NCBI RefSeq assembly: GCF_004122105.1
Contig: NZ_SBKN01000001.1
Location: forward strand, 124,001-188,000
Reading direction: 5' to 3'
DNA from: Flavobacterium stagni
GTDB lineage: Bacteria > Bacteroidota > Bacteroidia > Flavobacteriales > Flavobacteriaceae
DNA: 64,000 nt
Shown: positions 1 to 64,000 of the stretch, in pieces
How the letters are laid out: the number at the start of each line of letters is the position of its first letter
Numbering within the stretch: the first letter of the stretch is position 1
Translations under genes and position numbers: made by a program
The notes under the pieces: generated by a model
Told to the model about the DNA's origin: nothing
Database searches by the model: none
The model's input: the letters and a program-made list of their open reading frames with translations, nothing else

Positions 1-1358
1 TTAACTTATCCAAAGAAAACCCCATAACTGAAAACATTGATCAGTTTAGCACGGTGAAAAACTTAAGTAACCGTCCGCATTACAAAATCCTGAACCGCAT
101 TATTTTATGGGTTTCCGGAATCACTTTGGTCATTCTCTTTTTGCCTTGGACACAAAATATTTCAGGCTCGGGAGCGGTGACCACTTTGAAACCCGACCAA
201 CGTCCGCAAACGGTGCATAACGCCATTGCGGGTCGTATCGAAAAATGGTACGTGAAAGAAGGGGATTATGTCAAAAAAGGCGACACCATCCTATTTATTT
301 CTGAGATTAAAGAAGATTACTTCGACCCGAATTTGGTGGACAACACCAAAAACCAAGTCGAAGCTAAAAAAATGGCTGTAGAATCGTATAGTGGTAAAGT
401 TTCCACACTTGGCACTCAAATCAGTGCCATTGAAGCGGAACGGAACTTGAAACTGCAACAGGCAAAAAATAAAATTCGCCAAAGCATCCTAAAAGTGCAA
501 AGCGACAGTATGGATTTGGAAGCGGTGAAAACCCAATTGAAAATTGCCAACACCCAGTTCAATCGTTCCCTAACCTTGAACAAAGAAGGCTTGAAACCGC
601 TAACGGATGTCGAGGAAAAACGCTTGAAACTTCAAGAAGTGGAAGCCAAAATCATCACCCAAGAAAACAAATTCATTTCCAGTAAAAATGAATTGATCAA
701 TGCGCAGGTAGAAGTCAACCGTATTGGCGCTGAATATGCAGAAAAAGCTTCCAAAGCGCGCAGCGATCGTTTCACCGCGATGAGCAGCCAATACGATACC
801 GAAGCGCAAGTCAACAAATTGCAAAACCAATACACGAATTACAAAATTCGTAACGGCTTGTATTACATCACGGCGCCCCAAAACGGCTATGTGAACCGCG
901 CTTTGAAATCGGGTTTGGGCGAAACCATCAAAGAAGGGACCGAAATCGTGAGCATCATGCCGGCCAAATACGACATCGCCGTGGAAACGTATGTGAGTCC
1001 GACCGACCTACCCCTGATCCACAAAGGCGAGAAAGTTCGCATCTGGTTTGACGGATGGCCGACTATCGTATTCTCGGGCTGGCCGAATATGTCGTACGGA
1101 ACCTTTGGTGGCAAAATTGTTGCGGTGGAAAATTTCATCAGTCCAAACGGAAAATTTCGCGTACTCATTGCTCCCGACAACGAAGATCATCCGTGGCCGA
1201 AACAAATTAGTATGGGTTCGGGTGCTCAGACTTTGGCGTTATTGGACAATGTACCAGTTTGGTATGAAATCTGGCGAACGCTCAACGGATTCCCACCGAA
1301 TTATTACCAACCCAAAGGTGGCGGGAAAGGCGACGCCAAATCAGAGGCGAAGAAATAA
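1..1358 (+). CDS. HlyD-family periplasmic adaptor, 5' end cut by window edge
   Basis: Membrane fusion protein that would link an inner-membrane ABC exporter to a TolC-type outer-membrane channel. A GTG at 54 could be read as the start, but the frame stays open to base 3 and the extra codons (NLSKENPITENIDQFST) look like a normal family N-terminus, so the true start is probably one or two codons outside the window. Visible parts are one N-terminal membrane segment (ILWVSGITLVILFLPW), a lipoyl/barrel-sandwich half-motif (GRIEKWYVKEGDYVKKGD), a long Glu/Lys/Gln-rich coiled-coil hairpin, then the second lipoyl half and a beta-barrel region. A TolC-like gene follows. An ABC transporter is expected just upstream, outside the window; that is inference. 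Confidence 0.88.
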   Translation, partial: NLSKENPITENIDQFSTVKNLSNRPHYKILNRIILWVSGITLVILFLPWTQNISGSGAVTTLKPDQRPQTVHNAIAGRIEKWYVKEGDYVKKGDTILFISEIKEDYFDPNLVDNTKNQVEAKKMAVESYSGKVSTLGTQISAIEAERNLKLQQAKNKIRQSILKVQSDSMDLEAVKTQLKIANTQFNRSLTLNKEGLKPLTDVEEKRLKLQEVEAKIITQENKFISSKNELINAQVEVNRIGAEYAEKASKARSDRFTAMSSQYDTEAQVNKLQNQYTNYKIRNGLYYITAPQNGYVNRALKSGLGETIKEGTEIVSIMPAKYDIAVETYVSPTDLPLIHKGEKVRIWFDGWPTIVFSGWPNMSYGTFGGKIVAVENFISPNGKFRVLIAPDNEDHPWPKQISMGSGAQTLALLDNVPVWYEIWRTLNGFPPNYYQPKGGGKGDAKSEAKK

Positions 1359-1370
1359 TTTTTGGGAACT

Positions 1371-1468
1371 AATGGCTAGGGCTTCCCGGCCATCCCTATT
1401 CCTGCTTTCCGTTGCAATCTGCTTTCGCTAACGCTACAGCAGGATTTCCACTGCAATCAGGGTTAAAA
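1371..1468 (-). repeat. Flavobacterial intergenic repeat, copy A
   Basis: Read on the minus strand this shows the blocks GATTGCAGTGGAAATCC, GCGTTAGCGAAAGC and CGGAAAGCAGGAATAGG, in the same order as the other copies in this window (2903, 21950, 34577, 59508). It separates the HlyD and TolC genes and has a central inverted repeat around the GCGTTAGC core. No open reading frame of its own is credible. That such elements are common between flavobacterial genes is from memory. Confidence 0.6.
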
Positions 1469-1495
1469 TAAGAGGCTATTGGCCAACAAAAAATT

Positions 1496-2878
1496 ATGAA
1501 AAAATTACTTTTTATACTGCTTTCCTTCCCGCTCTGGAGTCAGGCTCCATCGATGAACACGCTCACTTACGACGAATATTTGGGCTATGTAAAAAAGTTT
1601 CATCCCCGGGTAAAGAGTGCCGATTTGAACATCAGCAGTGCGCAAGCCAACTTGATGATGGCGCGGGGTGCATTTGACCCTAAAATCGAAGTGGACTTTG
1701 ACAACAAACAGTTCAAAGGCAAGGAATATTATTCGCTTTTAAACAGTAGTTTCAAGATTCCAACTTGGTACGGAATCGAAGTTAAAGCCGGATTTGACAA
1801 CAGCGAAGGGATTTATGTGAATCCGGAGAACACTTTGCCAAATCAAGGATTGACATCATTGGGAATCACAGTTCCTTTGGGACAAGGGTTGTGGATTAAC
1901 CAGCGTATGGCCGACTTGCGAAAAGCCAAAATCCAAATCAACTTGAGCAAAGCCGAACGCCAATTGGAAGCTATTAATGTGCTTTATGATGCTTCGGTTG
2001 CTTATTTTAATTGGAAACGTACGTACGATGAAGTGCAGTTGTATAAAAATTATTTGGTCAATGCCGAAACCCGATTTACAGGGATTCGGAGTTTGATCAA
2101 AAACGGAGACAAACCGGCCATAGACAGTGTAGAAGCGGGAATTGTAGTGCGCAACCGAAAACTAAGTTTGACCGATGCTACTTTGAAATTGGCCAAAGCC
2201 AAATTGGAATTGTCCAATTACTTGTGGTTGGAAAACAACATCCCGATGGAATTGCAGGATGGAATGCTTCCTGAGGAAAACCTGGACAAAACCATTCAAG
2301 AAATTTTGCGCACCAATGCGTTGCTTTCGGGGGATATCAGTATTGACAACCATCCCAAAATTACGGCCTTGGAAAGCAAAGTTAATTTATTGGACATCGA
2401 CCGAAAATTGAAGGCCAATATGCTCTTGCCAAAAGCCAATGTGGGGTATTTCTATTTATCGGAGCCCAATTATTGGAATTCGACCGACTTCAACAATTAT
2501 AAAGTCGGGGTGAATTTCTCGTTCCCCTTATTCTTACGCAAAGAACGCGGGAGTTTAAAGTTGGCCAAATTCAAAGTCCAAGATGCGCAATACGATTTAA
2601 GTTTAGAACGGGTGCAATTAAGTAACAAAATCAAAGCACAACAAACTGAGTTGAGTTCGCTCCTCGAGCAACAAAAACTGACGGGTGATTTGGTAACCGA
2701 TTATCAAATCATGTTGCAATCGGAAGAACGTTTGTTCTCGTTGGGTGAGAGTTCGATTTTCTTGTTGAATTCCCGTGAAAACAGTTTGGTTTCTGCCCGA
2801 CTCACGGCGATTGCTTTGATGAATCGGTATTTGATTTCGAATGCCGAGTTGTTTAAAATCATGGCGCAACCCGATTAG
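1496..2878 (+). CDS. TolC-family outer membrane protein
   Basis: Outer-membrane channel partner of the preceding HlyD adaptor. The 460-residue product starts with a short signal peptide (MKKLLFILLSFPLWSQA) and then shows the all-helical, Leu/Lys/Asn-rich pattern of the outer membrane efflux protein family, with two related halves: SADLNISSAQANLMMARG near the start and LDIDRKLKANMLLPKANVGY in the second half. Length matches TolC-like proteins. About 140 bp containing an intergenic repeat separates it from the HlyD gene, so the two may share a transcript or be only loosely coupled. The exported substrate cannot be told from the sequence. Confidence 0.9.
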   Translation: MKKLLFILLSFPLWSQAPSMNTLTYDEYLGYVKKFHPRVKSADLNISSAQANLMMARGAFDPKIEVDFDNKQFKGKEYYSLLNSSFKIPTWYGIEVKAGFDNSEGIYVNPENTLPNQGLTSLGITVPLGQGLWINQRMADLRKAKIQINLSKAERQLEAINVLYDASVAYFNWKRTYDEVQLYKNYLVNAETRFTGIRSLIKNGDKPAIDSVEAGIVVRNRKLSLTDATLKLAKAKLELSNYLWLENNIPMELQDGMLPEENLDKTIQEILRTNALLSGDISIDNHPKITALESKVNLLDIDRKLKANMLLPKANVGYFYLSEPNYWNSTDFNNYKVGVNFSFPLFLRKERGSLKLAKFKVQDAQYDLSLERVQLSNKIKAQQTELSSLLEQQKLTGDLVTDYQIMLQSEERLFSLGESSIFLLNSRENSLVSARLTAIALMNRYLISNAELFKIMAQPD

Positions 2879-2902
2879 TGATTTGAAAATCGTTCGTGTC
2901 AT

Positions 2903-2990
2903 TTAGCCCCGAAAGAGCCGGTATCCACGTAACGCAGTGGAGAGACCTACCTGCCGGCAGGCAGGTAAAGGCGAAAGCGGGAAGACATGT
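2903..2990 (+). repeat. Flavobacterial intergenic repeat, copy B, with nested hairpin
   Basis: Contains AGCCCCGAAAG, CGTAACGCAGTGGAG and GCGAAAGCGGGAAGACA, closely matching copy D at 21950. An extra segment absent from D holds an 8-bp inverted repeat, TACCTGCC/GGCAGGTA, at 2948-2967. It sits between the convergent ends of the TolC gene and the acyl-CoA hydrolase gene. Confidence 0.65.
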
Positions 2991-3014
2991 GAAAAAAAAC
3001 CCTACTTCTGCTCC

Positions 3015-3043
3015 AAAAAAAACTCCCCGAAGGGAGTCTTTTT
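3015..3043 (-). terminator. Intrinsic terminator of the acyl-CoA hydrolase gene
   Basis: On the minus strand the stem ACTCCC/GGGAGT with a TTCG tetraloop is followed directly by a run of T residues. It begins at the stop codon of the gene ending at 3042. Confidence 0.8.
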
Positions 3044-4316
3044 ACATTTGATGGAGCAATTCGTAATACTCCTTATCAATGCGCTCCCTATGGGAAGGAT
3101 GCGCGATTTTAACTAACTCATCAGCACGTTGTTTCAAGGTTTTGCCATACAAATCGGCGATACCGTACTCGGTGATCACGTAATGAATGTGGGCGCGAGT
3201 GGTTACCACTCCGGCACCTTGTTTTAGAAAAGGAACGATGCGACTCTCCCCTTTTTTGGTAATGGATGGCAAAGCGATAATGGCTTTTCCGCCCGGACTC
3301 AAAGACGCGCCACGGATGAAATCCATTTGACCGCCTACTCCGGAATACATACGTGGCCCAATGGAATCGGCACACACTTGACCGGTTAAATCGACTTCAA
3401 TAGCCGAGTTAATCGCCACCATATTCGGATTTTTACGAATACGTGCGGTATCGTTCACCATCGACGATTCTTTCATTTCGATAAACGGGTTGTCGTTGAC
3501 AAATTCGTATAAGCGTTTGGAACCGATTAAAAAAGTAGCCAACACGCGCCCGCGTAACGTTCCTTTGTAATTGCAATTGATCACATCTTTTTCAATCAAA
3601 TCGATCACGCCATCGGAGAACATTTCGGTGTGTAAACCCAAGTCTTTATGATTGGTCAATTGGCGAAGGGCTGCGTTGGGAATGGAGCCAATACCCATTT
3701 GCAGGGTGCTTCGGTCTTCGATAAGTGAGGCGATGTATTCCCCGATTTTATTTTCCTCGGGCGTACAAGGTTCGACATCATGCGCATAAATTTCAGTATC
3801 GACTTCGACCAAATAATCGATTTCAGACACGTGTAAAATACCGTCACCAAAGGTTCGGGGCATATTGGGATTCACTTGCGCTACCACGATTTTGGCGTTT
3901 TCAATGGCTGCTACGGTCGCTTCAATGGAAACGCCGAGTGAGCAATAGCCGTGGCGATCGGGTGGGGAAACATGGATAAAAGCCACATCGATGGGCAATA
4001 CATTTTTGCGAAACAAATGCGGCAATTCACTCAAGAAAACGGGCGTATAGGAACCGTTTCCTGCTTTGAGGGTGTGGCGCACATTGGATCCAATAAAAAA
4101 GGAATTCACATGAAAGCTATCCGCGAGTTCGGGATTGGCATACCGTGCTTCGCCTTCGATATGCAAGTGGCATATTTCAACGTTGCGCAATTCTTCGGCA
4201 CGCTCGGTGAGGGCGTTGGCCAAAACAGTGGGTGCAGCGGCGGCGGCCTGTAAATAGACCCGATCGCCGGATTTCACGACTTGTACAGCTTCTGCTGCAG
4301 TTACATATTTGCTCAT
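3042..4316 (-). CDS. Acetyl-CoA hydrolase/CoA-transferase family protein
   Basis: Cat1/4-hydroxybutyrate CoA-transferase-like enzyme of 424 residues that moves or hydrolyses CoA from small acyl-CoAs, expected in the cytoplasm. Family features are the N-terminal half ending in the segment HTEMFSDGVIDL, whose Glu is the likely thioester-forming residue, and a C-terminal half with GVGGQMDFIRGA and EYGIADLYGKT. I chose the ATG at 4316 (MSKYVTAAEAV) over a TTG at 4334, because a promoter-like TAACTTTG lies immediately upstream and covers the TTG. The gene is alone, convergent with the TolC gene and divergent from map. Exact substrate (acetate, succinate, butyrate) is not readable. Confidence 0.88.
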   Translation of the reverse strand: MSKYVTAAEAVQVVKSGDRVYLQAAAAAPTVLANALTERAEELRNVEICHLHIEGEARYANPELADSFHVNSFFIGSNVRHTLKAGNGSYTPVFLSELPHLFRKNVLPIDVAFIHVSPPDRHGYCSLGVSIEATVAAIENAKIVVAQVNPNMPRTFGDGILHVSEIDYLVEVDTEIYAHDVEPCTPEENKIGEYIASLIEDRSTLQMGIGSIPNAALRQLTNHKDLGLHTEMFSDGVIDLIEKDVINCNYKGTLRGRVLATFLIGSKRLYEFVNDNPFIEMKESSMVNDTARIRKNPNMVAINSAIEVDLTGQVCADSIGPRMYSGVGGQMDFIRGASLSPGGKAIIALPSITKKGESRIVPFLKQGAGVVTTRAHIHYVITEYGIADLYGKTLKQRADELVKIAHPSHRERIDKEYYELLHQM

Positions 4317-4328
4317 ACCTGTAATTTT

Positions 4329-4338
4329 GGACAAAGTT
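4329..4338 (-). promoter_or_regulatory. Putative -7 element of the acyl-CoA hydrolase gene
   Basis: TAACTTTG on the minus strand matches the Bacteroidetes -7 consensus TAnnTTTG and lies some 15 bp before the ATG at 4316, giving a very short leader. No clear -33 TTG is visible at the usual spacing. Confidence 0.45.
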
Positions 4339-4430
4339 AGGGTTGGATTTTAGGTAAAAATATGACATTTCTCATGGTTTATCCGTAAAGTAGTGTGGGT
4401 AAAAAAGTCCGTTTTTCGAAAAAAAATACC

Positions 4431-4438
4431 TACTTTTG
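4431..4438 (+). promoter_or_regulatory. Putative -7 element of map
   Basis: TACTTTTG fits TAnnTTTG, 19 bp upstream of the ATG at 4458. It supports that ATG over the in-frame GTG at 4395, which lies upstream of this promoter. Confidence 0.5.
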
Positions 4439-4457
4439 CCCACTCATTTTCAGACTT

Positions 4458-5276
4458 ATGATTATACCTAAAACCCGTGAAGAAATTGAAATCATGCGTG
4501 AGAGTGCGTTGTTGGTTTCCAAAACCTTAGGGGAAATTGCCAAAGTTATTCGTCCTGGTGTTACCACCTTACAATTGGATAAATTGGCGGAAGAATTCAT
4601 TCGTGATCACGGTGCTGAACCCGGTTTTTTGGGGATGTATGGTTTTCCCAATTCGTTGTGTGTAAGTCCGAACGCCCAAGTGGTTCACGGCATTCCCAAC
4701 AACAAACCGTTGGAAGAAGGCGATGTGATTTCGGTGGACTGTGGGGTGTTGAAAAACGGGTATTATGGCGATCATGCGTACAGTTTTGAAATTGGTGAAG
4801 TAGCACCTGAAACTAAGAAGCTCTTACAAGTGACCAAAGAAAGTTTGTATGTGGGTATTCGCGAATTTCGTGCGGGCAACCGTGTAGAAGATGTGGGGAA
4901 TGCCATTCAAAAATACTGTGAAGGACATGGTTACGGGGTAGTGCGCGAATTGGTCGGACATGGTGTAGGAAAGAAAATGCACGAAGAACCTGAAATGCCC
5001 AATTACGGCAAACGCGGTCGCGGAAAATTATTTGTGGAAGGCATGGTGGTGGCGATCGAACCGATGATTAATATGGGAACAAAAAACATCAAGCAGTTGA
5101 AAGACGGTTGGACGATATTAACGGCGGATGGTAAACCCAGTGCGCATTTTGAGCACAATGTGGCGTTAGTGGATGGCAAACCTGAATTGTTATCGACGTT
5201 TCAATACATCTATCAAGCGTTGGGCATTCAAAGTAATGAGGAGGATGAATTCCGTAAAAATCCGTTGGTGCTATGA
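4458..5276 (+). CDS. map: Type I methionine aminopeptidase
   Basis: Removes the initiator methionine from nascent proteins; a cytosolic dinuclear metalloenzyme. The 272-residue product has the full set of metal-ligand segments: the Asp of SVDCGV, the Asp of YYGDHAYSF, the His of VGHGVGKKMHEEP, the Glu of AIEPMI and the Glu of FEHNVALV. A substrate-pocket His is visible in VVHGIPNN. The start MIIPKTREEIEIM is typical of the family; an upstream GTG extension would add Phe/Lys-rich sequence without family resemblance. The stop codon overlaps the start of the methyltransferase gene (ATGA), so the two genes are translationally coupled. Confidence 0.97.
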   Translation: MIIPKTREEIEIMRESALLVSKTLGEIAKVIRPGVTTLQLDKLAEEFIRDHGAEPGFLGMYGFPNSLCVSPNAQVVHGIPNNKPLEEGDVISVDCGVLKNGYYGDHAYSFEIGEVAPETKKLLQVTKESLYVGIREFRAGNRVEDVGNAIQKYCEGHGYGVVRELVGHGVGKKMHEEPEMPNYGKRGRGKLFVEGMVVAIEPMINMGTKNIKQLKDGWTILTADGKPSAHFEHNVALVDGKPELLSTFQYIYQALGIQSNEEDEFRKNPLVL

Positions 5277-6046
5277 TCAAAAAAGTTTTCAAATGGGTTT
5301 TAAATACAATTCCGCGTCCGGTGTTGATTCGTTTGAGTATCGTGGTGCGTCCGTTGTTGGCTTTTTTGTTGAAAGGAAACCGATTCACCGACCCGATTGA
5401 CGGCAAAAGTTTCCGTATGTTTTTACCGTATGGCTACGGGAGTCAGCGCAACAACGTGCTTTCTCCGAGTACGCTTTCGTTGGAAAGACACCGCTTGTTG
5501 TGGATCTTTCTTCAACGGGAAACCGACTTTTTTACTGCGACTGAAAAGAAGAAAGTCTTACATTTTGCACCAGAGCAAGAGTTTTATAAGCGCTTTAAAA
5601 AGCAAACCAATATTGAGTATACCACAACCGATTTATTATCGCCCTTAGCGGATGTGAAAGCGGATATTTGTAACTTACCTTTTGAAGACAATACCTACGA
5701 TATTATTTTCTGTAACCATGTATTGGAACACATTCCGGATGATACCAAAGCGATGCAAGAGTTGTATCGGGTGATGAAACCGGGTGGGATGGGCATTTTT
5801 CAAATTCCTCAAGATTTGAATCGTGCGGTTACGTTTACGGATGATAGCATCACCGACCCGAAAGAACGGGCGAAAATCTTTGGACAATACGATCACGTGC
5901 GTGTGTACGGGCGGGATTACTTTGATAAACTGCGCCAAATTGGGTTTACGGTTGTGGAAGAAGATTACACTTCAAAATTAAATCCAGCCGATGTAGAACG
6001 TTTTTGTTTGGCCAAAGGCGAAATCATTCCGGTTTGTTTTAAATAA
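5273..6046 (+). CDS. Class I SAM-dependent methyltransferase
   Basis: 257-residue methyltransferase of the type-11 (UbiE-like) fold. Residues from about 85 onwards hold the Rossmann elements: KVLHFAPEQEFYKRF in place of the usual glycine-rich motif I, DICNLPFEDNTYDIIFCNHVLEHI as motifs II/III, and LYRVMKPGGMGIFQIP as the post-motif. The classical GxGxG loop is altered (HFAPEQ), seen directly in the sequence. The first 60 residues are basic and hydrophobic (VLIRLSIVVRPLLAFLLKGN) and could contact the membrane. It overlaps map by four bases. The methylated substrate is unknown. Confidence 0.85.
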   Translation: MIKKVFKWVLNTIPRPVLIRLSIVVRPLLAFLLKGNRFTDPIDGKSFRMFLPYGYGSQRNNVLSPSTLSLERHRLLWIFLQRETDFFTATEKKKVLHFAPEQEFYKRFKKQTNIEYTTTDLLSPLADVKADICNLPFEDNTYDIIFCNHVLEHIPDDTKAMQELYRVMKPGGMGIFQIPQDLNRAVTFTDDSITDPKERAKIFGQYDHVRVYGRDYFDKLRQIGFTVVEEDYTSKLNPADVERFCLAKGEIIPVCFK

Positions 6047-6098
6047 TTTGGCTTTTTTTTCGTTGCTTTAGTATCTTTACGAAATAAACAACGATCAC

Positions 6099-7343
6099 AT
6101 GAAGCGATTTTGGGCAGTGCTCGCCGTATTGGCAAGCGTATTCACCTTTGCACAAGAGAAAGAAGTCAATCCACCGTATTATATCAAAACCATCACTTTT
6201 GTTCAAAACGGACAAAACATGGTACCTGTTTTCCAATTGGGGGATGACATTCAATTGCAGTTTGATGACTTACAAGGCTCGGAAAGCAATTACTATTACC
6301 ACATTACCCATTGTGATTACGATTGGAAACAATCCCAATTAAGCATCAATGAATATTTGACAGGGTTTAATGACCAACGTATTATTGACTATACGAATTC
6401 GTTGAACTGTTTACAGATTTATTCGCATTACCGTGTTACTTTTCCCAACAAATTCACCCAATTGAAAGTGAGTGGCAACTACATGATTAGCATTTTAAAT
6501 GAAGATCGAGAAGTTGTTTTTTCGCGAAAGTTTGTCGTTTATGAAAATCTGGTTTCGGTACCGTTGCAAGTCAAACGAGCACGCCAAGTGAATGATACGC
6601 CTTACAAGCACAATATGGATTTTGCCATAAAATCTGGGACGATTAATTTCCAGAGTCCGCTAAAAAACGTCAAAGTAATGGTGCTTCAAAACGGACGTTT
6701 GAACAATGCCCTGACCAACATCAAACCCATGTATACGGTGGGCAATGATTTGATTTACAAATACGATAGCGAAACCCAGTTTTGGGCGGGGAACGAATTT
6801 TTATATTTTGAAAATAAAAACATTCGGGCGGCCACCAATACAATTGCTAAAGTGGACACCAATTCTGGTTTATACGGCTGTTATTTGTACACCAATACCG
6901 CACGTGGGAGTCAGCCCTACACCTATTGGCCTGACAAAAATGGGAATTTCTTCATCAACAATGTGAATTCGACGGTACCTGAAACAGAAGCTGATTATGC
7001 TTGGATTTACATGTCGTTATCCGCTCCCGCTTTTTATGAAAACAAAAATATTTACATTACAGGGATGTTTAATAATTACGCCTTGAATGACGAATATAAG
7101 ATGGATTATAATGAAAAGAAAGGGCTTTATGAAAAAGCGATTATGGTGAAACAAGGCTTTACCAATTATTGTTTTACGGTAGCGGATTCCAATGGAACGA
7201 TTGACAATGCTAATGCGATTGACGGAAATTTCTACCAAACCGAAAACGATTATATGGTATTGGTATATTACCGTGAAAACAACCAACGCTATGATCGCGT
7301 GATTGGTAAAGGCATTGCTTCCTCGGTTGACATCATTAATTAA
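6099..7343 (+). CDS. Type IX secretion system plug protein (DUF5103)
   Basis: The 414-residue exported protein (signal peptide MKRFWAVLAVLASVFTFAQ) matches the family formerly called DUF5103, which structural work on the flavobacterial T9SS identified as the plug that closes the periplasmic side of the SprA translocon. Characteristic pieces are YYIKTITFVQNG near the N-terminus, YYYHITHCDYDWK and NEYLTGFND. The rest is beta-rich with an Ig-like C-terminal region. Its presence agrees with the four T9SS-sorted proteins encoded elsewhere in the window. It is a single gene downstream of the map-methyltransferase pair; a near-match -7 element (TATCTTTA) lies about 27 bp upstream. Confidence 0.85.
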   Translation: MKRFWAVLAVLASVFTFAQEKEVNPPYYIKTITFVQNGQNMVPVFQLGDDIQLQFDDLQGSESNYYYHITHCDYDWKQSQLSINEYLTGFNDQRIIDYTNSLNCLQIYSHYRVTFPNKFTQLKVSGNYMISILNEDREVVFSRKFVVYENLVSVPLQVKRARQVNDTPYKHNMDFAIKSGTINFQSPLKNVKVMVLQNGRLNNALTNIKPMYTVGNDLIYKYDSETQFWAGNEFLYFENKNIRAATNTIAKVDTNSGLYGCYLYTNTARGSQPYTYWPDKNGNFFINNVNSTVPETEADYAWIYMSLSAPAFYENKNIYITGMFNNYALNDEYKMDYNEKKGLYEKAIMVKQGFTNYCFTVADSNGTIDNANAIDGNFYQTENDYMVLVYYRENNQRYDRVIGKGIASSVDIIN

Positions 7344-7411
7344 CACTATCTTTAAACGGTAAAGCGTTGATTATTACCTTTTTTTTGTAACTTTACGTCA
7401 AATAATTGAAC

Positions 7412-7798
7412 ATGGTAACCCAAATCACAAAAGGCATTAAAATTTCGGTGAGCACGGTTTTCGAAGGGACTTACTTCAAAAACTACAAGCTTCACTATGC
7501 TTTTTCGTATGAGATTACCATTGAAAATCACAGCAAAGACTCGGTACAACTCCTTTCCCGCCATTGGGAAATTTACGATTCTCTAAATGATTTAGAAATT
7601 GTCGATGGTGAAGGAGTGATTGGAAAAAAACCGGTATTGAAACCCGGCGAAACCCACACCTACACTTCCGGTTGTCTGCTTACTTCTCCTCATGGCGCCA
7701 TGCACGGTTGGTTTAACATGGTGAATTTTACTACGACACGCAACTTCCGTGTAATTGTTCCTGCTTTTCGCTTGAATGCGCCTTACGCCTTAAATTAA
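7412..7798 (+). CDS. apaG: ApaG domain protein
   Basis: 128-residue single-domain ApaG protein with an Ig-like/FnIII fold. Diagnostic segments are YAFSYEITIENHS, VQLLSRHWEIYDS, VDGEGVIGKKPVLKPGE and SGCLLTSPHGAMHG. The family has been linked to Co2+/Mg2+ resistance and, in bacteria, to nucleoside polyphosphate binding; the role here is not further defined by context. The ATG at 7412 is preferred to a TTG two codons earlier. A promoter-like TAACTTTA lies about 15 bp upstream of the start. Confidence 0.93.
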   Translation: MVTQITKGIKISVSTVFEGTYFKNYKLHYAFSYEITIENHSKDSVQLLSRHWEIYDSLNDLEIVDGEGVIGKKPVLKPGETHTYTSGCLLTSPHGAMHGWFNMVNFTTTRNFRVIVPAFRLNAPYALN

Positions 7799-7823
7799 TC
7801 ATTTCATGAAATTGTAACATGGG

Positions 7824-7857
7824 TTGACAAGTTTTTAGTCAAACCTTTGTATTTTTG
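7824..7857 (+). promoter_or_regulatory. Putative pruA promoter
   Basis: TTG at 7824-7826 and TATTTTTG at 7850-7857 fit the Bacteroidetes -33 TTG and -7 TAnnTTTG pattern. The implied leader of about 65 nt contains the hairpin annotated next. Confidence 0.5.
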
Positions 7858-7863
7858 TTCGTT

Positions 7864-7898
7864 GTTGGCAAATTCGTAAAAAGCCAGCCAACTTTTTT
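7864..7898 (+). promoter_or_regulatory. Terminator-like hairpin in the pruA leader
   Basis: The 6-bp stem GTTGGC/GCCAAC with a 17-nt loop is followed at once by six T residues. It lies between the putative promoter and the pruA start codon, where a terminator would act as an attenuator. The stem is short and the loop long, so it may be fortuitous. Confidence 0.35.
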
Positions 7899-7928
7899 AT
7901 TATTGTTCAATTTCAAAAAATACAACTC

Positions 7929-9557
7929 ATGCCTAAAGGATTTTTCAATGTCCCTAAAGCGGTCAATGAACCCGTAAAATCATATATTCCGAATTCACCG
8001 GAAAAAGCAGCGGTATTAGCCGCTTATAAAAAAATGTGGAACGAAACCATCGACGTCCCAATGTACATTGGTTCGTCAGAAGTTCGCACCGGAAATACCC
8101 GCACCATGAGTGCCCCTCATGACCACAAACACATTGTGGGCACCTATCATTTGGGAGAAGCACAACACGTAACACAAGCCATTGACGCAGCTTTGGAAGC
8201 GCGTAAAAAATGGGCCAACATGCCTTGGGAGCACCGTGCTGGTATCTTTTTAAAGGCAGCCGAATTGATTGCCGGACCCTATCGTGCCCGAATCAATGCA
8301 GCGACAATGATTGCCCAATCAAAAACGATATTTCAAGCCGAGATTGATGCAGCCTGTGAGTTGATAGACTTTTTGCGTTACAATGTACAATTCATGACGC
8401 AAATTTATAGTGACCAACCGGCTTCGGTATCGGATATTTGGAACCGTGTGGAATACCGTCCGCTAGAAGGATTTGTGTATGCCATTACACCGTTTAACTT
8501 CACGGCTATTGCAGCGAATCTTCCTGCAAGTGCGGCGTTAATGGGAAATACCGTGGTTTGGAAACCAAGCGACAGTCAGGTGTTTTCTGCTAAAGTAATT
8601 ATCGATGTATTCAAAGAAGCGGGAGTTCCTGACGGAGTAATCAATGTGGTGTTTGGCGACCCCGTAATGATTACGGATATAGTTTTAAAACACCCTGATT
8701 TTGCAGGTGTTCACTATACAGGCTCGACCTTTGTTTTCAAAGAAATTTGGAAGAAAATTGGCGAAAACATTCATACTTACAAAACCTATCCCCGTATTGT
8801 TGGAGAAACAGGTGGAAAAGATTTTGTGTTAGCACATCCTTCGGCAAATGTGAAACAAGTGGTGGCCAATACAATTCGCGGTGCTTTTGAATTCCAAGGT
8901 CAAAAATGTAGTGCGGCTTCCAGAGCATATTTCCCAAAATCATTATGGCCGGCTATTAAAGAAGAAATGGGCAAAGAATTGGCGAGTATCAAAATGGGAT
9001 CGCCTGAAGATTTCTCCAACTTTGTGACTGCAGTGATTCACGAAGGTTCGTTTGACAAATTGGTTTCTTATATCGAACAAGCGAAACAAGATGCGGATGC
9101 TGAAATTTTATTTGGTGGAAATTATGACAAATCGGTGGGGTATTTTATTCAACCTACAGTGATTTTGACAACCAATCCAAAATACAAAACGATGGAAACC
9201 GAGTTGTTCGGTCCTGTTTTGACGGTATATATTTACGAGGATGCCGATTGGGCAAAAACCTTAGAGTTGGTGGACAGTACTTCAGAATATGCGTTGACAG
9301 GCGCTATCTTCAGTCAAGATCGTTATGCCATTGTAGAAGCCACACAAGCGTTACAAAACAGCGCGGGTAACTTCTACATCAACGACAAACCGACAGGAGC
9401 TGTCGTAGGAATGCAACCGTTTGGTGGTGCACGTGCTTCAGGAACGAATGACAAAGCGGGTTCAATGCAAAACTTATTGCGTTGGGTTTCGCCACGTACA
9501 ATCAAAGAAACGTTTGTAACGCCAGCTGATTACCGTTACCCTTTCTTGGGCGAATAA
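7929..9557 (+). CDS. pruA: L-glutamate gamma-semialdehyde dehydrogenase (P5C dehydrogenase)
   Basis: Second enzyme of proline catabolism: NAD-dependent oxidation of glutamate semialdehyde (from delta1-pyrroline-5-carboxylate) to glutamate. The 542-residue length fits the stand-alone P5CDH type rather than a bifunctional PutA. The aldehyde dehydrogenase catalytic parts are intact: the general-base Glu in GETGGKDF, the nucleophilic Cys in GQKCSAASRAYFP, and the segment AITPFNFTAIAANLP typical of P5CDH. The C-terminal GGARASGTNDKAG is also characteristic. No proline dehydrogenase gene is adjacent. A promoter and a leader hairpin lie upstream and an intrinsic terminator follows. Confidence 0.96.
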   Translation: MPKGFFNVPKAVNEPVKSYIPNSPEKAAVLAAYKKMWNETIDVPMYIGSSEVRTGNTRTMSAPHDHKHIVGTYHLGEAQHVTQAIDAALEARKKWANMPWEHRAGIFLKAAELIAGPYRARINAATMIAQSKTIFQAEIDAACELIDFLRYNVQFMTQIYSDQPASVSDIWNRVEYRPLEGFVYAITPFNFTAIAANLPASAALMGNTVVWKPSDSQVFSAKVIIDVFKEAGVPDGVINVVFGDPVMITDIVLKHPDFAGVHYTGSTFVFKEIWKKIGENIHTYKTYPRIVGETGGKDFVLAHPSANVKQVVANTIRGAFEFQGQKCSAASRAYFPKSLWPAIKEEMGKELASIKMGSPEDFSNFVTAVIHEGSFDKLVSYIEQAKQDADAEILFGGNYDKSVGYFIQPTVILTTNPKYKTMETELFGPVLTVYIYEDADWAKTLELVDSTSEYALTGAIFSQDRYAIVEATQALQNSAGNFYINDKPTGAVVGMQPFGGARASGTNDKAGSMQNLLRWVSPRTIKETFVTPADYRYPFLGE

Positions 9558-9577
9558 TCACAAGAAATTAAAAGTTT

Positions 9578-9610
9578 AAAATCCGATTCTTTACAGGGTC
9601 GGATTTTTTT
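9578..9610 (+). terminator. Intrinsic terminator of pruA
   Basis: Stem AAATCCGA/TCGGATTT followed by a T run, about 20 bp after the pruA stop codon. Confidence 0.85.
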
Positions 9611-9661
9611 ATTCGCTTGATTCTTAATTTTTTGTACATTCGAAAATCAAAACAAAAAACT

Positions 9662-11929
9662 ATGCATCGAAAATTACTTGTAACCGCTTTCGGATTATTT
9701 TCATTCTTCCTTCAAGCGCAAGAAAAATCCTTTGATTTATTGGAATCGGATTCAAAAACCCATATTCTTATTGATCGGGTTTGGTGCAGTTCGAAGATCA
9801 ACGAACAACTGCCGACCGAATTCAATGCGAGCAATTTCCGACAACTATATAGCGAACTTCAGCGGGCCGATTTTGACCATCGCTTTCCAGAATTGTCTGA
9901 TTTAGACACCCAAAAAGCGATAGCAATTGCCCAACATGAAATTCCGTTGGCAGTTTTGGTGGCTAATTTCGAATCGATACCCCAAAATCAATTCGCCAGT
10001 TTACAAAAAAACAGCCAAGGCCAATGGATAGCCCAAGGCAATTCTGGCTATTTGAAACAACATGCATTGAATTGCATCGCTCCGTTGTTTTTATCTTCGC
10101 GAACCAATACGGTAACTTTCACGTTGCCTGAGGCGCTGATTTTTAGCACCTCCAAAACTCTACAATCCGTTCAATTGCAATTGGAAAATGGAGCAACATT
10201 TGTTTTGAACAAAGGGCAGCAACTCCCCGTTACTTTTTCAACGGCTGGGCAACATACGATTCAAGCAACCTTACATTTTACAGACGGGAGTCAGACCCAA
10301 AACCAATTCACCTTGACTACAGAAGGACAAGTGTATGGCAAACACAATGGATTTACCGTTATGCCCAATGTTGTGAATTCCATTACCTCTACCCTTGCCT
10401 ATCAAGGTTATGGTGAAACCGCGGCTTTTCAGGGACAAGGTGAATACGAGATTTTCATGGACACGACCAATGGTGTTTTGGATAAGCCTATCATTTTGGT
10501 GGATGGCTTTGACCCTGGAGATACCCGAAATACTTCTATCGTTTATAATGCATTGAATTATGGAACAGGTCAAAATATGGGTGATGACCTCCGAGCTTTA
10601 GGCTTTGATGTCATTGTGTTAAATTTCCCGAATTATGTTCGACCCAATACCACCACAACCGTTGACGGCGGCGTCGATTTTATCCAGCGGAATGCTTATA
10701 TTTTGATTGAACTAATCAACCAAATCAATGCCCAAAAAGTCGGAAACGAACAAAATGTAGTTATTGGGCCGAGTATGGGTGGTTTGATTTCGCGCTATGC
10801 CTTACGGTATATGGAGCAAAACAGCATGAGTCACCAAACCCGCTTGTATATATCTTTTGACTCGCCACATTTGGGTGCCAATGTTCCGATTGGGTTCCAA
10901 CATTTGTTCAATTATATGGCGTACGGACCTTTAGGCGACACGACGATGCAAACCATCGTCAATGGGATGTTGAAGAGTCCGGCTGCACGCCAAATGCTTA
11001 TTGATCATTTGGAAGGCCATTTGCAATCGGGAAGTGCCTATGAATTCATGACGGCGACCAATTCGTTATTGCCGACTGGCGCACCCAACTACCGGGATGC
11101 TTTTCAAAACGAATTGAATGCCATGGGATTCCCTGCAACCGTTCGCAATGTTGCTATTGCAAATGGGGCAGGAAACGGCACCATGACGGGAACGCCCGAT
11201 ATGGTAGTGATGGATCATACGTTTAACCAATCCTCAACCCAACGTGCGATTATCAACTTACGGTTTACACCAGCAGCGGGACAAACGAATCAAGTGAGTC
11301 GTTTTCGGGGTCAAACTTTTGTGTTTACATGGATTACCTTATTGGAAAGTTTAGCCAATTGCAAATACCCAACAACAACATCCGGATTGGATTCGGCACC
11401 CGGCGGTCGCTTTGACATGAATGGTTTGAATCCGGGGACAACGAATGCATTGCTCACCGAATTCTTCAACAATTTACAAATCTTGTATTTTGATTTTATT
11501 CCTACGGTTAGCTCTTTAGCGATAATCAATACCAACAACTATTACAGTCCGGTGACTGCAAATTCAACTACTCCATTTGTCAATTATCATGTGCCCACCA
11601 CTAATGAGAATCACGTGACGTTGACGCCAACGAATATGTTGTTTGCCTATAATGAAATTGTACAAGGTCAATTGGGAACGCCTTCGTATGCTTTGGATCA
11701 TTTGCAAATCAAAAACCCAGTGGGAGAACAATTGGAAATCTTTGCACCTTATGCAATGCATCCGTCGCAAATGACCGTAACGGATGCTTTAGGAAAAGTG
11801 ATTTGGACACACAATCAATCCAATTTCACAGGGCAGCTCACGCTACCGCTCACTTTGGAAAATGGCATCTACTTGTTGACCATCCAAAACGAAAGCGGAA
11901 AATCAACATACAAACTCATTAAATCCTAA
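9662..11929 (+). CDS. Secreted alpha/beta hydrolase (lipase-like) with T9SS type A sorting domain
   Basis: 755-residue exported protein. Signal peptide MHRKLLVTAFGLFSFFLQAQ; a beta-rich N-terminal region to about residue 260; an alpha/beta hydrolase domain starting near PIILVDGFDPGD (about 276) with the nucleophile elbow GPSMGG at 369-373 (Ser about 371), followed by LYISFDSPHLGANVP as in PGAP1/lipase-like enzymes; and a C-terminal T9SS type A sorting domain (roughly the last 75 residues, ending GIYLLTIQNESGKSTYKLIKS). It should be exported by Sec and then the type IX system and anchored or released at the surface. The ATG at 9662 is chosen because it gives a clean signal peptide; a TTG at 9617 would bury it. 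Substrate unknown. Confidence 0.86.
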   Translation: MHRKLLVTAFGLFSFFLQAQEKSFDLLESDSKTHILIDRVWCSSKINEQLPTEFNASNFRQLYSELQRADFDHRFPELSDLDTQKAIAIAQHEIPLAVLVANFESIPQNQFASLQKNSQGQWIAQGNSGYLKQHALNCIAPLFLSSRTNTVTFTLPEALIFSTSKTLQSVQLQLENGATFVLNKGQQLPVTFSTAGQHTIQATLHFTDGSQTQNQFTLTTEGQVYGKHNGFTVMPNVVNSITSTLAYQGYGETAAFQGQGEYEIFMDTTNGVLDKPIILVDGFDPGDTRNTSIVYNALNYGTGQNMGDDLRALGFDVIVLNFPNYVRPNTTTTVDGGVDFIQRNAYILIELINQINAQKVGNEQNVVIGPSMGGLISRYALRYMEQNSMSHQTRLYISFDSPHLGANVPIGFQHLFNYMAYGPLGDTTMQTIVNGMLKSPAARQMLIDHLEGHLQSGSAYEFMTATNSLLPTGAPNYRDAFQNELNAMGFPATVRNVAIANGAGNGTMTGTPDMVVMDHTFNQSSTQRAIINLRFTPAAGQTNQVSRFRGQTFVFTWITLLESLANCKYPTTTSGLDSAPGGRFDMNGLNPGTTNALLTEFFNNLQILYFDFIPTVSSLAIINTNNYYSPVTANSTTPFVNYHVPTTNENHVTLTPTNMLFAYNEIVQGQLGTPSYALDHLQIKNPVGEQLEIFAPYAMHPSQMTVTDALGKVIWTHNQSNFTGQLTLPLTLENGIYLLTIQNESGKSTYKLIKS

Positions 11930-11930
11930 T

Positions 11931-11962
11931 AAAAAAGTCCCTTGCTACAAGGGACTTTTTTT
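11931..11962. terminator. Bidirectional terminator
   Basis: Stem AAGTCCCTTG/CAAGGGACTT with a three-base loop and A and T tracts on both sides. It serves the convergent lipase-like gene and rsmG. Confidence 0.88.
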
Positions 11963-12590
11963 ATGACTTATATTTCAAGGGTAGGTAAACCACTTTCTTT
12001 GTTTCAAAAAATTCGTCTTCAAAATAATCGGAGAGATTGTACAAAACAGTCTTTTGGAACACCGCTAATTCTTCGGTCAAATCCCCGCCTTTTAAATACA
12101 ATATACCGTTGTCCAAGGTATGTTTGGATTGCTTTTTCACTTTACCGCGCACCCACTTGACAAAATCGGGCATGTTAGTTACGGCACGACTCACGATAAA
12201 ATCAAATTCTTGCTGTACCTTTTCGGCACGCATTTGTTCGGCTTTCACGTTGGTCAAACCCAAACCTGCGGCTACTTCATTCACCACACGGATTTTCTTG
12301 GCGATCACATCGATCAAATAGAATTGGGTTTCGGGAAATAAAATCGCCAAAGGAATGCCCGGAAATCCACCGCCTGTGCCCACATCCATCACCGAGGCAC
12401 CGGGTTGAAATTCCATGATTTTGGCAATTCCTAACGAATGCAATACGTGACGGGTGTACAATTCGTCAATATCTTTTCGAGAGATTACATTGATTTTTGC
12501 ATTCCATTCCGAATACAATTCGTGCAACTTGGCAAACTGAGCACGTTGATTATCAGAAAGATTAGGAAATTGCTTAAGAATTTCGTCCAT
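11961..12590 (-). CDS. rsmG: 16S rRNA (guanine527-N7)-methyltransferase
   Basis: Methylates N7 of G527 in 16S rRNA. The 209-residue product has the GidB family signature: KINVISRKDIDELYTRHVLHSL, the SAM-binding MDVGTGGGFPGIPLAILFP, LIDVIAKKIRVV and a later FIVSRAV. The ATG at 12590 (MDEILKQFPNLSDNQ) is preferred. An in-frame extension to 12680 adds 30 residues of hydrophobic sequence foreign to the family and runs through the promoter-like TAATTTTG at 12606-12613. It is divergent from the desaturase gene and convergent with the lipase-like gene, sharing a terminator with it. Confidence 0.95.
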   Translation of the reverse strand: MDEILKQFPNLSDNQRAQFAKLHELYSEWNAKINVISRKDIDELYTRHVLHSLGIAKIMEFQPGASVMDVGTGGGFPGIPLAILFPETQFYLIDVIAKKIRVVNEVAAGLGLTNVKAEQMRAEKVQQEFDFIVSRAVTNMPDFVKWVRGKVKKQSKHTLDNGILYLKGGDLTEELAVFQKTVLYNLSDYFEDEFFETKKVVYLPLKYKS

Positions 12591-12605
12591 GAAGTTAATT
12601 TTGTG

Positions 12606-12613
12606 CAAAATTA
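12606..12613 (-). promoter_or_regulatory. Putative rsmG -7 element
   Basis: TAATTTTG on the minus strand, 16 bp before the rsmG start. With the desaturase element at 12669 it makes a compact divergent promoter region. Confidence 0.5.
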
Positions 12614-12668
12614 CATTTTTTCGTTGATAAAATATGATGAATATCAGGATGGAAAAAATTATAATCCG

Positions 12669-12676
12669 TAAATTTG
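12669..12676 (+). promoter_or_regulatory. Putative desaturase -7 element
   Basis: TAAATTTG fits TAnnTTTG, 25 bp before the ATG at 12701, pointing away from rsmG. Confidence 0.5.
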
Positions 12677-12700
12677 ACACAACTTTAAAATTTAGATTAC

Positions 12701-13795
12701 ATGGAAGCAGGAAGTCCTATCTTCTCCAAAAATGACCAATTAAAATTCTTCAGAACGTTGAACAAACGTGTCAACGACTACTTCAAAGACAACAATATTG
12801 ACCGTACCGGAAACTGGAAATTACATTTAAAAACCATTGTAATGTTCTCGCTATTCTTGGTACCTTACTTTTTCCTAGTCGCTATGGATATGCCCTTTTG
12901 GACCTATCTTTTACTGAACATCGTAATCGGTGTGGGTATGGCTGGCGTAGGGATGAACGTGATGCACGACGGGAACCACGGCTCGTATTCATCAAAATCT
13001 TGGATCAACAAAATCATGGGCGGAAGCATCTATATCTTGGCAGGTAACGTGTACAATTGGCAAGTACAGCACAATGTGTTGCACCATACCTACACCAACA
13101 TTTTAGGCCATGATGAAGACTTGGAGGCCGGACGTATCTTGCGTTTCACCAAAGAAGCCGAATGGTACAAACACCACAAATTCCAACACATCTACTCGGT
13201 ATTTTTATACGGTTTATTAACCTTCAACTGGGCAATCACTTCGGATTTCCAACAAACCAAACGCTATTTACAACGCAAATTATCGTATGGCGAGTTCAAG
13301 AGTCCTGTCTTCCGTTGGACAACATTAATCATCACCAAAATCATTTACTTCTCGATTTGGTTGGCAGTTCCGATGGTGATGGGAATCACTTGGTGGAAAG
13401 TCGTTCTAGGTTTTGTAGTAATGCACTATACCGCAGGTTTGATTTTAAGTATCGTATTCCAATTGGCGCACGTGGTGCATGAAACGCACAATCCTGTTCC
13501 GAATGAGGACGGCGAAATGGAAAACACGTGGGCGATTCACCAGTTGTATACTACAGCCAACTTCGCTCCGAAAAACTGGTTGGTGAATTATTACACGGGC
13601 GGATTAAACCACCAAATTGAGCACCACATTTTCCCTAATATTAGCCACATTCACTACGACAAAATTGCGGAAATCGTAAAACAAACGGCCAAAGAATGTA
13701 ATCTCCCTTATTATGAGTTCAAAACCATGCGAGAGGCGGTGATTTCTCACTTTGGACACTTGAAGGAATTAGGAAAAAAACCACAATTCGCTTAA
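12701..13795 (+). CDS. Membrane fatty acid desaturase (acyl-CoA/acyl-lipid type)
   Basis: 364-residue membrane di-iron enzyme that introduces a double bond into fatty acyl chains. All three histidine boxes are present: HDGNH at about 89-93, HNVLHH at 124-129, and HQIEHH at 304-309. Hydrophobic segments flank them (TIVMFSLFLVPYFFLVAM, TYLLLNIVIGVGMAGVGM, IIYFSIWLAVPMVMGI, VVMHYTAGLILSIVFQLA). The variant third box (HxxxHH) resembles front-end and linoleoyl-CoA-type desaturases, but bacterial members differ in regiochemistry, so position specificity is not assigned. It may help adjust membrane fluidity. No cytochrome b5 domain is fused. Confidence 0.88.
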   Translation: MEAGSPIFSKNDQLKFFRTLNKRVNDYFKDNNIDRTGNWKLHLKTIVMFSLFLVPYFFLVAMDMPFWTYLLLNIVIGVGMAGVGMNVMHDGNHGSYSSKSWINKIMGGSIYILAGNVYNWQVQHNVLHHTYTNILGHDEDLEAGRILRFTKEAEWYKHHKFQHIYSVFLYGLLTFNWAITSDFQQTKRYLQRKLSYGEFKSPVFRWTTLIITKIIYFSIWLAVPMVMGITWWKVVLGFVVMHYTAGLILSIVFQLAHVVHETHNPVPNEDGEMENTWAIHQLYTTANFAPKNWLVNYYTGGLNHQIEHHIFPNISHIHYDKIAEIVKQTAKECNLPYYEFKTMREAVISHFGHLKELGKKPQFA

Positions 13796-13805
13796 AAAAT
13801 AGGGC

Positions 13806-13813
13806 TATATTTG
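13806..13813 (+). promoter_or_regulatory. Putative -7 element of the aminotransferase gene
   Basis: TATATTTG, 24 bp before the ATG at 13837 and just after the desaturase stop codon. It suggests independent transcription. Confidence 0.45.
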
Positions 13814-13836
13814 CCCGAAACCAATAACACAACATA

Positions 13837-15021
13837 ATGAATCCACTTTCTGACCGGATCAACAGTCTGAGCACGTCACAAACCTTGGCGATGGCTGCAT
13901 TAGCCCGTGAATTAAAAGCACAAGGAAAAGATATCATCAGTTTAAGTTTGGGCGAACCCGATTTTAATACGCCCGATTTTATCAAAGAAGCGGCCAAAAA
14001 AGCCATCGATGATAACTACAGCACCTACTCACCCGTTGACGGCTATTTAGATCTTAAAGAAGCCATCTGTAGAAAATTCAAACGCGATAACAACTTGGAC
14101 TATACTCCAGCCAATATCGTGGTTTCTACCGGCGCCAAACAATCCTTGTACAACATTGCTCAAGTGATGATTAACCCGGGTGACGAAGTTATTCTTCCAG
14201 CACCGTATTGGGTTTCTTATTATGAAATTATCAAAATCGCGGGCGGTATTCCAGTAGAAGTGCCTACCACCGTGGAAAGTGATTTCAAAATTACCCCCGA
14301 GCAATTGGCACAAGCCATTACACCCAAAACCAAAATGATTTGGTACAGTTCGCCCTGCAACCCCAGTGGTTCGGTATACAGCCGCGAGGAGCTAACGGCA
14401 CTGTCGGAAATCATTCTACAACACGACAATCTTTACGTCGTTTCGGATGAAATCTACGAACATATCAACTTCTCGGGAACTTTCTGCAGTATTGCGTCAA
14501 TCCCTGGGATGTTTGACCGCACGATTACTGTAAATGGTGTGGCCAAAGCCTTTGCCATGACCGGCTGGCGCATTGGTTACATCGGCGCTCCCGAAGTTAT
14601 TGCCAAAGCCTGTACCAAAATGCAAGGCCAAGTAACGAGTGGTGCCAATTCCATCGCACAACGGGCCACGCTAACCGCAGTGGATGCCGACCCAAGCGTA
14701 TTAAACGACATGGTTGCGGCCTTCCAACACCGTCGTGATTTGGTGGTCGGATTATTACAAGACATCCCAGGCATGAAAATCAACGTTCCCGAAGGCGCAT
14801 TCTATGTCTTCCCCGATGTATCGTCGTTCTTCGGAAAAACATTGCGCGGAAAATTGATTCAAAACGCCGACGACTTCTCCATGTATTTACTGGCAGAAGC
14901 CAATGTGGCCACGGTAACCGGCGACGCTTTTGGTAACCCCAACTGCATCCGTTTCTCCTACGCTACAAGCGAGGATTTACTAACGGAAGCCCTACGCCGC
15001 ATCAAAGAAGCCGTAGCATAA
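13837..15021 (+). CDS. Aspartate aminotransferase (class I PLP enzyme)
   Basis: 394-residue fold-type I aminotransferase of the prokaryotic (Igamma) aspartate aminotransferase group; it transfers an amino group between aspartate and 2-oxoglutarate. Visible motifs are [15 protein letters not shown] near residue 35, the PLP-contact [13 protein letters not shown], the Asp of [10 protein letters not shown], the Schiff-base Lys about 237 in [14 protein letters not shown], and the C-terminal Arg in [10 protein letters not shown] that binds the substrate carboxylate. An Arg/Lys combination for prephenate specificity cannot be judged by eye. A terminator follows the stop. Confidence 0.92.
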
Positions 15022-15027
15022 ACCCAT

Positions 15028-15060
15028 CGCCTCAAGGAAACTTGGGGCTTTTTTATTTTA
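15028..15060 (+). terminator. Intrinsic terminator of the aminotransferase gene
   Basis: Stem GCCTCAAG/CTTGGGGC closed by a GAAA tetraloop and followed by TTTTTTATTTT. Confidence 0.85.
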
Positions 15061-15065
15061 TTTTT

Positions 15066-15168
15066 TGGGCGTTCCCTTTCAGGTCGGGTGTTTCCCTACA
15101 AGTCCGTTGCCTTCGTAAACTCCGGCATCCGGGCTTTCCGGTTCACCCCCTAACGCGACCTGAAAAAG
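15066..15168. repeat. Intergenic repeat-like element with 10-bp inverted ends
   Basis: A segment richer in G+C, starting GGGCGTTCCC, bounded by the inverted pair TTTCAGGTCG (15077-15086) and CGACCTGAAA (15156-15165), with CTCCGGCATCCGGGCTTTCCG inside broken into further short inverted repeats. No codon-like structure. From memory, elements starting GGGCGTTCCC and ending in TAACGC recur between flavobacterial genes; only one copy is in this window. Confidence 0.45.
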
Positions 15169-15203
15169 ACGTTATCCATAAAGAACCTCTCAACACAACT
15201 ATC

Positions 15204-16370
15204 ATGAAGAAAAAAATTGTACTCTTAGGCTCGGGCGAACTCGGTAAGGAATTCGTAATTGCCGCCCAACGCATCGGACAAACCGTGATTGCGGTCGACA
15301 GCTATGAAAACGCACCCGCAATGCAAGTCGCCCACGGCTTTGAAGTCATCAACATGCTCGATGGCGCTGCCTTGGATGCTGTCATTGCCAAACACCAACC
15401 CGACTTTATCGTTCCCGAAATCGAAGCCATTCGCACGGAACGCTTTTACGACTATGAAGCGCAAGGAATAACGGTAGTTCCTTCTGCCAAAGCAGCCAAT
15501 TTCACCATGAACCGCAAAGCGATTCGCGACTTGGCGGCCAAAGACTTGGGTCTGCGCACTGCCAACTACCGCTATGCGACCTCCGCTACCGAATTAGAAC
15601 AAGCCGTTGCTGAAGTGGGCCTACCCTGTGTGGTAAAACCGCTGATGAGTTCGTCGGGCAAAGGCCAATCTACGATAAAATCAGCCGAGGATATTGCCAA
15701 AGCTTGGGCATATGCGGTGGAAGGTTCGCGCGGTGATGTGGTTGAAGTGATTGTGGAAGCTTTTGTGAACTTCCATTCGGAGATTACCTTACTCACCGTT
15801 ACGCAAAACAACAATCCGACCTTGTTTTGTGCGCCTATTGGTCACCGTCAAGAACGCGGCGACTATCAAGAGAGTTGGCAACCAGCTCGCGTCTCTGATC
15901 GCGACTTGGCCGAAGCCCAAGACATGGCGCGTAAAGTTACCGAAGCGTTAGGTGGAGCAGGATTGTTTGGCGTTGAATTCTTCTTAACCGATGAAGGCGT
16001 CTATTTCTCTGAACTCTCTCCGCGTCCGCATGATACGGGCATGGTAACCTTGGCGGGTACGCAAAACTTCAACGAATTTGAATTGCATTTACGGGCCGTG
16101 TTGAGTTTGCCTATTTTTGAAATCACTCAAGAAAAAGCAGGGGCCAGTGCGGTACTTTTAGCGTCAGCCAACTCTGAAAACCCTACGTACACCGGCATGG
16201 CAAACGTGGCGGGCTTACCCAAAACTGATTTTCGTATCTTTGGAAAACCAACCTCACGACCCTATCGAAGAATGGGTGTGGTGTTGACCCACGATGTTTT
16301 AGCAACACCGATTGAGCAACTTGTTGAACGCGCGCAAGAAACGGCGCAAATGATCACTGTAAACCCGTAA
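15204..16370 (+). CDS. purT: Formate-dependent phosphoribosylglycinamide formyltransferase (GAR transformylase 2)
   Basis: ATP-grasp enzyme of purine synthesis: formate + ATP + GAR give FGAR, bypassing the folate-dependent PurN step. The 388-residue length is right. Seen are the N-terminal [20 protein letters not shown], the segment [19 protein letters not shown], the ATP-grasp loop [31 protein letters not shown] and [15 protein letters not shown]. The ATG at 15204 is chosen because an upstream extension to 15042 would run through the repeat-like element and a T tract. It is followed after 3 bp by the DUF6370 gene, then by a Crp/Fnr regulator, forming a likely three-gene transcript. Confidence 0.96.
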
Positions 16371-16373
16371 GTT

Positions 16374-16700
16374 ATGAAAAATATAGTCATTACTTTTTGC
16401 TTGTTTGTATTATCCTACACAACACAAGCCCAAACAACCCAAACGCAACCCAAAACACAGTTGGTCGAAGTCTCCTGTGGGCAATGCCAATTTGGAATGA
16501 AAGACAAGAAAGGTTGTGATTTGGCGGTGCGCATTGACGGTAAATCTTATTTTGTCGTTGGCACTAAACTGGACGATCATGGTGATGCCCATGCCGAAGA
16601 CGGTTTTTGTTCGGCCATCCGTCAAGCGGAAGTGATTGGCGAAATCAAAGGGAACACCTTTGTCGTGACCTATTTTAAATTGTTACCGTTAAAACACTAA
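16374..16700 (+). CDS. DUF6370 family exported protein
   Basis: 108-residue protein with signal peptide (MKNIVITFCLFVLSYTTQAQ). The mature part begins LVEVSCGQCQFGMKDKKGCDLAV and includes HGDAHAEDGFCSAIRQA; I recognise it as the DUF6370 family of Bacteroidetes. The cysteines of CGQC, the later Cys of KKGCDL and the Cys of GFCSA, together with the nearby His/Asp/Glu residues, suggest a metal-binding or disulfide-stabilised periplasmic domain; that is inference. It lies 3 bp after purT and 1 bp before the Crp/Fnr gene. Confidence 0.8.
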   Translation: MKNIVITFCLFVLSYTTQAQTTQTQPKTQLVEVSCGQCQFGMKDKKGCDLAVRIDGKSYFVVGTKLDDHGDAHAEDGFCSAIRQAEVIGEIKGNTFVVTYFKLLPLKH

Positions 16701-16701
16701 C

Positions 16702-17277
16702 GTGCAATCCTTGATCGCACATATCCAAAAACACAGCCCCCTCACTCCGGATGAGGCGGCTTTGTTTTTGGTCCATACTGAAACCCGAAAGTACAAATCC
16801 AAATCGGTGCTACAGCATGCGGGGACGGTATGTACGGAAACCTATTTCATCACTTCGGGTTTGGTGCGGAGTTTTTACATCAACGACAATATTGTGGAGC
16901 ACATTCTCCATTTTGCGTGTGAGGGTTGGTGGATCAGCGACATGTACAGCTTGTTTTCGGGGAAGCCCGGCGATTTGTTTATTGAAACGTTGGAAGACAC
17001 TGAGGTCATTGTTTTGTCCAAAGCGCAGCAAGAACTCCTTTATCAACAACTACCCCAACTGGAACGGTATTTTCGCATACTGGCTGAAAATTCGTTGGTG
17101 GCTCACCAAGAGCGACTGATGGACAATATGAGCCGCAGTGCTGAAGAGCGTTTTGAAAAATTTTGCAAACGCTACCCTTCCTTGATTCAGCGTGTTCCCC
17201 AAAAGCAGATTGCTTCGTATATTGGGGTTACGCCCGAGTTCTTTAGTAAGATGAAAGGGAAAATGCTTCGGAAGTGA
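16702..17277 (+). CDS. Crp/Fnr-family transcriptional regulator
   Basis: 191-residue regulator with an N-terminal cyclic-nucleotide-binding-type beta-roll (about residues 25-115, with TYFITSGLVRSFYIND and FIETLEDTEVIVLS) and a C-terminal helix-turn-helix (RVPQKQIASYIGVTPEFFSKMKGKM). The cNMP-binding Arg of true CRP proteins is not evident, and there is no Fe-S cysteine cluster, so the effector is unknown; many Bacteroidetes members are of this degenerate kind. It starts with GTG one base after the DUF6370 stop codon, implying coupled translation. Confidence 0.88.
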   Translation: MQSLIAHIQKHSPLTPDEAALFLVHTETRKYKSKSVLQHAGTVCTETYFITSGLVRSFYINDNIVEHILHFACEGWWISDMYSLFSGKPGDLFIETLEDTEVIVLSKAQQELLYQQLPQLERYFRILAENSLVAHQERLMDNMSRSAEERFEKFCKRYPSLIQRVPQKQIASYIGVTPEFFSKMKGKMLRK

Positions 17278-17320
17278 TTGAGTTTTCTTAGAAATAAAAA
17301 AAACACTTTGACACGATTGT

Positions 17321-17450
17321 GCGGATATGTTATCCGTGCCCACCCTGTAGAAAGCAAAACCTACACCTAAATAGATGCAGTTTTACCTATTTTTGAAGAG
17401 TAATGTAAAAGCCAATTCTAGTGTATTGGCACGGATTGAAAATCCGCGCC
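17321..17450. repeat. Opposed REP-like palindrome pair (left module)
   Basis: Two palindromes in opposite orientation: GCGGATATGTTATCCG at 17321-17336 and, at 17428-17450, GGCACGGATTGAAAATCCG plus its tail CGCC. The right module at 20036-20155 has the same arrangement with the reverse-complement palindrome first. Such GGCACGGATT-type palindromes resemble REP sequences mobilised by REP-associated tyrosine transposases; no transposase gene is in this window. The stretch 17278-17320 between the Crp/Fnr stop and this pair shows nothing else. Confidence 0.5.
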
Positions 17451-17452
17451 AT

Positions 17453-17560
17453 CGGGATTCCATCAGATAAAAATTTAATTGATTGGAAAAAGTGGTTTAA
17501 ACGAAACAAGAAATACTTGTATTGGGATGAAAAAGAGCAAAAAGTAAAGTTAAAATTATA
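17453..17560 (+). pseudogene. Possible gene remnant (C-terminal fragment)
   Basis: A short reading frame without a start reads IPSDKNLIDWKKWFKRNKKY and then LYWDEKEQKVKLKL before a TAG at about 17559. The composition (Trp/Lys/Asn-rich tail) looks like a genuine protein C-terminus rather than random sequence, but the gene body is missing and REP-like DNA replaces it. It may be the stub of a gene disrupted when the neighbouring island was inserted. The following 17561-17670 holds only short inverted repeats. Confidence 0.3.
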
Positions 17561-17670
17561 GACAATTCAGCTCAAAGTAGGGAAACTTCACCTTTACTTT
17601 GAAAAGCAATTAAAAAGAGTAATTTTACCCAGATGGCTCGAATTTACTTCGTCCGTTCAGCCAAAGCCTC

Positions 17671-17790
17671 GGGGTTACTGCAACTCAAAGTCAGGAGACT
17701 TTGCACAACAGGTTTTAAAATATGCTTTGTAAACCAACCTCACCCATTCAAATAAAAAAAGCACTCCTCTCGAAGTGCTTTGTTATCCAA
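17671..17790. repeat. Direct repeat flanking the AT-rich island, left copy
   Basis: 120 bp that aligns without gaps to 20161-20280; I count about 106 identical positions, with only three differences in the last 60 bp. It contains the palindrome CAAAGTCAGGAGACTTTG and the island's terminator (17755-17785). The two copies are 2490 bp apart and bracket the three island genes. Confidence 0.8.
17753..17786 (-). terminator. Terminator of the island operon
   Basis: On the minus strand AAAGCACT/AGTGCTTT with an 8-nt loop is followed by a T tract. It lies about 100 bp past the last gene of the minus-strand operon and is identical to the one at 20243. Confidence 0.75.
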
Positions 17791-17884
17791 ACACAAAATG
17801 TATATAGACTTTTAACAGTAATATATAATTTGTGTGATATTAAAATAATTTCAATAATTGTGAAACAAATCAAACAATTATATT

Positions 17885-18727
17885 TTATGGCTTCAAATAA
17901 ATAAAATCAAGAATAAATAACAAATCTACTGAACCTCTAAAAATAATTCTCCCATTTTTTAATACTAAAATTGTTGGAAAAGACTGAACATTGAGTTTTT
18001 CACTAATTTTTCTATTTTGAAAATAGTTTTTAAAATTATATTTTAGTGAATCCATTATAAGTTTTCCCTCTAGAATTTCATTGTTTTCTTCAAAAGAATT
18101 TATTGTAAGAAATAAGATATTATTATTCGATTTAAATTTATTTTCAAGTTTCTTGTATGAAGGAAATTTTTTATAACAAGGTGCGCAATTATTATTCCAA
18201 TAGTCTAATACAATTATTTTACTTTTTAAATTTGAAATATTAATATTTTTTTTCGTTTTAAAATCATATACAATCAAATTTTTAGAATTTACTTTATAAT
18301 TAACTTTACCAGTTATAGTCCCATAAAAATCAACTTGTTCACTTAAAACTGTTATTAATTGAGAAACGAAAAAAATAAAAACAAAATAAATTATTGTTGT
18401 AGAGTAAAATAATATCCTCCCTTTTTTTGAGATGTAATTCCCAAAAATTAATGAACAAAAGTTAATTGCAACAATAATGTTACCGCCTAACTTCACACCA
18501 GCGAACCCTTTAACAATTAGTGCCGTTATTAAAAAAAAAGTATGAATCAAAATAAAAAAAACAATAACTTTCAATGAAGCTTGACTAATGTTTTTTAGAA
18601 AAAATACAGGAAGAAAAAAAAAAATAAAACTAGAAAGAAATACACCAATATACCCTAATTCAACTGAGACAATACCAGAAATAGTATATAAAATTAAAAC
18701 TGTAACAAATAATAATGAATTTTTCAT
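17885..18727 (-). CDS. Multi-spanning membrane protein with TlpA-like thioredoxin domain
   Basis: 280 residues. The first 128 are four to five hydrophobic segments (LLFVTVLILYTISGIVSVEL, VFLSSFIFFFLPVFFL, VIVFFILIHTFFLITALIV, ILFYSTTIIYFVFIFFVS). The remainder is an extracytoplasmic thioredoxin fold with active site CAPC at 181-184 (YWNNNCAPCYKKFP), typical of TlpA/ResA-type thiol-disulfide proteins, and the cis-proline in SFPTILVLKNGR (Pro about 251). The membrane part has no obvious Cys pair of the DsbD or VKOR type, so how it is recycled is unclear. Its start overlaps the stop of the DUF1573 gene by four bases. Very A+T-rich with many Asn/Lys/Ile/Phe codons, unlike neighbours. Likely job: making or breaking disulfides in the adjacent Cys-rich product (inference). 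Confidence 0.8.
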   Translation of the reverse strand: MKNSLLFVTVLILYTISGIVSVELGYIGVFLSSFIFFFLPVFFLKNISQASLKVIVFFILIHTFFLITALIVKGFAGVKLGGNIIVAINFCSLIFGNYISKKGRILFYSTTIIYFVFIFFVSQLITVLSEQVDFYGTITGKVNYKVNSKNLIVYDFKTKKNINISNLKSKIIVLDYWNNNCAPCYKKFPSYKKLENKFKSNNNILFLTINSFEENNEILEGKLIMDSLKYNFKNYFQNRKISEKLNVQSFPTILVLKNGRIIFRGSVDLLFILDFIYLKP

Positions 18728-19092
18728 TTTACAACTTTAGCTTTGAATTTAATAATATTAAACTTTTCTTTAGTATTTAAATTGAATGCAATTGATTCCT
18801 CATTTAATCCTATCTCTGTAGCATGAAATTCAAAAATAATTTCGACATCATGTTTAGGTTTCAAAACACCCATATTATTGTTTACTTTAACACATTGGCA
18901 TGATGGCTGTATTTTATGTATGATAAGATCGCTTTCTCCTAGATTCTTTAACCTAACAATAATTCTTTTTTTATTTCCAATTTTTATCTCACCAATATAT
19001 TTTTCATAGTAAATTCCTACTTCTGTAAGTTTTTCATTATTCATACAAGCTGAAACGAAATAAAATAAAAAAAGACAAATTATTTTTTTCAT
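18724..19092 (-). CDS. DUF1573 lipoprotein
   Basis: 122 residues. A lipobox (FVSAC, Cys16) follows the signal sequence MKKIICLFLFYF. The rest is the Ig-like DUF1573 domain with KNLGESDLIIHKIQPSCQC and KPKHDVEIIFEF. The conserved CxC (Cys65, Cys67) is typical of the family. It is the middle gene of the island operon: 13 bp after the fulvocin-like gene and overlapping the thioredoxin-domain gene by ATGA. A second DUF1573 protein at 41697 is a periplasmic, non-lipoprotein version. Function of the family is not established. Confidence 0.82.
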   Translation of the reverse strand: MKKIICLFLFYFVSACMNNEKLTEVGIYYEKYIGEIKIGNKKRIIVRLKNLGESDLIIHKIQPSCQCVKVNNNMGVLKPKHDVEIIFEFHATEIGLNEESIAFNLNTKEKFNIIKFKAKVVK

Positions 19093-19105
19093 CTAAATCT
19101 AAACA

Positions 19106-19804
19106 TTAATATTTACATCTTCCAGTATTGTCTGACTCCCATAAACCAAAAAAATATGTCCTTGTATAACAATTTCCACCACAAGTACCATATTCCCAAC
19201 TTACCCCCCAAACACTAATTCCTGTAACTCTAACACATTCAGAACTGCTCTCACAAGTACAAGATCTTAATGCTTTACTCATATCACCTTCTTTTTCAAT
19301 TTCATTTAAAGCATTAATTCTTGCTATTCTATGATTAATATTTTCAACCTTTGTTAACAGATACCACCCTTCTTTTTCACCAAAAAGATTCTTTGCGTTT
19401 TGCATTATTTCATCACTTCTATTTTGAAGAAATTCAATCCTCAAATTAGATTTTTCATCGAATAAATTTTGGTTCAATTCTGATATCAAGCTATTGATAA
19501 AATTTATTTGCTCACTAGTAAGTGAATTATTCTCTTTAAAGTTTTCTAATTTGTAAATCCAAAGTGATAATTTATCCTCTGGAGAAAGTGTTGATGCTGC
19601 AAGAATTTGTTCATTTGTATCGTTAAGTGATACAATTTTATTGAAAGTATCTTCTATTTCAGCTGAACTCATTCTTTGAACATTTGAGTTACTACTAGAG
19701 TTGAAGAAATTTGATTGTTTAGGAATATTAGAATCATCATTACTACAACTGATAAATCCAAAAACAATAAAACTAAGTACAATTTTTTTAAATAATTTTC
19801 TCAT
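19106..19804 (-). CDS. Lipoprotein resembling bacteriocin fulvocin C-related proteins
   Basis: 232 residues. A lipoprotein signal peptide ends at Cys20 (FVFGFISC). A Ser/Asn-rich linker and a long helical, cysteine-free region follow to about residue 180, and then a 52-residue tail with six cysteines at about 182, 184, 190, 208, 212 and 230 (SCTCESSSEC, GTCGGNC, GRCKY). The CTCESSSEC start recalls the Cys-rich head of fulvocin C, a disulfide-bonded Myxococcus fulvus bacteriocin, and I recall a Bacteroidetes family named after it. First gene of a tight three-gene operon with DUF1573 and a TlpA-like protein. The tail may be cleaved off as a mature peptide, or the whole may be a surface lipoprotein; antibacterial activity is unproven. 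Confidence 0.65.
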   Translation of the reverse strand: MRKLFKKIVLSFIVFGFISCSNDDSNIPKQSNFFNSSSNSNVQRMSSAEIEDTFNKIVSLNDTNEQILAASTLSPEDKLSLWIYKLENFKENNSLTSEQINFINSLISELNQNLFDEKSNLRIEFLQNRSDEIMQNAKNLFGEKEGWYLLTKVENINHRIARINALNEIEKEGDMSKALRSCTCESSSECVRVTGISVWGVSWEYGTCGGNCYTRTYFFGLWESDNTGRCKY

Positions 19805-19934
19805 GATATTAAATTTAAATGGTTAATATTATTTATGAAAGTGAATATAAATATTCTTATAAACTTTATTAAAATTTATTTATTTTATATGACATTCTTA
19901 GAAATTCATCTAATCAAACTAATCTGTTTTGAGT

Positions 19935-19942
19935 CAAATGTA
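19935..19942 (-). promoter_or_regulatory. Putative -7 element of the island operon
   Basis: TACATTTG on the minus strand fits TAnnTTTG. It would give a leader of about 125 nt before the ATG at 19804. No convincing -33 TTG is visible; the intervening leader is almost pure A+T. Confidence 0.35.
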
Positions 19943-19977
19943 AAAAAAGGAAAAGTTAAAATTGAAAAAAAAGTAAA

Positions 19978-20032
19978 GGAAAAAACCCTGTAACTATTAG
20001 GAAAAAACCCTGTAACTATTAGGAAAAAACCC
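19978..20032. repeat. 22-bp tandem repeat, 2.5 units
   Basis: Unit starts GGAAAAAACCCTG and continues TAACTATTA; unit 1 is 19978-19999, unit 2 is 20000-20021 (identical by eye), and the third breaks off after 11 bases. It lies directly between the putative operon promoter and the right REP-like module. Confidence 0.75.
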
Positions 20033-20035
20033 AAT

Positions 20036-20155
20036 GGCGCAGATTTGCAAACCGTGCCCACACAACAAAAATTATATCCCTATTGATGTCGTTTTTTTAC
20101 TTTTGAGAAAAACTATATAGGCCTATTTGTATTAGCACGGATTGCAAAACCAAGC
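20036..20155. repeat. Opposed REP-like palindrome pair (right module)
   Basis: 20036-20058 reads, on the minus strand, GGCACGGTTTGCAAATC and then TGCGCC, nearly the same as the palindrome at 17428-17450. 20134-20155 is a degenerate copy in the opposite sense (AGCACGGATTGCAAAACC). Spacing between the two (about 98 bp) is close to that of the left module (about 107 bp). No gene is seen in 19805-20315. Confidence 0.5.
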
Positions 20156-20160
20156 TATAG

Positions 20161-20280
20161 GAGGTTACTGCAGCTCAAAGTCGGGAGAATTTGCGCAGCT
20201 GGTTTTAAAAAAATGTTTGTAAACCAACCTCCCCCATTCAAATAAAAAAAGCACTCCTCTCGAAGTGCTTTGTTCCCCAA
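20161..20280. repeat. Direct repeat flanking the AT-rich island, right copy
   Basis: Partner of 17671-17790. It contains the palindrome-like CAGCTCAAAGTCGGGAG region bounded by CAGCT/AGCTG, the shared AAACCAACCT and CCCATTCAAATAAAAAAAG stretches, and the identical terminator. It ends shortly before the minus-strand gene at 20316. Confidence 0.8.
20243..20276 (-). terminator. Terminator downstream of the 66-residue gene
   Basis: AAAGCACT/AGTGCTTT hairpin with an 8-nt loop and, on the minus strand, a T run. Same sequence as the island terminator at 17753. Confidence 0.75.
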
Positions 20281-20315
20281 ATAAAGTCGGTGTCAAAATT
20301 AAGTTAACCCATTAA

Positions 20316-20516
20316 TTAATAATGATCGAATCCTTCTTTACTTCGGTTTTTTATGGCCAATAATTTGGCGTCTCTTTCTTTTCTTTGTTTTAGAATGCTT
20401 TCCACTTCACGAATATTTTCATCCGTGAGTGCGATATCGTTTTTTAAACAAGTAAGAATGGCTTCTTCTCGTTTGGTCGAAAATAGTTTTAAAAAATTCT
20501 TGATTTGGGAAAACAT
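20316..20516 (-). CDS. Small hypothetical protein, 66 residues
   Basis: Not recognised. The product MFSQIKNFLKLFSTKREEAI onwards is charged, helical and without signal peptide or cysteines; LTDENIREVESILKQRKERD looks amphipathic and could form a coiled coil. A terminator about 40 bp downstream on the same strand and normal composition support a real gene. It lies just outside the right direct repeat, so it probably marks ancestral sequence next to the island. Confidence 0.55.
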   Translation of the reverse strand: MFSQIKNFLKLFSTKREEAILTCLKNDIALTDENIREVESILKQRKERDAKLLAIKNRSKEGFDHY

Positions 20517-20640
20517 ATATCGAGGAAAATTTAGATTTCAAATTTCAGAAAATAAGTACAACTCACACCATTTGGGGCGGGTAGTTCGCGGGTAGTTTTT
20601 TATTTACTCTTAAAAATTTAGGTAATGTTCAATGATAATC

Positions 20641-20648
20641 TATATTTG
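20641..20648 (+). promoter_or_regulatory. Putative -7 element of the LuxR-type gene
   Basis: TATATTTG fits TAnnTTTG, 33 bp before the ATG at 20681. Confidence 0.5.
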
Positions 20649-20680
20649 CAATTCCAATTTTTTCTACAATTTTTAAGCTG

Positions 20681-21877
20681 ATGAACTACCGATTTTTACT
20701 GCTATTCCTACTCTGCAGTAGTTTTATTTATAGTACGCCTATTACCATAGAATCGCTGGAAAAAAAGGTATTTCAATTCAACGATTCATTTGAATATGAA
20801 AAATCCATTTTGGCAATTAACACCTTTCTTGATTCTCATAAAAATGAATCCGATCAAAAGCTTAGGGCATTAATCTTAAAATCCCAAACCTACAAGCGCC
20901 TTTTTAATTACGAGGAAGTGCTCCTTACCTTAAAATTGGCAGAAAAAGAAGCAATTCGCACCAAAACTCCTCAAAATAGTTTAAATGTTGTACGTGCCGA
21001 AATGGCGTTTGCCTTGTTTGACATTCATAAATACGAAGCAGCCCGAACACTAATGTTGGAACTCGAACTTAAAAAGTTTGAGGGCTTACCTAAAATCAGT
21101 GTTATATTTCTAAAAATGCAGGAAGGCTACTTGGAGTATTTGGATAATCGCTTACCGGAATCGGAAAAAAAGCTTAACGAAGCATTGACCATGGCAAAGC
21201 GTTATTCGCCGAGGGATGTGCCCAATATATTAGCCAAACACTTGGAACTGTATGCTAAAATGGGAAATCCCGCAAAAATGGAAGCGGCGTTTCAAGAAGG
21301 ATTAAGGTATTCCCGTCAGTACAAAATTCTAAAGTACGAACTGTACTTGTATGAAATCCGGAAAAAAATAGCCTTAGCGGAAAAAGATTACGAACATTTT
21401 CCAATGTATCAAAAAGTATTTGATTCTTTGAGTACGCTGTATAATTCTACTGAAAACATTGGTAAAGTACATTTGCTTGAACAAAAATTACAACGTCAAA
21501 AAAATGATCTTGACAAAAAATACGAAAAGGCTTTTCAAACTTTTTTATTGCTACTCATTGCGGTACTTGTCGCGTTGGCTGTCACGCTTTTTAAATATAA
21601 TATTGTCAATAAAACCAAGCGTGAATTGGCTGAAAATGAAAATCGACTCATTCATGATGAATTAATGCGCTTGACGAATTCAAAAAATGAAGAAAAGCTT
21701 CAACTTACGGATTATAATTTGACCGAACGCCAATTGGAAATCATTCAATACCTGAAAGAAGGCAAAACCAATAAGGAAATAGGCGCTTTACTTTTCATCT
21801 CTGAAAATACTGTAAAATACCATTTGAAAGCGATTTATGAAATCTTGAATATTGCTAATCGGACGGAGTTAAAGTAA
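20681..21877 (+). CDS. Membrane-anchored TPR protein with C-terminal LuxR-type DNA-binding domain
   Basis: 398 residues in the order: signal-type segment (FLLLFLLCSSFIYSTP), about 260 residues of helical TPR-like repeats presumably in the periplasm, a single membrane helix (TFLLLLIAVLVALAVTLFKY, about 287-306), a cytoplasmic coiled coil, and a LuxR/GerE helix-turn-helix (about 345-398: LTERQLEIIQYLKEGKTNKE, then IGALLFISENTVKYHL). The layout is a one-component transmembrane regulator that senses outside and binds DNA inside, related to the TPR-LuxR proteins common in Bacteroidetes. It has its own promoter; targets unknown. It lies close to the AT-rich island but outside its right repeat. Confidence 0.85.
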   Translation: MNYRFLLLFLLCSSFIYSTPITIESLEKKVFQFNDSFEYEKSILAINTFLDSHKNESDQKLRALILKSQTYKRLFNYEEVLLTLKLAEKEAIRTKTPQNSLNVVRAEMAFALFDIHKYEAARTLMLELELKKFEGLPKISVIFLKMQEGYLEYLDNRLPESEKKLNEALTMAKRYSPRDVPNILAKHLELYAKMGNPAKMEAAFQEGLRYSRQYKILKYELYLYEIRKKIALAEKDYEHFPMYQKVFDSLSTLYNSTENIGKVHLLEQKLQRQKNDLDKKYEKAFQTFLLLLIAVLVALAVTLFKYNIVNKTKRELAENENRLIHDELMRLTNSKNEEKLQLTDYNLTERQLEIIQYLKEGKTNKEIGALLFISENTVKYHLKAIYEILNIANRTELK

Positions 21878-21949
21878 GGGTTTTTTAGAATTTAGAATTG
21901 GATAAAGAGTACTAAAGAAAATTCGTCATTAAAATCAAAACTTGATTTC

Positions 21950-22015
21950 TAGCCCCGATAGGAGCGGCATCCCCGTAACGCAGTGGAGGGATATAGCGGA
22001 TAGCGGGAAGACACT
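21950..22015 (+). repeat. Flavobacterial intergenic repeat, copy D
   Basis: AGCCCCGATAGGAGCGG, CGTAACGCAGTGGAG and ATAGCGGGAAGACA follow the order of copy B at 2903. It lies in the 258-bp gap between the LuxR-type gene and the pirin operon. Confidence 0.65.
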
Positions 22016-22098
22016 GGATAAAGAACAAAAACGTCTGCTTCAAAAAATCAAAATCATTTTCTTAACCTAGATTAAGTGGCCTAAAGTGAGTCGCGCCC

Positions 22099-22106
22099 TA
22101 CCTTTG
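22099..22106 (+). promoter_or_regulatory. Putative -7 element of the pirin operon
   Basis: TACCTTTG fits TAnnTTTG, 30 bp before the ATG at 22136. It is the only good candidate ahead of the six-gene run to 24536. Confidence 0.5.
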
Positions 22107-22135
22107 TATCGTAATAATGATTAAATTTAAACGAT

Positions 22136-22864
22136 ATGAAAAATACAGTTATCCATAAATCAAATACCCGTGGTTATGCGAATCACGGTTGGTTAGAAGC
22201 TCGTCATACTTTTAGCTTTGCGGGCTATTACGATCCCAATCGCGTACAGTTTGGCGTATTGCGTGTGTTAAATGATGATATTGTAGCCGGTGGTATGGGC
22301 TTTGGTACGCATCCGCACGACAATATGGAAATCATTACGATTCCGCTGGAAGGCGATTTGGCCCACAAAGACAGCATGAACAATGCTGAAACCATCAAGT
22401 TTGGCGATGTACAGGTGATGAGTGCGGGAACGGGAATTCAGCATAGTGAGTTTAACCCGAATCATGACCGCCGTACCAATTTGTTGCAAATCTGGGTGTT
22501 CCCTAAATACCGTAATGTCGAACCCCGTTACCAACAAATTACGTTAAATGTGCCGGATCGTGAAGGGAAGTTTCAACAAATTTTATCGCCCAATGCGGAA
22601 GATGAAGGCGTTTGGATTCACCAAGATGCTTGGTTCCACATGGGGAATTTCAAAGCGGGAGAACAAGCGAACTATACCTTTAAAAAAGAAGGCAATGGGT
22701 TGTATGTTTTTGTAATTAAAGGCGGGTTAACCGTAGATGGACAAGCACTCGAACTTCGTGATGGCATGGGCATTTGGACCGACGACAATAGCTTGGCTAC
22801 GGTGGATTTTCAAATGACTGAAGACACTGAATTATTACTCATGGAAGTTCCCATGTTTCAATAA
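22136..22864 (+). CDS. Pirin family protein (YhhW-like)
   Basis: 242-residue bicupin protein. The N-terminal cupin carries the metal ligands of the family: HPHDNMEIITIPLEG (two His and a Glu) and GTGIQHSEFNP (His). The length and the segments SNTRGYANHGWLEARHTFSF and FGVLRVLNDD fit the pirin/quercetin 2,3-dioxygenase group (E. coli YhhW type). Activity is uncertain; some members degrade quercetin, others act in redox sensing. First gene of a tightly packed operon with GNAT, OsmC, YjdI, a small membrane protein and an FMN reductase, which suggests oxidative or electrophile stress. Confidence 0.9.
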   Translation: MKNTVIHKSNTRGYANHGWLEARHTFSFAGYYDPNRVQFGVLRVLNDDIVAGGMGFGTHPHDNMEIITIPLEGDLAHKDSMNNAETIKFGDVQVMSAGTGIQHSEFNPNHDRRTNLLQIWVFPKYRNVEPRYQQITLNVPDREGKFQQILSPNAEDEGVWIHQDAWFHMGNFKAGEQANYTFKKEGNGLYVFVIKGGLTVDGQALELRDGMGIWTDDNSLATVDFQMTEDTELLLMEVPMFQ

Positions 22865-22873
22865 ATAAGTGGT

Positions 22874-23161
22874 ATGGAACCGATTGTACATCTCGAACAA
22901 AACGACAAAAATGGTTTTTTTCAAATTACCATTGACGGCACAGAACAAGGTCGCATGACCTTTGTGTATGCGGGACCGGATAAGATCATTATCGATCATA
23001 CGGAAGTGAGACCCGGCAACGAAGGCAAAGGGTTGGGCAAAAAAATGGTAACGGCTGCCGTTGAAATGGCCCGCGCCAACGGATTGAAAATTTTGCCCCT
23101 ATGTCCGTTTGCCAAAGCGGTTTTTGATAAAACACCCGAATTTAACGACGTACGCGTTTAA
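22874..23161 (+). CDS. Small GNAT-family N-acetyltransferase (YjdJ-like)
   Basis: 95 residues, the compact Gcn5-related acetyltransferase type: GRMTFVYAGPDKIIIDHTEV then RPGNEGKGLGKKMVTAAVEM, which contains the acetyl-CoA pyrophosphate loop (the GxGKGLGK pattern), and LKILPLCPFAKAVFDKTPEF at the end. It resembles E. coli YjdJ, which is likewise found next to YjdI-type proteins. It lies 9 bp after the pirin gene and 1 bp before the OsmC gene. Substrate unknown. Confidence 0.88.
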   Translation: MEPIVHLEQNDKNGFFQITIDGTEQGRMTFVYAGPDKIIIDHTEVRPGNEGKGLGKKMVTAAVEMARANGLKILPLCPFAKAVFDKTPEFNDVRV

Positions 23162-23162
23162 C

Positions 23163-23573
23163 ATGAAGAAGTTATTAGAAAACGATATCATCGGAAGTAT
23201 TAGTACCCAATTGTACCGTTGCACCATTCAGTGGCGCAACGGTCAACTGATTATGGACGAACCCGAATCGCTGGGCGGACAAGATTTGGGGCCTGACCCC
23301 TACACGACTTTGTTGGCTTCTTTGGCGGGTTGTACCCTCTCGACCTTACGGATGTATATTGACCGAAAGGGATGGGATATCCCTGTGTTTGCAGTAACTT
23401 TAAATATGGAACAAGAACAAACCCCGGAATTGGTTACCCATATTTCGCGAACCCTCACTTTTCCAGAAGGTGTGGATGAAGCAATCCAACAACGGTTGTT
23501 GGTGATCGCTGAAAAATGTCCCGTATCTAAAATCTTAGAAAACAAAATTGTTATTCATACCCAAAACCAATAA
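23163..23573 (+). CDS. OsmC/Ohr family protein
   Basis: 136 residues of the OsmC fold. The two redox cysteines are present: one in LASLAGCTLSTLRMYIDRKG and one in IAEKCPVSKILENKIVI, as in peroxidatic OsmC/Ohr proteins that reduce organic hydroperoxides. The ATG at 23163 is used; an in-frame start at 23109 would overlap the GNAT gene by 50 bp and adds foreign sequence. It lies 2 bp before the YjdI gene. Confidence 0.9.
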   Translation: MKKLLENDIIGSISTQLYRCTIQWRNGQLIMDEPESLGGQDLGPDPYTTLLASLAGCTLSTLRMYIDRKGWDIPVFAVTLNMEQEQTPELVTHISRTLTFPEGVDEAIQQRLLVIAEKCPVSKILENKIVIHTQNQ

Positions 23574-23575
23574 TT

Positions 23576-23800
23576 ATGGATCCAAAAGACCTTACCAAAG
23601 AATACAGCAATGGCGAAGTGACCATTGTATGGAAATCGGGATTGTGTAAACATGCCGCTGAATGTGTTAAAAACAATCCGGCGGTATTTAAACCCAAAGA
23701 GAAACCGTGGATTGTTCCCGAGAATTCGGATACCGAAGCAATTGTTGAAACGATTAAAAAATGTCCTTCTGGGGCTTTGACCTATTATTATAACAAATGA
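23576..23800 (+). CDS. YjdI-like (4Fe-4S) mono-cluster protein
   Basis: 74 residues matching the Fer4_19/YjdI family: KEYSNGEVTIVWKSGLCKHA, AECVKNNPAVFKP and KKCPSGALTYYY. Three conserved cysteines are seen (GLCKH, AECVK, KKCPSG), fitting an unusual small ferredoxin-like cluster site. Its stop overlaps the next start by four bases. Probably an electron carrier for a partner in the same operon (inference). Confidence 0.88.
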   Translation: MDPKDLTKEYSNGEVTIVWKSGLCKHAAECVKNNPAVFKPKEKPWIVPENSDTEAIVETIKKCPSGALTYYYNK

Positions 23801-24009
23801 AACCACCCAAAAAATGGAAGTTTGCCTTAATGGTTTGGATTGCGATTTATCCTGCCATTACTCTAGCTTCTTTTCTTTTAGGCGACTACATTAAAGACTT
23901 GGCCCTGCCGATTCGCACCTTGATTATGACCGGAATTTTGGTTCCGCTCATGGTGTATGTCCTATTGCCTTTATTACGAAAACTATTCGGAGCTTGGCTC
24001 CACACCTAA
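23797..24009 (+). CDS. Small two-helix membrane protein
   Basis: 70 residues with two hydrophobic segments: FALMVWIAIYPAITLASFLL and LIMTGILVPLMVYVLLPLL, joined by DYIKDLALPIR. It looks like the C-terminal membrane tail found behind antibiotic-biosynthesis-monooxygenase domains in other bacteria (W-K-x-A-L-x-x-W-x-x-I/V-Y-P pattern), here as a stand-alone gene. Overlaps YjdI by ATGA; the FMN reductase gene begins 2 bp after its stop. Function unknown. Confidence 0.75.
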   Translation: MKPPKKWKFALMVWIAIYPAITLASFLLGDYIKDLALPIRTLIMTGILVPLMVYVLLPLLRKLFGAWLHT

Positions 24010-24011
24010 CC

Positions 24012-24536
24012 ATGAAAAAAATTATTGCTTTTGGCGGTTCGACCAGCCAAACTTCAATCAACAAACAATTAGCGACCTATGCCGCTCATTTATTTTCCGA
24101 TGCTGAAATCGAAGTATTGGATTTAAACGATTACCCTCTTCCCGTATTTTCTGTGGATTTAGAAAAAGAAGGCATGCCAAAAGCTGCTCAGAATTTTTAT
24201 GCAAAAATCGGTTCAGCCGACTTGCTCGTTGTGTCTCTTGCGGAGCATAACGGGGCCTATTCGGCGGCATTTAAAAACCTATTGGACTGGACTTCGCGCA
24301 TCAATGGCAAGAATTTCCAAGATAAACCAATGGTATTGCTAGCGACCTCACCGGGTGGTCGTGGCGGTGCCAGTGTATTAGAAATTGCCAAAAACCGTTT
24401 CCCTTTTCAAGGCGCACAGGTTAAAGGCACTTTTTCTTTGCCTAGTTTTTATGAAAATTTTGATGTCAACAACGGCATTATCCAACCCGAATACAAAGCC
24501 CAATTGGAGGCAATTGTTCGCGGCATCGAATTCTAA
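24012..24536 (+). CDS. NADPH-dependent FMN reductase family protein
   Basis: 174-residue flavodoxin-like protein: KKIIAFGGSTSQTSINKQLA (phosphate-binding loop), LLVVSLAEHNGAYSAAFKNL and LDWTSRINGKNFQDKPMVLL, then ATSPGGRGGASVLEIAKNRF. This is the pattern of NAD(P)H-dependent FMN or quinone reductases. The ATG at 24012 follows the stop of the membrane-protein gene by 2 bp. Last gene of the pirin operon; it could feed electrons to the operon's other redox proteins (inference). Confidence 0.9.
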   Translation: MKKIIAFGGSTSQTSINKQLATYAAHLFSDAEIEVLDLNDYPLPVFSVDLEKEGMPKAAQNFYAKIGSADLLVVSLAEHNGAYSAAFKNLLDWTSRINGKNFQDKPMVLLATSPGGRGGASVLEIAKNRFPFQGAQVKGTFSLPSFYENFDVNNGIIQPEYKAQLEAIVRGIEF

Positions 24537-24556
24537 TCAGGGCCCGTATTTTTTTG

Positions 24557-24564
24557 TATTTTTG
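24557..24564 (+). promoter_or_regulatory. Putative fabD -7 element
   Basis: TATTTTTG fits TAnnTTTG, 35 bp before the fabD ATG at 24599. Confidence 0.5.
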
Positions 24565-24598
24565 TCGCCAAGACAATAATTAATACCCGATACATACT

Positions 24599-25471
24599 AT
24601 GAAAGCATACGTTTTCCCGGGTCAGGGAGCACAATTTACCGGAATGGGTAAAGACTTATATGAAAACTCAGCTGTAGCACGTGAGTTATTTGAAAAAGCC
24701 AATGAGATTTTAGGTTTCCGCATTACCGACATCATGTTTGAAGGTACAGCTGAGGAATTGAAAGAAACCAAAGTTACCCAACCCGCGGTGTTTTTACACT
24801 CGGTGATTTTAGCCAAAACCCTTGAAGATTTCCAGCCCGAAATGGTGGCCGGACATTCGTTAGGGGAATTTTCAGCCTTGGTTGCTAGTGGGGCTTTGTC
24901 GTTTGAAGACGGGTTGAAATTGGTTTCACAACGTGCCCTAGCGATGCAAAAAGCCTGTGAAATTACTCCTTCCACTATGGCAGCCGTATTGAACTTGGAC
25001 GATAAAGTAGTCGAAGACATTTGTGCTTCTATTGATGGAGTTGTGGTTGCTGCGAATTACAACTGTCCCGGACAATTGGTGATTTCGGGCGAATTCAAAG
25101 CGGTAGAAGCGGCTTGTGAAAAAATGAAAGAGGCAGGAGCGAAACGCGCTTTATTATTACCGGTTGGTGGTGCTTTCCACTCACCCATGATGGAACCGGC
25201 TCGTGAGGAATTAGCGGCAGCCATTGAAGCTACGCATTTTAACGATCCAATTTGTCCTGTATATCAAAATGTACCTGCAAGTGCGGTGAGCGATGCGGCT
25301 ACTATCAAACAAAATTTGATTACCCAATTGACTGCCCCAGTAAAATGGACGCAATCGGTACAACAAATGATTGCTGATGGCGCCACTTCCTTTACCGAAG
25401 TTGGTCCGGGCAAAGTATTGGTTGGATTAGTAAATAAAATCAATAAAGACGTAACTACCTTATCCGCATAA
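24599..25471 (+). CDS. fabD: Malonyl-CoA:ACP transacylase
   Basis: Loads malonyl groups from CoA onto acyl carrier protein for fatty acid synthesis. The 290-residue product has YVFPGQGAQFTGMGKDLY at the N-terminus, the catalytic Ser in VAGHSLGEFSALVASGAL, the His in GGAFHSPMMEPA and the C-terminal EVGPGKVLVGLVNKI, all diagnostic of FabD. It is followed 1 bp later by a small lipoprotein gene, with a terminator after that. Confidence 0.97.
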   Translation: MKAYVFPGQGAQFTGMGKDLYENSAVARELFEKANEILGFRITDIMFEGTAEELKETKVTQPAVFLHSVILAKTLEDFQPEMVAGHSLGEFSALVASGALSFEDGLKLVSQRALAMQKACEITPSTMAAVLNLDDKVVEDICASIDGVVVAANYNCPGQLVISGEFKAVEAACEKMKEAGAKRALLLPVGGAFHSPMMEPAREELAAAIEATHFNDPICPVYQNVPASAVSDAATIKQNLITQLTAPVKWTQSVQQMIADGATSFTEVGPGKVLVGLVNKINKDVTTLSA

Positions 25472-25472
25472 T

Positions 25473-25733
25473 ATGAAAAAGTTCATTGTAAGTTTTGCAC
25501 TGCTTGCTGTATTCGCGTCATGCAAAGAAGAAACTCAAGAGAAATTGGATGCTGCAAAAGATGCCCTATCGGAAGAAGTTAAAGAGAATGTAGATTCGGT
25601 GAAAGCTAAAACAGAGAAAGTTTTAGATTCTACGAAAGAAAAACTGAAGTCCAAAGTAGACACTCTTTTGGTAAAAGGCGCTTCCAAAGTGGAAGAAAAA
25701 GCCAAACAAATCAAAGAATCTGCAAAAAAATAA
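25473..25733 (+). CDS. Small Lys/Glu-rich lipoprotein
   Basis: 86 residues. Signal peptide with lipobox ending at Cys17 (LLAVFASC), then an uninterrupted charged helix of Lys, Glu, Ala and Asp with heptad-like spacing (KLDAAKDALSEEVKENVDSV). It resembles apolipoprotein-like or LEA-like small surface proteins but no named family is assigned. Cotranscribed with fabD (1-bp gap). Similar in style to the lipoproteins at 25890 and 38288 but without their Ser/Thr-rich segments. Confidence 0.75.
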   Translation: MKKFIVSFALLAVFASCKEETQEKLDAAKDALSEEVKENVDSVKAKTEKVLDSTKEKLKSKVDTLLVKGASKVEEKAKQIKESAKK

Positions 25734-25740
25734 ATTTAAG

Positions 25741-25767
25741 AAGCCCCGTAAACAGGGGCTTTTTTAT
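25741..25767 (+). terminator. Terminator of the fabD operon
   Basis: Stem AAGCCCC/GGGGCTT with a 6-nt loop followed by TTTTTATTTTT. Confidence 0.85.
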
Positions 25768-25823
25768 TTTTAAAATGTTAAAATTTATTCTTTTTTTCGT
25801 TTTGGCTCGGTACTACTATTTTT

Positions 25824-25838
25824 TTGGCATTCGATTTG
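25824..25838 (+). promoter_or_regulatory. Sigma-54-like promoter of the small lipoprotein gene
   Basis: TTGGCA-N5-TTTG, with GG and GT ten bases apart, close to the sigma-54 form TGGCAC-N5-TTGC. The identical half-sites and spacing occur upstream of the paralogous gene at 38288. It ends 51 bp before the ATG at 25890. Confidence 0.4.
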
Positions 25839-25889
25839 TAATAAGGGAAAAAGTTCTTATTAATTATTAATTCTTAATCCCTTAAAAAA

Positions 25890-26156
25890 ATGAAAAAAGT
25901 AGTTTTAAGCTTAGCGCTTATCGGAGCATTAACTGTTGTTTCTTGTGACAAAAAAGCCGACCAAAAAGTAGAATCTGAAACTGAAATTTCGGCAGATACT
26001 TTGGAGCAAAATCAAGATTCAACGAACACTGAAAAAGATTCAACTGTTGAAAAAACAGGTGAAGCGGTGAAAGAAGAAGCTTCAAAAGCAAAAGCAGAAA
26101 CCCCTGCGGCTCCTGAAAAAGTAGCCAAAGAAACGAAAGAAGCCGTTAAAAAGTAG
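25890..26156 (+). CDS. Small acidic lipoprotein, paralogue of the one at 38288
   Basis: 88 residues. Signal peptide MKKVVLSLALIGALTVVSC is nearly the same as that of the 38288 product. The mature part is low-complexity: Ser/Thr/Asp/Glu-rich first (ADTLEQNQDSTNTEKDST), then Lys/Ala/Glu/Pro-rich (KAKAETPAAPEKVAKETKEA). It would be attached to a membrane by its N-terminal Cys19 as an extended or helical tail. No known domain. Transcription may depend on the sigma-54-like site at 25824. Confidence 0.75.
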   Translation: MKKVVLSLALIGALTVVSCDKKADQKVESETEISADTLEQNQDSTNTEKDSTVEKTGEAVKEEASKAKAETPAAPEKVAKETKEAVKK

Positions 26157-26177
26157 GCTGTATTTAGTTGTAAAAGG

Positions 26178-26210
26178 AAAGGGGGCGTTCAATTGAACGC
26201 CCCCTTTGAT
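26178..26210. terminator. Bidirectional terminator (perfect palindrome)
   Basis: A 24-bp perfect palindrome at 26181-26204, half-site GGGGGCGTTCAA, with A/G tract before and CCCTTTGATTTT after. It separates the convergent lipoprotein and giant S8-protein genes. Confidence 0.8.
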
Positions 26211-26227
26211 TTTATATTCTCCAAAAA

Positions 26228-29200
26228 CTATCGTTTTACTACACGTAGTGTTTTGATATTCGCTCCTTGTGTTAAGATCACATTGTAAACACCTGCTGGG
26301 AAGTTAGCCCCCACTTCTGTGCTTTCTACTGAATCAGCAGCTACCGTTTTGGTTTCTACTAATTTACCTAACATATCATACACTTGGATAGTATACTCTT
26401 CGTTACTCGCTGAATTCACTTTGAAATAGAAGTTCTCTGCAAATGGGTTCGGATAAACTGTAGCTTCGAAGCTGATGGCTCCTGCTGCTTGTGTATCTTC
26501 GATAGTACGTGCTACGTTTGGCACTACAAGCGTACATGTTTTTCCGAATGGACCAAAGTCAGGTTGACCTGGCATACTCACCGCTACTTGTACTGAATAC
26601 GTTTCTCCAGGTACTAAACCAGGGAAATCAGTCAATTTGAAGTAGTTGGCATTCTTGTCTACACTGTAGTCGTATCCTTGTGATACGTTATACATACGGT
26701 AACGGTACAACACTACATTACGAACTAAGTTCGCGTAGATATTTTCGTTATAGCTTGATACCGCGTAGTCGTTACATTGTGTAGCACGAACTTCACTAGT
26801 TGGGTGTTTCGGTGCTTGAATAGTACATGCAGAACCGTAAGCCATAAACACACCGTCTAAGTTACGGATTGCACACGATACGCTATAATTAGCATCGTAA
26901 CGGAAATCGGCTACTTGATCAAAAGTAAAGTAACGAGAACCACTTGTAATTACTTGTGTACTCAATACGTTATTACTTGCGTCCAAACGTTGTACTTGGT
27001 AACGGTATACCGATACTAAGGCAACTGGTGAACTTGTTACTTGAGTAGTCATATTCGAAATCTGAACACCACATGCAGCCACTGTACTTAATGGTGTTGG
27101 CGTGAACACGAAGAATGCAGGCGCATAGTTCGGTTGCCATACGTTATTGATACGAACCGTAGTTTCTACTTTAAACTTCGCACCATAAGCATAGTTAGAC
27201 AAGTTAGACAAGAACAAGTTACGCATACCCATATCCACAGTTAAAGGAGCTGACATCGGTGTATCATCGGCTGGATTCACACGTGTAACCACGTAACGGT
27301 ATCCTTGTGCATTTGCAACTAAGCTCGTAATGATAGAAGCACCATAATTGATGGTTGAGTTAGGTACTGATACTGCAGGAACTGTATAGTTTGATGGACA
27401 ACCACCGGGCAAACCGATGTTATCGATGTTACCGTTACAGTCGTTGTCAATACCATCGTTACATACATCAACTGCTACGGGGTTTACGTTTGCACGTGCA
27501 TCATCGCAATCTAAATTATTTGACACGAATCCAACAGGTATTGCACAAGCTTGTATACTTGAACTTCCATTTCCATAGCCATCACCATCTGTATCCGCAT
27601 AAAAGGATTGCACTGAAGCAATAGTCAAAACCAATTCTTCATTTACACAACCTACTTGATGGGTATAGGTCCCCGAAGTGGTATAGGTTTGACCGTTAAC
27701 AGACCATTGGTAACTATTACAAGATGTAACAGTCGTTGTATTGGTGGAATTTGAAGTAATTGTCAAGTTTAGTGTCGCCGTATTGCATCCTACGCTATAA
27801 GTATACGTACCTGAAGTTGTATACGTTTGCCCATTTAATGGCCAAGTATAATTTGAACAAGTCGTAATAGACTCGCTTCCATTAGTAGTTAATGGATCCA
27901 ATGTTAAATTTAAAGTATAAACATGATTACAACCATTTCCAAGCGGTACACTATGTGTGTAGACACCACTTGTTGTATAGTTTTGACCGTTGATTGACCA
28001 GGTATAATTGCCACAAGCGGAAATAGATTCTGAGGATGTAGTATCCGCACAATTTTCTGCCAATTGAATCACACCAAAAGTGGTAAGACCGGTTAATTCA
28101 ACACTAGTAGCCGTTCGATTTCCTACCGATGGATAAGTCCATGATGATCCATTATACAAACCTGCCTGCATCGTTAAAGGATTCGCTCCATTATCCAATG
28201 TTGAAGAAGGATAAGTGAAGGTTCCTTGATAACTGCTAAAACCGACACCATTGTTCACCAAGGTCCAATTTTGATTTACCGATTTATTAGCGATAAGTGA
28301 AGAGGTGCCGATAAAACTACTATCACCCTCACTGGAAGAAACAGTCAATGCGCCGTTAGTGGTTACTGTATTAAAGGTTAACGCAACAGGAGAATAGGAC
28401 GAAATTGTTGATCCTCCGATTTCAAACTGTGGACTGGAGCTCGTTGACGAAACAACTTTACTCAATTGTCCAAAAATATGACCAGACGTTCGAGTTACAC
28501 TGCCATTGGCAGACATTATCACTTTATTTGAGCCCGTAATCAGTAAACCATTAGCTAGTTCTAATACCCCATCGACAGATAGATTTTGATTGGAATCTAA
28601 GGATATTCCATTGGCATTATTGAGTCTGAAATTTTTAGCAGTAAGCGGTGCCGAACCCAAAATGCTTTGACGTAACTGCCCCGAAAACTCCAACGTTGAT
28701 GAGCCTGGATTGACAACCCCATTATTAACCCAATTCCCTTTCGTTATCAATGTAAATGTTGTGGGGTTTACAATGCCGTTATTCGTTACCGTATTTAAAA
28801 CGGTTAGATTGGAATTCAGCTGTAAACTTGGGGTATTTGTACTATTAATTCCTAAGTCAAATAAAGGTACATTTGAATTAATTTTGAATAGTTGACCACT
28901 TGGAGTCGTTGAATTTCCGAAAGTAATCGTTCCTCCAGAAACTACATTATTGGTTGCTAGATTGATAAAATCATTACTATTCGAACTTTGTCGTACAAGT
29001 GTGATGGTTCCACCCGTTACTTGATAGGTACAATTAACCGTCATTTCAAACAAACCTCGAGTTGTACTTGTTGAACCAAATAGCCCCACATTAACATTCC
29101 CGCCATATTGTTGGTAAATTCCATATGAAGTAACGCTATTGGGAGAAATTCTTCCTGCAACATTAAAAGTACCTCCTTCAATAATGAATTTCCCACTATT

Positions 29201-32200
29201 CAAATAGGTTATCGTGTTATTACTGGCGGTTCCAAAATTGAATGTCCCACCCGAGATTCGAATTAAACCTGAATTATTAAACCAAGAAAAATTACCCGAA
29301 TTTACTACTCCTCCATTAATCCATAACCCCATATTCGTTCCAATTGAGGTTGAGGAAGTAAAGGGTGTAATCGTTGAATTACTTGACAATTTAAATGTTC
29401 CTGAAGTCAACGTCAACGGATTTGTGGGCCCTGTGAGTGCTATTTGTGATGTAGCCTCCAGTATAGTATCGACAAGACCTTTGGTCACTTTTAAATTATA
29501 AAATGAGGTTGTAGAATTACCACCAATTTCTTGATAGGCTAGCGTATTATTGAATTCTACAGTCCCAATGCCACTACTAAATGAACCATTATTAATCCAA
29601 TCGCCTGATACAGAAAGTGTGTACGCTGTACTATTACTCATGGATAATGTAGCCCCTGAATCAATGGTTATACCGGCACAAACAGCGCCTACTTGATTGA
29701 TTAAAGGTTGATTGGGAGCAGAGGCTGGAATTACTACATTGTCAGACGCTGTTGGCACCAATCCACTTGCCCAGTTATCGCCATTAAACCAATCTGAAGA
29801 AATCGTTCCTGTCCAACTTAATCCTGCACAATTGCTATCTCCTGGAAGTTTAGTAATAGTAAGACAACGTTGTCCTTCTGAAACACCCGAAACTGCACTT
29901 ACTGCATAGTATTCATTCGCGGTTGTACTTTGTCCAGTTAATACGGCAGTCGAGCCAGAAAATGTAATATTAGTTGTCACTTCCTCCATGTATTGTGTTC
30001 CTAAACGGTACACTTTATATTGAGTAGCACCATTTACAGGAGACCATTTTAATGTCACTTCATCGGCACAGGATTTAAACACTCTAAAATTAGTGGGTAC
30101 CGATCCAATATAATTGACTTCACTAAAGGAAGTTAATCCATTACGCTGCACTCTGAACTTAACACTAGCAATACCATTGACAGTGGGAGCTATCCATTGA
30201 AAATTGCGCTTATTCGCATCATAACCCGAAGTAATTGCAACCCAATTCCCACTGTTATTCAATTCATAAGCCAAATTGAAAGTCCCAGTTTCCCCATAAC
30301 TATCCCAACGTAAATAGTAGTTTTCTCCTGAAATCAATTTCTCATTATACAACGGATATGAAAACGTCAGTTCATCAGCCAAAAACTCATAAACGATATA
30401 GTAGGTTTGTGGACCAAAAGGAACAGAAGCGCCAGAAACTTCCACAGTCCAATTTCCTGCTTGCGGATTATCAACAGTCACTTGCTCAATAGTATTTATC
30501 CCATCGACACCGCGAGTAGCAGGTAAACTCAAATTGACAGCATTGGGAGTAGAATCCAATACCCATGGATTATAATTCGTATTTGATGGATCTTTTAAGG
30601 ATAGATTCAAATTATTGACAATAGCAGGATTCGCATTCACTGCTGCTGCTACATCGGGCCAAACAATCATTACGCGTACTTGCTTGGTGTTGGCAGGAAC
30701 CGTTATGGATTGCGTTTTTGTCTGTCCGTTGGATATTGAAGTGGTCCAATAGCGATTCTCATTGAGGGTATGGTAAGCACGACGAAGATTAGGTCGGCCA
30801 TAACCATGAATATGATCGGGTCCCTGATTCCCTAGGTCATCGGCGGTATTCATCATTACTGCACGCAACAAAGAAGAAGCGGGTTCAGCACCTCCATTTT
30901 TTGTTTTGTACACTTGAGTAATTTGCGCCAATTCTCCCACAAATTTCGGCGATGCATAAGAAGTTCCTTCTTCACCTTCAACTACCAATTGTGGAATAAT
31001 TCGTCCATCATACATAGGTCCGCGGCTACTAAAACCCGTCACTTGGTCATCTACTGTTAATGCTCCAATCGCCACATGATTTTTATTTTGCTTCACTTGT
31101 CCTGTAATATTGGACCAGCCTGCAAAGTTGTAGGGTGCATACCCAACATCGGTTCCTGAATTTCCAGAAGAATAGGATACCAAATGATTAGGGTAAGTGA
31201 CAATTCGCAAATCATGATTCCGAGCCGAACTATCATACCCACCCGAAATGGCATATCCATACGAATGATTGGTAAATCGTAAATTATGCGAATTGTAAAG
31301 ACTTGAATAGTTTGGTCCACCATCAGCACTTAAAATGGTAGCGCCCCAAGCATTATTACGATCATTGGGATCCTCATTACCTGCACCACCCGAATTTTGA
31401 GCACAACCCACTTTGTGACTTTGGATAACGGTTGATGTCCCTACTTCTTGAGTGCGACCTTTAACATCAATTAACGACGATAACAAACCGTCTTCACCAA
31501 TAGCTATTACAACACCTGAACCATTGTAATTTAAACCGTTATACCCCGAGTTTAAGTAATTGGATCGTGCTGTAGAATTACGGTGAGAATAATTGGATTC
31601 TTTAATGATGGGCCCCGGAATAGCACCTACAAATTGAATGTAAGGTAAGTTTACAACATCTGTAAAAATTGACTCCGGAACCTCAACATCGACTTGGAAC
31701 GAATACTCCCGATGCGCGGTTACAACGCCATTTTTTGCACTTAAATCCGCAATAACTTGTGCGGCATTCAGTGTTTTATAATAACTCAATGTTAACAATA
31801 CTTTACCTCCTTTTTTCGCATGGTCAGGAATACCAGACGATTGTAGTGTAGACTCTAATTTAAAACCAGGATCTACCGCGAATACTGCTCTTATTTTCGA
31901 TTGTAATCCCGAAAGATTAAAACCTTCATCAATAACCGCATAATAGGTGTTTCCTGAGAGATAATCGGTTAAAACAAGTCCTTGTTGCTCCCACAATTTT
32001 CGTTCATCATCGGTGGGTAAAGAGTAGAATTGAACCAGTCGAAAATACTTTCCAAAATAGGGTGTTTCTTTTCGAATGGAAAGTTCATTTTTCGGGGTTT
32101 CATTCACTCTAAGTGTTCCGTTCGTTGTTGAAATTGAATAAGGATCGGTATTTTGACCCACAGCTGAAAACTGAATGGCACAAAAATAGAGTACTACAAA

Positions 32201-32239
32201 AACCCGTTTTACAAAAAAGGTTAGGGTTGCTTTTTGCAT
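26228..32239 (-). CDS. Giant S8 (subtilisin-like) secreted protein with T9SS type A sorting domain
   Basis: 2003 residues. Order: signal peptide (about 1-29); N-terminal prodomain-like region; S8 protease domain about 240-490 with likely triad Asp250 (IGEDG), His275 (QSHKVG) and Ser427 (GTSYASPKF); a P/CUB-like beta domain about 500-630; an FnIII-like domain about 720-800; a long Asn/Ser/Thr-rich beta region to about 1430; three tandem Cys-containing repeats about 1440-1600 (WSINGQNYTTSGVYTHSV, WPLNGQTYTTSGTYTYSV, WSVNGQTYTTSGTYTHQV); a calcium-type motif (DGDGYGNGSS, NLDCDD); and a C-terminal T9SS type A sorting domain ending LRVVKR. Exported by Sec and T9SS. The Asp and His motifs deviate from canonical DTG and HGTH, so activity is likely but not certain. 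Start at 32239 gives a proper signal sequence. Confidence 0.88.
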   Translation of the reverse strand: MQKATLTFFVKRVFVVLYFCAIQFSAVGQNTDPYSISTTNGTLRVNETPKNELSIRKETPYFGKYFRLVQFYSLPTDDERKLWEQQGLVLTDYLSGNTYYAVIDEGFNLSGLQSKIRAVFAVDPGFKLESTLQSSGIPDHAKKGGKVLLTLSYYKTLNAAQVIADLSAKNGVVTAHREYSFQVDVEVPESIFTDVVNLPYIQFVGAIPGPIIKESNYSHRNSTARSNYLNSGYNGLNYNGSGVVIAIGEDGLLSSLIDVKGRTQEVGTSTVIQSHKVGCAQNSGGAGNEDPNDRNNAWGATILSADGGPNYSSLYNSHNLRFTNHSYGYAISGGYDSSARNHDLRIVTYPNHLVSYSSGNSGTDVGYAPYNFAGWSNITGQVKQNKNHVAIGALTVDDQVTGFSSRGPMYDGRIIPQLVVEGEEGTSYASPKFVGELAQITQVYKTKNGGAEPASSLLRAVMMNTADDLGNQGPDHIHGYGRPNLRRAYHTLNENRYWTTSISNGQTKTQSITVPANTKQVRVMIVWPDVAAAVNANPAIVNNLNLSLKDPSNTNYNPWVLDSTPNAVNLSLPATRGVDGINTIEQVTVDNPQAGNWTVEVSGASVPFGPQTYYIVYEFLADELTFSYPLYNEKLISGENYYLRWDSYGETGTFNLAYELNNSGNWVAITSGYDANKRNFQWIAPTVNGIASVKFRVQRNGLTSFSEVNYIGSVPTNFRVFKSCADEVTLKWSPVNGATQYKVYRLGTQYMEEVTTNITFSGSTAVLTGQSTTANEYYAVSAVSGVSEGQRCLTITKLPGDSNCAGLSWTGTISSDWFNGDNWASGLVPTASDNVVIPASAPNQPLINQVGAVCAGITIDSGATLSMSNSTAYTLSVSGDWINNGSFSSGIGTVEFNNTLAYQEIGGNSTTSFYNLKVTKGLVDTILEATSQIALTGPTNPLTLTSGTFKLSSNSTITPFTSSTSIGTNMGLWINGGVVNSGNFSWFNNSGLIRISGGTFNFGTASNNTITYLNSGKFIIEGGTFNVAGRISPNSVTSYGIYQQYGGNVNVGLFGSTSTTRGLFEMTVNCTYQVTGGTITLVRQSSNSNDFINLATNNVVSGGTITFGNSTTPSGQLFKINSNVPLFDLGINSTNTPSLQLNSNLTVLNTVTNNGIVNPTTFTLITKGNWVNNGVVNPGSSTLEFSGQLRQSILGSAPLTAKNFRLNNANGISLDSNQNLSVDGVLELANGLLITGSNKVIMSANGSVTRTSGHIFGQLSKVVSSTSSSPQFEIGGSTISSYSPVALTFNTVTTNGALTVSSSEGDSSFIGTSSLIANKSVNQNWTLVNNGVGFSSYQGTFTYPSSTLDNGANPLTMQAGLYNGSSWTYPSVGNRTATSVELTGLTTFGVIQLAENCADTTSSESISACGNYTWSINGQNYTTSGVYTHSVPLGNGCNHVYTLNLTLDPLTTNGSESITTCSNYTWPLNGQTYTTSGTYTYSVGCNTATLNLTITSNSTNTTTVTSCNSYQWSVNGQTYTTSGTYTHQVGCVNEELVLTIASVQSFYADTDGDGYGNGSSSIQACAIPVGFVSNNLDCDDARANVNPVAVDVCNDGIDNDCNGNIDNIGLPGGCPSNYTVPAVSVPNSTINYGASIITSLVANAQGYRYVVTRVNPADDTPMSAPLTVDMGMRNLFLSNLSNYAYGAKFKVETTVRINNVWQPNYAPAFFVFTPTPLSTVAACGVQISNMTTQVTSSPVALVSVYRYQVQRLDASNNVLSTQVITSGSRYFTFDQVADFRYDANYSVSCAIRNLDGVFMAYGSACTIQAPKHPTSEVRATQCNDYAVSSYNENIYANLVRNVVLYRYRMYNVSQGYDYSVDKNANYFKLTDFPGLVPGETYSVQVAVSMPGQPDFGPFGKTCTLVVPNVARTIEDTQAAGAISFEATVYPNPFAENFYFKVNSASNEEYTIQVYDMLGKLVETKTVAADSVESTEVGANFPAGVYNVILTQGANIKTLRVVKR

Positions 32240-32270
32240 AAACGTTTGCTATTTAATTTGTTTGACGCTT

Positions 32271-32278
32271 CAAATATA
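32271..32278 (-). promoter_or_regulatory. Putative -7 element of the S8-protein gene
   Basis: TATATTTG on the minus strand, about 31 bp before the ATG at 32239. Confidence 0.45.
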
Positions 32279-32313
32279 ATACAATACATATTATTTTAAC
32301 ATTTTGTTAAGAA

Positions 32314-32345
32314 CAAAAAAAGGCCACCAAATGGTGACCTTGTTA
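32314..32345 (-). terminator. Terminator of galE
   Basis: On the minus strand AAGGTCACCA/TGGTGGCCTT, one mismatch-like G-T position, followed by TTTTTTT, 20-45 bp after the galE stop. Confidence 0.8.
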
Positions 32346-32362
32346 TTTATAACTGTAAAAAT

Positions 32363-33376
32363 TTAACTCCGAATTTTCTGCTCCCATTTCCAAGCACTCG
32401 CTAGCGCTTCTTCCAAGCCTAGCTCTGCTTTCCAACCCAAAACGTTGTTTGCACGATCGGTATTGGCATAAGCTTCTGTGATATCACCTTCTCTTCTGCC
32501 TACAATTTGATAGTTCAAGGCTTTTCCACTTACTTTTTCAAAAGCTTTAATAACTTCGAGTACCGAACTTCCTTTTCCAGTACCCAAATTGAAAGTCTCC
32601 ACTTTGGTTTCATTTTTTTGGTGAATCAATCGCTGTAACGCCACCACGTGGGCTTTGGCTAAGTCGACTACATGGATATAATCACGAACGGCTGTGCCAT
32701 CTGTTGTGGGATAATCATCCCCAAACACCGATAATTTCTCACGCAACCCAATGGCTGTTTGCGTAATAAACGGCACTAGATTTTGTGGAACACCCAACGG
32801 TAATTCTCCAATTTCTGCGGATTCATGCGCTCCAACTGGATTAAAATAACGCAACAAAATGGCATTCAACGGAGTCACCTTTGCGGTATCTTGAATGATT
32901 TCTTCTCCGATTTGTTTGGTATTTCCATAGGGAGACATCGCAGGTTGCACGGAAGCATTTTCAGTAATTGGCATTTGCTCTGCCTGACCGTAAACGGTAC
33001 ATGACGAACTGAAAATAAAATTCGCTTGCTGTAATTGGGTCAATTCCTGTAAAACATACACCAACGCATTGATGTTGTTTTCGTAATACAATAACGGATT
33101 TTCAACACTCTCCCCTACTGCTTTACTCGCTGCAAAATGGATAACACCGGCTAAATCATGGTACTTTTTAAAAAAATCTTGAACCGCTGCTTTGTCGCGT
33201 AAATCAATATTTTCAAAAACGGGTTTCTTTCCTGTGATGCGCTCAATACCGTCCAAAACTTCGATGGAAGAATTCGACAAATTGTCAATAGCAACGACAT
33301 CAAATCCCACATTTTGTAATTCTACAACGGTGTGGGAACCGATAAATCCTAACCCTCCGGTTACTGCGATTTTCAT
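32363..33376 (-). CDS. galE: UDP-glucose 4-epimerase
   Basis: Interconverts UDP-glucose and UDP-galactose. The 337-residue SDR-type epimerase has the NAD-binding motif TGGLGFIGSHT at the N-terminus, the catalytic Ser of SSSCTVYGQ and Tyr/Lys of YGNTKQIGEE, ILLRYFNPVGAHES, and PTTDGTAVRDYIHVVDLAKA. It lies 26 bp after the DegT-type aminotransferase gene on the same strand, so both likely serve surface polysaccharide precursor synthesis. Confidence 0.95.
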   Translation of the reverse strand: MKIAVTGGLGFIGSHTVVELQNVGFDVVAIDNLSNSSIEVLDGIERITGKKPVFENIDLRDKAAVQDFFKKYHDLAGVIHFAASKAVGESVENPLLYYENNINALVYVLQELTQLQQANFIFSSSCTVYGQAEQMPITENASVQPAMSPYGNTKQIGEEIIQDTAKVTPLNAILLRYFNPVGAHESAEIGELPLGVPQNLVPFITQTAIGLREKLSVFGDDYPTTDGTAVRDYIHVVDLAKAHVVALQRLIHQKNETKVETFNLGTGKGSSVLEVIKAFEKVSGKALNYQIVGRREGDITEAYANTDRANNVLGWKAELGLEEALASAWKWEQKIRS

Positions 33377-33402
33377 AAATTAATAGTTGTGTTAGAGTTC
33401 GT

Positions 33403-34530
33403 TTATACAAACGCTAAAATAGCATCCGTAATATATTTTATTTGTTCGTCATCCAATTCGGTGTGCATTGGTAACGCGATTACTTCATCTACCAATTGAT
33501 TGGTTACTGGGAAATCTTCTTCGCGATAGCGCACATCCAAATAGGCTTTTTGACGGTGCAACGGAATCGGGTAATAAATTGCACACGGAATTCCCATCCC
33601 TTGTAAATGCGCTAATAAACCGTCGCGTTTCCCATTCAAAATACGAATCACATATTGGTGAAATACATGGCAATCACATGCATCACAAATGGTAGGTACC
33701 CAAATATTGGGATTGGCCCCTAACGCTTCTGAATATTTGCGGGCTGCCTCTTGACGGGCTTTATTGTAGGTATCCAAATGCGGTAATTTCGCTTTCAAAA
33801 CCCCAGCCTGAATACTGTCTAAACGGGAATTTACCCCCACTACATCGTGATGGTAGCGCTCGTACATTCCGTGGTTCACGATCCCGCGAAGGGTATGGGC
33901 TAACGCATCATCATTGGTGAAAATCGCTCCACCATCGCCGTAACACCCTAAATTTTTAGAAGGAAAAAAGGACGTAGCGCCCACATGTCCGATGGTTCCC
34001 ACTTTGCGTTTTGAACCGTCTTTCGACGTATAATCGGCACCAATGGCTTGCGCATTGTCTTCAATTACAAATAGATTATGTTCGTTGGCAATTTCCATAA
34101 TCGCATCCATATTGGCCGCACGACCAAACAAATGCACGGGAACAATCGCTTTTGTATTGGGAGTAATCGCTTGACGAATACGCTCCAAAGAAATGTTCAT
34201 ATTATTCAAATCCACATCCACCAAAACAGGTGTCAATTGCAACAACGCAATCACCTCAACGGTTGCGGCAAAGGTAAAATCAGCGGTAATCACTTCGTCA
34301 CCCGGCTGTAAACCCAACCCCATCATCGCAATTTGTAAGGCATCAGTTCCATTGGCACACGGAATAACGTGTTTCACGCCCAAATAGGCTTCCAAATCAG
34401 CTTGAAATTGATGTACTAAAGGGCCGTTAATATAAGTTGTAGTATCGAGAACGTCTTGAATGGAAGCGTTTACTTCCTCTTTTATTTTATCGTATTGACT
34501 TTTTAAGTCAACCATTTGTAATTTTCTCAT
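33403..34530 (-). CDS. DegT/DnrJ/EryC1-family sugar aminotransferase
   Basis: 375-residue PLP enzyme that typically transaminates a nucleotide-linked keto-sugar. Motifs are VKHVIPCANGTDALQIAM, ITADFTFAATVEVIALL, VPVHLFGRAANMD, the Asp/Gln of VIEDNAQAIGADY and the Schiff-base Lys about 192 in SFFPSKNLGCYGDGG. The ATG at 34530 (MRKLQMVDLKSQY) fits the family N-terminus. It heads a two-gene operon with galE. The exact amino sugar made cannot be read. Confidence 0.9.
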   Translation of the reverse strand: MRKLQMVDLKSQYDKIKEEVNASIQDVLDTTTYINGPLVHQFQADLEAYLGVKHVIPCANGTDALQIAMMGLGLQPGDEVITADFTFAATVEVIALLQLTPVLVDVDLNNMNISLERIRQAITPNTKAIVPVHLFGRAANMDAIMEIANEHNLFVIEDNAQAIGADYTSKDGSKRKVGTIGHVGATSFFPSKNLGCYGDGGAIFTNDDALAHTLRGIVNHGMYERYHHDVVGVNSRLDSIQAGVLKAKLPHLDTYNKARQEAARKYSEALGANPNIWVPTICDACDCHVFHQYVIRILNGKRDGLLAHLQGMGIPCAIYYPIPLHRQKAYLDVRYREEDFPVTNQLVDEVIALPMHTELDDEQIKYITDAILAFV

Positions 34531-34550
34531 GGTCTGTTTTTAAAGCGTAA

Positions 34551-34558
34551 CAAAAGTA
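34551..34558 (-). promoter_or_regulatory. Putative promoter of the DegT-galE operon
   Basis: TACTTTTG on the minus strand, 21 bp before the ATG at 34530. Confidence 0.5.
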
Positions 34559-34576
34559 CACATTTTCTGATTTTAT

Positions 34577-34690
34577 GGAGCAAATGGCTCGGGCTTTTTC
34601 AGCCATCGTCTTTCCCGCTTTCGGCCATAGTCCCGTAGGAATCGGGAGCTATTTGCCTCTTTCGGGGCTAAACCCGCAACGTCTTTCGAG
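34577..34690 (-). repeat. Flavobacterial intergenic repeat, copy C
   Basis: Read on the minus strand: TTAGCCCCGAAAGAGG, ATAGCTCCCGATTCC, CGAAAGCGGGAAAGACG, matching copies B and D in order. It fills the gap between the divergent DegT and waaA genes. Confidence 0.6.
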
Positions 34691-34728
34691 AAAATAATCG
34701 TACTTTTAACCCCCGTAAAGCTGAGGGC

Positions 34729-35973
34729 ATGTTGTTTTTCTACAATTTACTGGTTCATTTATTGGCGGCATTGCTTCCGCTTCTTGCCCTATTCAGCTCC
34801 AAATTGAAATTATTTGTCCAAGGTAGGAAATCCGTTTGGGACACTTTGACTTCTAAACTTCAAGCTTCAGACAAAACCATTTGGTTTCATGCTGCCTCAT
34901 TGGGAGAATATGAGCAAGGCTTACCCGTAATTGAGGCCATCAAAGTAAACTATCCCCAGCATAAAATCGTCGTGACTTTTTTCTCTCCTTCGGGTTATGA
35001 AGTTCGAAAAAACAATACGATTGCCGATGTAACAGTTTATTTGCCATTGGACACCCAATCCAATGCTCAACGATTTATCGAAACTATTCAACCCGAACTG
35101 GTCTTCTTCATCAAATACGAATACTGGCCCAACTATTTGAATATTCTTAAAAAGAAAGCAACACCTACTTATTTACTATCGGGTATCTTTCGTCCCAATC
35201 AAGCGTTTTTTAAATTCTACGGCGGATTTTATCGCCAAGCCTTGCAAACCTTTGACCATTTTTTTGTCCAAAATGAATCCTCAAAAAAACTGTTGCAATC
35301 GATTGGATATTCCCAATGTACGGTTTCTGGGGACACGCGTTTTGATCGGGTAGTTGGAATATTGGAACGCGACAATCAATTGGACTTTATTGCGAATTTT
35401 AAAAACAGCCAAACAACATTGGTTGCAGGAAGTACCTGGCCCAAAGATGAAGAATTGTTACTTTCCTTTATCAATCAAGCGCCATCCGACTTAAAATTCA
35501 TCATTGCACCACACAATATCAAAGCGGAACAAATTGCCAATCTCCAACAACGATTACAAAAACCGACCGTTTTATTTTCAGAAAAAGAAGGCAAAGACCT
35601 TTCTTCTTATTCTGTCTTCATCATTGACACTATCGGAATTTTGACCAAAATTTACAGTTATGCCGATATTGCTTATGTGGGCGGCGGATTTGGTCATCCC
35701 GGCGTGCATAATGTCCTCGAACCCGCTACGTTTGGGATTCCTATTGTTGTCGGACCCAATTATAGCCATTTTGCAGAAGCGACGGCTTTGGTCGATTTGG
35801 GCGGTTGTGTTTCCATTCAAAACACCCAAGAATGTGAAGAAGCGCTGAATCGTTGGATTCAAAATGAAGACGAACGTTATGAAAAAGGACATATTTGTGC
35901 CACTTTTGTTCAAATGAATAAAGGGGCTACAGCTACCATAATTAAATATATCACAAACACACACCAACTTTAA
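34729..35973 (+). CDS. waaA: 3-deoxy-D-manno-octulosonic acid transferase
   Basis: GT30 glycosyltransferase that adds Kdo to lipid A. The 414-residue protein has an N-terminal membrane anchor (LLVHLLAALLPLLALF), the segment IWFHAASLGEYEQGLPVIEA with the catalytic-type Glu, VTFFSPSGYEVRKN, VAGSTWPKDEELLLSF and, near the C-terminus, YVGGGFGHPGVHNVLEPATF. All are typical of KdtA/WaaA. The S46 peptidase gene starts 4 bp after its stop. Confidence 0.95.
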   Translation: MLFFYNLLVHLLAALLPLLALFSSKLKLFVQGRKSVWDTLTSKLQASDKTIWFHAASLGEYEQGLPVIEAIKVNYPQHKIVVTFFSPSGYEVRKNNTIADVTVYLPLDTQSNAQRFIETIQPELVFFIKYEYWPNYLNILKKKATPTYLLSGIFRPNQAFFKFYGGFYRQALQTFDHFFVQNESSKKLLQSIGYSQCTVSGDTRFDRVVGILERDNQLDFIANFKNSQTTLVAGSTWPKDEELLLSFINQAPSDLKFIIAPHNIKAEQIANLQQRLQKPTVLFSEKEGKDLSSYSVFIIDTIGILTKIYSYADIAYVGGGFGHPGVHNVLEPATFGIPIVVGPNYSHFAEATALVDLGGCVSIQNTQECEEALNRWIQNEDERYEKGHICATFVQMNKGATATIIKYITNTHQL

Positions 35974-35977
35974 TCCT

Positions 35978-38131
35978 ATGAAAAACTTGAAACACTTGTT
36001 TTTGTTTTTGTTCTTATGCCTTAATGCCGTTGCACAACAAGGCGGAATGTGGTTGCCCAACTTATTGAAAGGCGACCGTGAAACGGAAATGAAAAATCTA
36101 GGCATGAAATTAACTGCCGAACAAATTTATTCGGTGAACAAATCCAGCTTAAAAGATGCCGTTCCGCAGTTTGATGGCGGTTGTACGGCAGAAGTTATTT
36201 CCAACAAAGGTTTGATTTTAACCAACCACCATTGTGGATTTGACGCGATTCAAAATCATTCTACCGTAGAACACGATTATTTACGTGATGGATTTTGGGC
36301 TTATAAAATGGAGGACGAATTGGCAAATCCCGATATGGTCGTCACGTTTGTGGTGCGCATTGAAGATGTGACTTCAAAAGTATTAGAAGGCACTACAGGC
36401 TTAACTGAAGCCGATAAACAAAAAAAGATTCAAAGCACTATTGCTGAATTGACAAAATCGTTACCCAAAGAAGCTTGGCAAGACAACTTGATCAAAACCT
36501 TTTACGATGGCAATCAGTACATTCGTTTTGTGACCGAAACCTTTAAAGACATTCGTTTAGTTGGCGCACCACCGAGTTCGATCGGGAAATTTGGCTCCGA
36601 TACCGACAACTGGGTTTGGCCACGCCATACAGGAGATTTCTCGATTTTCCGTATTTATGCGGATAAAAACAACCGACCTGCGACCTATTCCAAAGACAAT
36701 GTTCCTTACACACCAAAATACTTTTTCCCTATTTCTATAAAAGGAGTTAAAGAAAATGATTTTACGATGGTGATGGGGTATCCGGGTCGCACACAAGAAT
36801 ACTTGCCTTCTTATGCGGTTGAACAATTGGTGAATACGTTAAATCCCGCAAAAATTGAAGTAAGAGACGCTGCCTTGAAAGTGCAAGATCGTTTTATGCG
36901 CAAAGATCAAGCGATCAAAATTCAATATGCTTCGAAATATGCCAGTATTGCCAACTATTGGAAAAAATGGATTGGCGAAACCAAAGGCTTGAAAAAATCA
37001 AATGCGATTGTAGAAAAGCAAAAGTTTGAAGCAGCATTAACTGCAAAAATTAATGCGGCAGGTAAACAAAGTGAATACGGTCAATTGTTAAGTGATTTTG
37101 AAAAAAATTACAGCGCCATTCGCGATTATGCGTTAGCCCGTGATTTGTTTACAGAAGTGGTGTTGCGCAATACCGAACTTTTACAAACGGGGTATAAATT
37201 GTACCAATTGGAGCAATTGTATACCAACAAAGGAGAACAAGCTTTTACAGATCGTAAAAACACCTTACATAAAGGTATCGATGCATTTTATAAAGATTAC
37301 AATAATGAGGTCGATAAAAATGTATTTGAACAATTGATCGCCATTTATGCGCAACGCTTACCCAAAGCGTTTTTACCAAGTACTCTAGAAAATTTGAATG
37401 CGACTCAAATGGCTCAGGATATTTATTCAACTTCAGCGTTGACTAATTTAGAGGCATTTAGAAAAATGTTGGAAGGCGATACGGCTACTGTTTTAGCAAA
37501 AATGAATCAAGACAAAGGCTATCAATTGGTGAAATCCATTGCTGATGCCTATTTGCAAAAAGTGGCCCCTAAATTTGATGAATTGAATTTAAAAAACATG
37601 GCCACGCAACGCACGTACATGAAAGCGATTGTGGAATTGAGTCCGAAGTCGGCCCGTATTTTCCCCGATGCCAACAGTACGCTGCGCGTGACTTACGGTA
37701 AAGTTAAAGGTTACAAACCCACGGATGCTGTGTATTATGAACCTTTTACTACACTTGATGGTGTCATGGAAAAATACGTTCCAGGCGACTATGAATTTGA
37801 TGTTCCTCAAAAACTGATAGAATTGCACCAACAAAAGAATTATGGCCGATATGCCAATACCCAAGGCAAAATGCCAGTTGCTTTTATCGCTACGAATCAT
37901 ACTACAGGAGGAAACTCGGGTAGTCCGGCTTTGGATGCAGAAGGTAATTTAATTGGTTGTAATTTTGACCGCGTTTGGGAAGGCACGATGAGTGATGTTT
38001 TCTATTCTCCAGAGATCTGTAGAAACATTATGGTGGATGCGCGCTATATCTTATTTATCATTGATAAGTTTGCAAACGCTCAAAATTTGATTAACGAACT
38101 GAAAATCATTAGCCCAAAAAAGAAGAAATAA
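35978..38131 (+). CDS. S46 family dipeptidyl-peptidase, DPP11-type
   Basis: 717-residue periplasmic serine peptidase that releases dipeptides from N-termini. Signal peptide about 1-20. Catalytic residues visible: His85 in LTNHHCGFDAIQ, the Asp in WPRHTGDFSIFRIYAD and Ser about 647 in TTGGNSGSPAL. Eighteen residues after that Ser comes Arg (CNFDRVWEG, about 665). In characterised enzymes Arg at this site gives Asp/Glu specificity (DPP11) and Gly gives hydrophobic specificity (DPP7), so acidic P1 specificity is predicted. Four bases downstream of waaA, a likely shared transcript. It supplies dipeptides for peptide-based growth (family knowledge). Confidence 0.93.
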   Translation: MKNLKHLFLFLFLCLNAVAQQGGMWLPNLLKGDRETEMKNLGMKLTAEQIYSVNKSSLKDAVPQFDGGCTAEVISNKGLILTNHHCGFDAIQNHSTVEHDYLRDGFWAYKMEDELANPDMVVTFVVRIEDVTSKVLEGTTGLTEADKQKKIQSTIAELTKSLPKEAWQDNLIKTFYDGNQYIRFVTETFKDIRLVGAPPSSIGKFGSDTDNWVWPRHTGDFSIFRIYADKNNRPATYSKDNVPYTPKYFFPISIKGVKENDFTMVMGYPGRTQEYLPSYAVEQLVNTLNPAKIEVRDAALKVQDRFMRKDQAIKIQYASKYASIANYWKKWIGETKGLKKSNAIVEKQKFEAALTAKINAAGKQSEYGQLLSDFEKNYSAIRDYALARDLFTEVVLRNTELLQTGYKLYQLEQLYTNKGEQAFTDRKNTLHKGIDAFYKDYNNEVDKNVFEQLIAIYAQRLPKAFLPSTLENLNATQMAQDIYSTSALTNLEAFRKMLEGDTATVLAKMNQDKGYQLVKSIADAYLQKVAPKFDELNLKNMATQRTYMKAIVELSPKSARIFPDANSTLRVTYGKVKGYKPTDAVYYEPFTTLDGVMEKYVPGDYEFDVPQKLIELHQQKNYGRYANTQGKMPVAFIATNHTTGGNSGSPALDAEGNLIGCNFDRVWEGTMSDVFYSPEICRNIMVDARYILFIIDKFANAQNLINELKIISPKKKK

Positions 38132-38150
38132 ATATTTCAAAAATAAGACT

Positions 38151-38165
38151 TTGGCACGGTCTTTG
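38151..38165 (+). promoter_or_regulatory. Sigma-54-like promoter of the 38288 lipoprotein gene
   Basis: TTGGCA-N5-TTTG: TTGGCACGGTCTTTGA, one base short of the TGGCACG-N4-TTGC consensus. It ends about 120 bp before the ATG and matches the site at 25824. Confidence 0.4.
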
Positions 38166-38242
38166 ATAAATAATGGACGGAATTCAAAGTGCGAATTTTT
38201 TAAAAAAATAAGAACTTTTGTTTTTGTGATTAAAAAAATTTA

Positions 38243-38250
38243 TATCTTTG
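38243..38250 (+). promoter_or_regulatory. Putative housekeeping -7 element of the lipoprotein gene
   Basis: TATCTTTG fits TAnnTTTG, with a TTG at 38224-38226 upstream; 37 bp before the ATG at 38288. Together with the site at 38151 this gives two candidate promoters for one small gene. Confidence 0.5.
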
Positions 38251-38287
38251 CTCCGAATTAATAATTAACCTTTTATAATTAAGTAAG

Positions 38288-38503
38288 ATGAAAAAAGTAT
38301 TTTTAAGCTTAGCTGTTATCGCTGCTTTGACTGTTGTATCTTGTAAAAATTCTGAAAACGCTGAAGCAACTACAACTGACTCAACTGCTGTTGACTCAAC
38401 TGCTACTGATTCTACTGCTGCTACTACAGATTCTACAGCTACAGATTCTACAAAAGTAGATTCAACTGCTGCTAAAACTGAAGCTCCAGCTGAAAAAAAA
38501 TAA
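38288..38503 (+). CDS. Small TDST-repeat lipoprotein
   Basis: 71 residues: signal peptide MKKVFLSLAVIAALTVVSC with Cys19 lipobox, then a degenerate repeat of Thr-Asp-Ser-Thr-Ala units (TTDSTAVDSTATDSTAATTD) and a Lys/Ala/Pro/Glu tail (KTEAPAEKK). Paralogous to the product at 25890 by signal peptide and tail. A flexible, possibly O-glycosylated stalk is conceivable, as Bacteroidetes glycosylate D(S/T) motifs of exported proteins and this one is full of DS/DT-like triplets; that is inference. Confidence 0.75.
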   Translation: MKKVFLSLAVIAALTVVSCKNSENAEATTTDSTAVDSTATDSTAATTDSTATDSTKVDSTAAKTEAPAEKK

Positions 38504-38525
38504 TTAGAACTCAGTTCTGATTAAG

Positions 38526-38554
38526 AAAAAAGTCCCGATACCGGGACTTTTTTG
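38526..38554 (+). terminator. Terminator of the 38288 lipoprotein gene
   Basis: AAAAGTCCC/GGGACTTTT with a 6-nt loop and a T run. Confidence 0.88.
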
Positions 38555-38602
38555 CGTTTATATACTTCGTGAATTGTTTATCTAGCTTAAATAGTTGCAA
38601 TA

Positions 38603-38636
38603 AAAAAAGCTCCTAATGAAACATTAGGAGCTTTTG
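38603..38636 (-). terminator. Terminator of the tRNA operon
   Basis: On the minus strand AAAAGCTCCTAATG/CATTAGGAGCTTTT with a 4-nt loop and T tract, directly after tRNA-Leu. Confidence 0.88.
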
Positions 38637-38722
38637 TACTCAAGGCGGGACTTGAACCCGCACGGGCATTACTACCCACTGGATTTTAAGTCCAGCGTGT
38701 CTACCAATTCCACCACTCGAGC
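38637..38722 (-). tRNA. tRNA-Leu (anticodon TAA)
   Basis: 86 nt with acceptor GCTCGAG paired to CTTGAGT, D-arm with GGTGGAATTGGTAGACAC, anticodon stem around CTTAAAA (anticodon TAA), a long variable arm GGGTAGTAATGCCC as in Leu tRNAs, and the T-arm GCGGGTTCAAGTCCCGC. CCA is not encoded. Second in a two-tRNA transcript. Confidence 0.95.
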
Positions 38723-38735
38723 ATTTGGTATGTTG

Positions 38736-38808
38736 AGCGAAAAACGGGGTTCGAACCCGCGACCTCAACCTTGGCAAGGTTGCGCTCTACCAACTGAGCT
38801 ATTTTCGC
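38736..38808 (-). tRNA. tRNA-Gly (anticodon GCC)
   Basis: 73 nt: acceptor GCGAAAA/TTTTCGC, D-arm TAGCTCAGTTGGTAGAGC, anticodon loop TTGCCAA (GCC), T-arm CGGGTTCGAACCCCG. CCA is not encoded. It precedes tRNA-Leu by 13 bp on the same strand. Confidence 0.95.
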
Positions 38809-38857
38809 ATTATCAATGTATTTAAGAACTGCACCGCATTGCTTGCGATTGCGGATG

Positions 38858-38865
38858 CAAATGTA
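38858..38865 (-). promoter_or_regulatory. Putative tRNA operon -7 element
   Basis: TACATTTG on the minus strand, 50 bp before the tRNA-Gly 5' end. Confidence 0.5.
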
Positions 38866-38940
38866 ACACTTAAATTGAATTCTGCAAATGAAAATTAGAA
38901 AAAAATTCAGGGTTTTTCTTAACCCACTGATTGCCAAACT

Positions 38941-41547
38941 TTACTTTCTGTTTAACATTCGTTTTAATTCATTTAACTTCATCAATGCCTCCACAGGCGT
39001 CAATGTATTTATGTCCAATTGCTCAATATCCGTTTTGATTTCTTCTAACAAAGGATCATCCAAATTGAAAAAGCTGAGTTGCATTTCATCTTGCGCCGAC
39101 TTGATGCCGTTCAACACTTCTGACGAATGTCCTTTTTCCATCTTCTTTAACATCTTCTGTGCTTTTTGAATTACGGTTTGTGGCATCCCAGCCATTTTCG
39201 CCACATGAATACCAAAACTGTGTGCGCTACCGCCTTCTACCAACTTACGCAAGAAAAGCACATTGTCTTTTAATTCTTTTACCGAAACATTATAATTTCG
39301 AATTCTCGGTAATACCTCCGTCATTTCATTCAACTCATGGTAATGGGTCGCAAATAAGGTTTTGGCACGTGCCGGATTTTCATGCAAATATTCTGCAATC
39401 GCCCAGGCAATGGAAATACCATCATATGTACTCGTTCCGCGTCCAATTTCGTCAAGTAAAACCAAACTTCGTTCCGACATATTGTTCAAAATAGAAGCTG
39501 TTTCATTCATCTCCACCATAAAAGTAGACTCACCCATGGAAATATTATCACTGGCTCCTACCCGCGTAAAAATTTTATCCACCACCCCCATACGAACGGA
39601 TTCGGCCGGTACAAAACTTCCAATTTGCGCCAACAGTACAATAAGCGCTGTTTGACGTAATATGGCCGACTTACCCGACATGTTCGGACCCGTAATCATG
39701 ATGATTTGCTGACTGTCGCGATCCAAATACACATCATTAGCAATATACGGCACACCCACCGGCAATTGTTTTTCAATTACGGGATGACGACCGTTTTTGA
39801 TGTCCAAATCAAAACTATCATCCAATTCCGGACATACATAATGATGATCCAAAGCCAATTGAGCAAAAGCAACCAAACAATCCAATTGCGCAATCAAATG
39901 CGCATTCATTTGCACTTGCTTGATATACGTTCCAATCCAATTCACCAATTGCTCAAACAGTTGGGATTCGATTTGGTGAATCTTTTCTTCAGCACCAAGA
40001 ATGGTACTCTCATACTCTTTTAATTCTTCCGTGATGTAGCGCTCTGCATTGACCAAGGTTTGTTTTCGAATCCAATCTTCGGGCACTTTGTCTTTGTGGG
40101 TGTTTCGAACTTCGATATAATACCCAAAAACGTTATTAAACGAAATCTTCAAAGAGGTAATTCCTGTTCGTTCCGATTCCCGCTTTTCAATTTGCTCCAA
40201 AAATTCTTTCCCAGAAAAAGCAATATTGCGCAACCTATCCAATTCTTCGTGTACACCCGGAGCAATTGCATTTCCTTTAGTAATGGAAACAGGCGCATCT
40301 GGATTTAAAGTAGTCGCGATTTTTTCCCGCAAAACATCACACGAATGCAACGTATCTCCCAACACACGAACAGCTTCTTGGGGACTTGCCAAGGCTATCG
40401 TTTTTACTGGAACAATAGCATCCAAGGATTCTTTTAGATACATCACTTCACGCGGCGCAATTCGTCCCGTAGCCACTTTCGAAATCAGTCGCTCCAAATC
40501 CGATATCTGTTTGATTTGATATTGAATTTGTTGCATAATCTCTTGATTACTTTTCAGATAGGAAACCACTTCATGGCGCTCTCTGATTTTTTGAATATCC
40601 TTTAACGGGAGTGCCAGCCATCTTTTTAACAGGCGAGCTCCCATAGGCGAAAGCGTTTTATCGATAATATCTAAAAGCGTTACCGCATTGGGATTATAGC
40701 TATGGTATAGTTCTAAATTGCGAATGGTAAATCGGTCCATCCAAACATACGCCTCTTCGGCAATGCGTTGAATAGACGAAATATGCTGTAATTTATTATG
40801 CTGTGTTTCGGATAAATAATACAAAATCGCCCCAGAAGCAATCACTCCTTCCACCAAATCGTCAACTCCAAATCCTTTTAAGGAATTGGTTTGAAAATGT
40901 GTAGTTAAGCGCTCTAAGGCATAATCTTCTTTATACAACCAGTCTTCGAGATAAAACACATTGTACTCTTCACCAAAAACATCTTGAAATTGCTTTTTCT
41001 GCTGTTTGGGAACCAGTAATTCAGCGGGTTGAAAATTCTGAATCAATTTATCCAAATATTCTTCATTCCCTTGAGCCGCGAGAAATTCACCCGTTGATAC
41101 ATCAAGAAAAGCGATTCCTAATGTTTTTTTACCGAAATAAACGGAAGCCAAAAAATTGTTGGATTTGGCTTGCAGCACCTCATCATTCATGGCCACACCT
41201 GGCGTAACCAATTCCGTAACCCCTCTTTTTACAATGGTTTTAGTCATTTTGGGATCTTCCAATTGGTCACAAATGGCAACCCGCAAACCGGCTTTAACTA
41301 ATTTAGGTAAATATGTGTTTAATGAGTGATGAGGAAATCCAGCCAATGCCGTTTCTGATTCCGAGCCATTCCCTCTTTTGGTCAAAATAATTCCTAAGAT
41401 CTTAGAGGCGCGTATGGCATCTTCACCAAAGGTTTCATAAAAGTCGCCTACGCGAAACAACAAACAAGCATCGGGATACTTGGCTTTAATCTCGTTGTAT
41501 TGCTTCATCAATGGGGTTTCCTTTGTACTTTTTTCTTTGGCTGCCAC
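38941..41547 (-). CDS. mutS: DNA mismatch repair protein MutS
   Basis: 868 residues, the MutS1 length. Mismatch-reading N-terminal motif LLFRVGDFYETFGEDA (Phe-x-Glu), lever and clamp regions, then the ATPase with Walker A GPNMSGKSAILRQTALIVLL, the signature MGESTFMVEMNETASIL, and Walker B RSLVLLDEIGRGTSTYDGIS, LFATHYHELNEM. It begins with GTG at 41547 (VAAKEKSTKE); an in-frame stop just upstream leaves no earlier start. It is divergent from the DUF1573 gene and runs toward the tRNA pair. No mutL nearby. Confidence 0.97.
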   Translation of the reverse strand: MAAKEKSTKETPLMKQYNEIKAKYPDACLLFRVGDFYETFGEDAIRASKILGIILTKRGNGSESETALAGFPHHSLNTYLPKLVKAGLRVAICDQLEDPKMTKTIVKRGVTELVTPGVAMNDEVLQAKSNNFLASVYFGKKTLGIAFLDVSTGEFLAAQGNEEYLDKLIQNFQPAELLVPKQQKKQFQDVFGEEYNVFYLEDWLYKEDYALERLTTHFQTNSLKGFGVDDLVEGVIASGAILYYLSETQHNKLQHISSIQRIAEEAYVWMDRFTIRNLELYHSYNPNAVTLLDIIDKTLSPMGARLLKRWLALPLKDIQKIRERHEVVSYLKSNQEIMQQIQYQIKQISDLERLISKVATGRIAPREVMYLKESLDAIVPVKTIALASPQEAVRVLGDTLHSCDVLREKIATTLNPDAPVSITKGNAIAPGVHEELDRLRNIAFSGKEFLEQIEKRESERTGITSLKISFNNVFGYYIEVRNTHKDKVPEDWIRKQTLVNAERYITEELKEYESTILGAEEKIHQIESQLFEQLVNWIGTYIKQVQMNAHLIAQLDCLVAFAQLALDHHYVCPELDDSFDLDIKNGRHPVIEKQLPVGVPYIANDVYLDRDSQQIIMITGPNMSGKSAILRQTALIVLLAQIGSFVPAESVRMGVVDKIFTRVGASDNISMGESTFMVEMNETASILNNMSERSLVLLDEIGRGTSTYDGISIAWAIAEYLHENPARAKTLFATHYHELNEMTEVLPRIRNYNVSVKELKDNVLFLRKLVEGGSAHSFGIHVAKMAGMPQTVIQKAQKMLKKMEKGHSSEVLNGIKSAQDEMQLSFFNLDDPLLEEIKTDIEQLDINTLTPVEALMKLNELKRMLNRK

Positions 41548-41662
41548 GCTATTTCAATATTAAAAAATGAGGTACGAATGTAACGAAATCTATTGAAGTT
41601 TGCCACGAAATTTATTAGTGATTTTTACTCGGAAAATTTGGACAATACATGATTTTTTTTGC

Positions 41663-41670
41663 TAGATTTG
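41663..41670 (+). promoter_or_regulatory. Putative -7 element of the DUF1573 gene
   Basis: TAGATTTG fits TAnnTTTG, 28 bp before the ATG at 41697. Confidence 0.45.
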
Positions 41671-41696
41671 CTTGTAAATCTAAATTTTGTTAGACC

Positions 41697-42164
41697 ATGA
41701 AAAAAATTCTTTTGGTTGCAGCACTTTCAGTAATGGGTTTAGCCAATGCACAAACCCCTAATGCGAAAACAACTACTGCTCAGCCAGCGCAAACCACTCA
41801 ACCTGTTGACGGTGCACAAATTACATTTGAAAACGAAACGATTGACTACGGCACCATTGAACACAATGCCGATGGTAATCGTCAATTTGTTTTCACTAAC
41901 TCAGGCAATAAACCGTTAATTATTGAGAGCGCTCAGGGTTCTTGTGGTTGTACAGTTCCAACGCCTCCTAAAGATCCGATTCAACCCGGTCAAAAAGGAG
42001 TAATCAGTGTTCGTTACGCAACAGACCGCGTAGGACAATTTACTAAAAACGTAACTGTGCGTTCCAATGCAGTAGGCAACGAAACTAAGGTTTTAACCAT
42101 TAAAGGTAACGTTTTACCCGATCCGCAACCCGCTACTCCAGCAGCTGCACCGGTAAAAAGTTAA
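41697..42164 (+). CDS. DUF1573 periplasmic protein
   Basis: 155 residues: signal peptide (MKKILLVAALSVMGLANA), a Thr/Gln/Pro-rich linker, then one DUF1573 Ig-like domain: ITFENETIDYGTIEHNADGN, FVFTNSGNKPLIIESAQGSC with the family CxC (Cys83, Cys85), and PGQKGVISVRYATDRVGQFT. It ends in a Pro/Ala-rich tail. No lipobox, in contrast to the island's DUF1573 lipoprotein at 18724. Monocistronic with a terminator. Role unknown. Confidence 0.88.
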   Translation: MKKILLVAALSVMGLANAQTPNAKTTTAQPAQTTQPVDGAQITFENETIDYGTIEHNADGNRQFVFTNSGNKPLIIESAQGSCGCTVPTPPKDPIQPGQKGVISVRYATDRVGQFTKNVTVRSNAVGNETKVLTIKGNVLPDPQPATPAAAPVKS

Positions 42165-42189
42165 ATAAAATCTTATTTTTCCATATTTA

Positions 42190-42221
42190 AAGCTCCTCAA
42201 CGGGAGCTTTTTTTATTTTTG
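42190..42221 (+). terminator. Terminator overlapping the next promoter
   Basis: AAGCTCC/GGGAGCTT stem with a short loop (42190-42210) and a T tract that runs straight into TATTTTTG at 42214-42221, a good -7 element for the gene starting at 42226. Terminator and promoter therefore share bases. Confidence 0.75.
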
Positions 42222-42225
42222 TAGT

Positions 42226-42753
42226 ATGAGAAAATTAGCCAATAGCGAACTCGATCGTAAATCCGTTGAAGATTTTAAAAAAGCGACAAAAACCCCAATA
42301 ATCATTATACTTGATGATATCCGAAGTCTGCATAATATCGGATCTGTATTTCGCACATCGGATGCTTTTTTAGTAGAAAAAATTTACCTCTGCGGCATCA
42401 CGGCTACACCTCCTCATAAAGAAATTCATAAAACGGCATTGGGTGCGACAGAAACTGTTGCATGGGAATATGCTGAAAATATTACAACTGTTATTCAACA
42501 ATTACAAAAAGAAGGCATTAAAGTCTATGCAATCGAACAAGTCGAAAACGCTACGTTCCTAGATCAATTTCTACCCATCAAAGACGAACGTTACGCCTTG
42601 ATTTTTGGCAACGAAGTGTATGGCGTTTCTCAAGAAGCCATAGCTCTTACCGAAGGTTGTATAGAAATTCCGCAATTGGGATCTAAACATTCACTCAACA
42701 TCTCCGTAAGCGCAGGCATTGTCGTTTGGGATTTTTTTCAAAAATTAAAATAA
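42226..42753 (+). CDS. TrmH/SpoU-family RNA 2'-O-methyltransferase
   Basis: 175-residue SPOUT methyltransferase: motif 1 ILDDIRSLHNIGSVFRTSDA (Asn and Arg of the active site), motif 2 YALIFGNEVYGVSQEAI, and motif 3 IEIPQLGSKHSLNISVSAGI. Stand-alone catalytic domain without the N-terminal extension of RlmB. The -7 element lies 5 bp before the ATG, so the mRNA may be nearly leaderless. Target nucleotide unknown (tRNA Gm18-type or rRNA). Confidence 0.92.
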   Translation: MRKLANSELDRKSVEDFKKATKTPIIIILDDIRSLHNIGSVFRTSDAFLVEKIYLCGITATPPHKEIHKTALGATETVAWEYAENITTVIQQLQKEGIKVYAIEQVENATFLDQFLPIKDERYALIFGNEVYGVSQEAIALTEGCIEIPQLGSKHSLNISVSAGIVVWDFFQKLK

Positions 42754-42760
42754 TCAATAA

Positions 42761-44788
42761 ATGTCCCGCATCTACGCCATTTTTCTATTTTTCTATTGTA
42801 TTGCAATATGGTCACAAACGACTAATGTTGCCCCCGTACTCCAAGCCACAGGCAACCAACCCTATTGTGCGGGAACTTCAGTAAAAATTGCCACTTCCAT
42901 GACCATTACAGACCCCGATGATTTGGGCGTCAACAATATTTTTATACAAATTTCTAACGGCTATGTTCAAGGGCAAGATCTATTGACATTAACTGGCATT
43001 CATCCTAATTTAGGAAGTTCCTGGGATGCAACTGCTGGAAAATTAACCTTATTTGGCATTACTGGACAACCTACTTATACCGAACTCACCGCTGCAATTC
43101 TGGATGTGGAATTTTCGAATAACTCGCCTAATCCATCAGGAACTCGGTCGTTTTCAATTTCTGTAGGTGATGCCAACTACCTCCCTTCCACCGGCCATTT
43201 TTATTTGTTTGTCCCCAATCTTGGTATTACCTGGACCAATGCTTTAGCATTAGCGAATTCAAGTACCTATTTTGGTTTGCACGGTTATTTAGCTACCCTA
43301 ACTTCGTTAGACGAAGCCGTTTTTTCAGGCAACCAAGCCTCAGGAACCGGTTGGATTGGTGCGAGTGACGAACAAGTGGAAGGACAATGGAAATGGATGT
43401 CCGGACCCGAACTCGGCACAGCACTTACCTTTACCTATTGGAATACGGGCGAACCGAATAATCTCAACGATGAAGATTATGCCCATATTACGGCGCCTGG
43501 TGTTGGACTTTCCGGTTCGTGGAATGATCTCTCCAATACCGGAGCAAGTTCAGGAAGTTACCAACCCAAAGGCTATATCGTCGAATTTGGCGGTATGCCC
43601 GGTGATCCTGTTCTACAAATTTCCACGAGTACTTCCCTTTATATTCCACAAATTACAGCAACTACAGACGGAAGTTCGTGCGGACCTGGAACAGTAAACT
43701 TACAAGCCACTACCAATCAAGGAACCGTAAATTGGTACACCTCTGCCACGGGTGGAACGCCAATTGCAACTGGAAATTCTTTTACAACACCCCTATTAAA
43801 CACAACTACAACTTTTTACACCGTAACTTCCGATTGTTTAAATAGTCCGAGAACAGCAATAACTGCAACCATAAACGACATCCCTGTGCTCTCAGTAAAT
43901 CCTGTTGCTTCGGGTTGTTCTGGTTTAAGTACCATTTTAAGTGCTACCACAACGGCCGGTGTTGTTCGATGGTATGCGTCAATGACTAGTACACAACCGT
44001 TATTTACAGGCAATCAATACACGACGCCCGTTCTGAACCAAACGACGACATTCTATGTTGAAGCCGACAACAACGGCTGTATTTCAACACGAATTCCGGT
44101 GACGGTAACCTTACTTCCAACACCGAATCTTGGGCCGGATGAAACCATTAATGTATGTGCCAACCGATCCGCTTCACTCGCGGTATTCTATCCCAATGCC
44201 ACGTATTCATGGTCGAATGGCAGCACAACCCCTTCCATTAGTGTCACACAAGCAGGCGTTTATCAAGTGACGGTTACCTCTGCTGCAAATTGTGCAGATA
44301 CCAAAACCTTTACCGTCAATCATTATCCTTTACCCGAATTAAATTCCTTATTAATCAACGGACTAGACATGACGGTTTTTATGGTTGAAAATGGTGATTT
44401 TGAATACAGTATTGACGGTGTTACCTTTCAAACTAGCCCCATTTTTCATTTGGACGAAGGTGGTTTTTTCACCCTCACAATTCGCGAAATTCACGGTTGT
44501 GGCTTACTCGAAATTCCGTTTCAAGCCAATGTTTTTCCAGCTTACTTTACTCCCAATCAAGATGGTATAAACGACAGTTGGTCTGGCAAAGGCTTGCTTA
44601 TTTCTGCATCAGAAACCCTAACCATTTATGATCGTTACGGAAAAATTGTATTTGAAATTAACCCACGTAATCCAAGTTGGAATGGTCAAATCAACGGACA
44701 GTTGGCACCCGCAGATGATTATTGGTTTGTGTATGAAAACAAAACCAATGGATTACGTCAAAAAGGGCACTTTGCGTTAAAGCGATAA
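42761..44788 (+). CDS. C-type-lectin-domain protein with T9SS type B sorting domain
   Basis: 675 residues. Signal peptide about 1-18 (FLFFYCIAIWSQ); an N-terminal cadherin-like beta domain with ITDPDDLGVNNIFIQISNG; a C-type lectin fold about 150-280 (ITWTNALALANS, GTGWIGASDEQVEGQWKWMS, TYWNTGEPNNLNDEDYAHI); two Ig-like repeats of the bacteroidete type (TTNQGTVNWYTSATGGTPI, TTTAGVVRWYASMTSTQPL); a third Ig-like segment (ATYSWSNGSTTPSISV); and a type B (gliding-motility-associated) T9SS domain at the C-terminus (FTPNQDGINDSW, IYDRYGKIVFEIN). The lectin EPN triplet suggests mannose-type sugar binding. Its last 12 bp overlap the folK-dNK gene tail to tail. Confidence 0.87.
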   Translation: MSRIYAIFLFFYCIAIWSQTTNVAPVLQATGNQPYCAGTSVKIATSMTITDPDDLGVNNIFIQISNGYVQGQDLLTLTGIHPNLGSSWDATAGKLTLFGITGQPTYTELTAAILDVEFSNNSPNPSGTRSFSISVGDANYLPSTGHFYLFVPNLGITWTNALALANSSTYFGLHGYLATLTSLDEAVFSGNQASGTGWIGASDEQVEGQWKWMSGPELGTALTFTYWNTGEPNNLNDEDYAHITAPGVGLSGSWNDLSNTGASSGSYQPKGYIVEFGGMPGDPVLQISTSTSLYIPQITATTDGSSCGPGTVNLQATTNQGTVNWYTSATGGTPIATGNSFTTPLLNTTTTFYTVTSDCLNSPRTAITATINDIPVLSVNPVASGCSGLSTILSATTTAGVVRWYASMTSTQPLFTGNQYTTPVLNQTTTFYVEADNNGCISTRIPVTVTLLPTPNLGPDETINVCANRSASLAVFYPNATYSWSNGSTTPSISVTQAGVYQVTVTSAANCADTKTFTVNHYPLPELNSLLINGLDMTVFMVENGDFEYSIDGVTFQTSPIFHLDEGGFFTLTIREIHGCGLLEIPFQANVFPAYFTPNQDGINDSWSGKGLLISASETLTIYDRYGKIVFEINPRNPSWNGQINGQLAPADDYWFVYENKTNGLRQKGHFALKR

Positions 44789-45913
44789 TTGCTTTTGGAT
44801 GGCCTTTAAAATGGTTATATAATCGGATTGATTTTTAACAAAATCCAATTCGGATACATCAATCACCAATACGTTTAAATTTTGCTGGGTTTTGATAAAA
44901 TCCAAATAGCCGTTATTAATTTTCTCTAGATAGTCAGCCGGAATTTCTTGTTCATAGCTTCGCCCCCGTTTACGGATATTTTGCAGTAAGCGTTCCGTAT
45001 TTTGGTACAAATAAATATACAAATCGGGCTTGGGCATTTCTTTGTAAATGATATCAAACAGCGTTTTATACAGACGGTATTCGTCTTCGGCCAACGTAAC
45101 TTTGGCAAATATTAACGATTTGAATATGTGGTAATCTGCCACCACAAAATCTTTAAACAAATCAAATTGGGACAAATCATCAGAAATTTGCTGGTAGCGA
45201 TCCGCTAGAAATGACATTTCCAAAGGAAAAGCATAGCGGTTTTGATCTTTGTAGAATTTAGGTAAAAACGGATTGTCAGCAAATCGTTCATAGACCGTTT
45301 TTGCATTAAAATCTTCGGCCATTTTGGTTGCCAATGTCGTTTTTCCAGCACCAATATTCCCTTCGATAGCGATATAATTGCATTGCTCTAAATGAATCGC
45401 TTGCAAAGGAGCCGAAAGATTACCAACAATTTGATATTCGCCATTATCCGAGCACTTTTGAATCAATTCATGCACGGATTGTTGGGTTTTCGGATGCGTC
45501 CAATTGGGCAAAACTTTAGCTAAAGGTTGCAACACAAATTGCCGTTCTGTAAGTAAAGGATGTGGAATGGTCAACTGTTCCGTTTCAACCAATTCATGAT
45601 CAAAACTTATGATGTCGATATCGATAATTCGGTCTTCATAGCCTTCAGAACCGCTTCGTGTTCTACCCATTTCGCGTTCAATTTTCAAAATGGATTTCAG
45701 AATTTTCTGAGGCGTTTTATGGGAATGAACCACAAGTATACAATTGTAAAACGAAGCGCTTTCAAAGCCCCAAGAAGTGGTTTCGTATACCGGAGAAACA
45801 GCGATTACCGTGGCCGTATTTTGATGTATCAAATGTACACATTGCTCCAAATTACTGAGCCTTTCGCCCGAATTGGTCCCCAATGCTAGTACAATTTGAT
45901 GCTGTGAATTCAT
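44777..45913 (-). CDS. folK: Fused HPPK (FolK) and deoxynucleoside kinase
   Basis: 378 residues, two enzymes in one chain. Residues 1 to about 160 are 6-hydroxymethyl-7,8-dihydropterin pyrophosphokinase of folate synthesis (LALGTNSGERLSNLEQCV, FYNCILVVHS, GYEDRIIDIDIISFD, IPHPLLTERQFVLQPL). From about 180 a dNK-type deoxynucleoside kinase follows, with P-loop AIEGNIGAGKTTLATKM, YERFADNPFLPKFY, LADRYQQISDD and the lid RKRGRSYEQ. The arrangement is known from Bacteroidetes. The ATG at 45913 is chosen over a TTG three codons upstream. It overlaps the preceding convergent gene by 12 bp. Confidence 0.92.
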   Translation of the reverse strand: MNSQHQIVLALGTNSGERLSNLEQCVHLIHQNTATVIAVSPVYETTSWGFESASFYNCILVVHSHKTPQKILKSILKIEREMGRTRSGSEGYEDRIIDIDIISFDHELVETEQLTIPHPLLTERQFVLQPLAKVLPNWTHPKTQQSVHELIQKCSDNGEYQIVGNLSAPLQAIHLEQCNYIAIEGNIGAGKTTLATKMAEDFNAKTVYERFADNPFLPKFYKDQNRYAFPLEMSFLADRYQQISDDLSQFDLFKDFVVADYHIFKSLIFAKVTLAEDEYRLYKTLFDIIYKEMPKPDLYIYLYQNTERLLQNIRKRGRSYEQEIPADYLEKINNGYLDFIKTQQNLNVLVIDVSELDFVKNQSDYITILKAIQKQLSL

Positions 45914-45949
45914 ACCCCGCAAAATAACTAAATCTAATTCAGAAATCGC

Positions 45950-45957
45950 TATTTTTG
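45950..45957 (+). promoter_or_regulatory. Putative sppA -7 element
   Basis: TATTTTTG fits TAnnTTTG, giving a leader of about 85 nt for the gene at 46050. Confidence 0.4.
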
Positions 45958-46049
45958 CGCTCGGTGTTGATAACTATTTTTGAGAAGTTAGACCCAAAAT
46001 TCCGTAACAATTTTAGTGAATTGGAAACTAATGTGTTAAAATTTAAACT

Positions 46050-47807
46050 ATGCGCTTTTTAAGTAATGTATTGGCCACTTTGGTCGGACTCTTTTTATTC
46101 TTCATGATTGCTTTTTTTGGGCTCATTTTTATAGCTGCCCTTTTTGGTGGTGATGAAGAAACCGTAACGGTTAACTCAAATTCGGTAATTGAATTGGATT
46201 TATCCAAAGTCGAATTGGACTATGCTGGAAAAATTAATTTCACCGACATTGGGCAATTTACGGCAAATCACGACGGGTTAATCGATATTTTGAATGCTAT
46301 TGATTATGCGAAAACCGATGCAGACATCAAAGGAATTTCATTGAAAAATGTGAACTCCGGTCTCGGTTTAGCTCAAACCAAAGCGTTACGGGACAAATTA
46401 ATTGATTTCAAAAAATCAGGTAAGTTTGTGTATGCCTATGCGGATGTCTATTCGCAAAAAGACTACTATTTAGCTTCTGCTGCGAATAAAGTTTGTATCA
46501 ATCCGGTGGGCGAATTGGATTTTAAAGGATTGGGCGCCGAATTGATGTTTTTCAAAGGCATTCAGGAAAAATCGGGCATCAAAATGGAAGTCATTCGCCA
46601 TGGAAAATACAAAAGTGCGGTCGAACCCTTTTTGGAAGACAAAATGAGTGACGCCAATCGCGAACAAACGAGTCAGTTACTACAATCTGTTTGGAATGCT
46701 GTCATCGCGGATATTTCTAAGAGTCGGAACATCTCTGCAGAAGAATTAAATGCTATTGCCGATAACCTCAGCGCACGTACGCCTGAATTGGCCAAACAAA
46801 ACCGTTTGGTTGATGTGATTACGTACGAAGATCATTACGATGATTTAATTCGGAAAGCCCTAAAAGAAGACCCTGACACCGATTACAATACAATTTCAAT
46901 CGTCGATTATGCGGAAGCCAAAGCCACTGCAGCGGTGAATTTAGATGCTACAGATGAAATTGCAATTATATACGCTCAAGGTGAAATTGCGGCTGGAGAA
47001 GGCGATGTGAATGTGATTGGGGATGGCGCTATGCGAAGAGCCATTCGCGATGCCCGCAGGGATGAAAATGTGAAAGCAATCGTATTGCGTGTCGATAGTC
47101 CAGGTGGTAGTGCATTGACCTCCGATTTGATTTGGAGAGAAATTGAATTAACGAAAAAAGTGAAGCCCGTGGTCGTTTCTATGGGGAATTACGCAGCTTC
47201 TGGCGGGTATTATATTTCGTGTAATGCCAATACCATTTTTGCTGAAGAAACCACCATTACAGGTTCGATTGGTGTATTTGGGGTGATTCCTAATTTTACG
47301 GAATTGGGTCAAAAAATTGGCTTGAGTGTGGACCAAGTGCAAACTAATAAAAATGCCTTAGATTACAGTCCGTTCCGCCCTATGGATGAAAATTTCAGAA
47401 TGGTAACACAAGAAGGAGTTGAACGAGTTTATGCCACTTTTGTAAAACGTGTGGCGGATGGCCGTAAATTAACTCCAGAGCAAGTTGATGCTATCGGGCA
47501 AGGTCGGGTATGGAGTGGCGCCGATGCCATCAAAATTGGTTTAGTCGATAAAATTGGTGGTTTGGACAAAGCTATTAAAGAAGCTGCCAAATTAGCTAAA
47601 CTCAAATCCTATCGCACCCAAGATTATCCAGAATACGACCGTGAATTGTTGGCTTTCTTTGAGGATATGGGGTTAGTTCAAAGTCGGGCCGAACTCTTAA
47701 AACAAGAAATTGGCGAACAGAATTATGAAATCTTACAACGCATTCAATTACTTTCCCGTCAAAAAGGAGTGATGACCCGAATGCCGTATGAACTAAAAAT
47801 AAATTAA
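46050..47807 (+). CDS. sppA: Signal peptide peptidase SppA, 67K type
   Basis: 585-residue inner-membrane protease with an N-terminal anchor (LVGLFLFFMIAFFGLIFIAALF) and two tandem S49 domains, as in E. coli SppA. The catalytic Lys is in RHGKYKSAVEPFLE of the first half and the catalytic Ser in SMGNYAASGGYYISCNAN of the second half; VLRVDSPGGSALTSD forms the substrate-binding strand. It degrades signal peptides after release in the membrane. A terminator follows. Confidence 0.95.
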   Translation: MRFLSNVLATLVGLFLFFMIAFFGLIFIAALFGGDEETVTVNSNSVIELDLSKVELDYAGKINFTDIGQFTANHDGLIDILNAIDYAKTDADIKGISLKNVNSGLGLAQTKALRDKLIDFKKSGKFVYAYADVYSQKDYYLASAANKVCINPVGELDFKGLGAELMFFKGIQEKSGIKMEVIRHGKYKSAVEPFLEDKMSDANREQTSQLLQSVWNAVIADISKSRNISAEELNAIADNLSARTPELAKQNRLVDVITYEDHYDDLIRKALKEDPDTDYNTISIVDYAEAKATAAVNLDATDEIAIIYAQGEIAAGEGDVNVIGDGAMRRAIRDARRDENVKAIVLRVDSPGGSALTSDLIWREIELTKKVKPVVVSMGNYAASGGYYISCNANTIFAEETTITGSIGVFGVIPNFTELGQKIGLSVDQVQTNKNALDYSPFRPMDENFRMVTQEGVERVYATFVKRVADGRKLTPEQVDAIGQGRVWSGADAIKIGLVDKIGGLDKAIKEAAKLAKLKSYRTQDYPEYDRELLAFFEDMGLVQSRAELLKQEIGEQNYEILQRIQLLSRQKGVMTRMPYELKIN

Positions 47808-47812
47808 AATGT

Positions 47813-47844
47813 AAAACCGCTTTTCAACGAAGCGGTTTTTTTTA
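47813..47844 (+). terminator. Terminator of sppA
   Basis: AAAACCGCTT/AAGCGGTTTT with a 7-nt loop and T run, just after the sppA stop. Confidence 0.88.
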
Positions 47845-47913
47845 ATCTTTTTTTGGGAAAATCAAGAGTGGATTCCACCACAGTAAATTGTATTTTTGTG
47901 GAACAAGGTCAAT

Positions 47914-47930
47914 TTAGGCAAGGTATTTGC
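47914..47930 (+). promoter_or_regulatory. Weak sigma-54-like site before the AsmA gene
   Basis: TTAGGCAAGGTATTTGC keeps the GG-N10-GC spacing but has A in place of T before the GG. A TATTTTTG at 47891-47898 is an alternative housekeeping element. Either could drive the gene at 47960. Confidence 0.25.
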
Positions 47931-47959
47931 GTTTTGGCTTTTTATAAATATTGAATCCT

Positions 47960-50533
47960 ATGTTAAAGAAAATCGCCAAAATTACCGGAATCACTTTGGG
48001 AGTAATCGTCTTACTTGCTTTTGCCATCCCCTATTTTTTCAAAGATCAAATCAAGGCTCGCATTGAAAAGGCCTTAAACGAAAGTGTAGATGCCAAAGTC
48101 TCTTTTGCAGATGCCGAAGTAAGTTTGTTTAAAAACTTCCCGAAAGCCACCGTCTCCGTTGAAAAAATGTCCATCATTAATAAAGCACCTTTTGAGGGTG
48201 ATACGCTTGTAGCCTTTGATGAATTGCACTTAAAATTATCGGTGATGGAATTGTTTAACAGCGACACCGAACCCATGCATGTTGATGCGATTTCAACTAA
48301 TAATGGATTAATCAATATTATTTTTAATGAAAAAGGTCAAGGGAATTACGACATCGCCTTAAAAGATAAAAAAGAAACAGACTCTGGTGAAGCCAGCAAA
48401 CCGTTATCGTTGAAAATTAAAGAATACGAAGTCGAAAATTATACGTTTCGCTTTACGGATAGAAAGTCCAAAATCAAAATGCAATTGGACAGTATCAATC
48501 ATACCGGTGAGGGAGATTTCAATAATGATGTATTGGATTTAAAAACCAAAACGACGACCCAAGTATCAATGTCCATGGACAAAATGAACTACATGAATCA
48601 CGTTCCTGTGGCGCTGGATGCGGTTCTGGGAATTGATTTAAAGCAAAGCAAATACAGCTTTAAACAAAACGAAGCCAAAATCAACGACTTGCCATTAAAG
48701 TTTAATGGTTTTATTCAAATGGCGGAGAACGCGCAAATTTATGATCTCACCTTTGAAACCCCCACTTCAGACTTTAAAAACTTCTTAGGCTTGATTCCAG
48801 CGGCTTACCGAAGCAATTTAGACAATGTAAAAACAACTGGTGCTTTTTCTGTAAAAGGATTTGCCAAAGGCCAATTAACCGAAACTACCGTACCCAAATT
48901 CAACATTGGTATCGCGTCAAACAACGCCTCTTTCCAGTATCCAAATTTGCCAAAAGCGATTAAAAACATTCATATTGACACAAAAATTGTGAATGAAACG
49001 GGAACAATGAACGATACTTATGTGAACATTGACCGCCTCTCATTTGCCATTGATCAAGATGTTTTTACTGCCAAAGCGACACTAAAAAATGTAGCTGAGA
49101 ATGCCCAAGTCAATGCAGAATTAAAAGGCACCATCAACTTAAATAATTTCTCAAAAGCCTATCCCATTAAATTAGATAAACCCTTATCGGGAATTTTAAA
49201 AGCAGATGTAACCACAGCCTTTGACATGGCATCCGTGGAAAAAAGCGATTATGCCCGAATTCAAAATGCGGGAACCATTGATTTGACCGGATTCCGTTAT
49301 ACCGATGAAACTGGAAAAAACATGGATATCAGCAAGGTTTTGGTCGAATTCAATCCGAGTCGTGTGCACTTAAAACAATTTGCGGCGAAAACCGGGAAAA
49401 GTGATTTGGCGGTGAATGGCGTTTTGGAGAATTTTTACGGTTTCATTTTCCGTAACCAAAACCTTCAAGGCAATTTCAACTTAACTTCCAATCAATTAGC
49501 CGTTAATGATTTCATGACTACGGAAACTACCCCAAAAACAGAAAGCAAAAAAGCAGCGGAGCCATTAAAAATTCCGGCCTTTTTGGATTGTTCGTTAACT
49601 GCAAAAGCCAATACCGTTTTGTACGACAACTTAACCTTAAAAAACTGTATGGGTAAGTTGATTATCAAAGACCAAAAAGTGACCTTGGAGAATGTAAAAA
49701 CGAATATTTTTAACGGTCAGATTACGTTTAACGGAGACGTTTCCACCAAAGAAAAAACACCAAAATTCGCCATGAATCTTGGTTTGAGTCAGGTTGATAT
49801 TGCCCAATCGTTCACACAATTGGAGATGTTAAAAAAGATTGCTCCGATTGCAGGCGTAATTAACGGAAAATTAAATTCGACGATAAAATTAAATGGCAAC
49901 TTAAACGCCACTGAAATGACCCCCGACATCAAAAGTCTTTCTGGTGATTTAATAGGGCAATTGCTTTCTACTACGGTAAATCCAAGTAATTCAAAATTGT
50001 TGAACACTTTGGATGATCAATTGAAGTTTATCGATATTAATAAACTCAATTTAAACGATTTAAAAGCAGCCGTTTCATTTAAGGACGGAAAAGTGGTGGT
50101 AAAACCGTTTGACATCAAATACCAAGACATCAAAGTCACCGTAAATGGCTCACATGGGTTTGATCAATCCATGAATTACGGTTTAAAATTGGATGTTCCT
50201 GCGAAATATTTAGGCAATGATGCCAATAAATTATTAGCCAAATTATCCCCTTCAGATGTAAATAAATTGGACAACGTTCCTATCAATGCCAATTTGACCG
50301 GAAGTTTTTCCAATCCAAAAGTCACCACAGATATAAAAACGGCAACGACAGCTTTAGCTAACAATATTGCCAAACAACAAAAAGATAAATTGGTTGGAAA
50401 AGGGAAATCTGCGCTAGACCAACTCATTGACCGCAACACCAAACCGGGAGATACTGCGAAAACAAAAACCAAAGAAGACATAAAAAATAAAGCCGGCAAT
50501 TTAATTAATGGTTTATTTGGAAAGAAAAAGTAA
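47960..50533 (+). CDS. AsmA-family protein
   Basis: 857 residues with an N-terminal membrane helix (IAKITGITLGVIVLLAFAIP) and a long beta-rich periplasmic body. This is the pattern of AsmA-like proteins, which bridge inner and outer membranes and are thought to carry phospholipids. Typical segments are NFPKATVSVEKMSIINKAPF near the start and a C-terminal AsmA_2-like region (GQLLSTTVNPSNSKLLNTLD onward). The C-terminal 60 residues are Lys/Asp-rich and low complexity. The ATG at 47960 is preferred over a TTG at 47951. Confidence 0.85.
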   Translation: MLKKIAKITGITLGVIVLLAFAIPYFFKDQIKARIEKALNESVDAKVSFADAEVSLFKNFPKATVSVEKMSIINKAPFEGDTLVAFDELHLKLSVMELFNSDTEPMHVDAISTNNGLINIIFNEKGQGNYDIALKDKKETDSGEASKPLSLKIKEYEVENYTFRFTDRKSKIKMQLDSINHTGEGDFNNDVLDLKTKTTTQVSMSMDKMNYMNHVPVALDAVLGIDLKQSKYSFKQNEAKINDLPLKFNGFIQMAENAQIYDLTFETPTSDFKNFLGLIPAAYRSNLDNVKTTGAFSVKGFAKGQLTETTVPKFNIGIASNNASFQYPNLPKAIKNIHIDTKIVNETGTMNDTYVNIDRLSFAIDQDVFTAKATLKNVAENAQVNAELKGTINLNNFSKAYPIKLDKPLSGILKADVTTAFDMASVEKSDYARIQNAGTIDLTGFRYTDETGKNMDISKVLVEFNPSRVHLKQFAAKTGKSDLAVNGVLENFYGFIFRNQNLQGNFNLTSNQLAVNDFMTTETTPKTESKKAAEPLKIPAFLDCSLTAKANTVLYDNLTLKNCMGKLIIKDQKVTLENVKTNIFNGQITFNGDVSTKEKTPKFAMNLGLSQVDIAQSFTQLEMLKKIAPIAGVINGKLNSTIKLNGNLNATEMTPDIKSLSGDLIGQLLSTTVNPSNSKLLNTLDDQLKFIDINKLNLNDLKAAVSFKDGKVVVKPFDIKYQDIKVTVNGSHGFDQSMNYGLKLDVPAKYLGNDANKLLAKLSPSDVNKLDNVPINANLTGSFSNPKVTTDIKTATTALANNIAKQQKDKLVGKGKSALDQLIDRNTKPGDTAKTKTKEDIKNKAGNLINGLFGKKK

Positions 50534-50566
50534 GTATATTTACCCCAACATTAAATAGTATATACC

Positions 50567-51142
50567 ATGAAAAAATTAATGATCAGCTTTCTTTTATTAA
50601 GCGGAATTGTTTCAAATGCACAGCGTCGTACAGGGGGCGATATCGAACTTGTTCCTTACATTGGCTATGCCACCTCCACCTTATCTGGAGACTATATCGA
50701 TGACTTGGATTATCGAAATTCGGCAGACTTTGGTGTTGTAGCCGACTATTACTTCAACAATCGCTGGAGTCTTCGTTCAGGATTGCAATTTCAAAGTATG
50801 GGTGCTGAAAATCAATACTTCGTTGACAAATTAAGTTATTTAAGCATTCCTGTTAATGCGAATTGGCACTTTGGCAGCAATCGTAAATGGAACTTAAATT
50901 TTGGTTTAACACCAAGTTTCTTACTCTCTGCCGATGAAAACGGTCAAGACATTAGTTCATACCTCAATAGTTTTCAAATGGGACTTACGTATGGTATTGG
51001 CTATAAAATTGAAGTCTCCAAAAAATTCAGCATTTTGGTAGATTGGCAAGGATTTAGCGGCATGTCAGACATTACGAAAAAAAGTGGCACCGTTGCAAAT
51101 GCACACTCTGTGTTTAATGTAGGTGGCGTATTCAAATTGTAA
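50567..51142 (+). CDS. Outer membrane beta-barrel protein
   Basis: 191 residues. Signal peptide (MKKLMISFLLLSGIVSNAQ), then alternating hydrophobic and polar strands ending in aromatic residues (FGVVADYYFNNRWSLRSGLQ, FGLTPSFLLSA, FSILVDWQGFSG) and a C-terminal Phe-x-Leu end (FNVGGVFKL), as in small eight-stranded OM barrels. It follows the AsmA gene by 33 bp. Specific function unknown. Confidence 0.82.
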   Translation: MKKLMISFLLLSGIVSNAQRRTGGDIELVPYIGYATSTLSGDYIDDLDYRNSADFGVVADYYFNNRWSLRSGLQFQSMGAENQYFVDKLSYLSIPVNANWHFGSNRKWNLNFGLTPSFLLSADENGQDISSYLNSFQMGLTYGIGYKIEVSKKFSILVDWQGFSGMSDITKKSGTVANAHSVFNVGGVFKL

Positions 51143-51163
51143 CTTTAGAATACAATATAAAAC

Positions 51164-51195
51164 AAAAGCGACTAATTAATTAGTCGCTTTTTTTA
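51164..51195. terminator. Bidirectional terminator
   Basis: Perfect palindrome with half-site AAAGCGACTAATT (51165-51190), flanked by A and T tracts; shared by the OM barrel and DUF2797 genes. Confidence 0.82.
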
Positions 51196-51990
51196 TGCTA
51201 TTGTGATTCGAACTTCATACCCTTCATAGGTGCGGACATTAAAAACGGTCTGATCTTCAAAGAGTAAATATTGTCCTTTCACTCCGATTAATTTTCCAGA
51301 ATACTGCTTGGTTTTTTCCAGATTTAAACTGGTAACTTTAGAAGGATAATTCAAAACTGGATAATGCAATTCGTATAAATCTTGTGCTTCGGGATGAAAA
51401 TAAGGCCTAACTTCCTCTGGCAACACGGAAGCAATTTTCTCCCTTTCTTGGAATAAATCCACCCAAGCCACTTCATTTTTGAGCATTTTTTGCCAATTGG
51501 TTTTGTCGGCAAAATAATTTTTAAGCGCAACTTCGGTGATTCCTGCCAAATACCGGTTGGGCACTTCCACGATAGGCAATGCTTGAACGGCACCTTGATC
51601 GATCCAACGAGTGGGTACTTGTGTTTTGCGTGTTACACCTACTTTCACTTCACTAGACAACGCCAAATAGACTATATGCGGTTGCAATTGCACCCGTTTT
51701 TCATAATCCAAATCACGGTCTTCAATATCCAAATGGGCTGTACTTAACTCAGGGCGCATAATCCAATCGCCTGCTGCAGGACTGCCCATAAAGCAATCGT
51801 AACAAAAGCCTTGACGGAAGATTTTCTTCTTTTTACCACAATTCAAACACTGGTAACCCGTATGCTCAAACTCAAGGGTTTTGCCTAACATTTGATTGAT
51901 ATGTAAAAAACTTTGATCCAAAACCAAATAGTATTGAATAGGGTCTTGAAATTCCGTTTGCATCTTGGAAAGCACGCCTTCGTAAATCAT
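51193..51990 (-). CDS. DUF2797 protein (zinc-ribbon plus GIY-YIG-like)
   Basis: 265 residues. A CxxC...CxxC zinc-ribbon-like part at about 47-67 (YQCLNCGKKKKIFRQGFCYD), then HIVYLALSSEVKVGVTRKTQ, whose pattern recalls the GIY-YIG nuclease core, and a further alpha/beta tail. DUF2797 is the family I recognise. Catalytic competence is uncertain because the GIY-YIG residues are only partly recognisable. Divergent from the SIMPL gene and convergent with the OM barrel gene. Confidence 0.82.
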   Translation of the reverse strand: MIYEGVLSKMQTEFQDPIQYYLVLDQSFLHINQMLGKTLEFEHTGYQCLNCGKKKKIFRQGFCYDCFMGSPAAGDWIMRPELSTAHLDIEDRDLDYEKRVQLQPHIVYLALSSEVKVGVTRKTQVPTRWIDQGAVQALPIVEVPNRYLAGITEVALKNYFADKTNWQKMLKNEVAWVDLFQEREKIASVLPEEVRPYFHPEAQDLYELHYPVLNYPSKVTSLNLEKTKQYSGKLIGVKGQYLLFEDQTVFNVRTYEGYEVRITIA

Positions 51991-52052
51991 TTGAATACAA
52001 TAAAAAAGTTAAATCTGCGTAAAGATAGAACAACCAAAAAAACCAAACCAAC

Positions 52053-52766
52053 ATGAAAAAAATATTTTTTACACTATTACTAGTTGTAATTTCCTTCACC
52101 CTTCAATCTCAAAACATCGCAGACAAACCAAAAATTAGTGTATTAGGCAGTGGCTCGGTTTCTGTTTTTCCTAATGCCGCATCGATTACGCTACAACTGA
52201 CTCATGTGAAACCTACCTTGCGGGAAGCGGTGAATGAAAACCAACAAACCATGAAATTGATTCGGCAAATTGTGCTGCGTTATGTAAAAGATACCACAGA
52301 AATTAAAACGAGTTTAATTACAACCGATAAAGCTACGCGTTGGGATTCTAAACTGGACAAAGATATTTTCCTCGGATTTCGTTCCAATCAAAAAATCATT
52401 TTCACCATTTTGGATTTGGATAAAATTCAGGATTTAACGGAAGAATTATTGAAAACCAAGTTCCAACGCATTGAACGAATTTCGTATTTCAACACCAACT
52501 TTCAAGAACATTACAAAAAAGCAGAAGAATTGGCGGTGGCTGATGCTCTAGAAACCACACGAAGATTGGCCAAACACAGTGATGTACAATTGGGCAAAAT
52601 TTTAACCCTGAGTTCGAATAAGAGTCCGAACGACAGCAACGTACGCATCAATACCGAAGAATTTGAAACCTATGGAAAAGGCATGGGAGGTCGCGGAGTT
52701 TCTTCGAGTGGCGAACTCATCAAATATTCTGTCTCTGTAAACTTACAAACGGAAATTCTTAATTAA
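52053..52766 (+). CDS. SIMPL (DUF541) domain protein
   Basis: 237 residues. Signal peptide (MKKIFFTLLLVVISFTLQSQ), then the SIMPL fold: ISVLGSGSVSVFPNAASITL at the N-terminus, ITTDKATRWDSKLDKDIFLG, and KAEELAVADALETTRRLAKH before a C-terminal strand. The family sits in the periplasm or outer membrane with unknown biochemical role. About 40 bp upstream of an amidase gene on the same strand, so they may be cotranscribed. Confidence 0.88.
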   Translation: MKKIFFTLLLVVISFTLQSQNIADKPKISVLGSGSVSVFPNAASITLQLTHVKPTLREAVNENQQTMKLIRQIVLRYVKDTTEIKTSLITTDKATRWDSKLDKDIFLGFRSNQKIIFTILDLDKIQDLTEELLKTKFQRIERISYFNTNFQEHYKKAEELAVADALETTRRLAKHSDVQLGKILTLSSNKSPNDSNVRINTEEFETYGKGMGGRGVSSSGELIKYSVSVNLQTEILN

Positions 52767-52808
52767 TTATTTTTTACTATTTTTATAATCATACTAAAAC
52801 GCCAAGCC

Positions 52809-53426
52809 ATGAAAAAATTATTGAAAATTGCCACTGTTGGAATCGGTTGTACTGCTTTACTGTTATCCATTTTCTCATTTGATAAAAAAGAATATACCGT
52901 TGTTATTGATGCTGGCCATGGTGGTCAAGATTATGGAGCGCAAACAGCGGACATATCAGAGAAAGCGCTTACCACTTTGATTACTCAAAAAATTCAAGAA
53001 AAAATGAAAGATGAATCGGTAACGGTTCATTTCACGCGCTTAGACGACCAAATGAAGAGCTTATCTGATCGTGTGAATTATGTCAATCAACTCCAACCCG
53101 ACCTGTTAATTTCACTACATGTGAACCATAATAAAAACGAAAACGCGCATGGATTTGAGGTGTATTATTCCGATGATTCTAAAACTGCGGCAACTTCATT
53201 ATCACAAGCAGAACAATTGGCTACAACCTTAGCGGCACGAACTTCTTTGAACAATAGAGGAGTAAAAAAAGGACCGTTTTATATTTTGAAAAATGCAAAT
53301 TGCCCTGCCGTACTTTTGGAAATGGGATTTGTATCGAATGCGAATGACAAAGCGTATTTGACTAGTCAAGCGGGTCAAAATGCCATTGCGCAGTCCATTA
53401 TTGAACACCTTCAAAACCAAAAATAA
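52809..53426 (+). CDS. N-acetylmuramoyl-L-alanine amidase (Amidase_3)
   Basis: 205 residues. N-terminal membrane or signal segment (ATVGIGCTALLLSIFSF), then an Amidase_3 domain with zinc-ligand segments VVIDAGHGGQDYGA and LLISLHVNHNKNENAHGFEV, and the catalytic Glu in AVLLEMGFVSNANDKAYL. It cuts the bond between MurNAc and the stem peptide in peptidoglycan. It stops 3 bp before the GH3 gene, so the two are cotranscribed. No SH3 or LysM targeting domain. Confidence 0.92.
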   Translation: MKKLLKIATVGIGCTALLLSIFSFDKKEYTVVIDAGHGGQDYGAQTADISEKALTTLITQKIQEKMKDESVTVHFTRLDDQMKSLSDRVNYVNQLQPDLLISLHVNHNKNENAHGFEVYYSDDSKTAATSLSQAEQLATTLAARTSLNNRGVKKGPFYILKNANCPAVLLEMGFVSNANDKAYLTSQAGQNAIAQSIIEHLQNQK

Positions 53427-53429
53427 ATT

Positions 53430-54956
53430 ATGCCATTTCCCATTATCAATTCCATTGCCTCGTGGGTTTTAAAACAGCGCATTCACCAGATTGAATTGTT
53501 TTTAAAATACCCAAATGAAGTTCAAGAGGATTTACTTTTGAACCTCATTCGCAATTGTGAAGAGACGGTGATTGGGAAAAAATATGATTTTGCTTCTGTG
53601 AAAAGTTACCAAACCTTTATCGACCGGGTACCGGTTTCGCATTATGAAGATTTGGAACCTTTGATTGAAGAAACCCGTAAAGGCTATCAAAATATATTTT
53701 GGCACACCCCGATTAAATGGTTTGCCAAATCCAGTGGAACAACTAACGCAAAAAGTAAATTTATTCCCGTAAGTACAGCGGCTTTGGAGGATTGTCATTA
53801 CAAAGGCAGCAAAGATTTGCTAGCGATGTATTTGCACAACAATCCCGAATCCAATTTGTTTTTAGGAAAGAGTTTACGTTTGGGAGGAAGTTCGCAAATT
53901 TATGCCAACAACAATACCTATTTCGGCGATTTATCGGCGATTTTAATTGAGAATATGCCGCTGTGGGCTGAATTTAGTAGCACACCCAGCAATAAAACCT
54001 CGTTAATGAGTGAATGGGAAACCAAATTGGCAGCCATAATTCATGAAACGAAAAGCGAAAATGTGACGAGTTTCGCAGGTGTTCCTTCTTGGATGATGGT
54101 CTTGATGCAACGCATTCTCAACGAAACCGGCCATACCCAATTATTGGATTTATGGCCCAATCTCGAAGTGTATTTTCATGGCGGTGTGAGTTTTGAACCC
54201 TATCGTGAGCAATACCAAAAATTGTTACCCAAACCCGACTTTAAATACTACGAAATTTACAATGCCAGTGAGGGATTTTTTGCCATTCAAGATTTAAACT
54301 ATTCCAATGATTTGTTGTTAATGTTGGATTATGGCATTTTCTATGAATTCATTCCCATGTCCACTTTTGGTACACCCAATGAAAAAATAATCCGACTAGC
54401 CGAAGTTGAATTGGATACCAATTATGCCGTTGTGATTACGACCAATTCTGGCCTTTGGCGCTATATGATTGGCGACACTGTTCGGTTTACTTCTATCAGT
54501 CCGTACCGCATTCGGGTTTCGGGTCGGACCAAACACCATATCAATGTTTTTGGAGAAGAACTCATGGTGGAAAATACCGATAAAGCCTTAGCGCTGACAT
54601 GTCAAGCCTTGCATTGTTCGATTAAAGATTATACGGTGGCGCCCATTTTTATGCACGGCAAAGAAAAAGGCGCACATGAATGGATGATTGAGTTTGATCA
54701 ATCGCCTGACTCCGTGGCGGCATTTGCCGAACTTTTGGACAATCACTTACAATCCGTCAACTCCGATTATGAAGCGAAACGCTACAATAACATGACGTTA
54801 AATCCGTTGAAGTTAAATGTTGCCCGTGAAAACCTTTTTTATGATTGGTTAAAAGAGCGCGATAAATTGGGCGGTCAAAATAAAATTCCGCGATTGTCCA
54901 ACCAACGGGATTATCTCGAGCAACTTTTACAACTGCAACACAGTGCATCGCTATGA
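53430..54956 (+). CDS. GH3-family acyl-adenylate enzyme-like protein
   Basis: 508 residues, similar to the GH3 (auxin-responsive) family of the ANL adenylating superfamily: the ATP-binding SSGTTNAKSKFIPVS at about 108-122, YEIYNASEGFFAIQDL and LWRYMIGDTVRFTS. Plant members conjugate amino acids to hormones; the bacterial substrate is unknown. Signature residues for adenylation look intact. Its stop overlaps the start of a 45-residue lipoprotein gene. Confidence 0.85.
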   Translation: MPFPIINSIASWVLKQRIHQIELFLKYPNEVQEDLLLNLIRNCEETVIGKKYDFASVKSYQTFIDRVPVSHYEDLEPLIEETRKGYQNIFWHTPIKWFAKSSGTTNAKSKFIPVSTAALEDCHYKGSKDLLAMYLHNNPESNLFLGKSLRLGGSSQIYANNNTYFGDLSAILIENMPLWAEFSSTPSNKTSLMSEWETKLAAIIHETKSENVTSFAGVPSWMMVLMQRILNETGHTQLLDLWPNLEVYFHGGVSFEPYREQYQKLLPKPDFKYYEIYNASEGFFAIQDLNYSNDLLLMLDYGIFYEFIPMSTFGTPNEKIIRLAEVELDTNYAVVITTNSGLWRYMIGDTVRFTSISPYRIRVSGRTKHHINVFGEELMVENTDKALALTCQALHCSIKDYTVAPIFMHGKEKGAHEWMIEFDQSPDSVAAFAELLDNHLQSVNSDYEAKRYNNMTLNPLKLNVARENLFYDWLKERDKLGGQNKIPRLSNQRDYLEQLLQLQHSASL

Positions 54957-55090
54957 AGTATTTTATTCTAATTTGTTTGGCAATACTCACCTTTTCTTGC
55001 GGTCCCAAACGCATGAAATGTTATGGCCGTAGATGCGTAGAAGCCAAACCATTAGTAACAAAAAACGATCCATCTGCCCTTCCCTCTTAA
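54953..55090 (+). CDS. 45-residue lipoprotein
   Basis: Short open frame starting at the ATGA that contains the GH3 stop codon. The product begins MKYFILICLAILTFSC, a complete lipoprotein signal with lipobox Cys at 16, and continues GPKRMKCYGRRCVEAKP with two further cysteines. Translational coupling, a proper lipobox and a natural stop at 55088 argue for a real gene despite its size. From memory, similar mini-lipoproteins follow GH3 genes in other flavobacteria. Function unknown. Confidence 0.65.
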   Translation: MKYFILICLAILTFSCGPKRMKCYGRRCVEAKPLVTKNDPSALPS

Positions 55091-55123
55091 AATTTTAACA
55101 CAAAAAAACGGGATTGATTTGTA

Positions 55124-55145
55124 ACAATTGTACGACTTAAAAGTC
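55124..55145. promoter_or_regulatory. Paired palindromes upstream of the TonB-type receptor
   Basis: ACAATTGT at 55124-55131 followed by GACTTAAAAGTC at 55134-55145, two palindromes separated by two bases, 30 bp before the receptor ATG. No TAnnTTTG element is present here. Could be an operator for a metal or nutrient regulator; low certainty. Confidence 0.25.
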
Positions 55146-55174
55146 TTACCTGTAATCATCAATCAATCACAATC

Positions 55175-57394
55175 ATGAAATTAGTATTTCTGCCACTCAT
55201 GGCGTTGCTATGCGGTAATGTCATGGCACAAGAACAGACTTCCCGCAACGAAAACAATCAAAAAGTTAACGACACTACCAAAGCCAAAGTCACCACACTT
55301 GACGAAGTAACTATTGCACAAAAACGCAAATTCATCAAAGTTGAATCCGATAAAACTACTGTTACCATCAAAGACAATCCGATGGTGAGTACCGGAAGTA
55401 GTTTGGATGCGATTAAAAAATTACCGGGTGTAATTACTTCTCCAACGGGTGAAATCACTTTAAATGGAAAAGGCGTACGCATTTACATCGACGGTTCGCC
55501 GAGTTCGCTATCGGGTACCGATTTACAGAATTATTTGAGCTCGCTTCCAGCGAATGCTATTGAAAAGGTCGAACTCATCTACAATCCTGGTGCTTCCTAT
55601 GATGCAAATTCTAGCGGTTCTATCATTAATATTGTTACCAATGCCAAACGCAGAGCGGGTGTTAATGCAAGTTTCAATATCAACTACAATTTCAACAAAT
55701 ACCAAAAACCGAGTCCGCAAGTTTTAGTGAATGGTAAAGTTGGAAAATTAAGTTGGCAAACCATGACGGGTTACAATTATATCGATAGTGAAAACCGGCG
55801 TGGAACGCAGCAAACGTTTACTGCTTTTACCCCCGTAAAACAATTGGATCAAGAGAACTTCAGTCAGACCACCTACCGCAATTTTTATTTCCGTGGGGGA
55901 ACCAATTACCGATTTAATGATAAAACGAATTTATTATTGAATTATAATTTGAATGCGGCAAATGAACGTAATGAGTTCAAAAATTACACCATTGGTGACA
56001 ACATTGACTACCGCAATAACGGGACGACCAAGAATAAAAATTACAACCACGAATTGAGTTTACAATACAAACAAAAACTAGATACTATCGGTTCTACTTT
56101 TGATGTTACGGCCTATACGAATTTCTTGGATCAAAAGCCAAGATCAATGGCCTCTGCGGTGGATTATGCAACCTTGGCAACCTATAACAACTCCAGTAAT
56201 TCGGTGTTTAAATTAGGCAATCAATACTTGAAATACGACTTTGTTTTCCCTGTTGAAAAATGGAAATTTTCATTGAGTACGGGGGGTAAATACAACTTTT
56301 TACAGGTACAACAAGACGGTAATTATTACCTCAACACGGCTGTTCCCAATGTGATTACTTTTGATTATAAAGAAAACAATTTGGCTTTTTATGTGGAGGC
56401 GCGTCAAAAAATCAAGAAATTAAATTTGACCGCGGGATTGCGTTATGAGAATTTCCACATTGAACGTTTAACGAACACTTTGTCACAAAAAGTGAGTTTT
56501 ACCAACCGAAATTTGTTCCCAAACATCAGTGCGATTTATGAGTTTACGAATCAATTGAATGTATCCGCTTCGTATTCCAAGAAAATTAGTCAGCCTAATT
56601 ATTTCACTTTGAATCCGAATAATGGCTCCAATTTTGACCAATACAACTCGTCACAAGGAAATCCTTTATTGAACCCGACATTTATTGACAATTTTGAATT
56701 GAAATTTTCGGCGTTCCAATTTGTTCAATTGGGAGCCAATTATACGATTAGCAAAGACATCAACCAATTCGTATTTAGTGCAGATGCAGCGGCTACTACA
56801 CCAGTTAGTAATGCGACTTTTAAGCAGTTTGATCAGTTCCGAACCTTTAGTGCCTATGCGAATTTCCCGATTCCGTTGGATTATTTTTTCAAAGGAAAAG
56901 AAGAATTTCAAAAACGCATGAACAATATGGATCAGATGAACTACATTTTTGTCAACATCAATTATGTGAAATCAGATTTACGTGGGTATTACTTACCTTA
57001 CGGTACCAAAGGATTGTTTAATTATGCGGCGCAGTCGCAAATCATTTTGCCTTGGGGCATCAAAAACACTATGTCGTATTTCATTTTACCAGGCAATGGA
57101 AACTGGGAAATTTACCGCATTACTAAGCCGATCCAACAGTTTGACATTTCGTTCAATAAAGATTTTATGGACAAAAAATTAAAAATTGGTATTCACTGTT
57201 TTGATGTATTCAATCAAAACAATGTCAATGCTTTAGTGGCAGGAGAGAATTTGGATACCCGTTTCAGAGAAAAAATCGACTCGCGCGTATTTCGTTTGTC
57301 GTTAACATACAATTTCGGAAATCTAAAACTACAAAAAGAGAACACGGACATCCAAACGGACAAAGTGAACTCGGGTGGTGGATTGATGAAATAG
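55175..57394 (+). CDS. TonB-dependent receptor-like outer membrane protein
   Basis: 739 residues. Signal peptide (MKLVFLPLMALLCGNVMAQ), a short linker with LDEVTIAQKRKFIKVESDKT, a plug domain (SSLDAIKKLPGVITSPTGEI, VRIYIDGSPSSLSGTDLQNY, IEKVELIYNPGASYDANSSG) and a C-terminal beta-barrel rich in aromatic strand ends (FNLDTRF-type; ends SLTYNFGNL before a short polar tail). The N-terminal carboxypeptidase-like domain common in Bacteroidetes receptors is absent. Ligand unknown. Terminator follows and is shared with clpX. Confidence 0.87.
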   Translation: MKLVFLPLMALLCGNVMAQEQTSRNENNQKVNDTTKAKVTTLDEVTIAQKRKFIKVESDKTTVTIKDNPMVSTGSSLDAIKKLPGVITSPTGEITLNGKGVRIYIDGSPSSLSGTDLQNYLSSLPANAIEKVELIYNPGASYDANSSGSIINIVTNAKRRAGVNASFNINYNFNKYQKPSPQVLVNGKVGKLSWQTMTGYNYIDSENRRGTQQTFTAFTPVKQLDQENFSQTTYRNFYFRGGTNYRFNDKTNLLLNYNLNAANERNEFKNYTIGDNIDYRNNGTTKNKNYNHELSLQYKQKLDTIGSTFDVTAYTNFLDQKPRSMASAVDYATLATYNNSSNSVFKLGNQYLKYDFVFPVEKWKFSLSTGGKYNFLQVQQDGNYYLNTAVPNVITFDYKENNLAFYVEARQKIKKLNLTAGLRYENFHIERLTNTLSQKVSFTNRNLFPNISAIYEFTNQLNVSASYSKKISQPNYFTLNPNNGSNFDQYNSSQGNPLLNPTFIDNFELKFSAFQFVQLGANYTISKDINQFVFSADAAATTPVSNATFKQFDQFRTFSAYANFPIPLDYFFKGKEEFQKRMNNMDQMNYIFVNINYVKSDLRGYYLPYGTKGLFNYAAQSQIILPWGIKNTMSYFILPGNGNWEIYRITKPIQQFDISFNKDFMDKKLKIGIHCFDVFNQNNVNALVAGENLDTRFREKIDSRVFRLSLTYNFGNLKLQKENTDIQTDKVNSGGGLMK

Positions 57395-57414
57395 GTTTGA
57401 GGTTAGTTAGAAAA

Positions 57415-57448
57415 GAAAATCCCGATCGGTTGATCGGGATTTTTTTAT
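57415..57448. terminator. Bidirectional terminator of the TonB-type receptor and clpX
   Basis: AAAATCCCGATC/GATCGGGATTTT with a GGTT loop and T tract on the plus side; the clpX stop codon (57445-57447) lies within it. Confidence 0.85.
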
Positions 57449-58674
57449 GAGGCGATTTCTAATCGTTTCAATAAATTTTTGTTCAAAGCATGTTCGGCAT
57501 AATCTTTATCGATATCCAAGACTTTGTCATCCGTGCTTGGCATTTCATACATCGCATCGGTAAGAATCGCTTCGCACAGGGATCGTAATCCACGTGCGCC
57601 GAGTTTGTATTCCAAAGCTTTATCGACAATATAATCCAAGGCTTCATCAGTGACCGTAAGTTGGACCTCATCCATAGCAAACAATTTTTGGTATTGTTTG
57701 ATCAAGGCATTTTTAGGTTCGGTCAAAATGGCACGCAATGTAGGTTTATCTAGCGGATCCATGTGGGTTAGCACAGGCATACGACCGATAATTTCTGGAA
57801 TTAAACCAAAATCTTTTAAATCTTTTGGGATGATGTATTGCAAAAGATTGTCTTTGTCGACCGCTTCTTTTTTATTTGTACTGTAGCCTACCGCTTGTCG
57901 ATTCAAGCGCTTTGAAATGACACGTTCAATACCGTCAAAAGCACCACCGGCAATAAATAAAATATTTTGGGTATTGACTTCTACAAATTTTTGGTCGGGG
58001 TGTTTACGACCGCCTTTTGGTGGAACGTTGACTACAGTACCTTCCAAAAGTTTTAGTAAGGCTTGTTGAACACCTTCACCTGACACATCACGGGTGATGG
58101 AAGGGTTATCGCTTTTGCGGGCGATTTTGTCAATCTCGTCGATGAATACAATGCCTCGTTCTGCTTTGGCCACATCGTAATCAGCGGCTTGAAGTAAGCG
58201 TGTCAAAATACTTTCAACGTCTTCCCCTACATAGCCGGCTTCTGTCAATACGGTAGCATCGACAATCGCTAACGGCACATCAAGCATGCGCGCGATGGTT
58301 TTGGCAACTAAGGTCTTACCAGTACCGGTTTGCCCAACCATAACAATATTGGACTTTTCAATTTCCACTTCGTCGGCGGCTTGGGGTTGCATCAATCGTT
58401 TGTAGTGATTGTATACGGCAACGGATAGTACTTTTTTGGTTTGTTCTTGACCGATTACATATTGATCGAGGAATGCACGAATTTCTTTCGGGCGTTGCAA
58501 CACCAAATCGGAAGGTAATTTCACGCCATTACTGGAACGGATTTCTTCCAAAACAATGCCGTGCGCTTGTTCGATACAACGGTCACAGATGTGCGCATTG
58601 ATACCGGCAATCAACAGATTGGTTTCGGGTTTTTTGCGTCCGCAGAAGGAACATTCTAAAATTTCTTTAGCCAT
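57445..58674 (-). CDS. clpX: ATP-dependent Clp protease ATP-binding subunit ClpX
   Basis: 409-residue AAA+ unfoldase that feeds substrates to ClpP. N-terminal zinc finger ([20 protein letters not shown] through HICDRC), Walker [17 protein letters not shown], Walker [11 protein letters not shown] and sensor/IGF-type region. Order tig, clpP, clpX on the minus strand is the usual one. The start codon lies about 75 bp after the clpP stop. Confidence 0.97.
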
Positions 58675-58749
58675 AAGTAAGCTGCTGAGCTACTGAAAAA
58701 CAGAGCGGTTGAAACTTCGTTGCTCCGTTTCTAAGTAGTTTGTTAAAAA

Positions 58750-59406
58750 TTATCTACGTAATACCTCGTCGATCATACCGTATTCTTTCGCTTCATCAGC
58801 AATCATCCAGTAGTCACGTTCTGAGTCTTTGTATACTTTTTCAAACGATTGTCCCGAATGGTTGGAAATGATTTGGTACAATTCGTCTTTTAATTTCAAC
58901 ATTTCTTTCAAGTTGATTTCCATGTCGGTTGCTACACCTTGCGCACCGCCTGAAGGCTGGTGAATCATTACGCGAGAATGTGGCAATGCTGAACGTTTAC
59001 CTTCGGCACCAGCGCATAATAATACGGCTCCCATAGAGGCTGCCATTCCGGTACAGATGGTAGCTACATCGGGTTTAACGTATTGCATGGTGTCGTAAAT
59101 TCCGAGACCAGCGTAAACACTTCCTCCTGGAGAGTTGATGTAGATTTGAATGTCTTTGGAAGCGTCAACACTTTCCAAGAACAACAATTGGGCTTGAATA
59201 ATGTTGGCTACATAATCGTCAACACCGGTTCCCAAGAAGATGATACGATCCATCATCAAACGGGAGAACACATCCAATTGAGATACGTTCATTTGACGTT
59301 CTTCAATAATATAGGGTGTCATTCCTGCTACGATTTTATCGAAGTAGAGGCTATTTACACCGTGCTTTTTCGTCGCAAATTTTTTAAATTCTTTTCCGAA
59401 ATTCAT
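58750..59406 (-). CDS. clpP: ATP-dependent Clp protease proteolytic subunit ClpP
   Basis: 218-residue serine peptidase that forms the double heptamer with ClpX. Catalytic Ser124 (TGMAASMGAVLL), His149 (SRVMIHQPSGG) and Asp198 (SERDYW) are intact. The N-terminus has the flavobacterial extension MNFGKEFKKFATKKHGVNSL before the typical segment IIEERQMNVSQLDVFSRLMM. A 329-bp gap with a G+C-rich repeat separates it from tig. Confidence 0.97.
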   Translation of the reverse strand: MNFGKEFKKFATKKHGVNSLYFDKIVAGMTPYIIEERQMNVSQLDVFSRLMMDRIIFLGTGVDDYVANIIQAQLLFLESVDASKDIQIYINSPGGSVYAGLGIYDTMQYVKPDVATICTGMAASMGAVLLCAGAEGKRSALPHSRVMIHQPSGGAQGVATDMEINLKEMLKLKDELYQIISNHSGQSFEKVYKDSERDYWMIADEAKEYGMIDEVLRR

Positions 59407-59507
59407 AAGTTGTGGTAGAATGAATTAATATACTTTTTAATACTAGATGCAAAAAGGAGTACAAAGGTTGTACCGCTTTTCTTAAACATGCCAAAGTGGC
59501 GGTTTAG

Positions 59508-59680
59508 GGGATGCAGCCCGGATTGTCGTGGAGGTCACCGGAAGTGGCGGTCGTGTTTTTGTGGGAACCGCAGTGCGACCGAAGGAAGCGCCTGTGGGGG
59601 CCGAACAAAAACCGAGCGGCAAGACGGTACCGCAACAAAAGCCGGAAAAGCTGCCCAAAACCCGAAAGAACGTTTTAAAA
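59508..59680 (+). repeat. Flavobacterial intergenic repeat, enlarged copy E
   Basis: The G+C-rich part of the 329-bp gap between tig and clpP. It starts CAGCCCGGATTGTCGTGGAGG and ends CAAAAGCCGGAAAAGCTGCCC (each given as outline of the repeat termini seen in copies A-D), with an inner inverted repeat GTTTTTGT/ACAAAAAC around 59550 and 59610. Frames open here (77 to 96 codons) carry no protein-like features, so I count it as a repeat. The rest of the gap, 59407-59507, shows nothing beyond the leader of clpP. Confidence 0.45.
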
Positions 59681-59683
59681 AAA

Positions 59684-59717
59684 AGCGTCAAAATCGGGCC
59701 GACTTTGACGCTCAAAT
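59684..59717 (-). terminator. Terminator of tig
   Basis: On the minus strand AGCGTCAAA/TTTGACGCT with an 11-nt loop is followed by TTTTTTTT. Confidence 0.82.
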
Positions 59718-59735
59718 ATAGCAATTATATTTTAA

Positions 59736-61070
59736 TTAGTGTTTCAACTCACCGTACATCGCTTTCACGAAATCTTCGTAGTTTACTTCTTTGGTTTTTG
59801 CTTTTACTTTGTCTTTGAACAAATCCAACATTTTTTGGTTCATCACTTGTTCTGACAAGCGACGCACTTCGTCTTGGTTGGACATTACGCGCGCCACGAT
59901 ACCTTGAACGTCCTCATCGGTTGGATCCATTTGACCAAATTGTGCCATTTGTTGTTTGATCAAACCAGAGGTGTAGTCTTTCAATTCGTCGAACGTAATT
60001 TGAAGGTTGTTGTCCTTCATGATTTTTCCTTCGATCAATTGGTAGCGCAATCCTTTTTCGGAACGCTCGTATTCAGTAGCCGCTTCTTCTTCAGAAATTG
60101 GGTTTTCACCAGTGGTTTGAATCCATTTTTTCAAGAACTCAGCAGGTAAATCAAATTTGGTAGATTCTACTAAAAATTCAGTCACATCGTTTAAGAATTT
60201 TTGGTCGGCTTGTTGTGCGAATTGACGTTCAGCATCTTCTTTGATTTTCGCTTTCATCTCGTCAACAGAAGTCACTGCTTTAGGGCCGAACAAACGATCA
60301 AACAATTCTTGGTCTAAGGTTGCAGGCTCATAACCAATCACTTCATCAATCGTGAACGTGATTTCGATATCCAAACCGTGTACATCATCGTGACCGATAT
60401 TTAAGACGTCCATCAATTTGTGATCGTCGTTGAATAAACCTTTTGTTTTTAGGGTAACCACATCACCAACTTTTTTACCCATGATTGATTTTACTGCTTT
60501 TTTATCGGCTAAATCTTCAAGGTCTAAAGTTGTACGATTATTGATGCCACGCTCTTCGTTGGCGAAGATCCCTGCTACATCATTTCCTTCTTCTACTTTA
60601 TCTTTGGCTACTACTTTTCCGTATTGTTTTTGGATACGCGCAATTTGACCGTTTAGCATCGTATCATCAGCAACTACATTGTATTTTACCACGCTTGTTT
60701 TTGCTGCTAAATCCACGGAGAACTCTGGAGCAAGACCCAATTCGAATTCGAATTTAAAATCGTCGGTATCCCAATTGAAATCTTCGGTTACTTTAGGAAG
60801 CGGATTTCCAAGGATGTCCAATTTTTCTTCAACCAAATAGTTGTTTAAACTGTCTTGCAACAATTTGTTTACTTCATCTAATAACACGGCTTTACCGTAT
60901 TGTTTTTGAATTAAACTCATTGGCACCGCACCTTTACGGAACCCAGGGATGCTTGCATTCTTGCGGTAGTTGGTTAACACTTCCTGTACTTTGTCTGCAT
61001 AATCGCTTTTGTTCACTTCTACAGTCACGACTGCATTCAAAGCGTCCACATTATTTCTTGTAATATTCAT
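59736..61070 (-). CDS. tig: Trigger factor
   Basis: Ribosome-bound chaperone of 444 residues. The ribosome-binding motif is visible in RKNASIPGFRKGAVPMSLIQKQYG; the middle region corresponds to the PPIase domain (GKKVGDVVTLKTKGLF), and the C-terminal helical chaperone arms follow (LPAEFLKKWIQTTGENPISE, GIVARVMSNQDEVRRLSEQV). The start MNITRNNVDALNAVVTVEVN fits the Bacteroidetes family. Promoter at 61108 overlaps the terminator of the upstream gene. Confidence 0.96.
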   Translation of the reverse strand: MNITRNNVDALNAVVTVEVNKSDYADKVQEVLTNYRKNASIPGFRKGAVPMSLIQKQYGKAVLLDEVNKLLQDSLNNYLVEEKLDILGNPLPKVTEDFNWDTDDFKFEFELGLAPEFSVDLAAKTSVVKYNVVADDTMLNGQIARIQKQYGKVVAKDKVEEGNDVAGIFANEERGINNRTTLDLEDLADKKAVKSIMGKKVGDVVTLKTKGLFNDDHKLMDVLNIGHDDVHGLDIEITFTIDEVIGYEPATLDQELFDRLFGPKAVTSVDEMKAKIKEDAERQFAQQADQKFLNDVTEFLVESTKFDLPAEFLKKWIQTTGENPISEEEAATEYERSEKGLRYQLIEGKIMKDNNLQITFDELKDYTSGLIKQQMAQFGQMDPTDEDVQGIVARVMSNQDEVRRLSEQVMNQKMLDLFKDKVKAKTKEVNYEDFVKAMYGELKH

Positions 61071-61100
61071 GAGATTGTACTAATTTTTAGTAAATAAAAT

Positions 61101-61133
61101 CGGGTTGCAAAAGTATAACTTTTCTGCAACCCG
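61101..61133 (-). promoter_or_regulatory. Terminator of the holin-like gene containing the tig promoter
   Basis: CGGGTTGC/GCAACCCG (61101-61108 and 61126-61133) with an inner AAAAGT/ACTTTT pairing forms a long hairpin followed on the minus strand by ATTTTATTT. The -7 element TACTTTTG of tig (61108-61115) is inside the hairpin. Confidence 0.65.
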
Positions 61134-61164
61134 TCCAACTTTTATTCTATTGATTTTTAAAGTC

Positions 61165-61509
61165 TTATTTTTTGGCTTCTGTTAATTTGAAAACAATTGA
61201 CTGCGAGAGCGAAAGCACAACACTGAAGAGCATGGCCCAGCCGATATTTTTTACATCAAAACCATCTACGAAATAGTCACAAATCATGATCATCATTCCG
61301 TTGATGACCAACAGAAATAAACCCAAACTAAATACGGTAATAGGCAAGGTAAAAAGCACAAAAATAGGTTTAACTAAAAAGTTTAACAACCCCAACACTA
61401 TCGCAACTTTCAGTGCGGTGGTGAAGTGATTGACAACAATTCCTTTGAAAAAGTAGGGTAAAATCATTACGATTAAAGCAGTAATCAACACTCTTACAAG
61501 AAGTTTCAT
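61165..61509 (-). CDS. Phage-holin-like (YvlD-type) membrane protein
   Basis: 114 residues with four hydrophobic segments: LLVRVLITALIVMILPYFF, ALKVAIVLGLLNFLVKPIF, LPITVFSLGLFLLVINGMMIM, and MLFSVVLSLSQSIVFKL. This is the small four-helix family once called mycobacterial 4 TM phage holin. Despite the name, no phage genes are nearby, so lysis is unlikely; role unknown. It is transcribed toward tig. Confidence 0.82.
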   Translation of the reverse strand: MKLLVRVLITALIVMILPYFFKGIVVNHFTTALKVAIVLGLLNFLVKPIFVLFTLPITVFSLGLFLLVINGMMIMICDYFVDGFDVKNIGWAMLFSVVLSLSQSIVFKLTEAKK

Positions 61510-61606
61510 AAAATATTTTAATAAATTTAACAGCCCTAAAGGTAAAAAAAATTGTTTGTTTTGATATTATTAGCTAAGTTTGCTAGGTAATTAATAATTT
61601 TTGTAC

Positions 61607-62425
61607 ATGAAAAAACTTTTACTTTCTTTAACTTTATTGGCTTCCTCTTTTGGTTTTAGCCAAATCCTTACTCAGGATTTCCAAGGTGCAGATTGGCCTC
61701 CAACTGGTTGGACAACTGAAACTGGTGATGCAACTCGCCCATGGGGTTTTACAACCACAATTTTCAATGCAAATGGTCAAGCAACTTTCAACATCACAGG
61801 TGGAAAGTCGGCTTGTATTGCTTGGATTGAAACTCCAAATGATGCCCATTTAACAAGTCCATCGTTTAGTTTGGCTGGTTATTCCTCTGCCACATGGACA
61901 TTCAACATTAAATGTGGTTATGAGTATCAAGTGGATCCATTTCCAAACGGTGACATCTTAGCTCGCGTTTCTACAGACGGCGGTGCAACTTGGACAACTG
62001 AATGGGTAGAAGAGGATTACGGTCCTTACACTGACTATGAAACATTAAACATTTCTCTTGACTTAGCCAATTATTTAGGTCAATCTAATGTTATGATTCG
62101 TATTCAATATGTGGGTGCTGATGCTGACTCAGTATCTGTAGATGATTTCGTAGTTTCTGGTAACTTAGGAACAAACGAGGTTTTGGCTGATTCATTCAGT
62201 ACTTTCCCTAATCCAGTAAACAATGTATTGAACATTAAAAACAGTGAAAACACAACAATCAACACGATTTCAGTTGTCGACATCAACGGAAGAACAGTGA
62301 AAACTGTTAACGGTGGTGATGTTACTGAAGTTGCTGTAAATGTTGCTGATTTATCTGCAGGTGTTTACATGGTAAACATTGACACTAATGCTGGTAAAGC
62401 GGTTAAAAAATTCATCAAAAACTAA
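61607..62425 (+). CDS. Choice-of-anchor J-like T9SS type A cargo protein
   Basis: 272 residues. Signal peptide MKKLLLSLTLLASSFGFSQ; a jelly-roll domain opening with LTQDFQGADWPPTGWTTETG, as in choice-of-anchor J/MAM-like domains, with SACIAWIETPNDAHLTSPSF and ILARVSTDGGATWTTEW; and a C-terminal T9SS type A sorting domain from about residue 195 (FSTFPNPVNNVLNIKNSENT, DLSAGVYMVNIDTNAGKAVK). Surface-exposed or secreted. ATG at 61607 preferred over a TTG two codons upstream. Function unknown. Confidence 0.87.
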   Translation: MKKLLLSLTLLASSFGFSQILTQDFQGADWPPTGWTTETGDATRPWGFTTTIFNANGQATFNITGGKSACIAWIETPNDAHLTSPSFSLAGYSSATWTFNIKCGYEYQVDPFPNGDILARVSTDGGATWTTEWVEEDYGPYTDYETLNISLDLANYLGQSNVMIRIQYVGADADSVSVDDFVVSGNLGTNEVLADSFSTFPNPVNNVLNIKNSENTTINTISVVDINGRTVKTVNGGDVTEVAVNVADLSAGVYMVNIDTNAGKAVKKFIKN

Positions 62426-62444
62426 TTTTAGTTTTGTCAAATAG

Positions 62445-62475
62445 AAAAGGCTTCCGTTTGGAAGCTTTTTTTTTG
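62445..62475 (+). terminator. Terminator of the T9SS cargo gene
   Basis: GGCTTCC/GGAAGC(T) stem with a short loop and a run of eight T residues. Confidence 0.85.
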
Positions 62476-62487
62476 CTACTATTTGAA

Positions 62488-63252
62488 TCAATCTTTCAAA
62501 AATCGTGCTGTAATTTCAAAAAACGCTATCGGATTCTCTGCGTGAAGCCAATGCCCTACATTGGGAATTGTATCCAATACCGCTTGCGGAAAATGACTTT
62601 GAATTCCTTCCCAATCAGCATCTAGGATATAGCGTGAATTTCCGCCACGTAAAAATAAAGTGGGTTTATTGAAAATCGTGTTTTCGGGCAAAGCAGCCCC
62701 AACTTCCTCAATTTTCTCATTAAATATTTTCAAATTGAAACGAAAATCCAATTGACCGGGTGTTTTCCAATATAAATTTTTCATGAGAAATTGGCGTGTA
62801 CCAAAATCGGGAATGTAGGGATACAACATTTCTTCGACTTGCGCACGATCGGGTTGGCTCGTAAAATCCACGGCATTAAGTCCGGCCAAAATATCCTGAT
62901 GATGAGGCGCGTAATATTTGGGTCCGATATCGGCCACAACTAATTTTCGCACACGTTCAGGATGACGAACGGCCAACAACATGGCAATTTTCCCTCCCAT
63001 AGAATGTCCGATAACATCCATTTGTTGCAATTGATGAGCATCCGCATAATCGATGACATCTTGCATCATGACGTCGTAATTAAATTCATCGGAATGGAAA
63101 CTTTTACCGTGGTTTCGTAAATCCAACAAATGCACTTGATAGCCTAAGGCTGCGTATTGCGAGGAGAATGACTTCCAATTGTCAGACATTCCCATGAAAC
63201 CATGAATAATAATTAAGGGCTTGCCTTCACCTTCAATCCTAGAGAACAACAT
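62488..63252 (-). CDS. Alpha/beta-fold hydrolase (YbfF-like)
   Basis: 254 residues. Oxyanion region PLIIIHGFMGMSDNWKSFSS, nucleophile elbow DVIGHSMGGKIAMLLAV with Ser of GHSMGG, and the C-terminal His in IPNVGHWLHAENP. The segments LLDLRNHGKSFHSDEFNYDV and LVVADIGPKYYAPHH match the YbfF/acyl-esterase-like branch. Cytoplasmic; substrate unknown. It follows pdxJ by about 50 bp on the same strand. Confidence 0.9.
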   Translation of the reverse strand: MLFSRIEGEGKPLIIIHGFMGMSDNWKSFSSQYAALGYQVHLLDLRNHGKSFHSDEFNYDVMMQDVIDYADAHQLQQMDVIGHSMGGKIAMLLAVRHPERVRKLVVADIGPKYYAPHHQDILAGLNAVDFTSQPDRAQVEEMLYPYIPDFGTRQFLMKNLYWKTPGQLDFRFNLKIFNEKIEEVGAALPENTIFNKPTLFLRGGNSRYILDADWEGIQSHFPQAVLDTIPNVGHWLHAENPIAFFEITARFLKD

Positions 63253-63301
63253 ATCTTTTGAATTATAAATTTTAAATTATGAATTATGAATTGTTGTGCT
63301 A

Positions 63302-64000
63302 TTATTTCAATTTTTGAAGGTACATATTTACCACATTATCGAGGCCAAAATACAAGGCTTCTGAAATTAATGCGTGTCCGATAGAAACCTCTAAAAGTCC
63401 GGGAATATTTTGTTTAAAAAACTGAATGTTATCCAAACTTAAATCGTGACCTGCATTGATGCCTAATCCTAATTCCACGGCTTTTTCTGCAGCCATTCGA
63501 TAGGGCTCGATTCCTTTTTCATTCCCTACACTGTATTGATGTGCAAATGCTTCTGTATACAACTCAATCCGATCGGTACCGGTAGCCACTGCGCCTTCAA
63601 TCATAGCAACTTCTGGGTCGACAAAAATGGATGTTCGAATCCCGTGGCGTTTAAATTCGGTAATCACTTCCTTTAAATAATCACGATGTTTTACCGTATC
63701 CCAACCTGCAGATGACGTAATAGCCCCAATAGCATCGGGAACCAAGGTGACTTGCTCGGGTTGACATTCCAAAACCAAATCAATGAAATTATGCTGAGGA
63801 TTCCCCTCGATATTATATTCGGTTGTAACTACACTTCGCAAATCACGCGCATCTTGATAGCGAATATGGCGTTCATCGGGACGGGGATGCACGGTGATTC
63901 CATGCGCACCAAACCGCTGAATATCGGTTGCAACTCGTAATAAATCAGGCACGTTGCCCCCACGCGCATTGCGCAACGTGGCAATTTTATTGATGTTGAC
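63302..64000 (-). CDS. pdxJ: Pyridoxine 5'-phosphate synthase, N-terminus cut by window edge
   Basis: Condenses 3-amino-2-oxopropyl phosphate with deoxyxylulose 5-phosphate to make pyridoxine 5'-phosphate. The frame runs into the right edge and ends on a complete codon there; reading inward gives VNINKIATLRNARGGNVPDL, the usual family start after a short Met-containing lead, so only about five codons are missing. Further motifs are GAHGITVHPRPDERHIRYQD, LVPDAIGAITSSAGWDT, LGINAGHDLSLDNI and LLEVSIGHALISEALYFGLD. A TTG at 63976 is internal, not the start. Confidence 0.95.
   Translation of the reverse strand, partial: VNINKIATLRNARGGNVPDLLRVATDIQRFGAHGITVHPRPDERHIRYQDARDLRSVVTTEYNIEGNPQHNFIDLVLECQPEQVTLVPDAIGAITSSAGWDTVKHRDYLKEVITEFKRHGIRTSIFVDPEVAMIEGAVATGTDRIELYTEAFAHQYSVGNEKGIEPYRMAAEKAVELGLGINAGHDLSLDNIQFFKQNIPGLLEVSIGHALISEALYFGLDNVVNMYLQKLK

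Follow-up and report, generated by a model that had tools for sequence, protein, structure and literature searches.

A horizontally acquired-looking, AT-rich operon joins a fulvocin C-related lipoprotein precursor to two candidate redox helpers

Pediocin PA-1 and PedC form a Gram-positive system. ResA is a reductase where it has been studied, and DsbB, VKOR and DsbD carry cysteine pairs in their membrane part. A selenocysteine form of a protein usually signals a redox-active cysteine. Pediocin PA-1 is described as having a dedicated thiol-disulfide oxidoreductase, PedC, and co-expressed PedC raises potency (PMC4919988). Pfam lists the function of the DUF1573 family, PF07610, as unknown; the DUF1573 selenoprotein OS_HP2 (pfam07610) is listed with UxC (PMC2398784), and DUF1573 selenoproteins with UGC in the CxC position are listed as well (PMC13188914; PMC9312934). 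Searches of an open library of papers, from which subscription papers are mostly absent, gave no description of the operon presented here.

The operon occupies positions 17885-19804 on the minus strand of a 64-kb stretch of DNA, which was analysed as a whole and is called the window below. It consists of three packed genes in the order F, D, T, with a 13-bp gap between F and D and a 4-bp overlap of D and T; the initial annotation had proposed a three-gene island with this layout, and the open reading frames lie where it had placed them. On balance we lean towards a locus that was acquired horizontally and that encodes a bacteriocin-like peptide domain, stabilised by disulfides, together with redox helpers of its own. 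The features on which the argument draws are as follows.

19106-19804, minus strand: gene F, 232 aa, fulvocin C-related lipoprotein precursor (ORF list, NF033852)
19109-19264, minus strand: C-terminal Cys-rich tail (F residues 181-232) with six Cys (alignment A1, slot table)
18724-19092, minus strand: gene D, 122 aa, DUF1573 lipoprotein (PF07610)
18892-18900, minus strand: CxC motif of D (C65, C67); C65 in 18/18 and C67 in 17/18 aligned D proteins
17885-18727, minus strand: gene T, 280 aa, TlpA/ResA-type thioredoxin behind five predicted helices (PF13905, PF00085)
18314-18727, minus strand: predicted helices of T, residues 1-138 (in the model, H2-24, H26-46, H49-74, H81-100 and H104-138)
18176-18187, minus strand: CAPC active-site motif of T (C181, C184); both Cys in 29/29 aligned T proteins
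19977-20020, no strand: 22-bp tandem repeat, two perfect copies, about 170 bp upstream of F
20163-20281, no strand: copy of the 119-bp direct repeat that lies upstream of the operon (89% identity to 17673-17791)
17673-17791, no strand: copy of the 119-bp direct repeat that lies downstream of the operon (89% identity to 20163-20281)

A relation of F to fulvocin C had been suggested together with a profile search as its check, and that search agrees: F scores 53 bits against NF033852 (NCBIfam fulvocin_rel, bacteriocin fulvocin C-related; cut-off 35, E 6.6e-14), with a match over residues 69-218 that spans the helical region and most of the tail. F matched no Pfam family. The protein is composed of a signal peptide, a lipobox cysteine at position 20 (FISC, by eye), a helical domain and the Cys-rich tail. 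An AlphaFold2 model predicts helices with block-mean pLDDT of 85-96 across residues 41-150, and the tail is poorly modelled (block means <50). A PDB sequence search with F returned only five matches (E 0.0079 to 0.77), which we read as chance or composition, and none of the 14 matches of a fold search had E <0.001. Mature fulvocin C, in a provisional version of its sequence, scores 26.1 bits on a profile of the 33 family tails; the best of 2000 shuffles reaches 16.9 bits.

To compare F proteins we used an alignment (A1) of 33 sequences from the 41 loci of our map, omitting eight loci that are truncated, below cut-off or broken (G276, G1159, G1302, three in G1216, G1376 and G022). All 33 match NF033852, as expected since that profile found them. 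Residues conserved in all or 90% of the rows fall within the tail, which is defined by eight cysteine slots: C1xC2, C3, C4, C5, C6 (in GCG), C7 and C8. The family form, CxC...C...C...C...GCGxxW...CxGxC, has all eight slots filled in 25 of the 33 members. The 52-residue tail with six cysteines that had been noted for the first product is present at residues 181-232 and fills six of the eight slots, lacking C6, C7 and the GCGxxW...C motif.

The departures from the eight-slot form are as follows. C6 and C7 are missing in two rows, the window and L066; C3 and C8 in three; C3, C4 and C8, with a new cysteine nearby, in two; and C4, again with a new cysteine, in one. C1, C2 and C5 are present in every row, bearing out the proposed conservation of the cysteines among homologues. 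C3 and C8 are thus lost jointly in five rows and C6 and C7 in two, and neither pair ever loses a single member. The cysteine count is even in all 33 tails (six in 7 rows, eight in 26), and by eye it is also even in those omitted loci that have a tail (7/8). Random placement of an equal number of cysteine losses reproduced the pairing in none of 20,000 trials, a control that ignores kinship. Judged by sequence similarity, paired losses arose about three times separately, C3-C8 twice and C6-C7 once, the latter counted as a single event because it is seen in the window and its nearest F relative alone. Since the two pairs are lost jointly and never singly, disulfides C3-C8 and C6-C7 are implied; we predict these two and two further bonds among C1, C2, C4 and C5. 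Paired cysteine loss thus supports a disulfide chemistry of the tail.

D scores 45.8 bits against PF07610 (gathering cut-off 26.1), and 17 of 18 aligned D proteins match this family (alignment A2, with one of 19 omitted as truncated, L063). A PDB sequence search with D gave six matches, mostly to eukaryotic HYDIN-type Ig domains (best E 9e-8). Because the CxC is conserved and selenocysteine variants of DUF1573 are listed, D is probably a redox partner.

The last product had been described as carrying CAPC in a thioredoxin fold behind several membrane helices, a description that fits what we see. T is above the cut-offs of PF13905 and PF00085, and its model (mean pLDDT 82) shows five long helices, which we read as a membrane domain, followed by a thioredoxin fold. 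In an alignment of 29 T proteins (A3; one of 30, a fragment in L072, omitted) the motif reads W-NNN-CAPC in the window, with W177 in 28 of 29 rows and P251 at the cis-Pro position in 28 of 29; Redoxin, AhpC-TSA and Thioredoxin_8 are each matched by 23 of the 29. The best PDB match of the T model is ResA 1su9 (E 1.7e-7, TM 0.70 by target), and TlpA-Sco mixed disulfide complexes (4txo) are among its fold matches.

Outside CxxC, the best shared cysteine column of T reaches only 4 of 29 rows, and membrane cysteine pairs of the DsbB/VKOR type were not found in the alignment. As no such column is shared by more than four T proteins, the membrane part appears unlike those of DsbB, VKOR and DsbD. The host genome has a DsbD_TM match and none to DsbB or VKOR, which is weak evidence from a 36-contig assembly (completeness given as 100). 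Across 12 F-positive genomes, its own included, DsbB is matched in none, VKOR in 5 and DsbD_TM in all 12. The VKOR matches, in G084, G643, G613, G796 and G541, lie in open frames of 512-542 residues and may be fusions rather than plain VKOR. With DsbD present and neither DsbB nor VKOR matched in the host genome, T could be an isomerase that DsbD maintains in the reduced state.

F-type genes are patchily distributed. With the NF033852 profile (E <=0.001), matches were found in 6 of 150 relatives and 17 of 398 genus genomes, both counts including one match (G073) that was rejected and kept out of the locus map for its four internal stops, and in 4 of 395 genomes sampled from the phylum, 9 of 395 from the class and 14 of 397 from the family; the samples overlap and each includes the host genome, which has one match. 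None of 14 control genomes had a match. A search of 119 order-level genomes with our own alignment matched 10, full-length only in the host genome and G175; nine weak places (E 3.7e-6 to 8e-4), in which mostly the N-terminal part was covered, were left uncounted. A genome-contig search with the window F protein returned 77 pattern matches, none of which was confirmed. A plasmid collection held no match for two F proteins and one weak TlpA match for T.

The locus map comprises 41 loci including the window, with two G276 places merged into one; D and T were recognised with profiles built from mapped loci (3 and 7 seeds). On the F strand the gene order is F-T in 13 loci, F-T-D in 7, F-D-T in 6, F-D in 6, F-T-T in 2 and F alone in 7. 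T thus follows F in 28 loci, D in 19 and either in 34, and the three genes keep company elsewhere much as had been anticipated. Above the NF033852 cut-off, 31 of 34 loci have T or D downstream, the exceptions being G425, G1525 and G1383. The initial annotation had named three outcomes that would speak against it, namely no similarity to fulvocin, no co-occurrence and unconserved cysteines; none of the three came true.

Several loci depart from these layouts. In G066 (F-D) the contig ends 184 bp behind D; G276 (F-D) combines an interrupted F with a stretch of undetermined bases and a weakly matching D (E 3e-4) that lacks the second CxC cysteine; in G655, T lies 2 kb away behind one further gene; and G022 has a broken F and no recognised D. 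Of the seven F-alone loci, four (G1376 and three in G1216) are below cut-off, and there both the Cys-containing tail and the gene downstream are of another kind. At L087 and L088 (G1216) and L089 (G1376), such a tail, with four or six cysteines by eye, is joined to a relative of the F helical domain, and a secreted protein of 272-290 aa stands downstream in place of T and D. Several peptides may thus have the helical domain of F as a common carrier.

By eye, L008, L009, L023, L026, L027 and L089 each have a divergent gene for an XRE-type regulator upstream of F, and the window has none there. The 22-bp tandem copies upstream of F in the window could, at a guess, be an operator; the sequence has no further match in the 64 kb when up to three mismatches are allowed. 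At L015 (G069), T is followed by an ABC-type ATPase and a small membrane protein, and the locus also has a secreted 130-residue protein common to G828 (all by eye); these are possible candidates for export or immunity genes.

The initial annotation had set the island apart from its neighbours as AT-rich, rightly so: the operon has a GC content of 24.6%, against 39.9% for the whole window. The 5-kb stretches beside the repeat pair have 45.3% (left) and 40.0% (right), with intermediate values of 34-36% in the first 1 kb or so to the right. Among the 40 loci whose flanks exceed 3 kb, 37 have an operon GC below that of their flanks, and the window shows the largest gap of all 41 loci (-17.5 points).

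The two 119-bp copies form the only direct repeat in the window that passes our scan (>=80 bp, >=80% identity, spacing <9 kb). They are 2371 bp apart, F, D and T are the only ORFs of at least 80 aa between them, and the host genome contains, beyond both copies, only four partial matches of 30-32 bp. The same scan of 39 other loci (497,030 bases; G1216b was omitted as the same stretch as G1216a) gave 10 repeat pairs, of which three bracket F, leaving 36 of 39 loci without a bracket. The bracket in G1376 (163 bp, 99%) covers the last codons and terminator of the upstream gene, read by eye as ribonuclease Y; that in G1216c measures 157 bp (82%); and that in G1279 measures 84 bp, with copies before F and before a second T. 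The bracketed F of G1216c and G1376 is of the below-cut-off kind. The window, G1216c and G1376 have inserts of 2207-2371 bp between their repeats, and by eye no integrase is found among the ORFs of these inserts. ARAGORN called no tRNA at the repeats in L010, L088 and L089, and across 30 loci it called one in L014 only; Rfam at gathering threshold gave one 6S-Flavo RNA, in L089. As the most AT-shifted of 41 loci and one bracketed by a direct repeat, the operon looks horizontally acquired, probably from another bacterium. Recombination between flanking homologies that captured the cassette is one option for the origin of the brackets.

Other elements lie near these repeats. The downstream repeat copy of G1216c (L088:8218-8373) ends like a tRNA T-arm and acceptor end, and neither ARAGORN nor Rfam calls a tRNA there. 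In the window, short palindromic elements GGCACGGAT...ATCCGCGCC at 17311-17455 and 20029-20161, beside both direct repeats, look by eye like REP-type elements. The LuxR-type gene (20681-21877) was rejected as a synteny anchor for an empty site, since its best match among 60 relatives has 41% identity.

We also compared the evolution of the genes. In four of the five closest F pairs the N-domain is 47-58% identical, against 28-32% for the tail outside the cysteine slots; the fifth pair is reversed (N-domain 48%, tail 73%). Faster change of the tail as a general rule was rejected, being seen only in close pairs and absent over all 465 pairs, where mean identity is 0.21 for the tail outside the slots and 0.20 for the N-domain. 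Three pairs, drawn from three genomes and partly with saturated dS, give a tail dN/dS of 0.18-0.42, and values for the F domain, tail, D and T are below 0.5 where computable. These pairs give no sign of positive selection on the tail, and by this measure the F domain, the tail, D and T are under purifying selection.

Mantel tests, from which six fragmentary or broken loci had been left out beforehand and in which the shared descent of the hosts adds to the correlation, relate F distances to those of D (r 0.63, 16 loci, P 0.0002) and of T (r 0.39, 23 loci, P 0.0002). Within the genus the values are 0.77 for F-D (11 loci, P 0.0002) and 0.51 for F-T (11 loci, P 0.0012). The nearest neighbours of the window differ between genes.

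These correlations bear on the role of D, which might be an immunity lipoprotein instead of a redox partner in an otherwise unchanged scheme. The proposal overlaps the reading we prefer, so that their odds are not additive, and we regard it as possible though rather doubtful. In favour of immunity, D is a small protein that adjoins F or T, our rule finds a lipobox in it at 15 of 19 loci, and it diverges more closely in step with F than T does; its CxC in 17 of 18 proteins and the listed selenocysteine variants point instead to redox chemistry, and D is missing beside F-T in 15 of the 41 loci.

In Flavobacterium johnsoniae the surface signal is given as SDDFE (PMC5080379). The lipobox cysteine of the window F is followed by polar and acidic residues (CSNDDS) that resemble this signal. 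Acidic residues at +2 to +7 average 2.0 in the 29 of 41 F proteins with a rule-found lipobox and 1.27 in the 15 of 19 such D proteins. The acidic, SDDFE-like residues after the lipobox cysteine suggest that F is likely on the cell surface and D in the periplasm. The F proteins of L015 and L064 have signal peptides that end in NAQ, without a lipobox cysteine.

In the operon as we read it, F would cross the inner membrane via Sec and then be lipidated. T (CxxC) and D (CxC) would set or shuffle the three disulfides of the window tail in the periplasm, or four in the canonical eight-cysteine relatives, after which F would move to the outer surface. There its C-terminal domain would act on neighbouring cells, tethered or after release, with the helical N-domain serving as carrier; D might in addition, or alternatively, shield the producer. 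The proposal in the initial annotation, an operon that makes and oxidatively matures a secreted or surface peptide, is supported in part: that the peptide would kill, that its tail would be cut off and that T would act as an oxidant and not as a reductant or isomerase are inferences from sequence. Antibacterial function is the likeliest role, favoured by a slight degree of confidence that rests on the family name, the patchy distribution and the gene layout.

The reading as an acquired operon for a bacteriocin-like domain is supported by the family match of F, the adjacency of T and D, the paired cysteines, the listed selenocysteine forms of the DUF1573 CxC and the Mantel correlations, and further by the patchy, AT-shifted, repeat-bracketed loci, the SDDFE-like signal, the fast tails in four of the five closest pairs and the score of the provisional fulvocin C sequence on the tail profile. 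It is weakened by ResA as the best fold match, by the lack of a DsbB or VKOR match and of a cleavage motif, by tails that over all pairs diverge no more than the N-domain and show no sign of positive selection, by the three above-cut-off loci without T or D, by the reduced tail of the window and by a paired loss of C6 and C7 that amounts to one event.

Some of these weak points fit better with F being a non-toxic surface lipoprotein, for adhesion, signalling or the envelope, with a disulfide-rich end that needs folding help and a fulvocin name that misleads. Such a role would suit the lipobox and the residues resembling the surface signal (PMC5080379), as well as a tail that is under purifying selection and that shows no common cleavage motif before its first cysteine in A1, by eye; 21 inspected neighbourhoods also share no further gene that is an obvious exporter or immunity gene. 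It accords poorly with patchy presence (17/398 genus genomes, including the host genome and the one rejected match), with AT-shifted cassettes of which three, including the window, are bracketed by long repeats of the resident flank, with tails that outpace the N-domain in four of the five closest pairs, if not over all pairs, and with the provisional sequence of mature fulvocin C, which resembles the tail alone. We consider it unlikely. That the tail binds metal through its cysteines, T and D acting as reductants or metal chaperones in the manner of copper delivery by TlpA/Sco, is improbable: the TlpA-Sco complexes among the T fold matches, the CxC and CxxC motifs and a host genome with DsbD and no DsbB or VKOR match speak for it, but fixed-pair loss and even counts in 33/33 tails fit disulfides better than a metal cluster, and no His column of the tail reaches 8 of the 33 rows of A1.

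The acquired bacteriocin-like operon that we prefer gives the fulvocin C-related family, so far no more than a name, a defined set of genes. It predicts specific disulfide pairs that can be tested by mass spectrometry, and it offers F as a substrate for finding the function of DUF1573 proteins. It also raises the question of how disulfides form in a periplasm where no DsbB or VKOR is found. If active, the proteins would represent, within this phylum, a class of bacteriocins that are disulfide-bonded and come with their own maturation genes. More tentatively, and with doubt prevailing, the locus could be a cassette of about 2.3 kb, mobile and lacking an integrase, by which a surface disulfide toxin and a private folding pair (T and D) reach bacteria without the usual disulfide-making machinery; if this is true, DUF1573 proteins would gain a concrete role as redox chaperones.

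Among known systems, the nearest named arrangement is that of pediocin PA-1 and PedC, a precursor gene with a thiol-disulfide oxidoreductase, as far as the published account of PedC goes; the comparison is one of how the two systems would work. The operons differ in that T has five predicted helices, D is without a counterpart and the window operon is without a dedicated exporter. F belongs to the NF033852 family above its curated cut-off, through its helical region and most of its Cys-rich end; the window tail has six cysteines against the family's eight, and the entry line names the protein family only, without D or T. The peptide of fulvocin C, from Myxococcus fulvus, in the provisional version of its sequence, aligns along nearly the whole tail profile; here that domain is the C-terminal end of a lipoprotein precursor and a candidate bacteriocin. 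T has in common with ResA and TlpA the thioredoxin domain and WxxxCxxC, and differs in the five predicted helices before the domain and in being an operon partner of F. D is a DUF1573/OS_HP2 (PF07610) member with CxC, here placed in a fulvocin-type operon.
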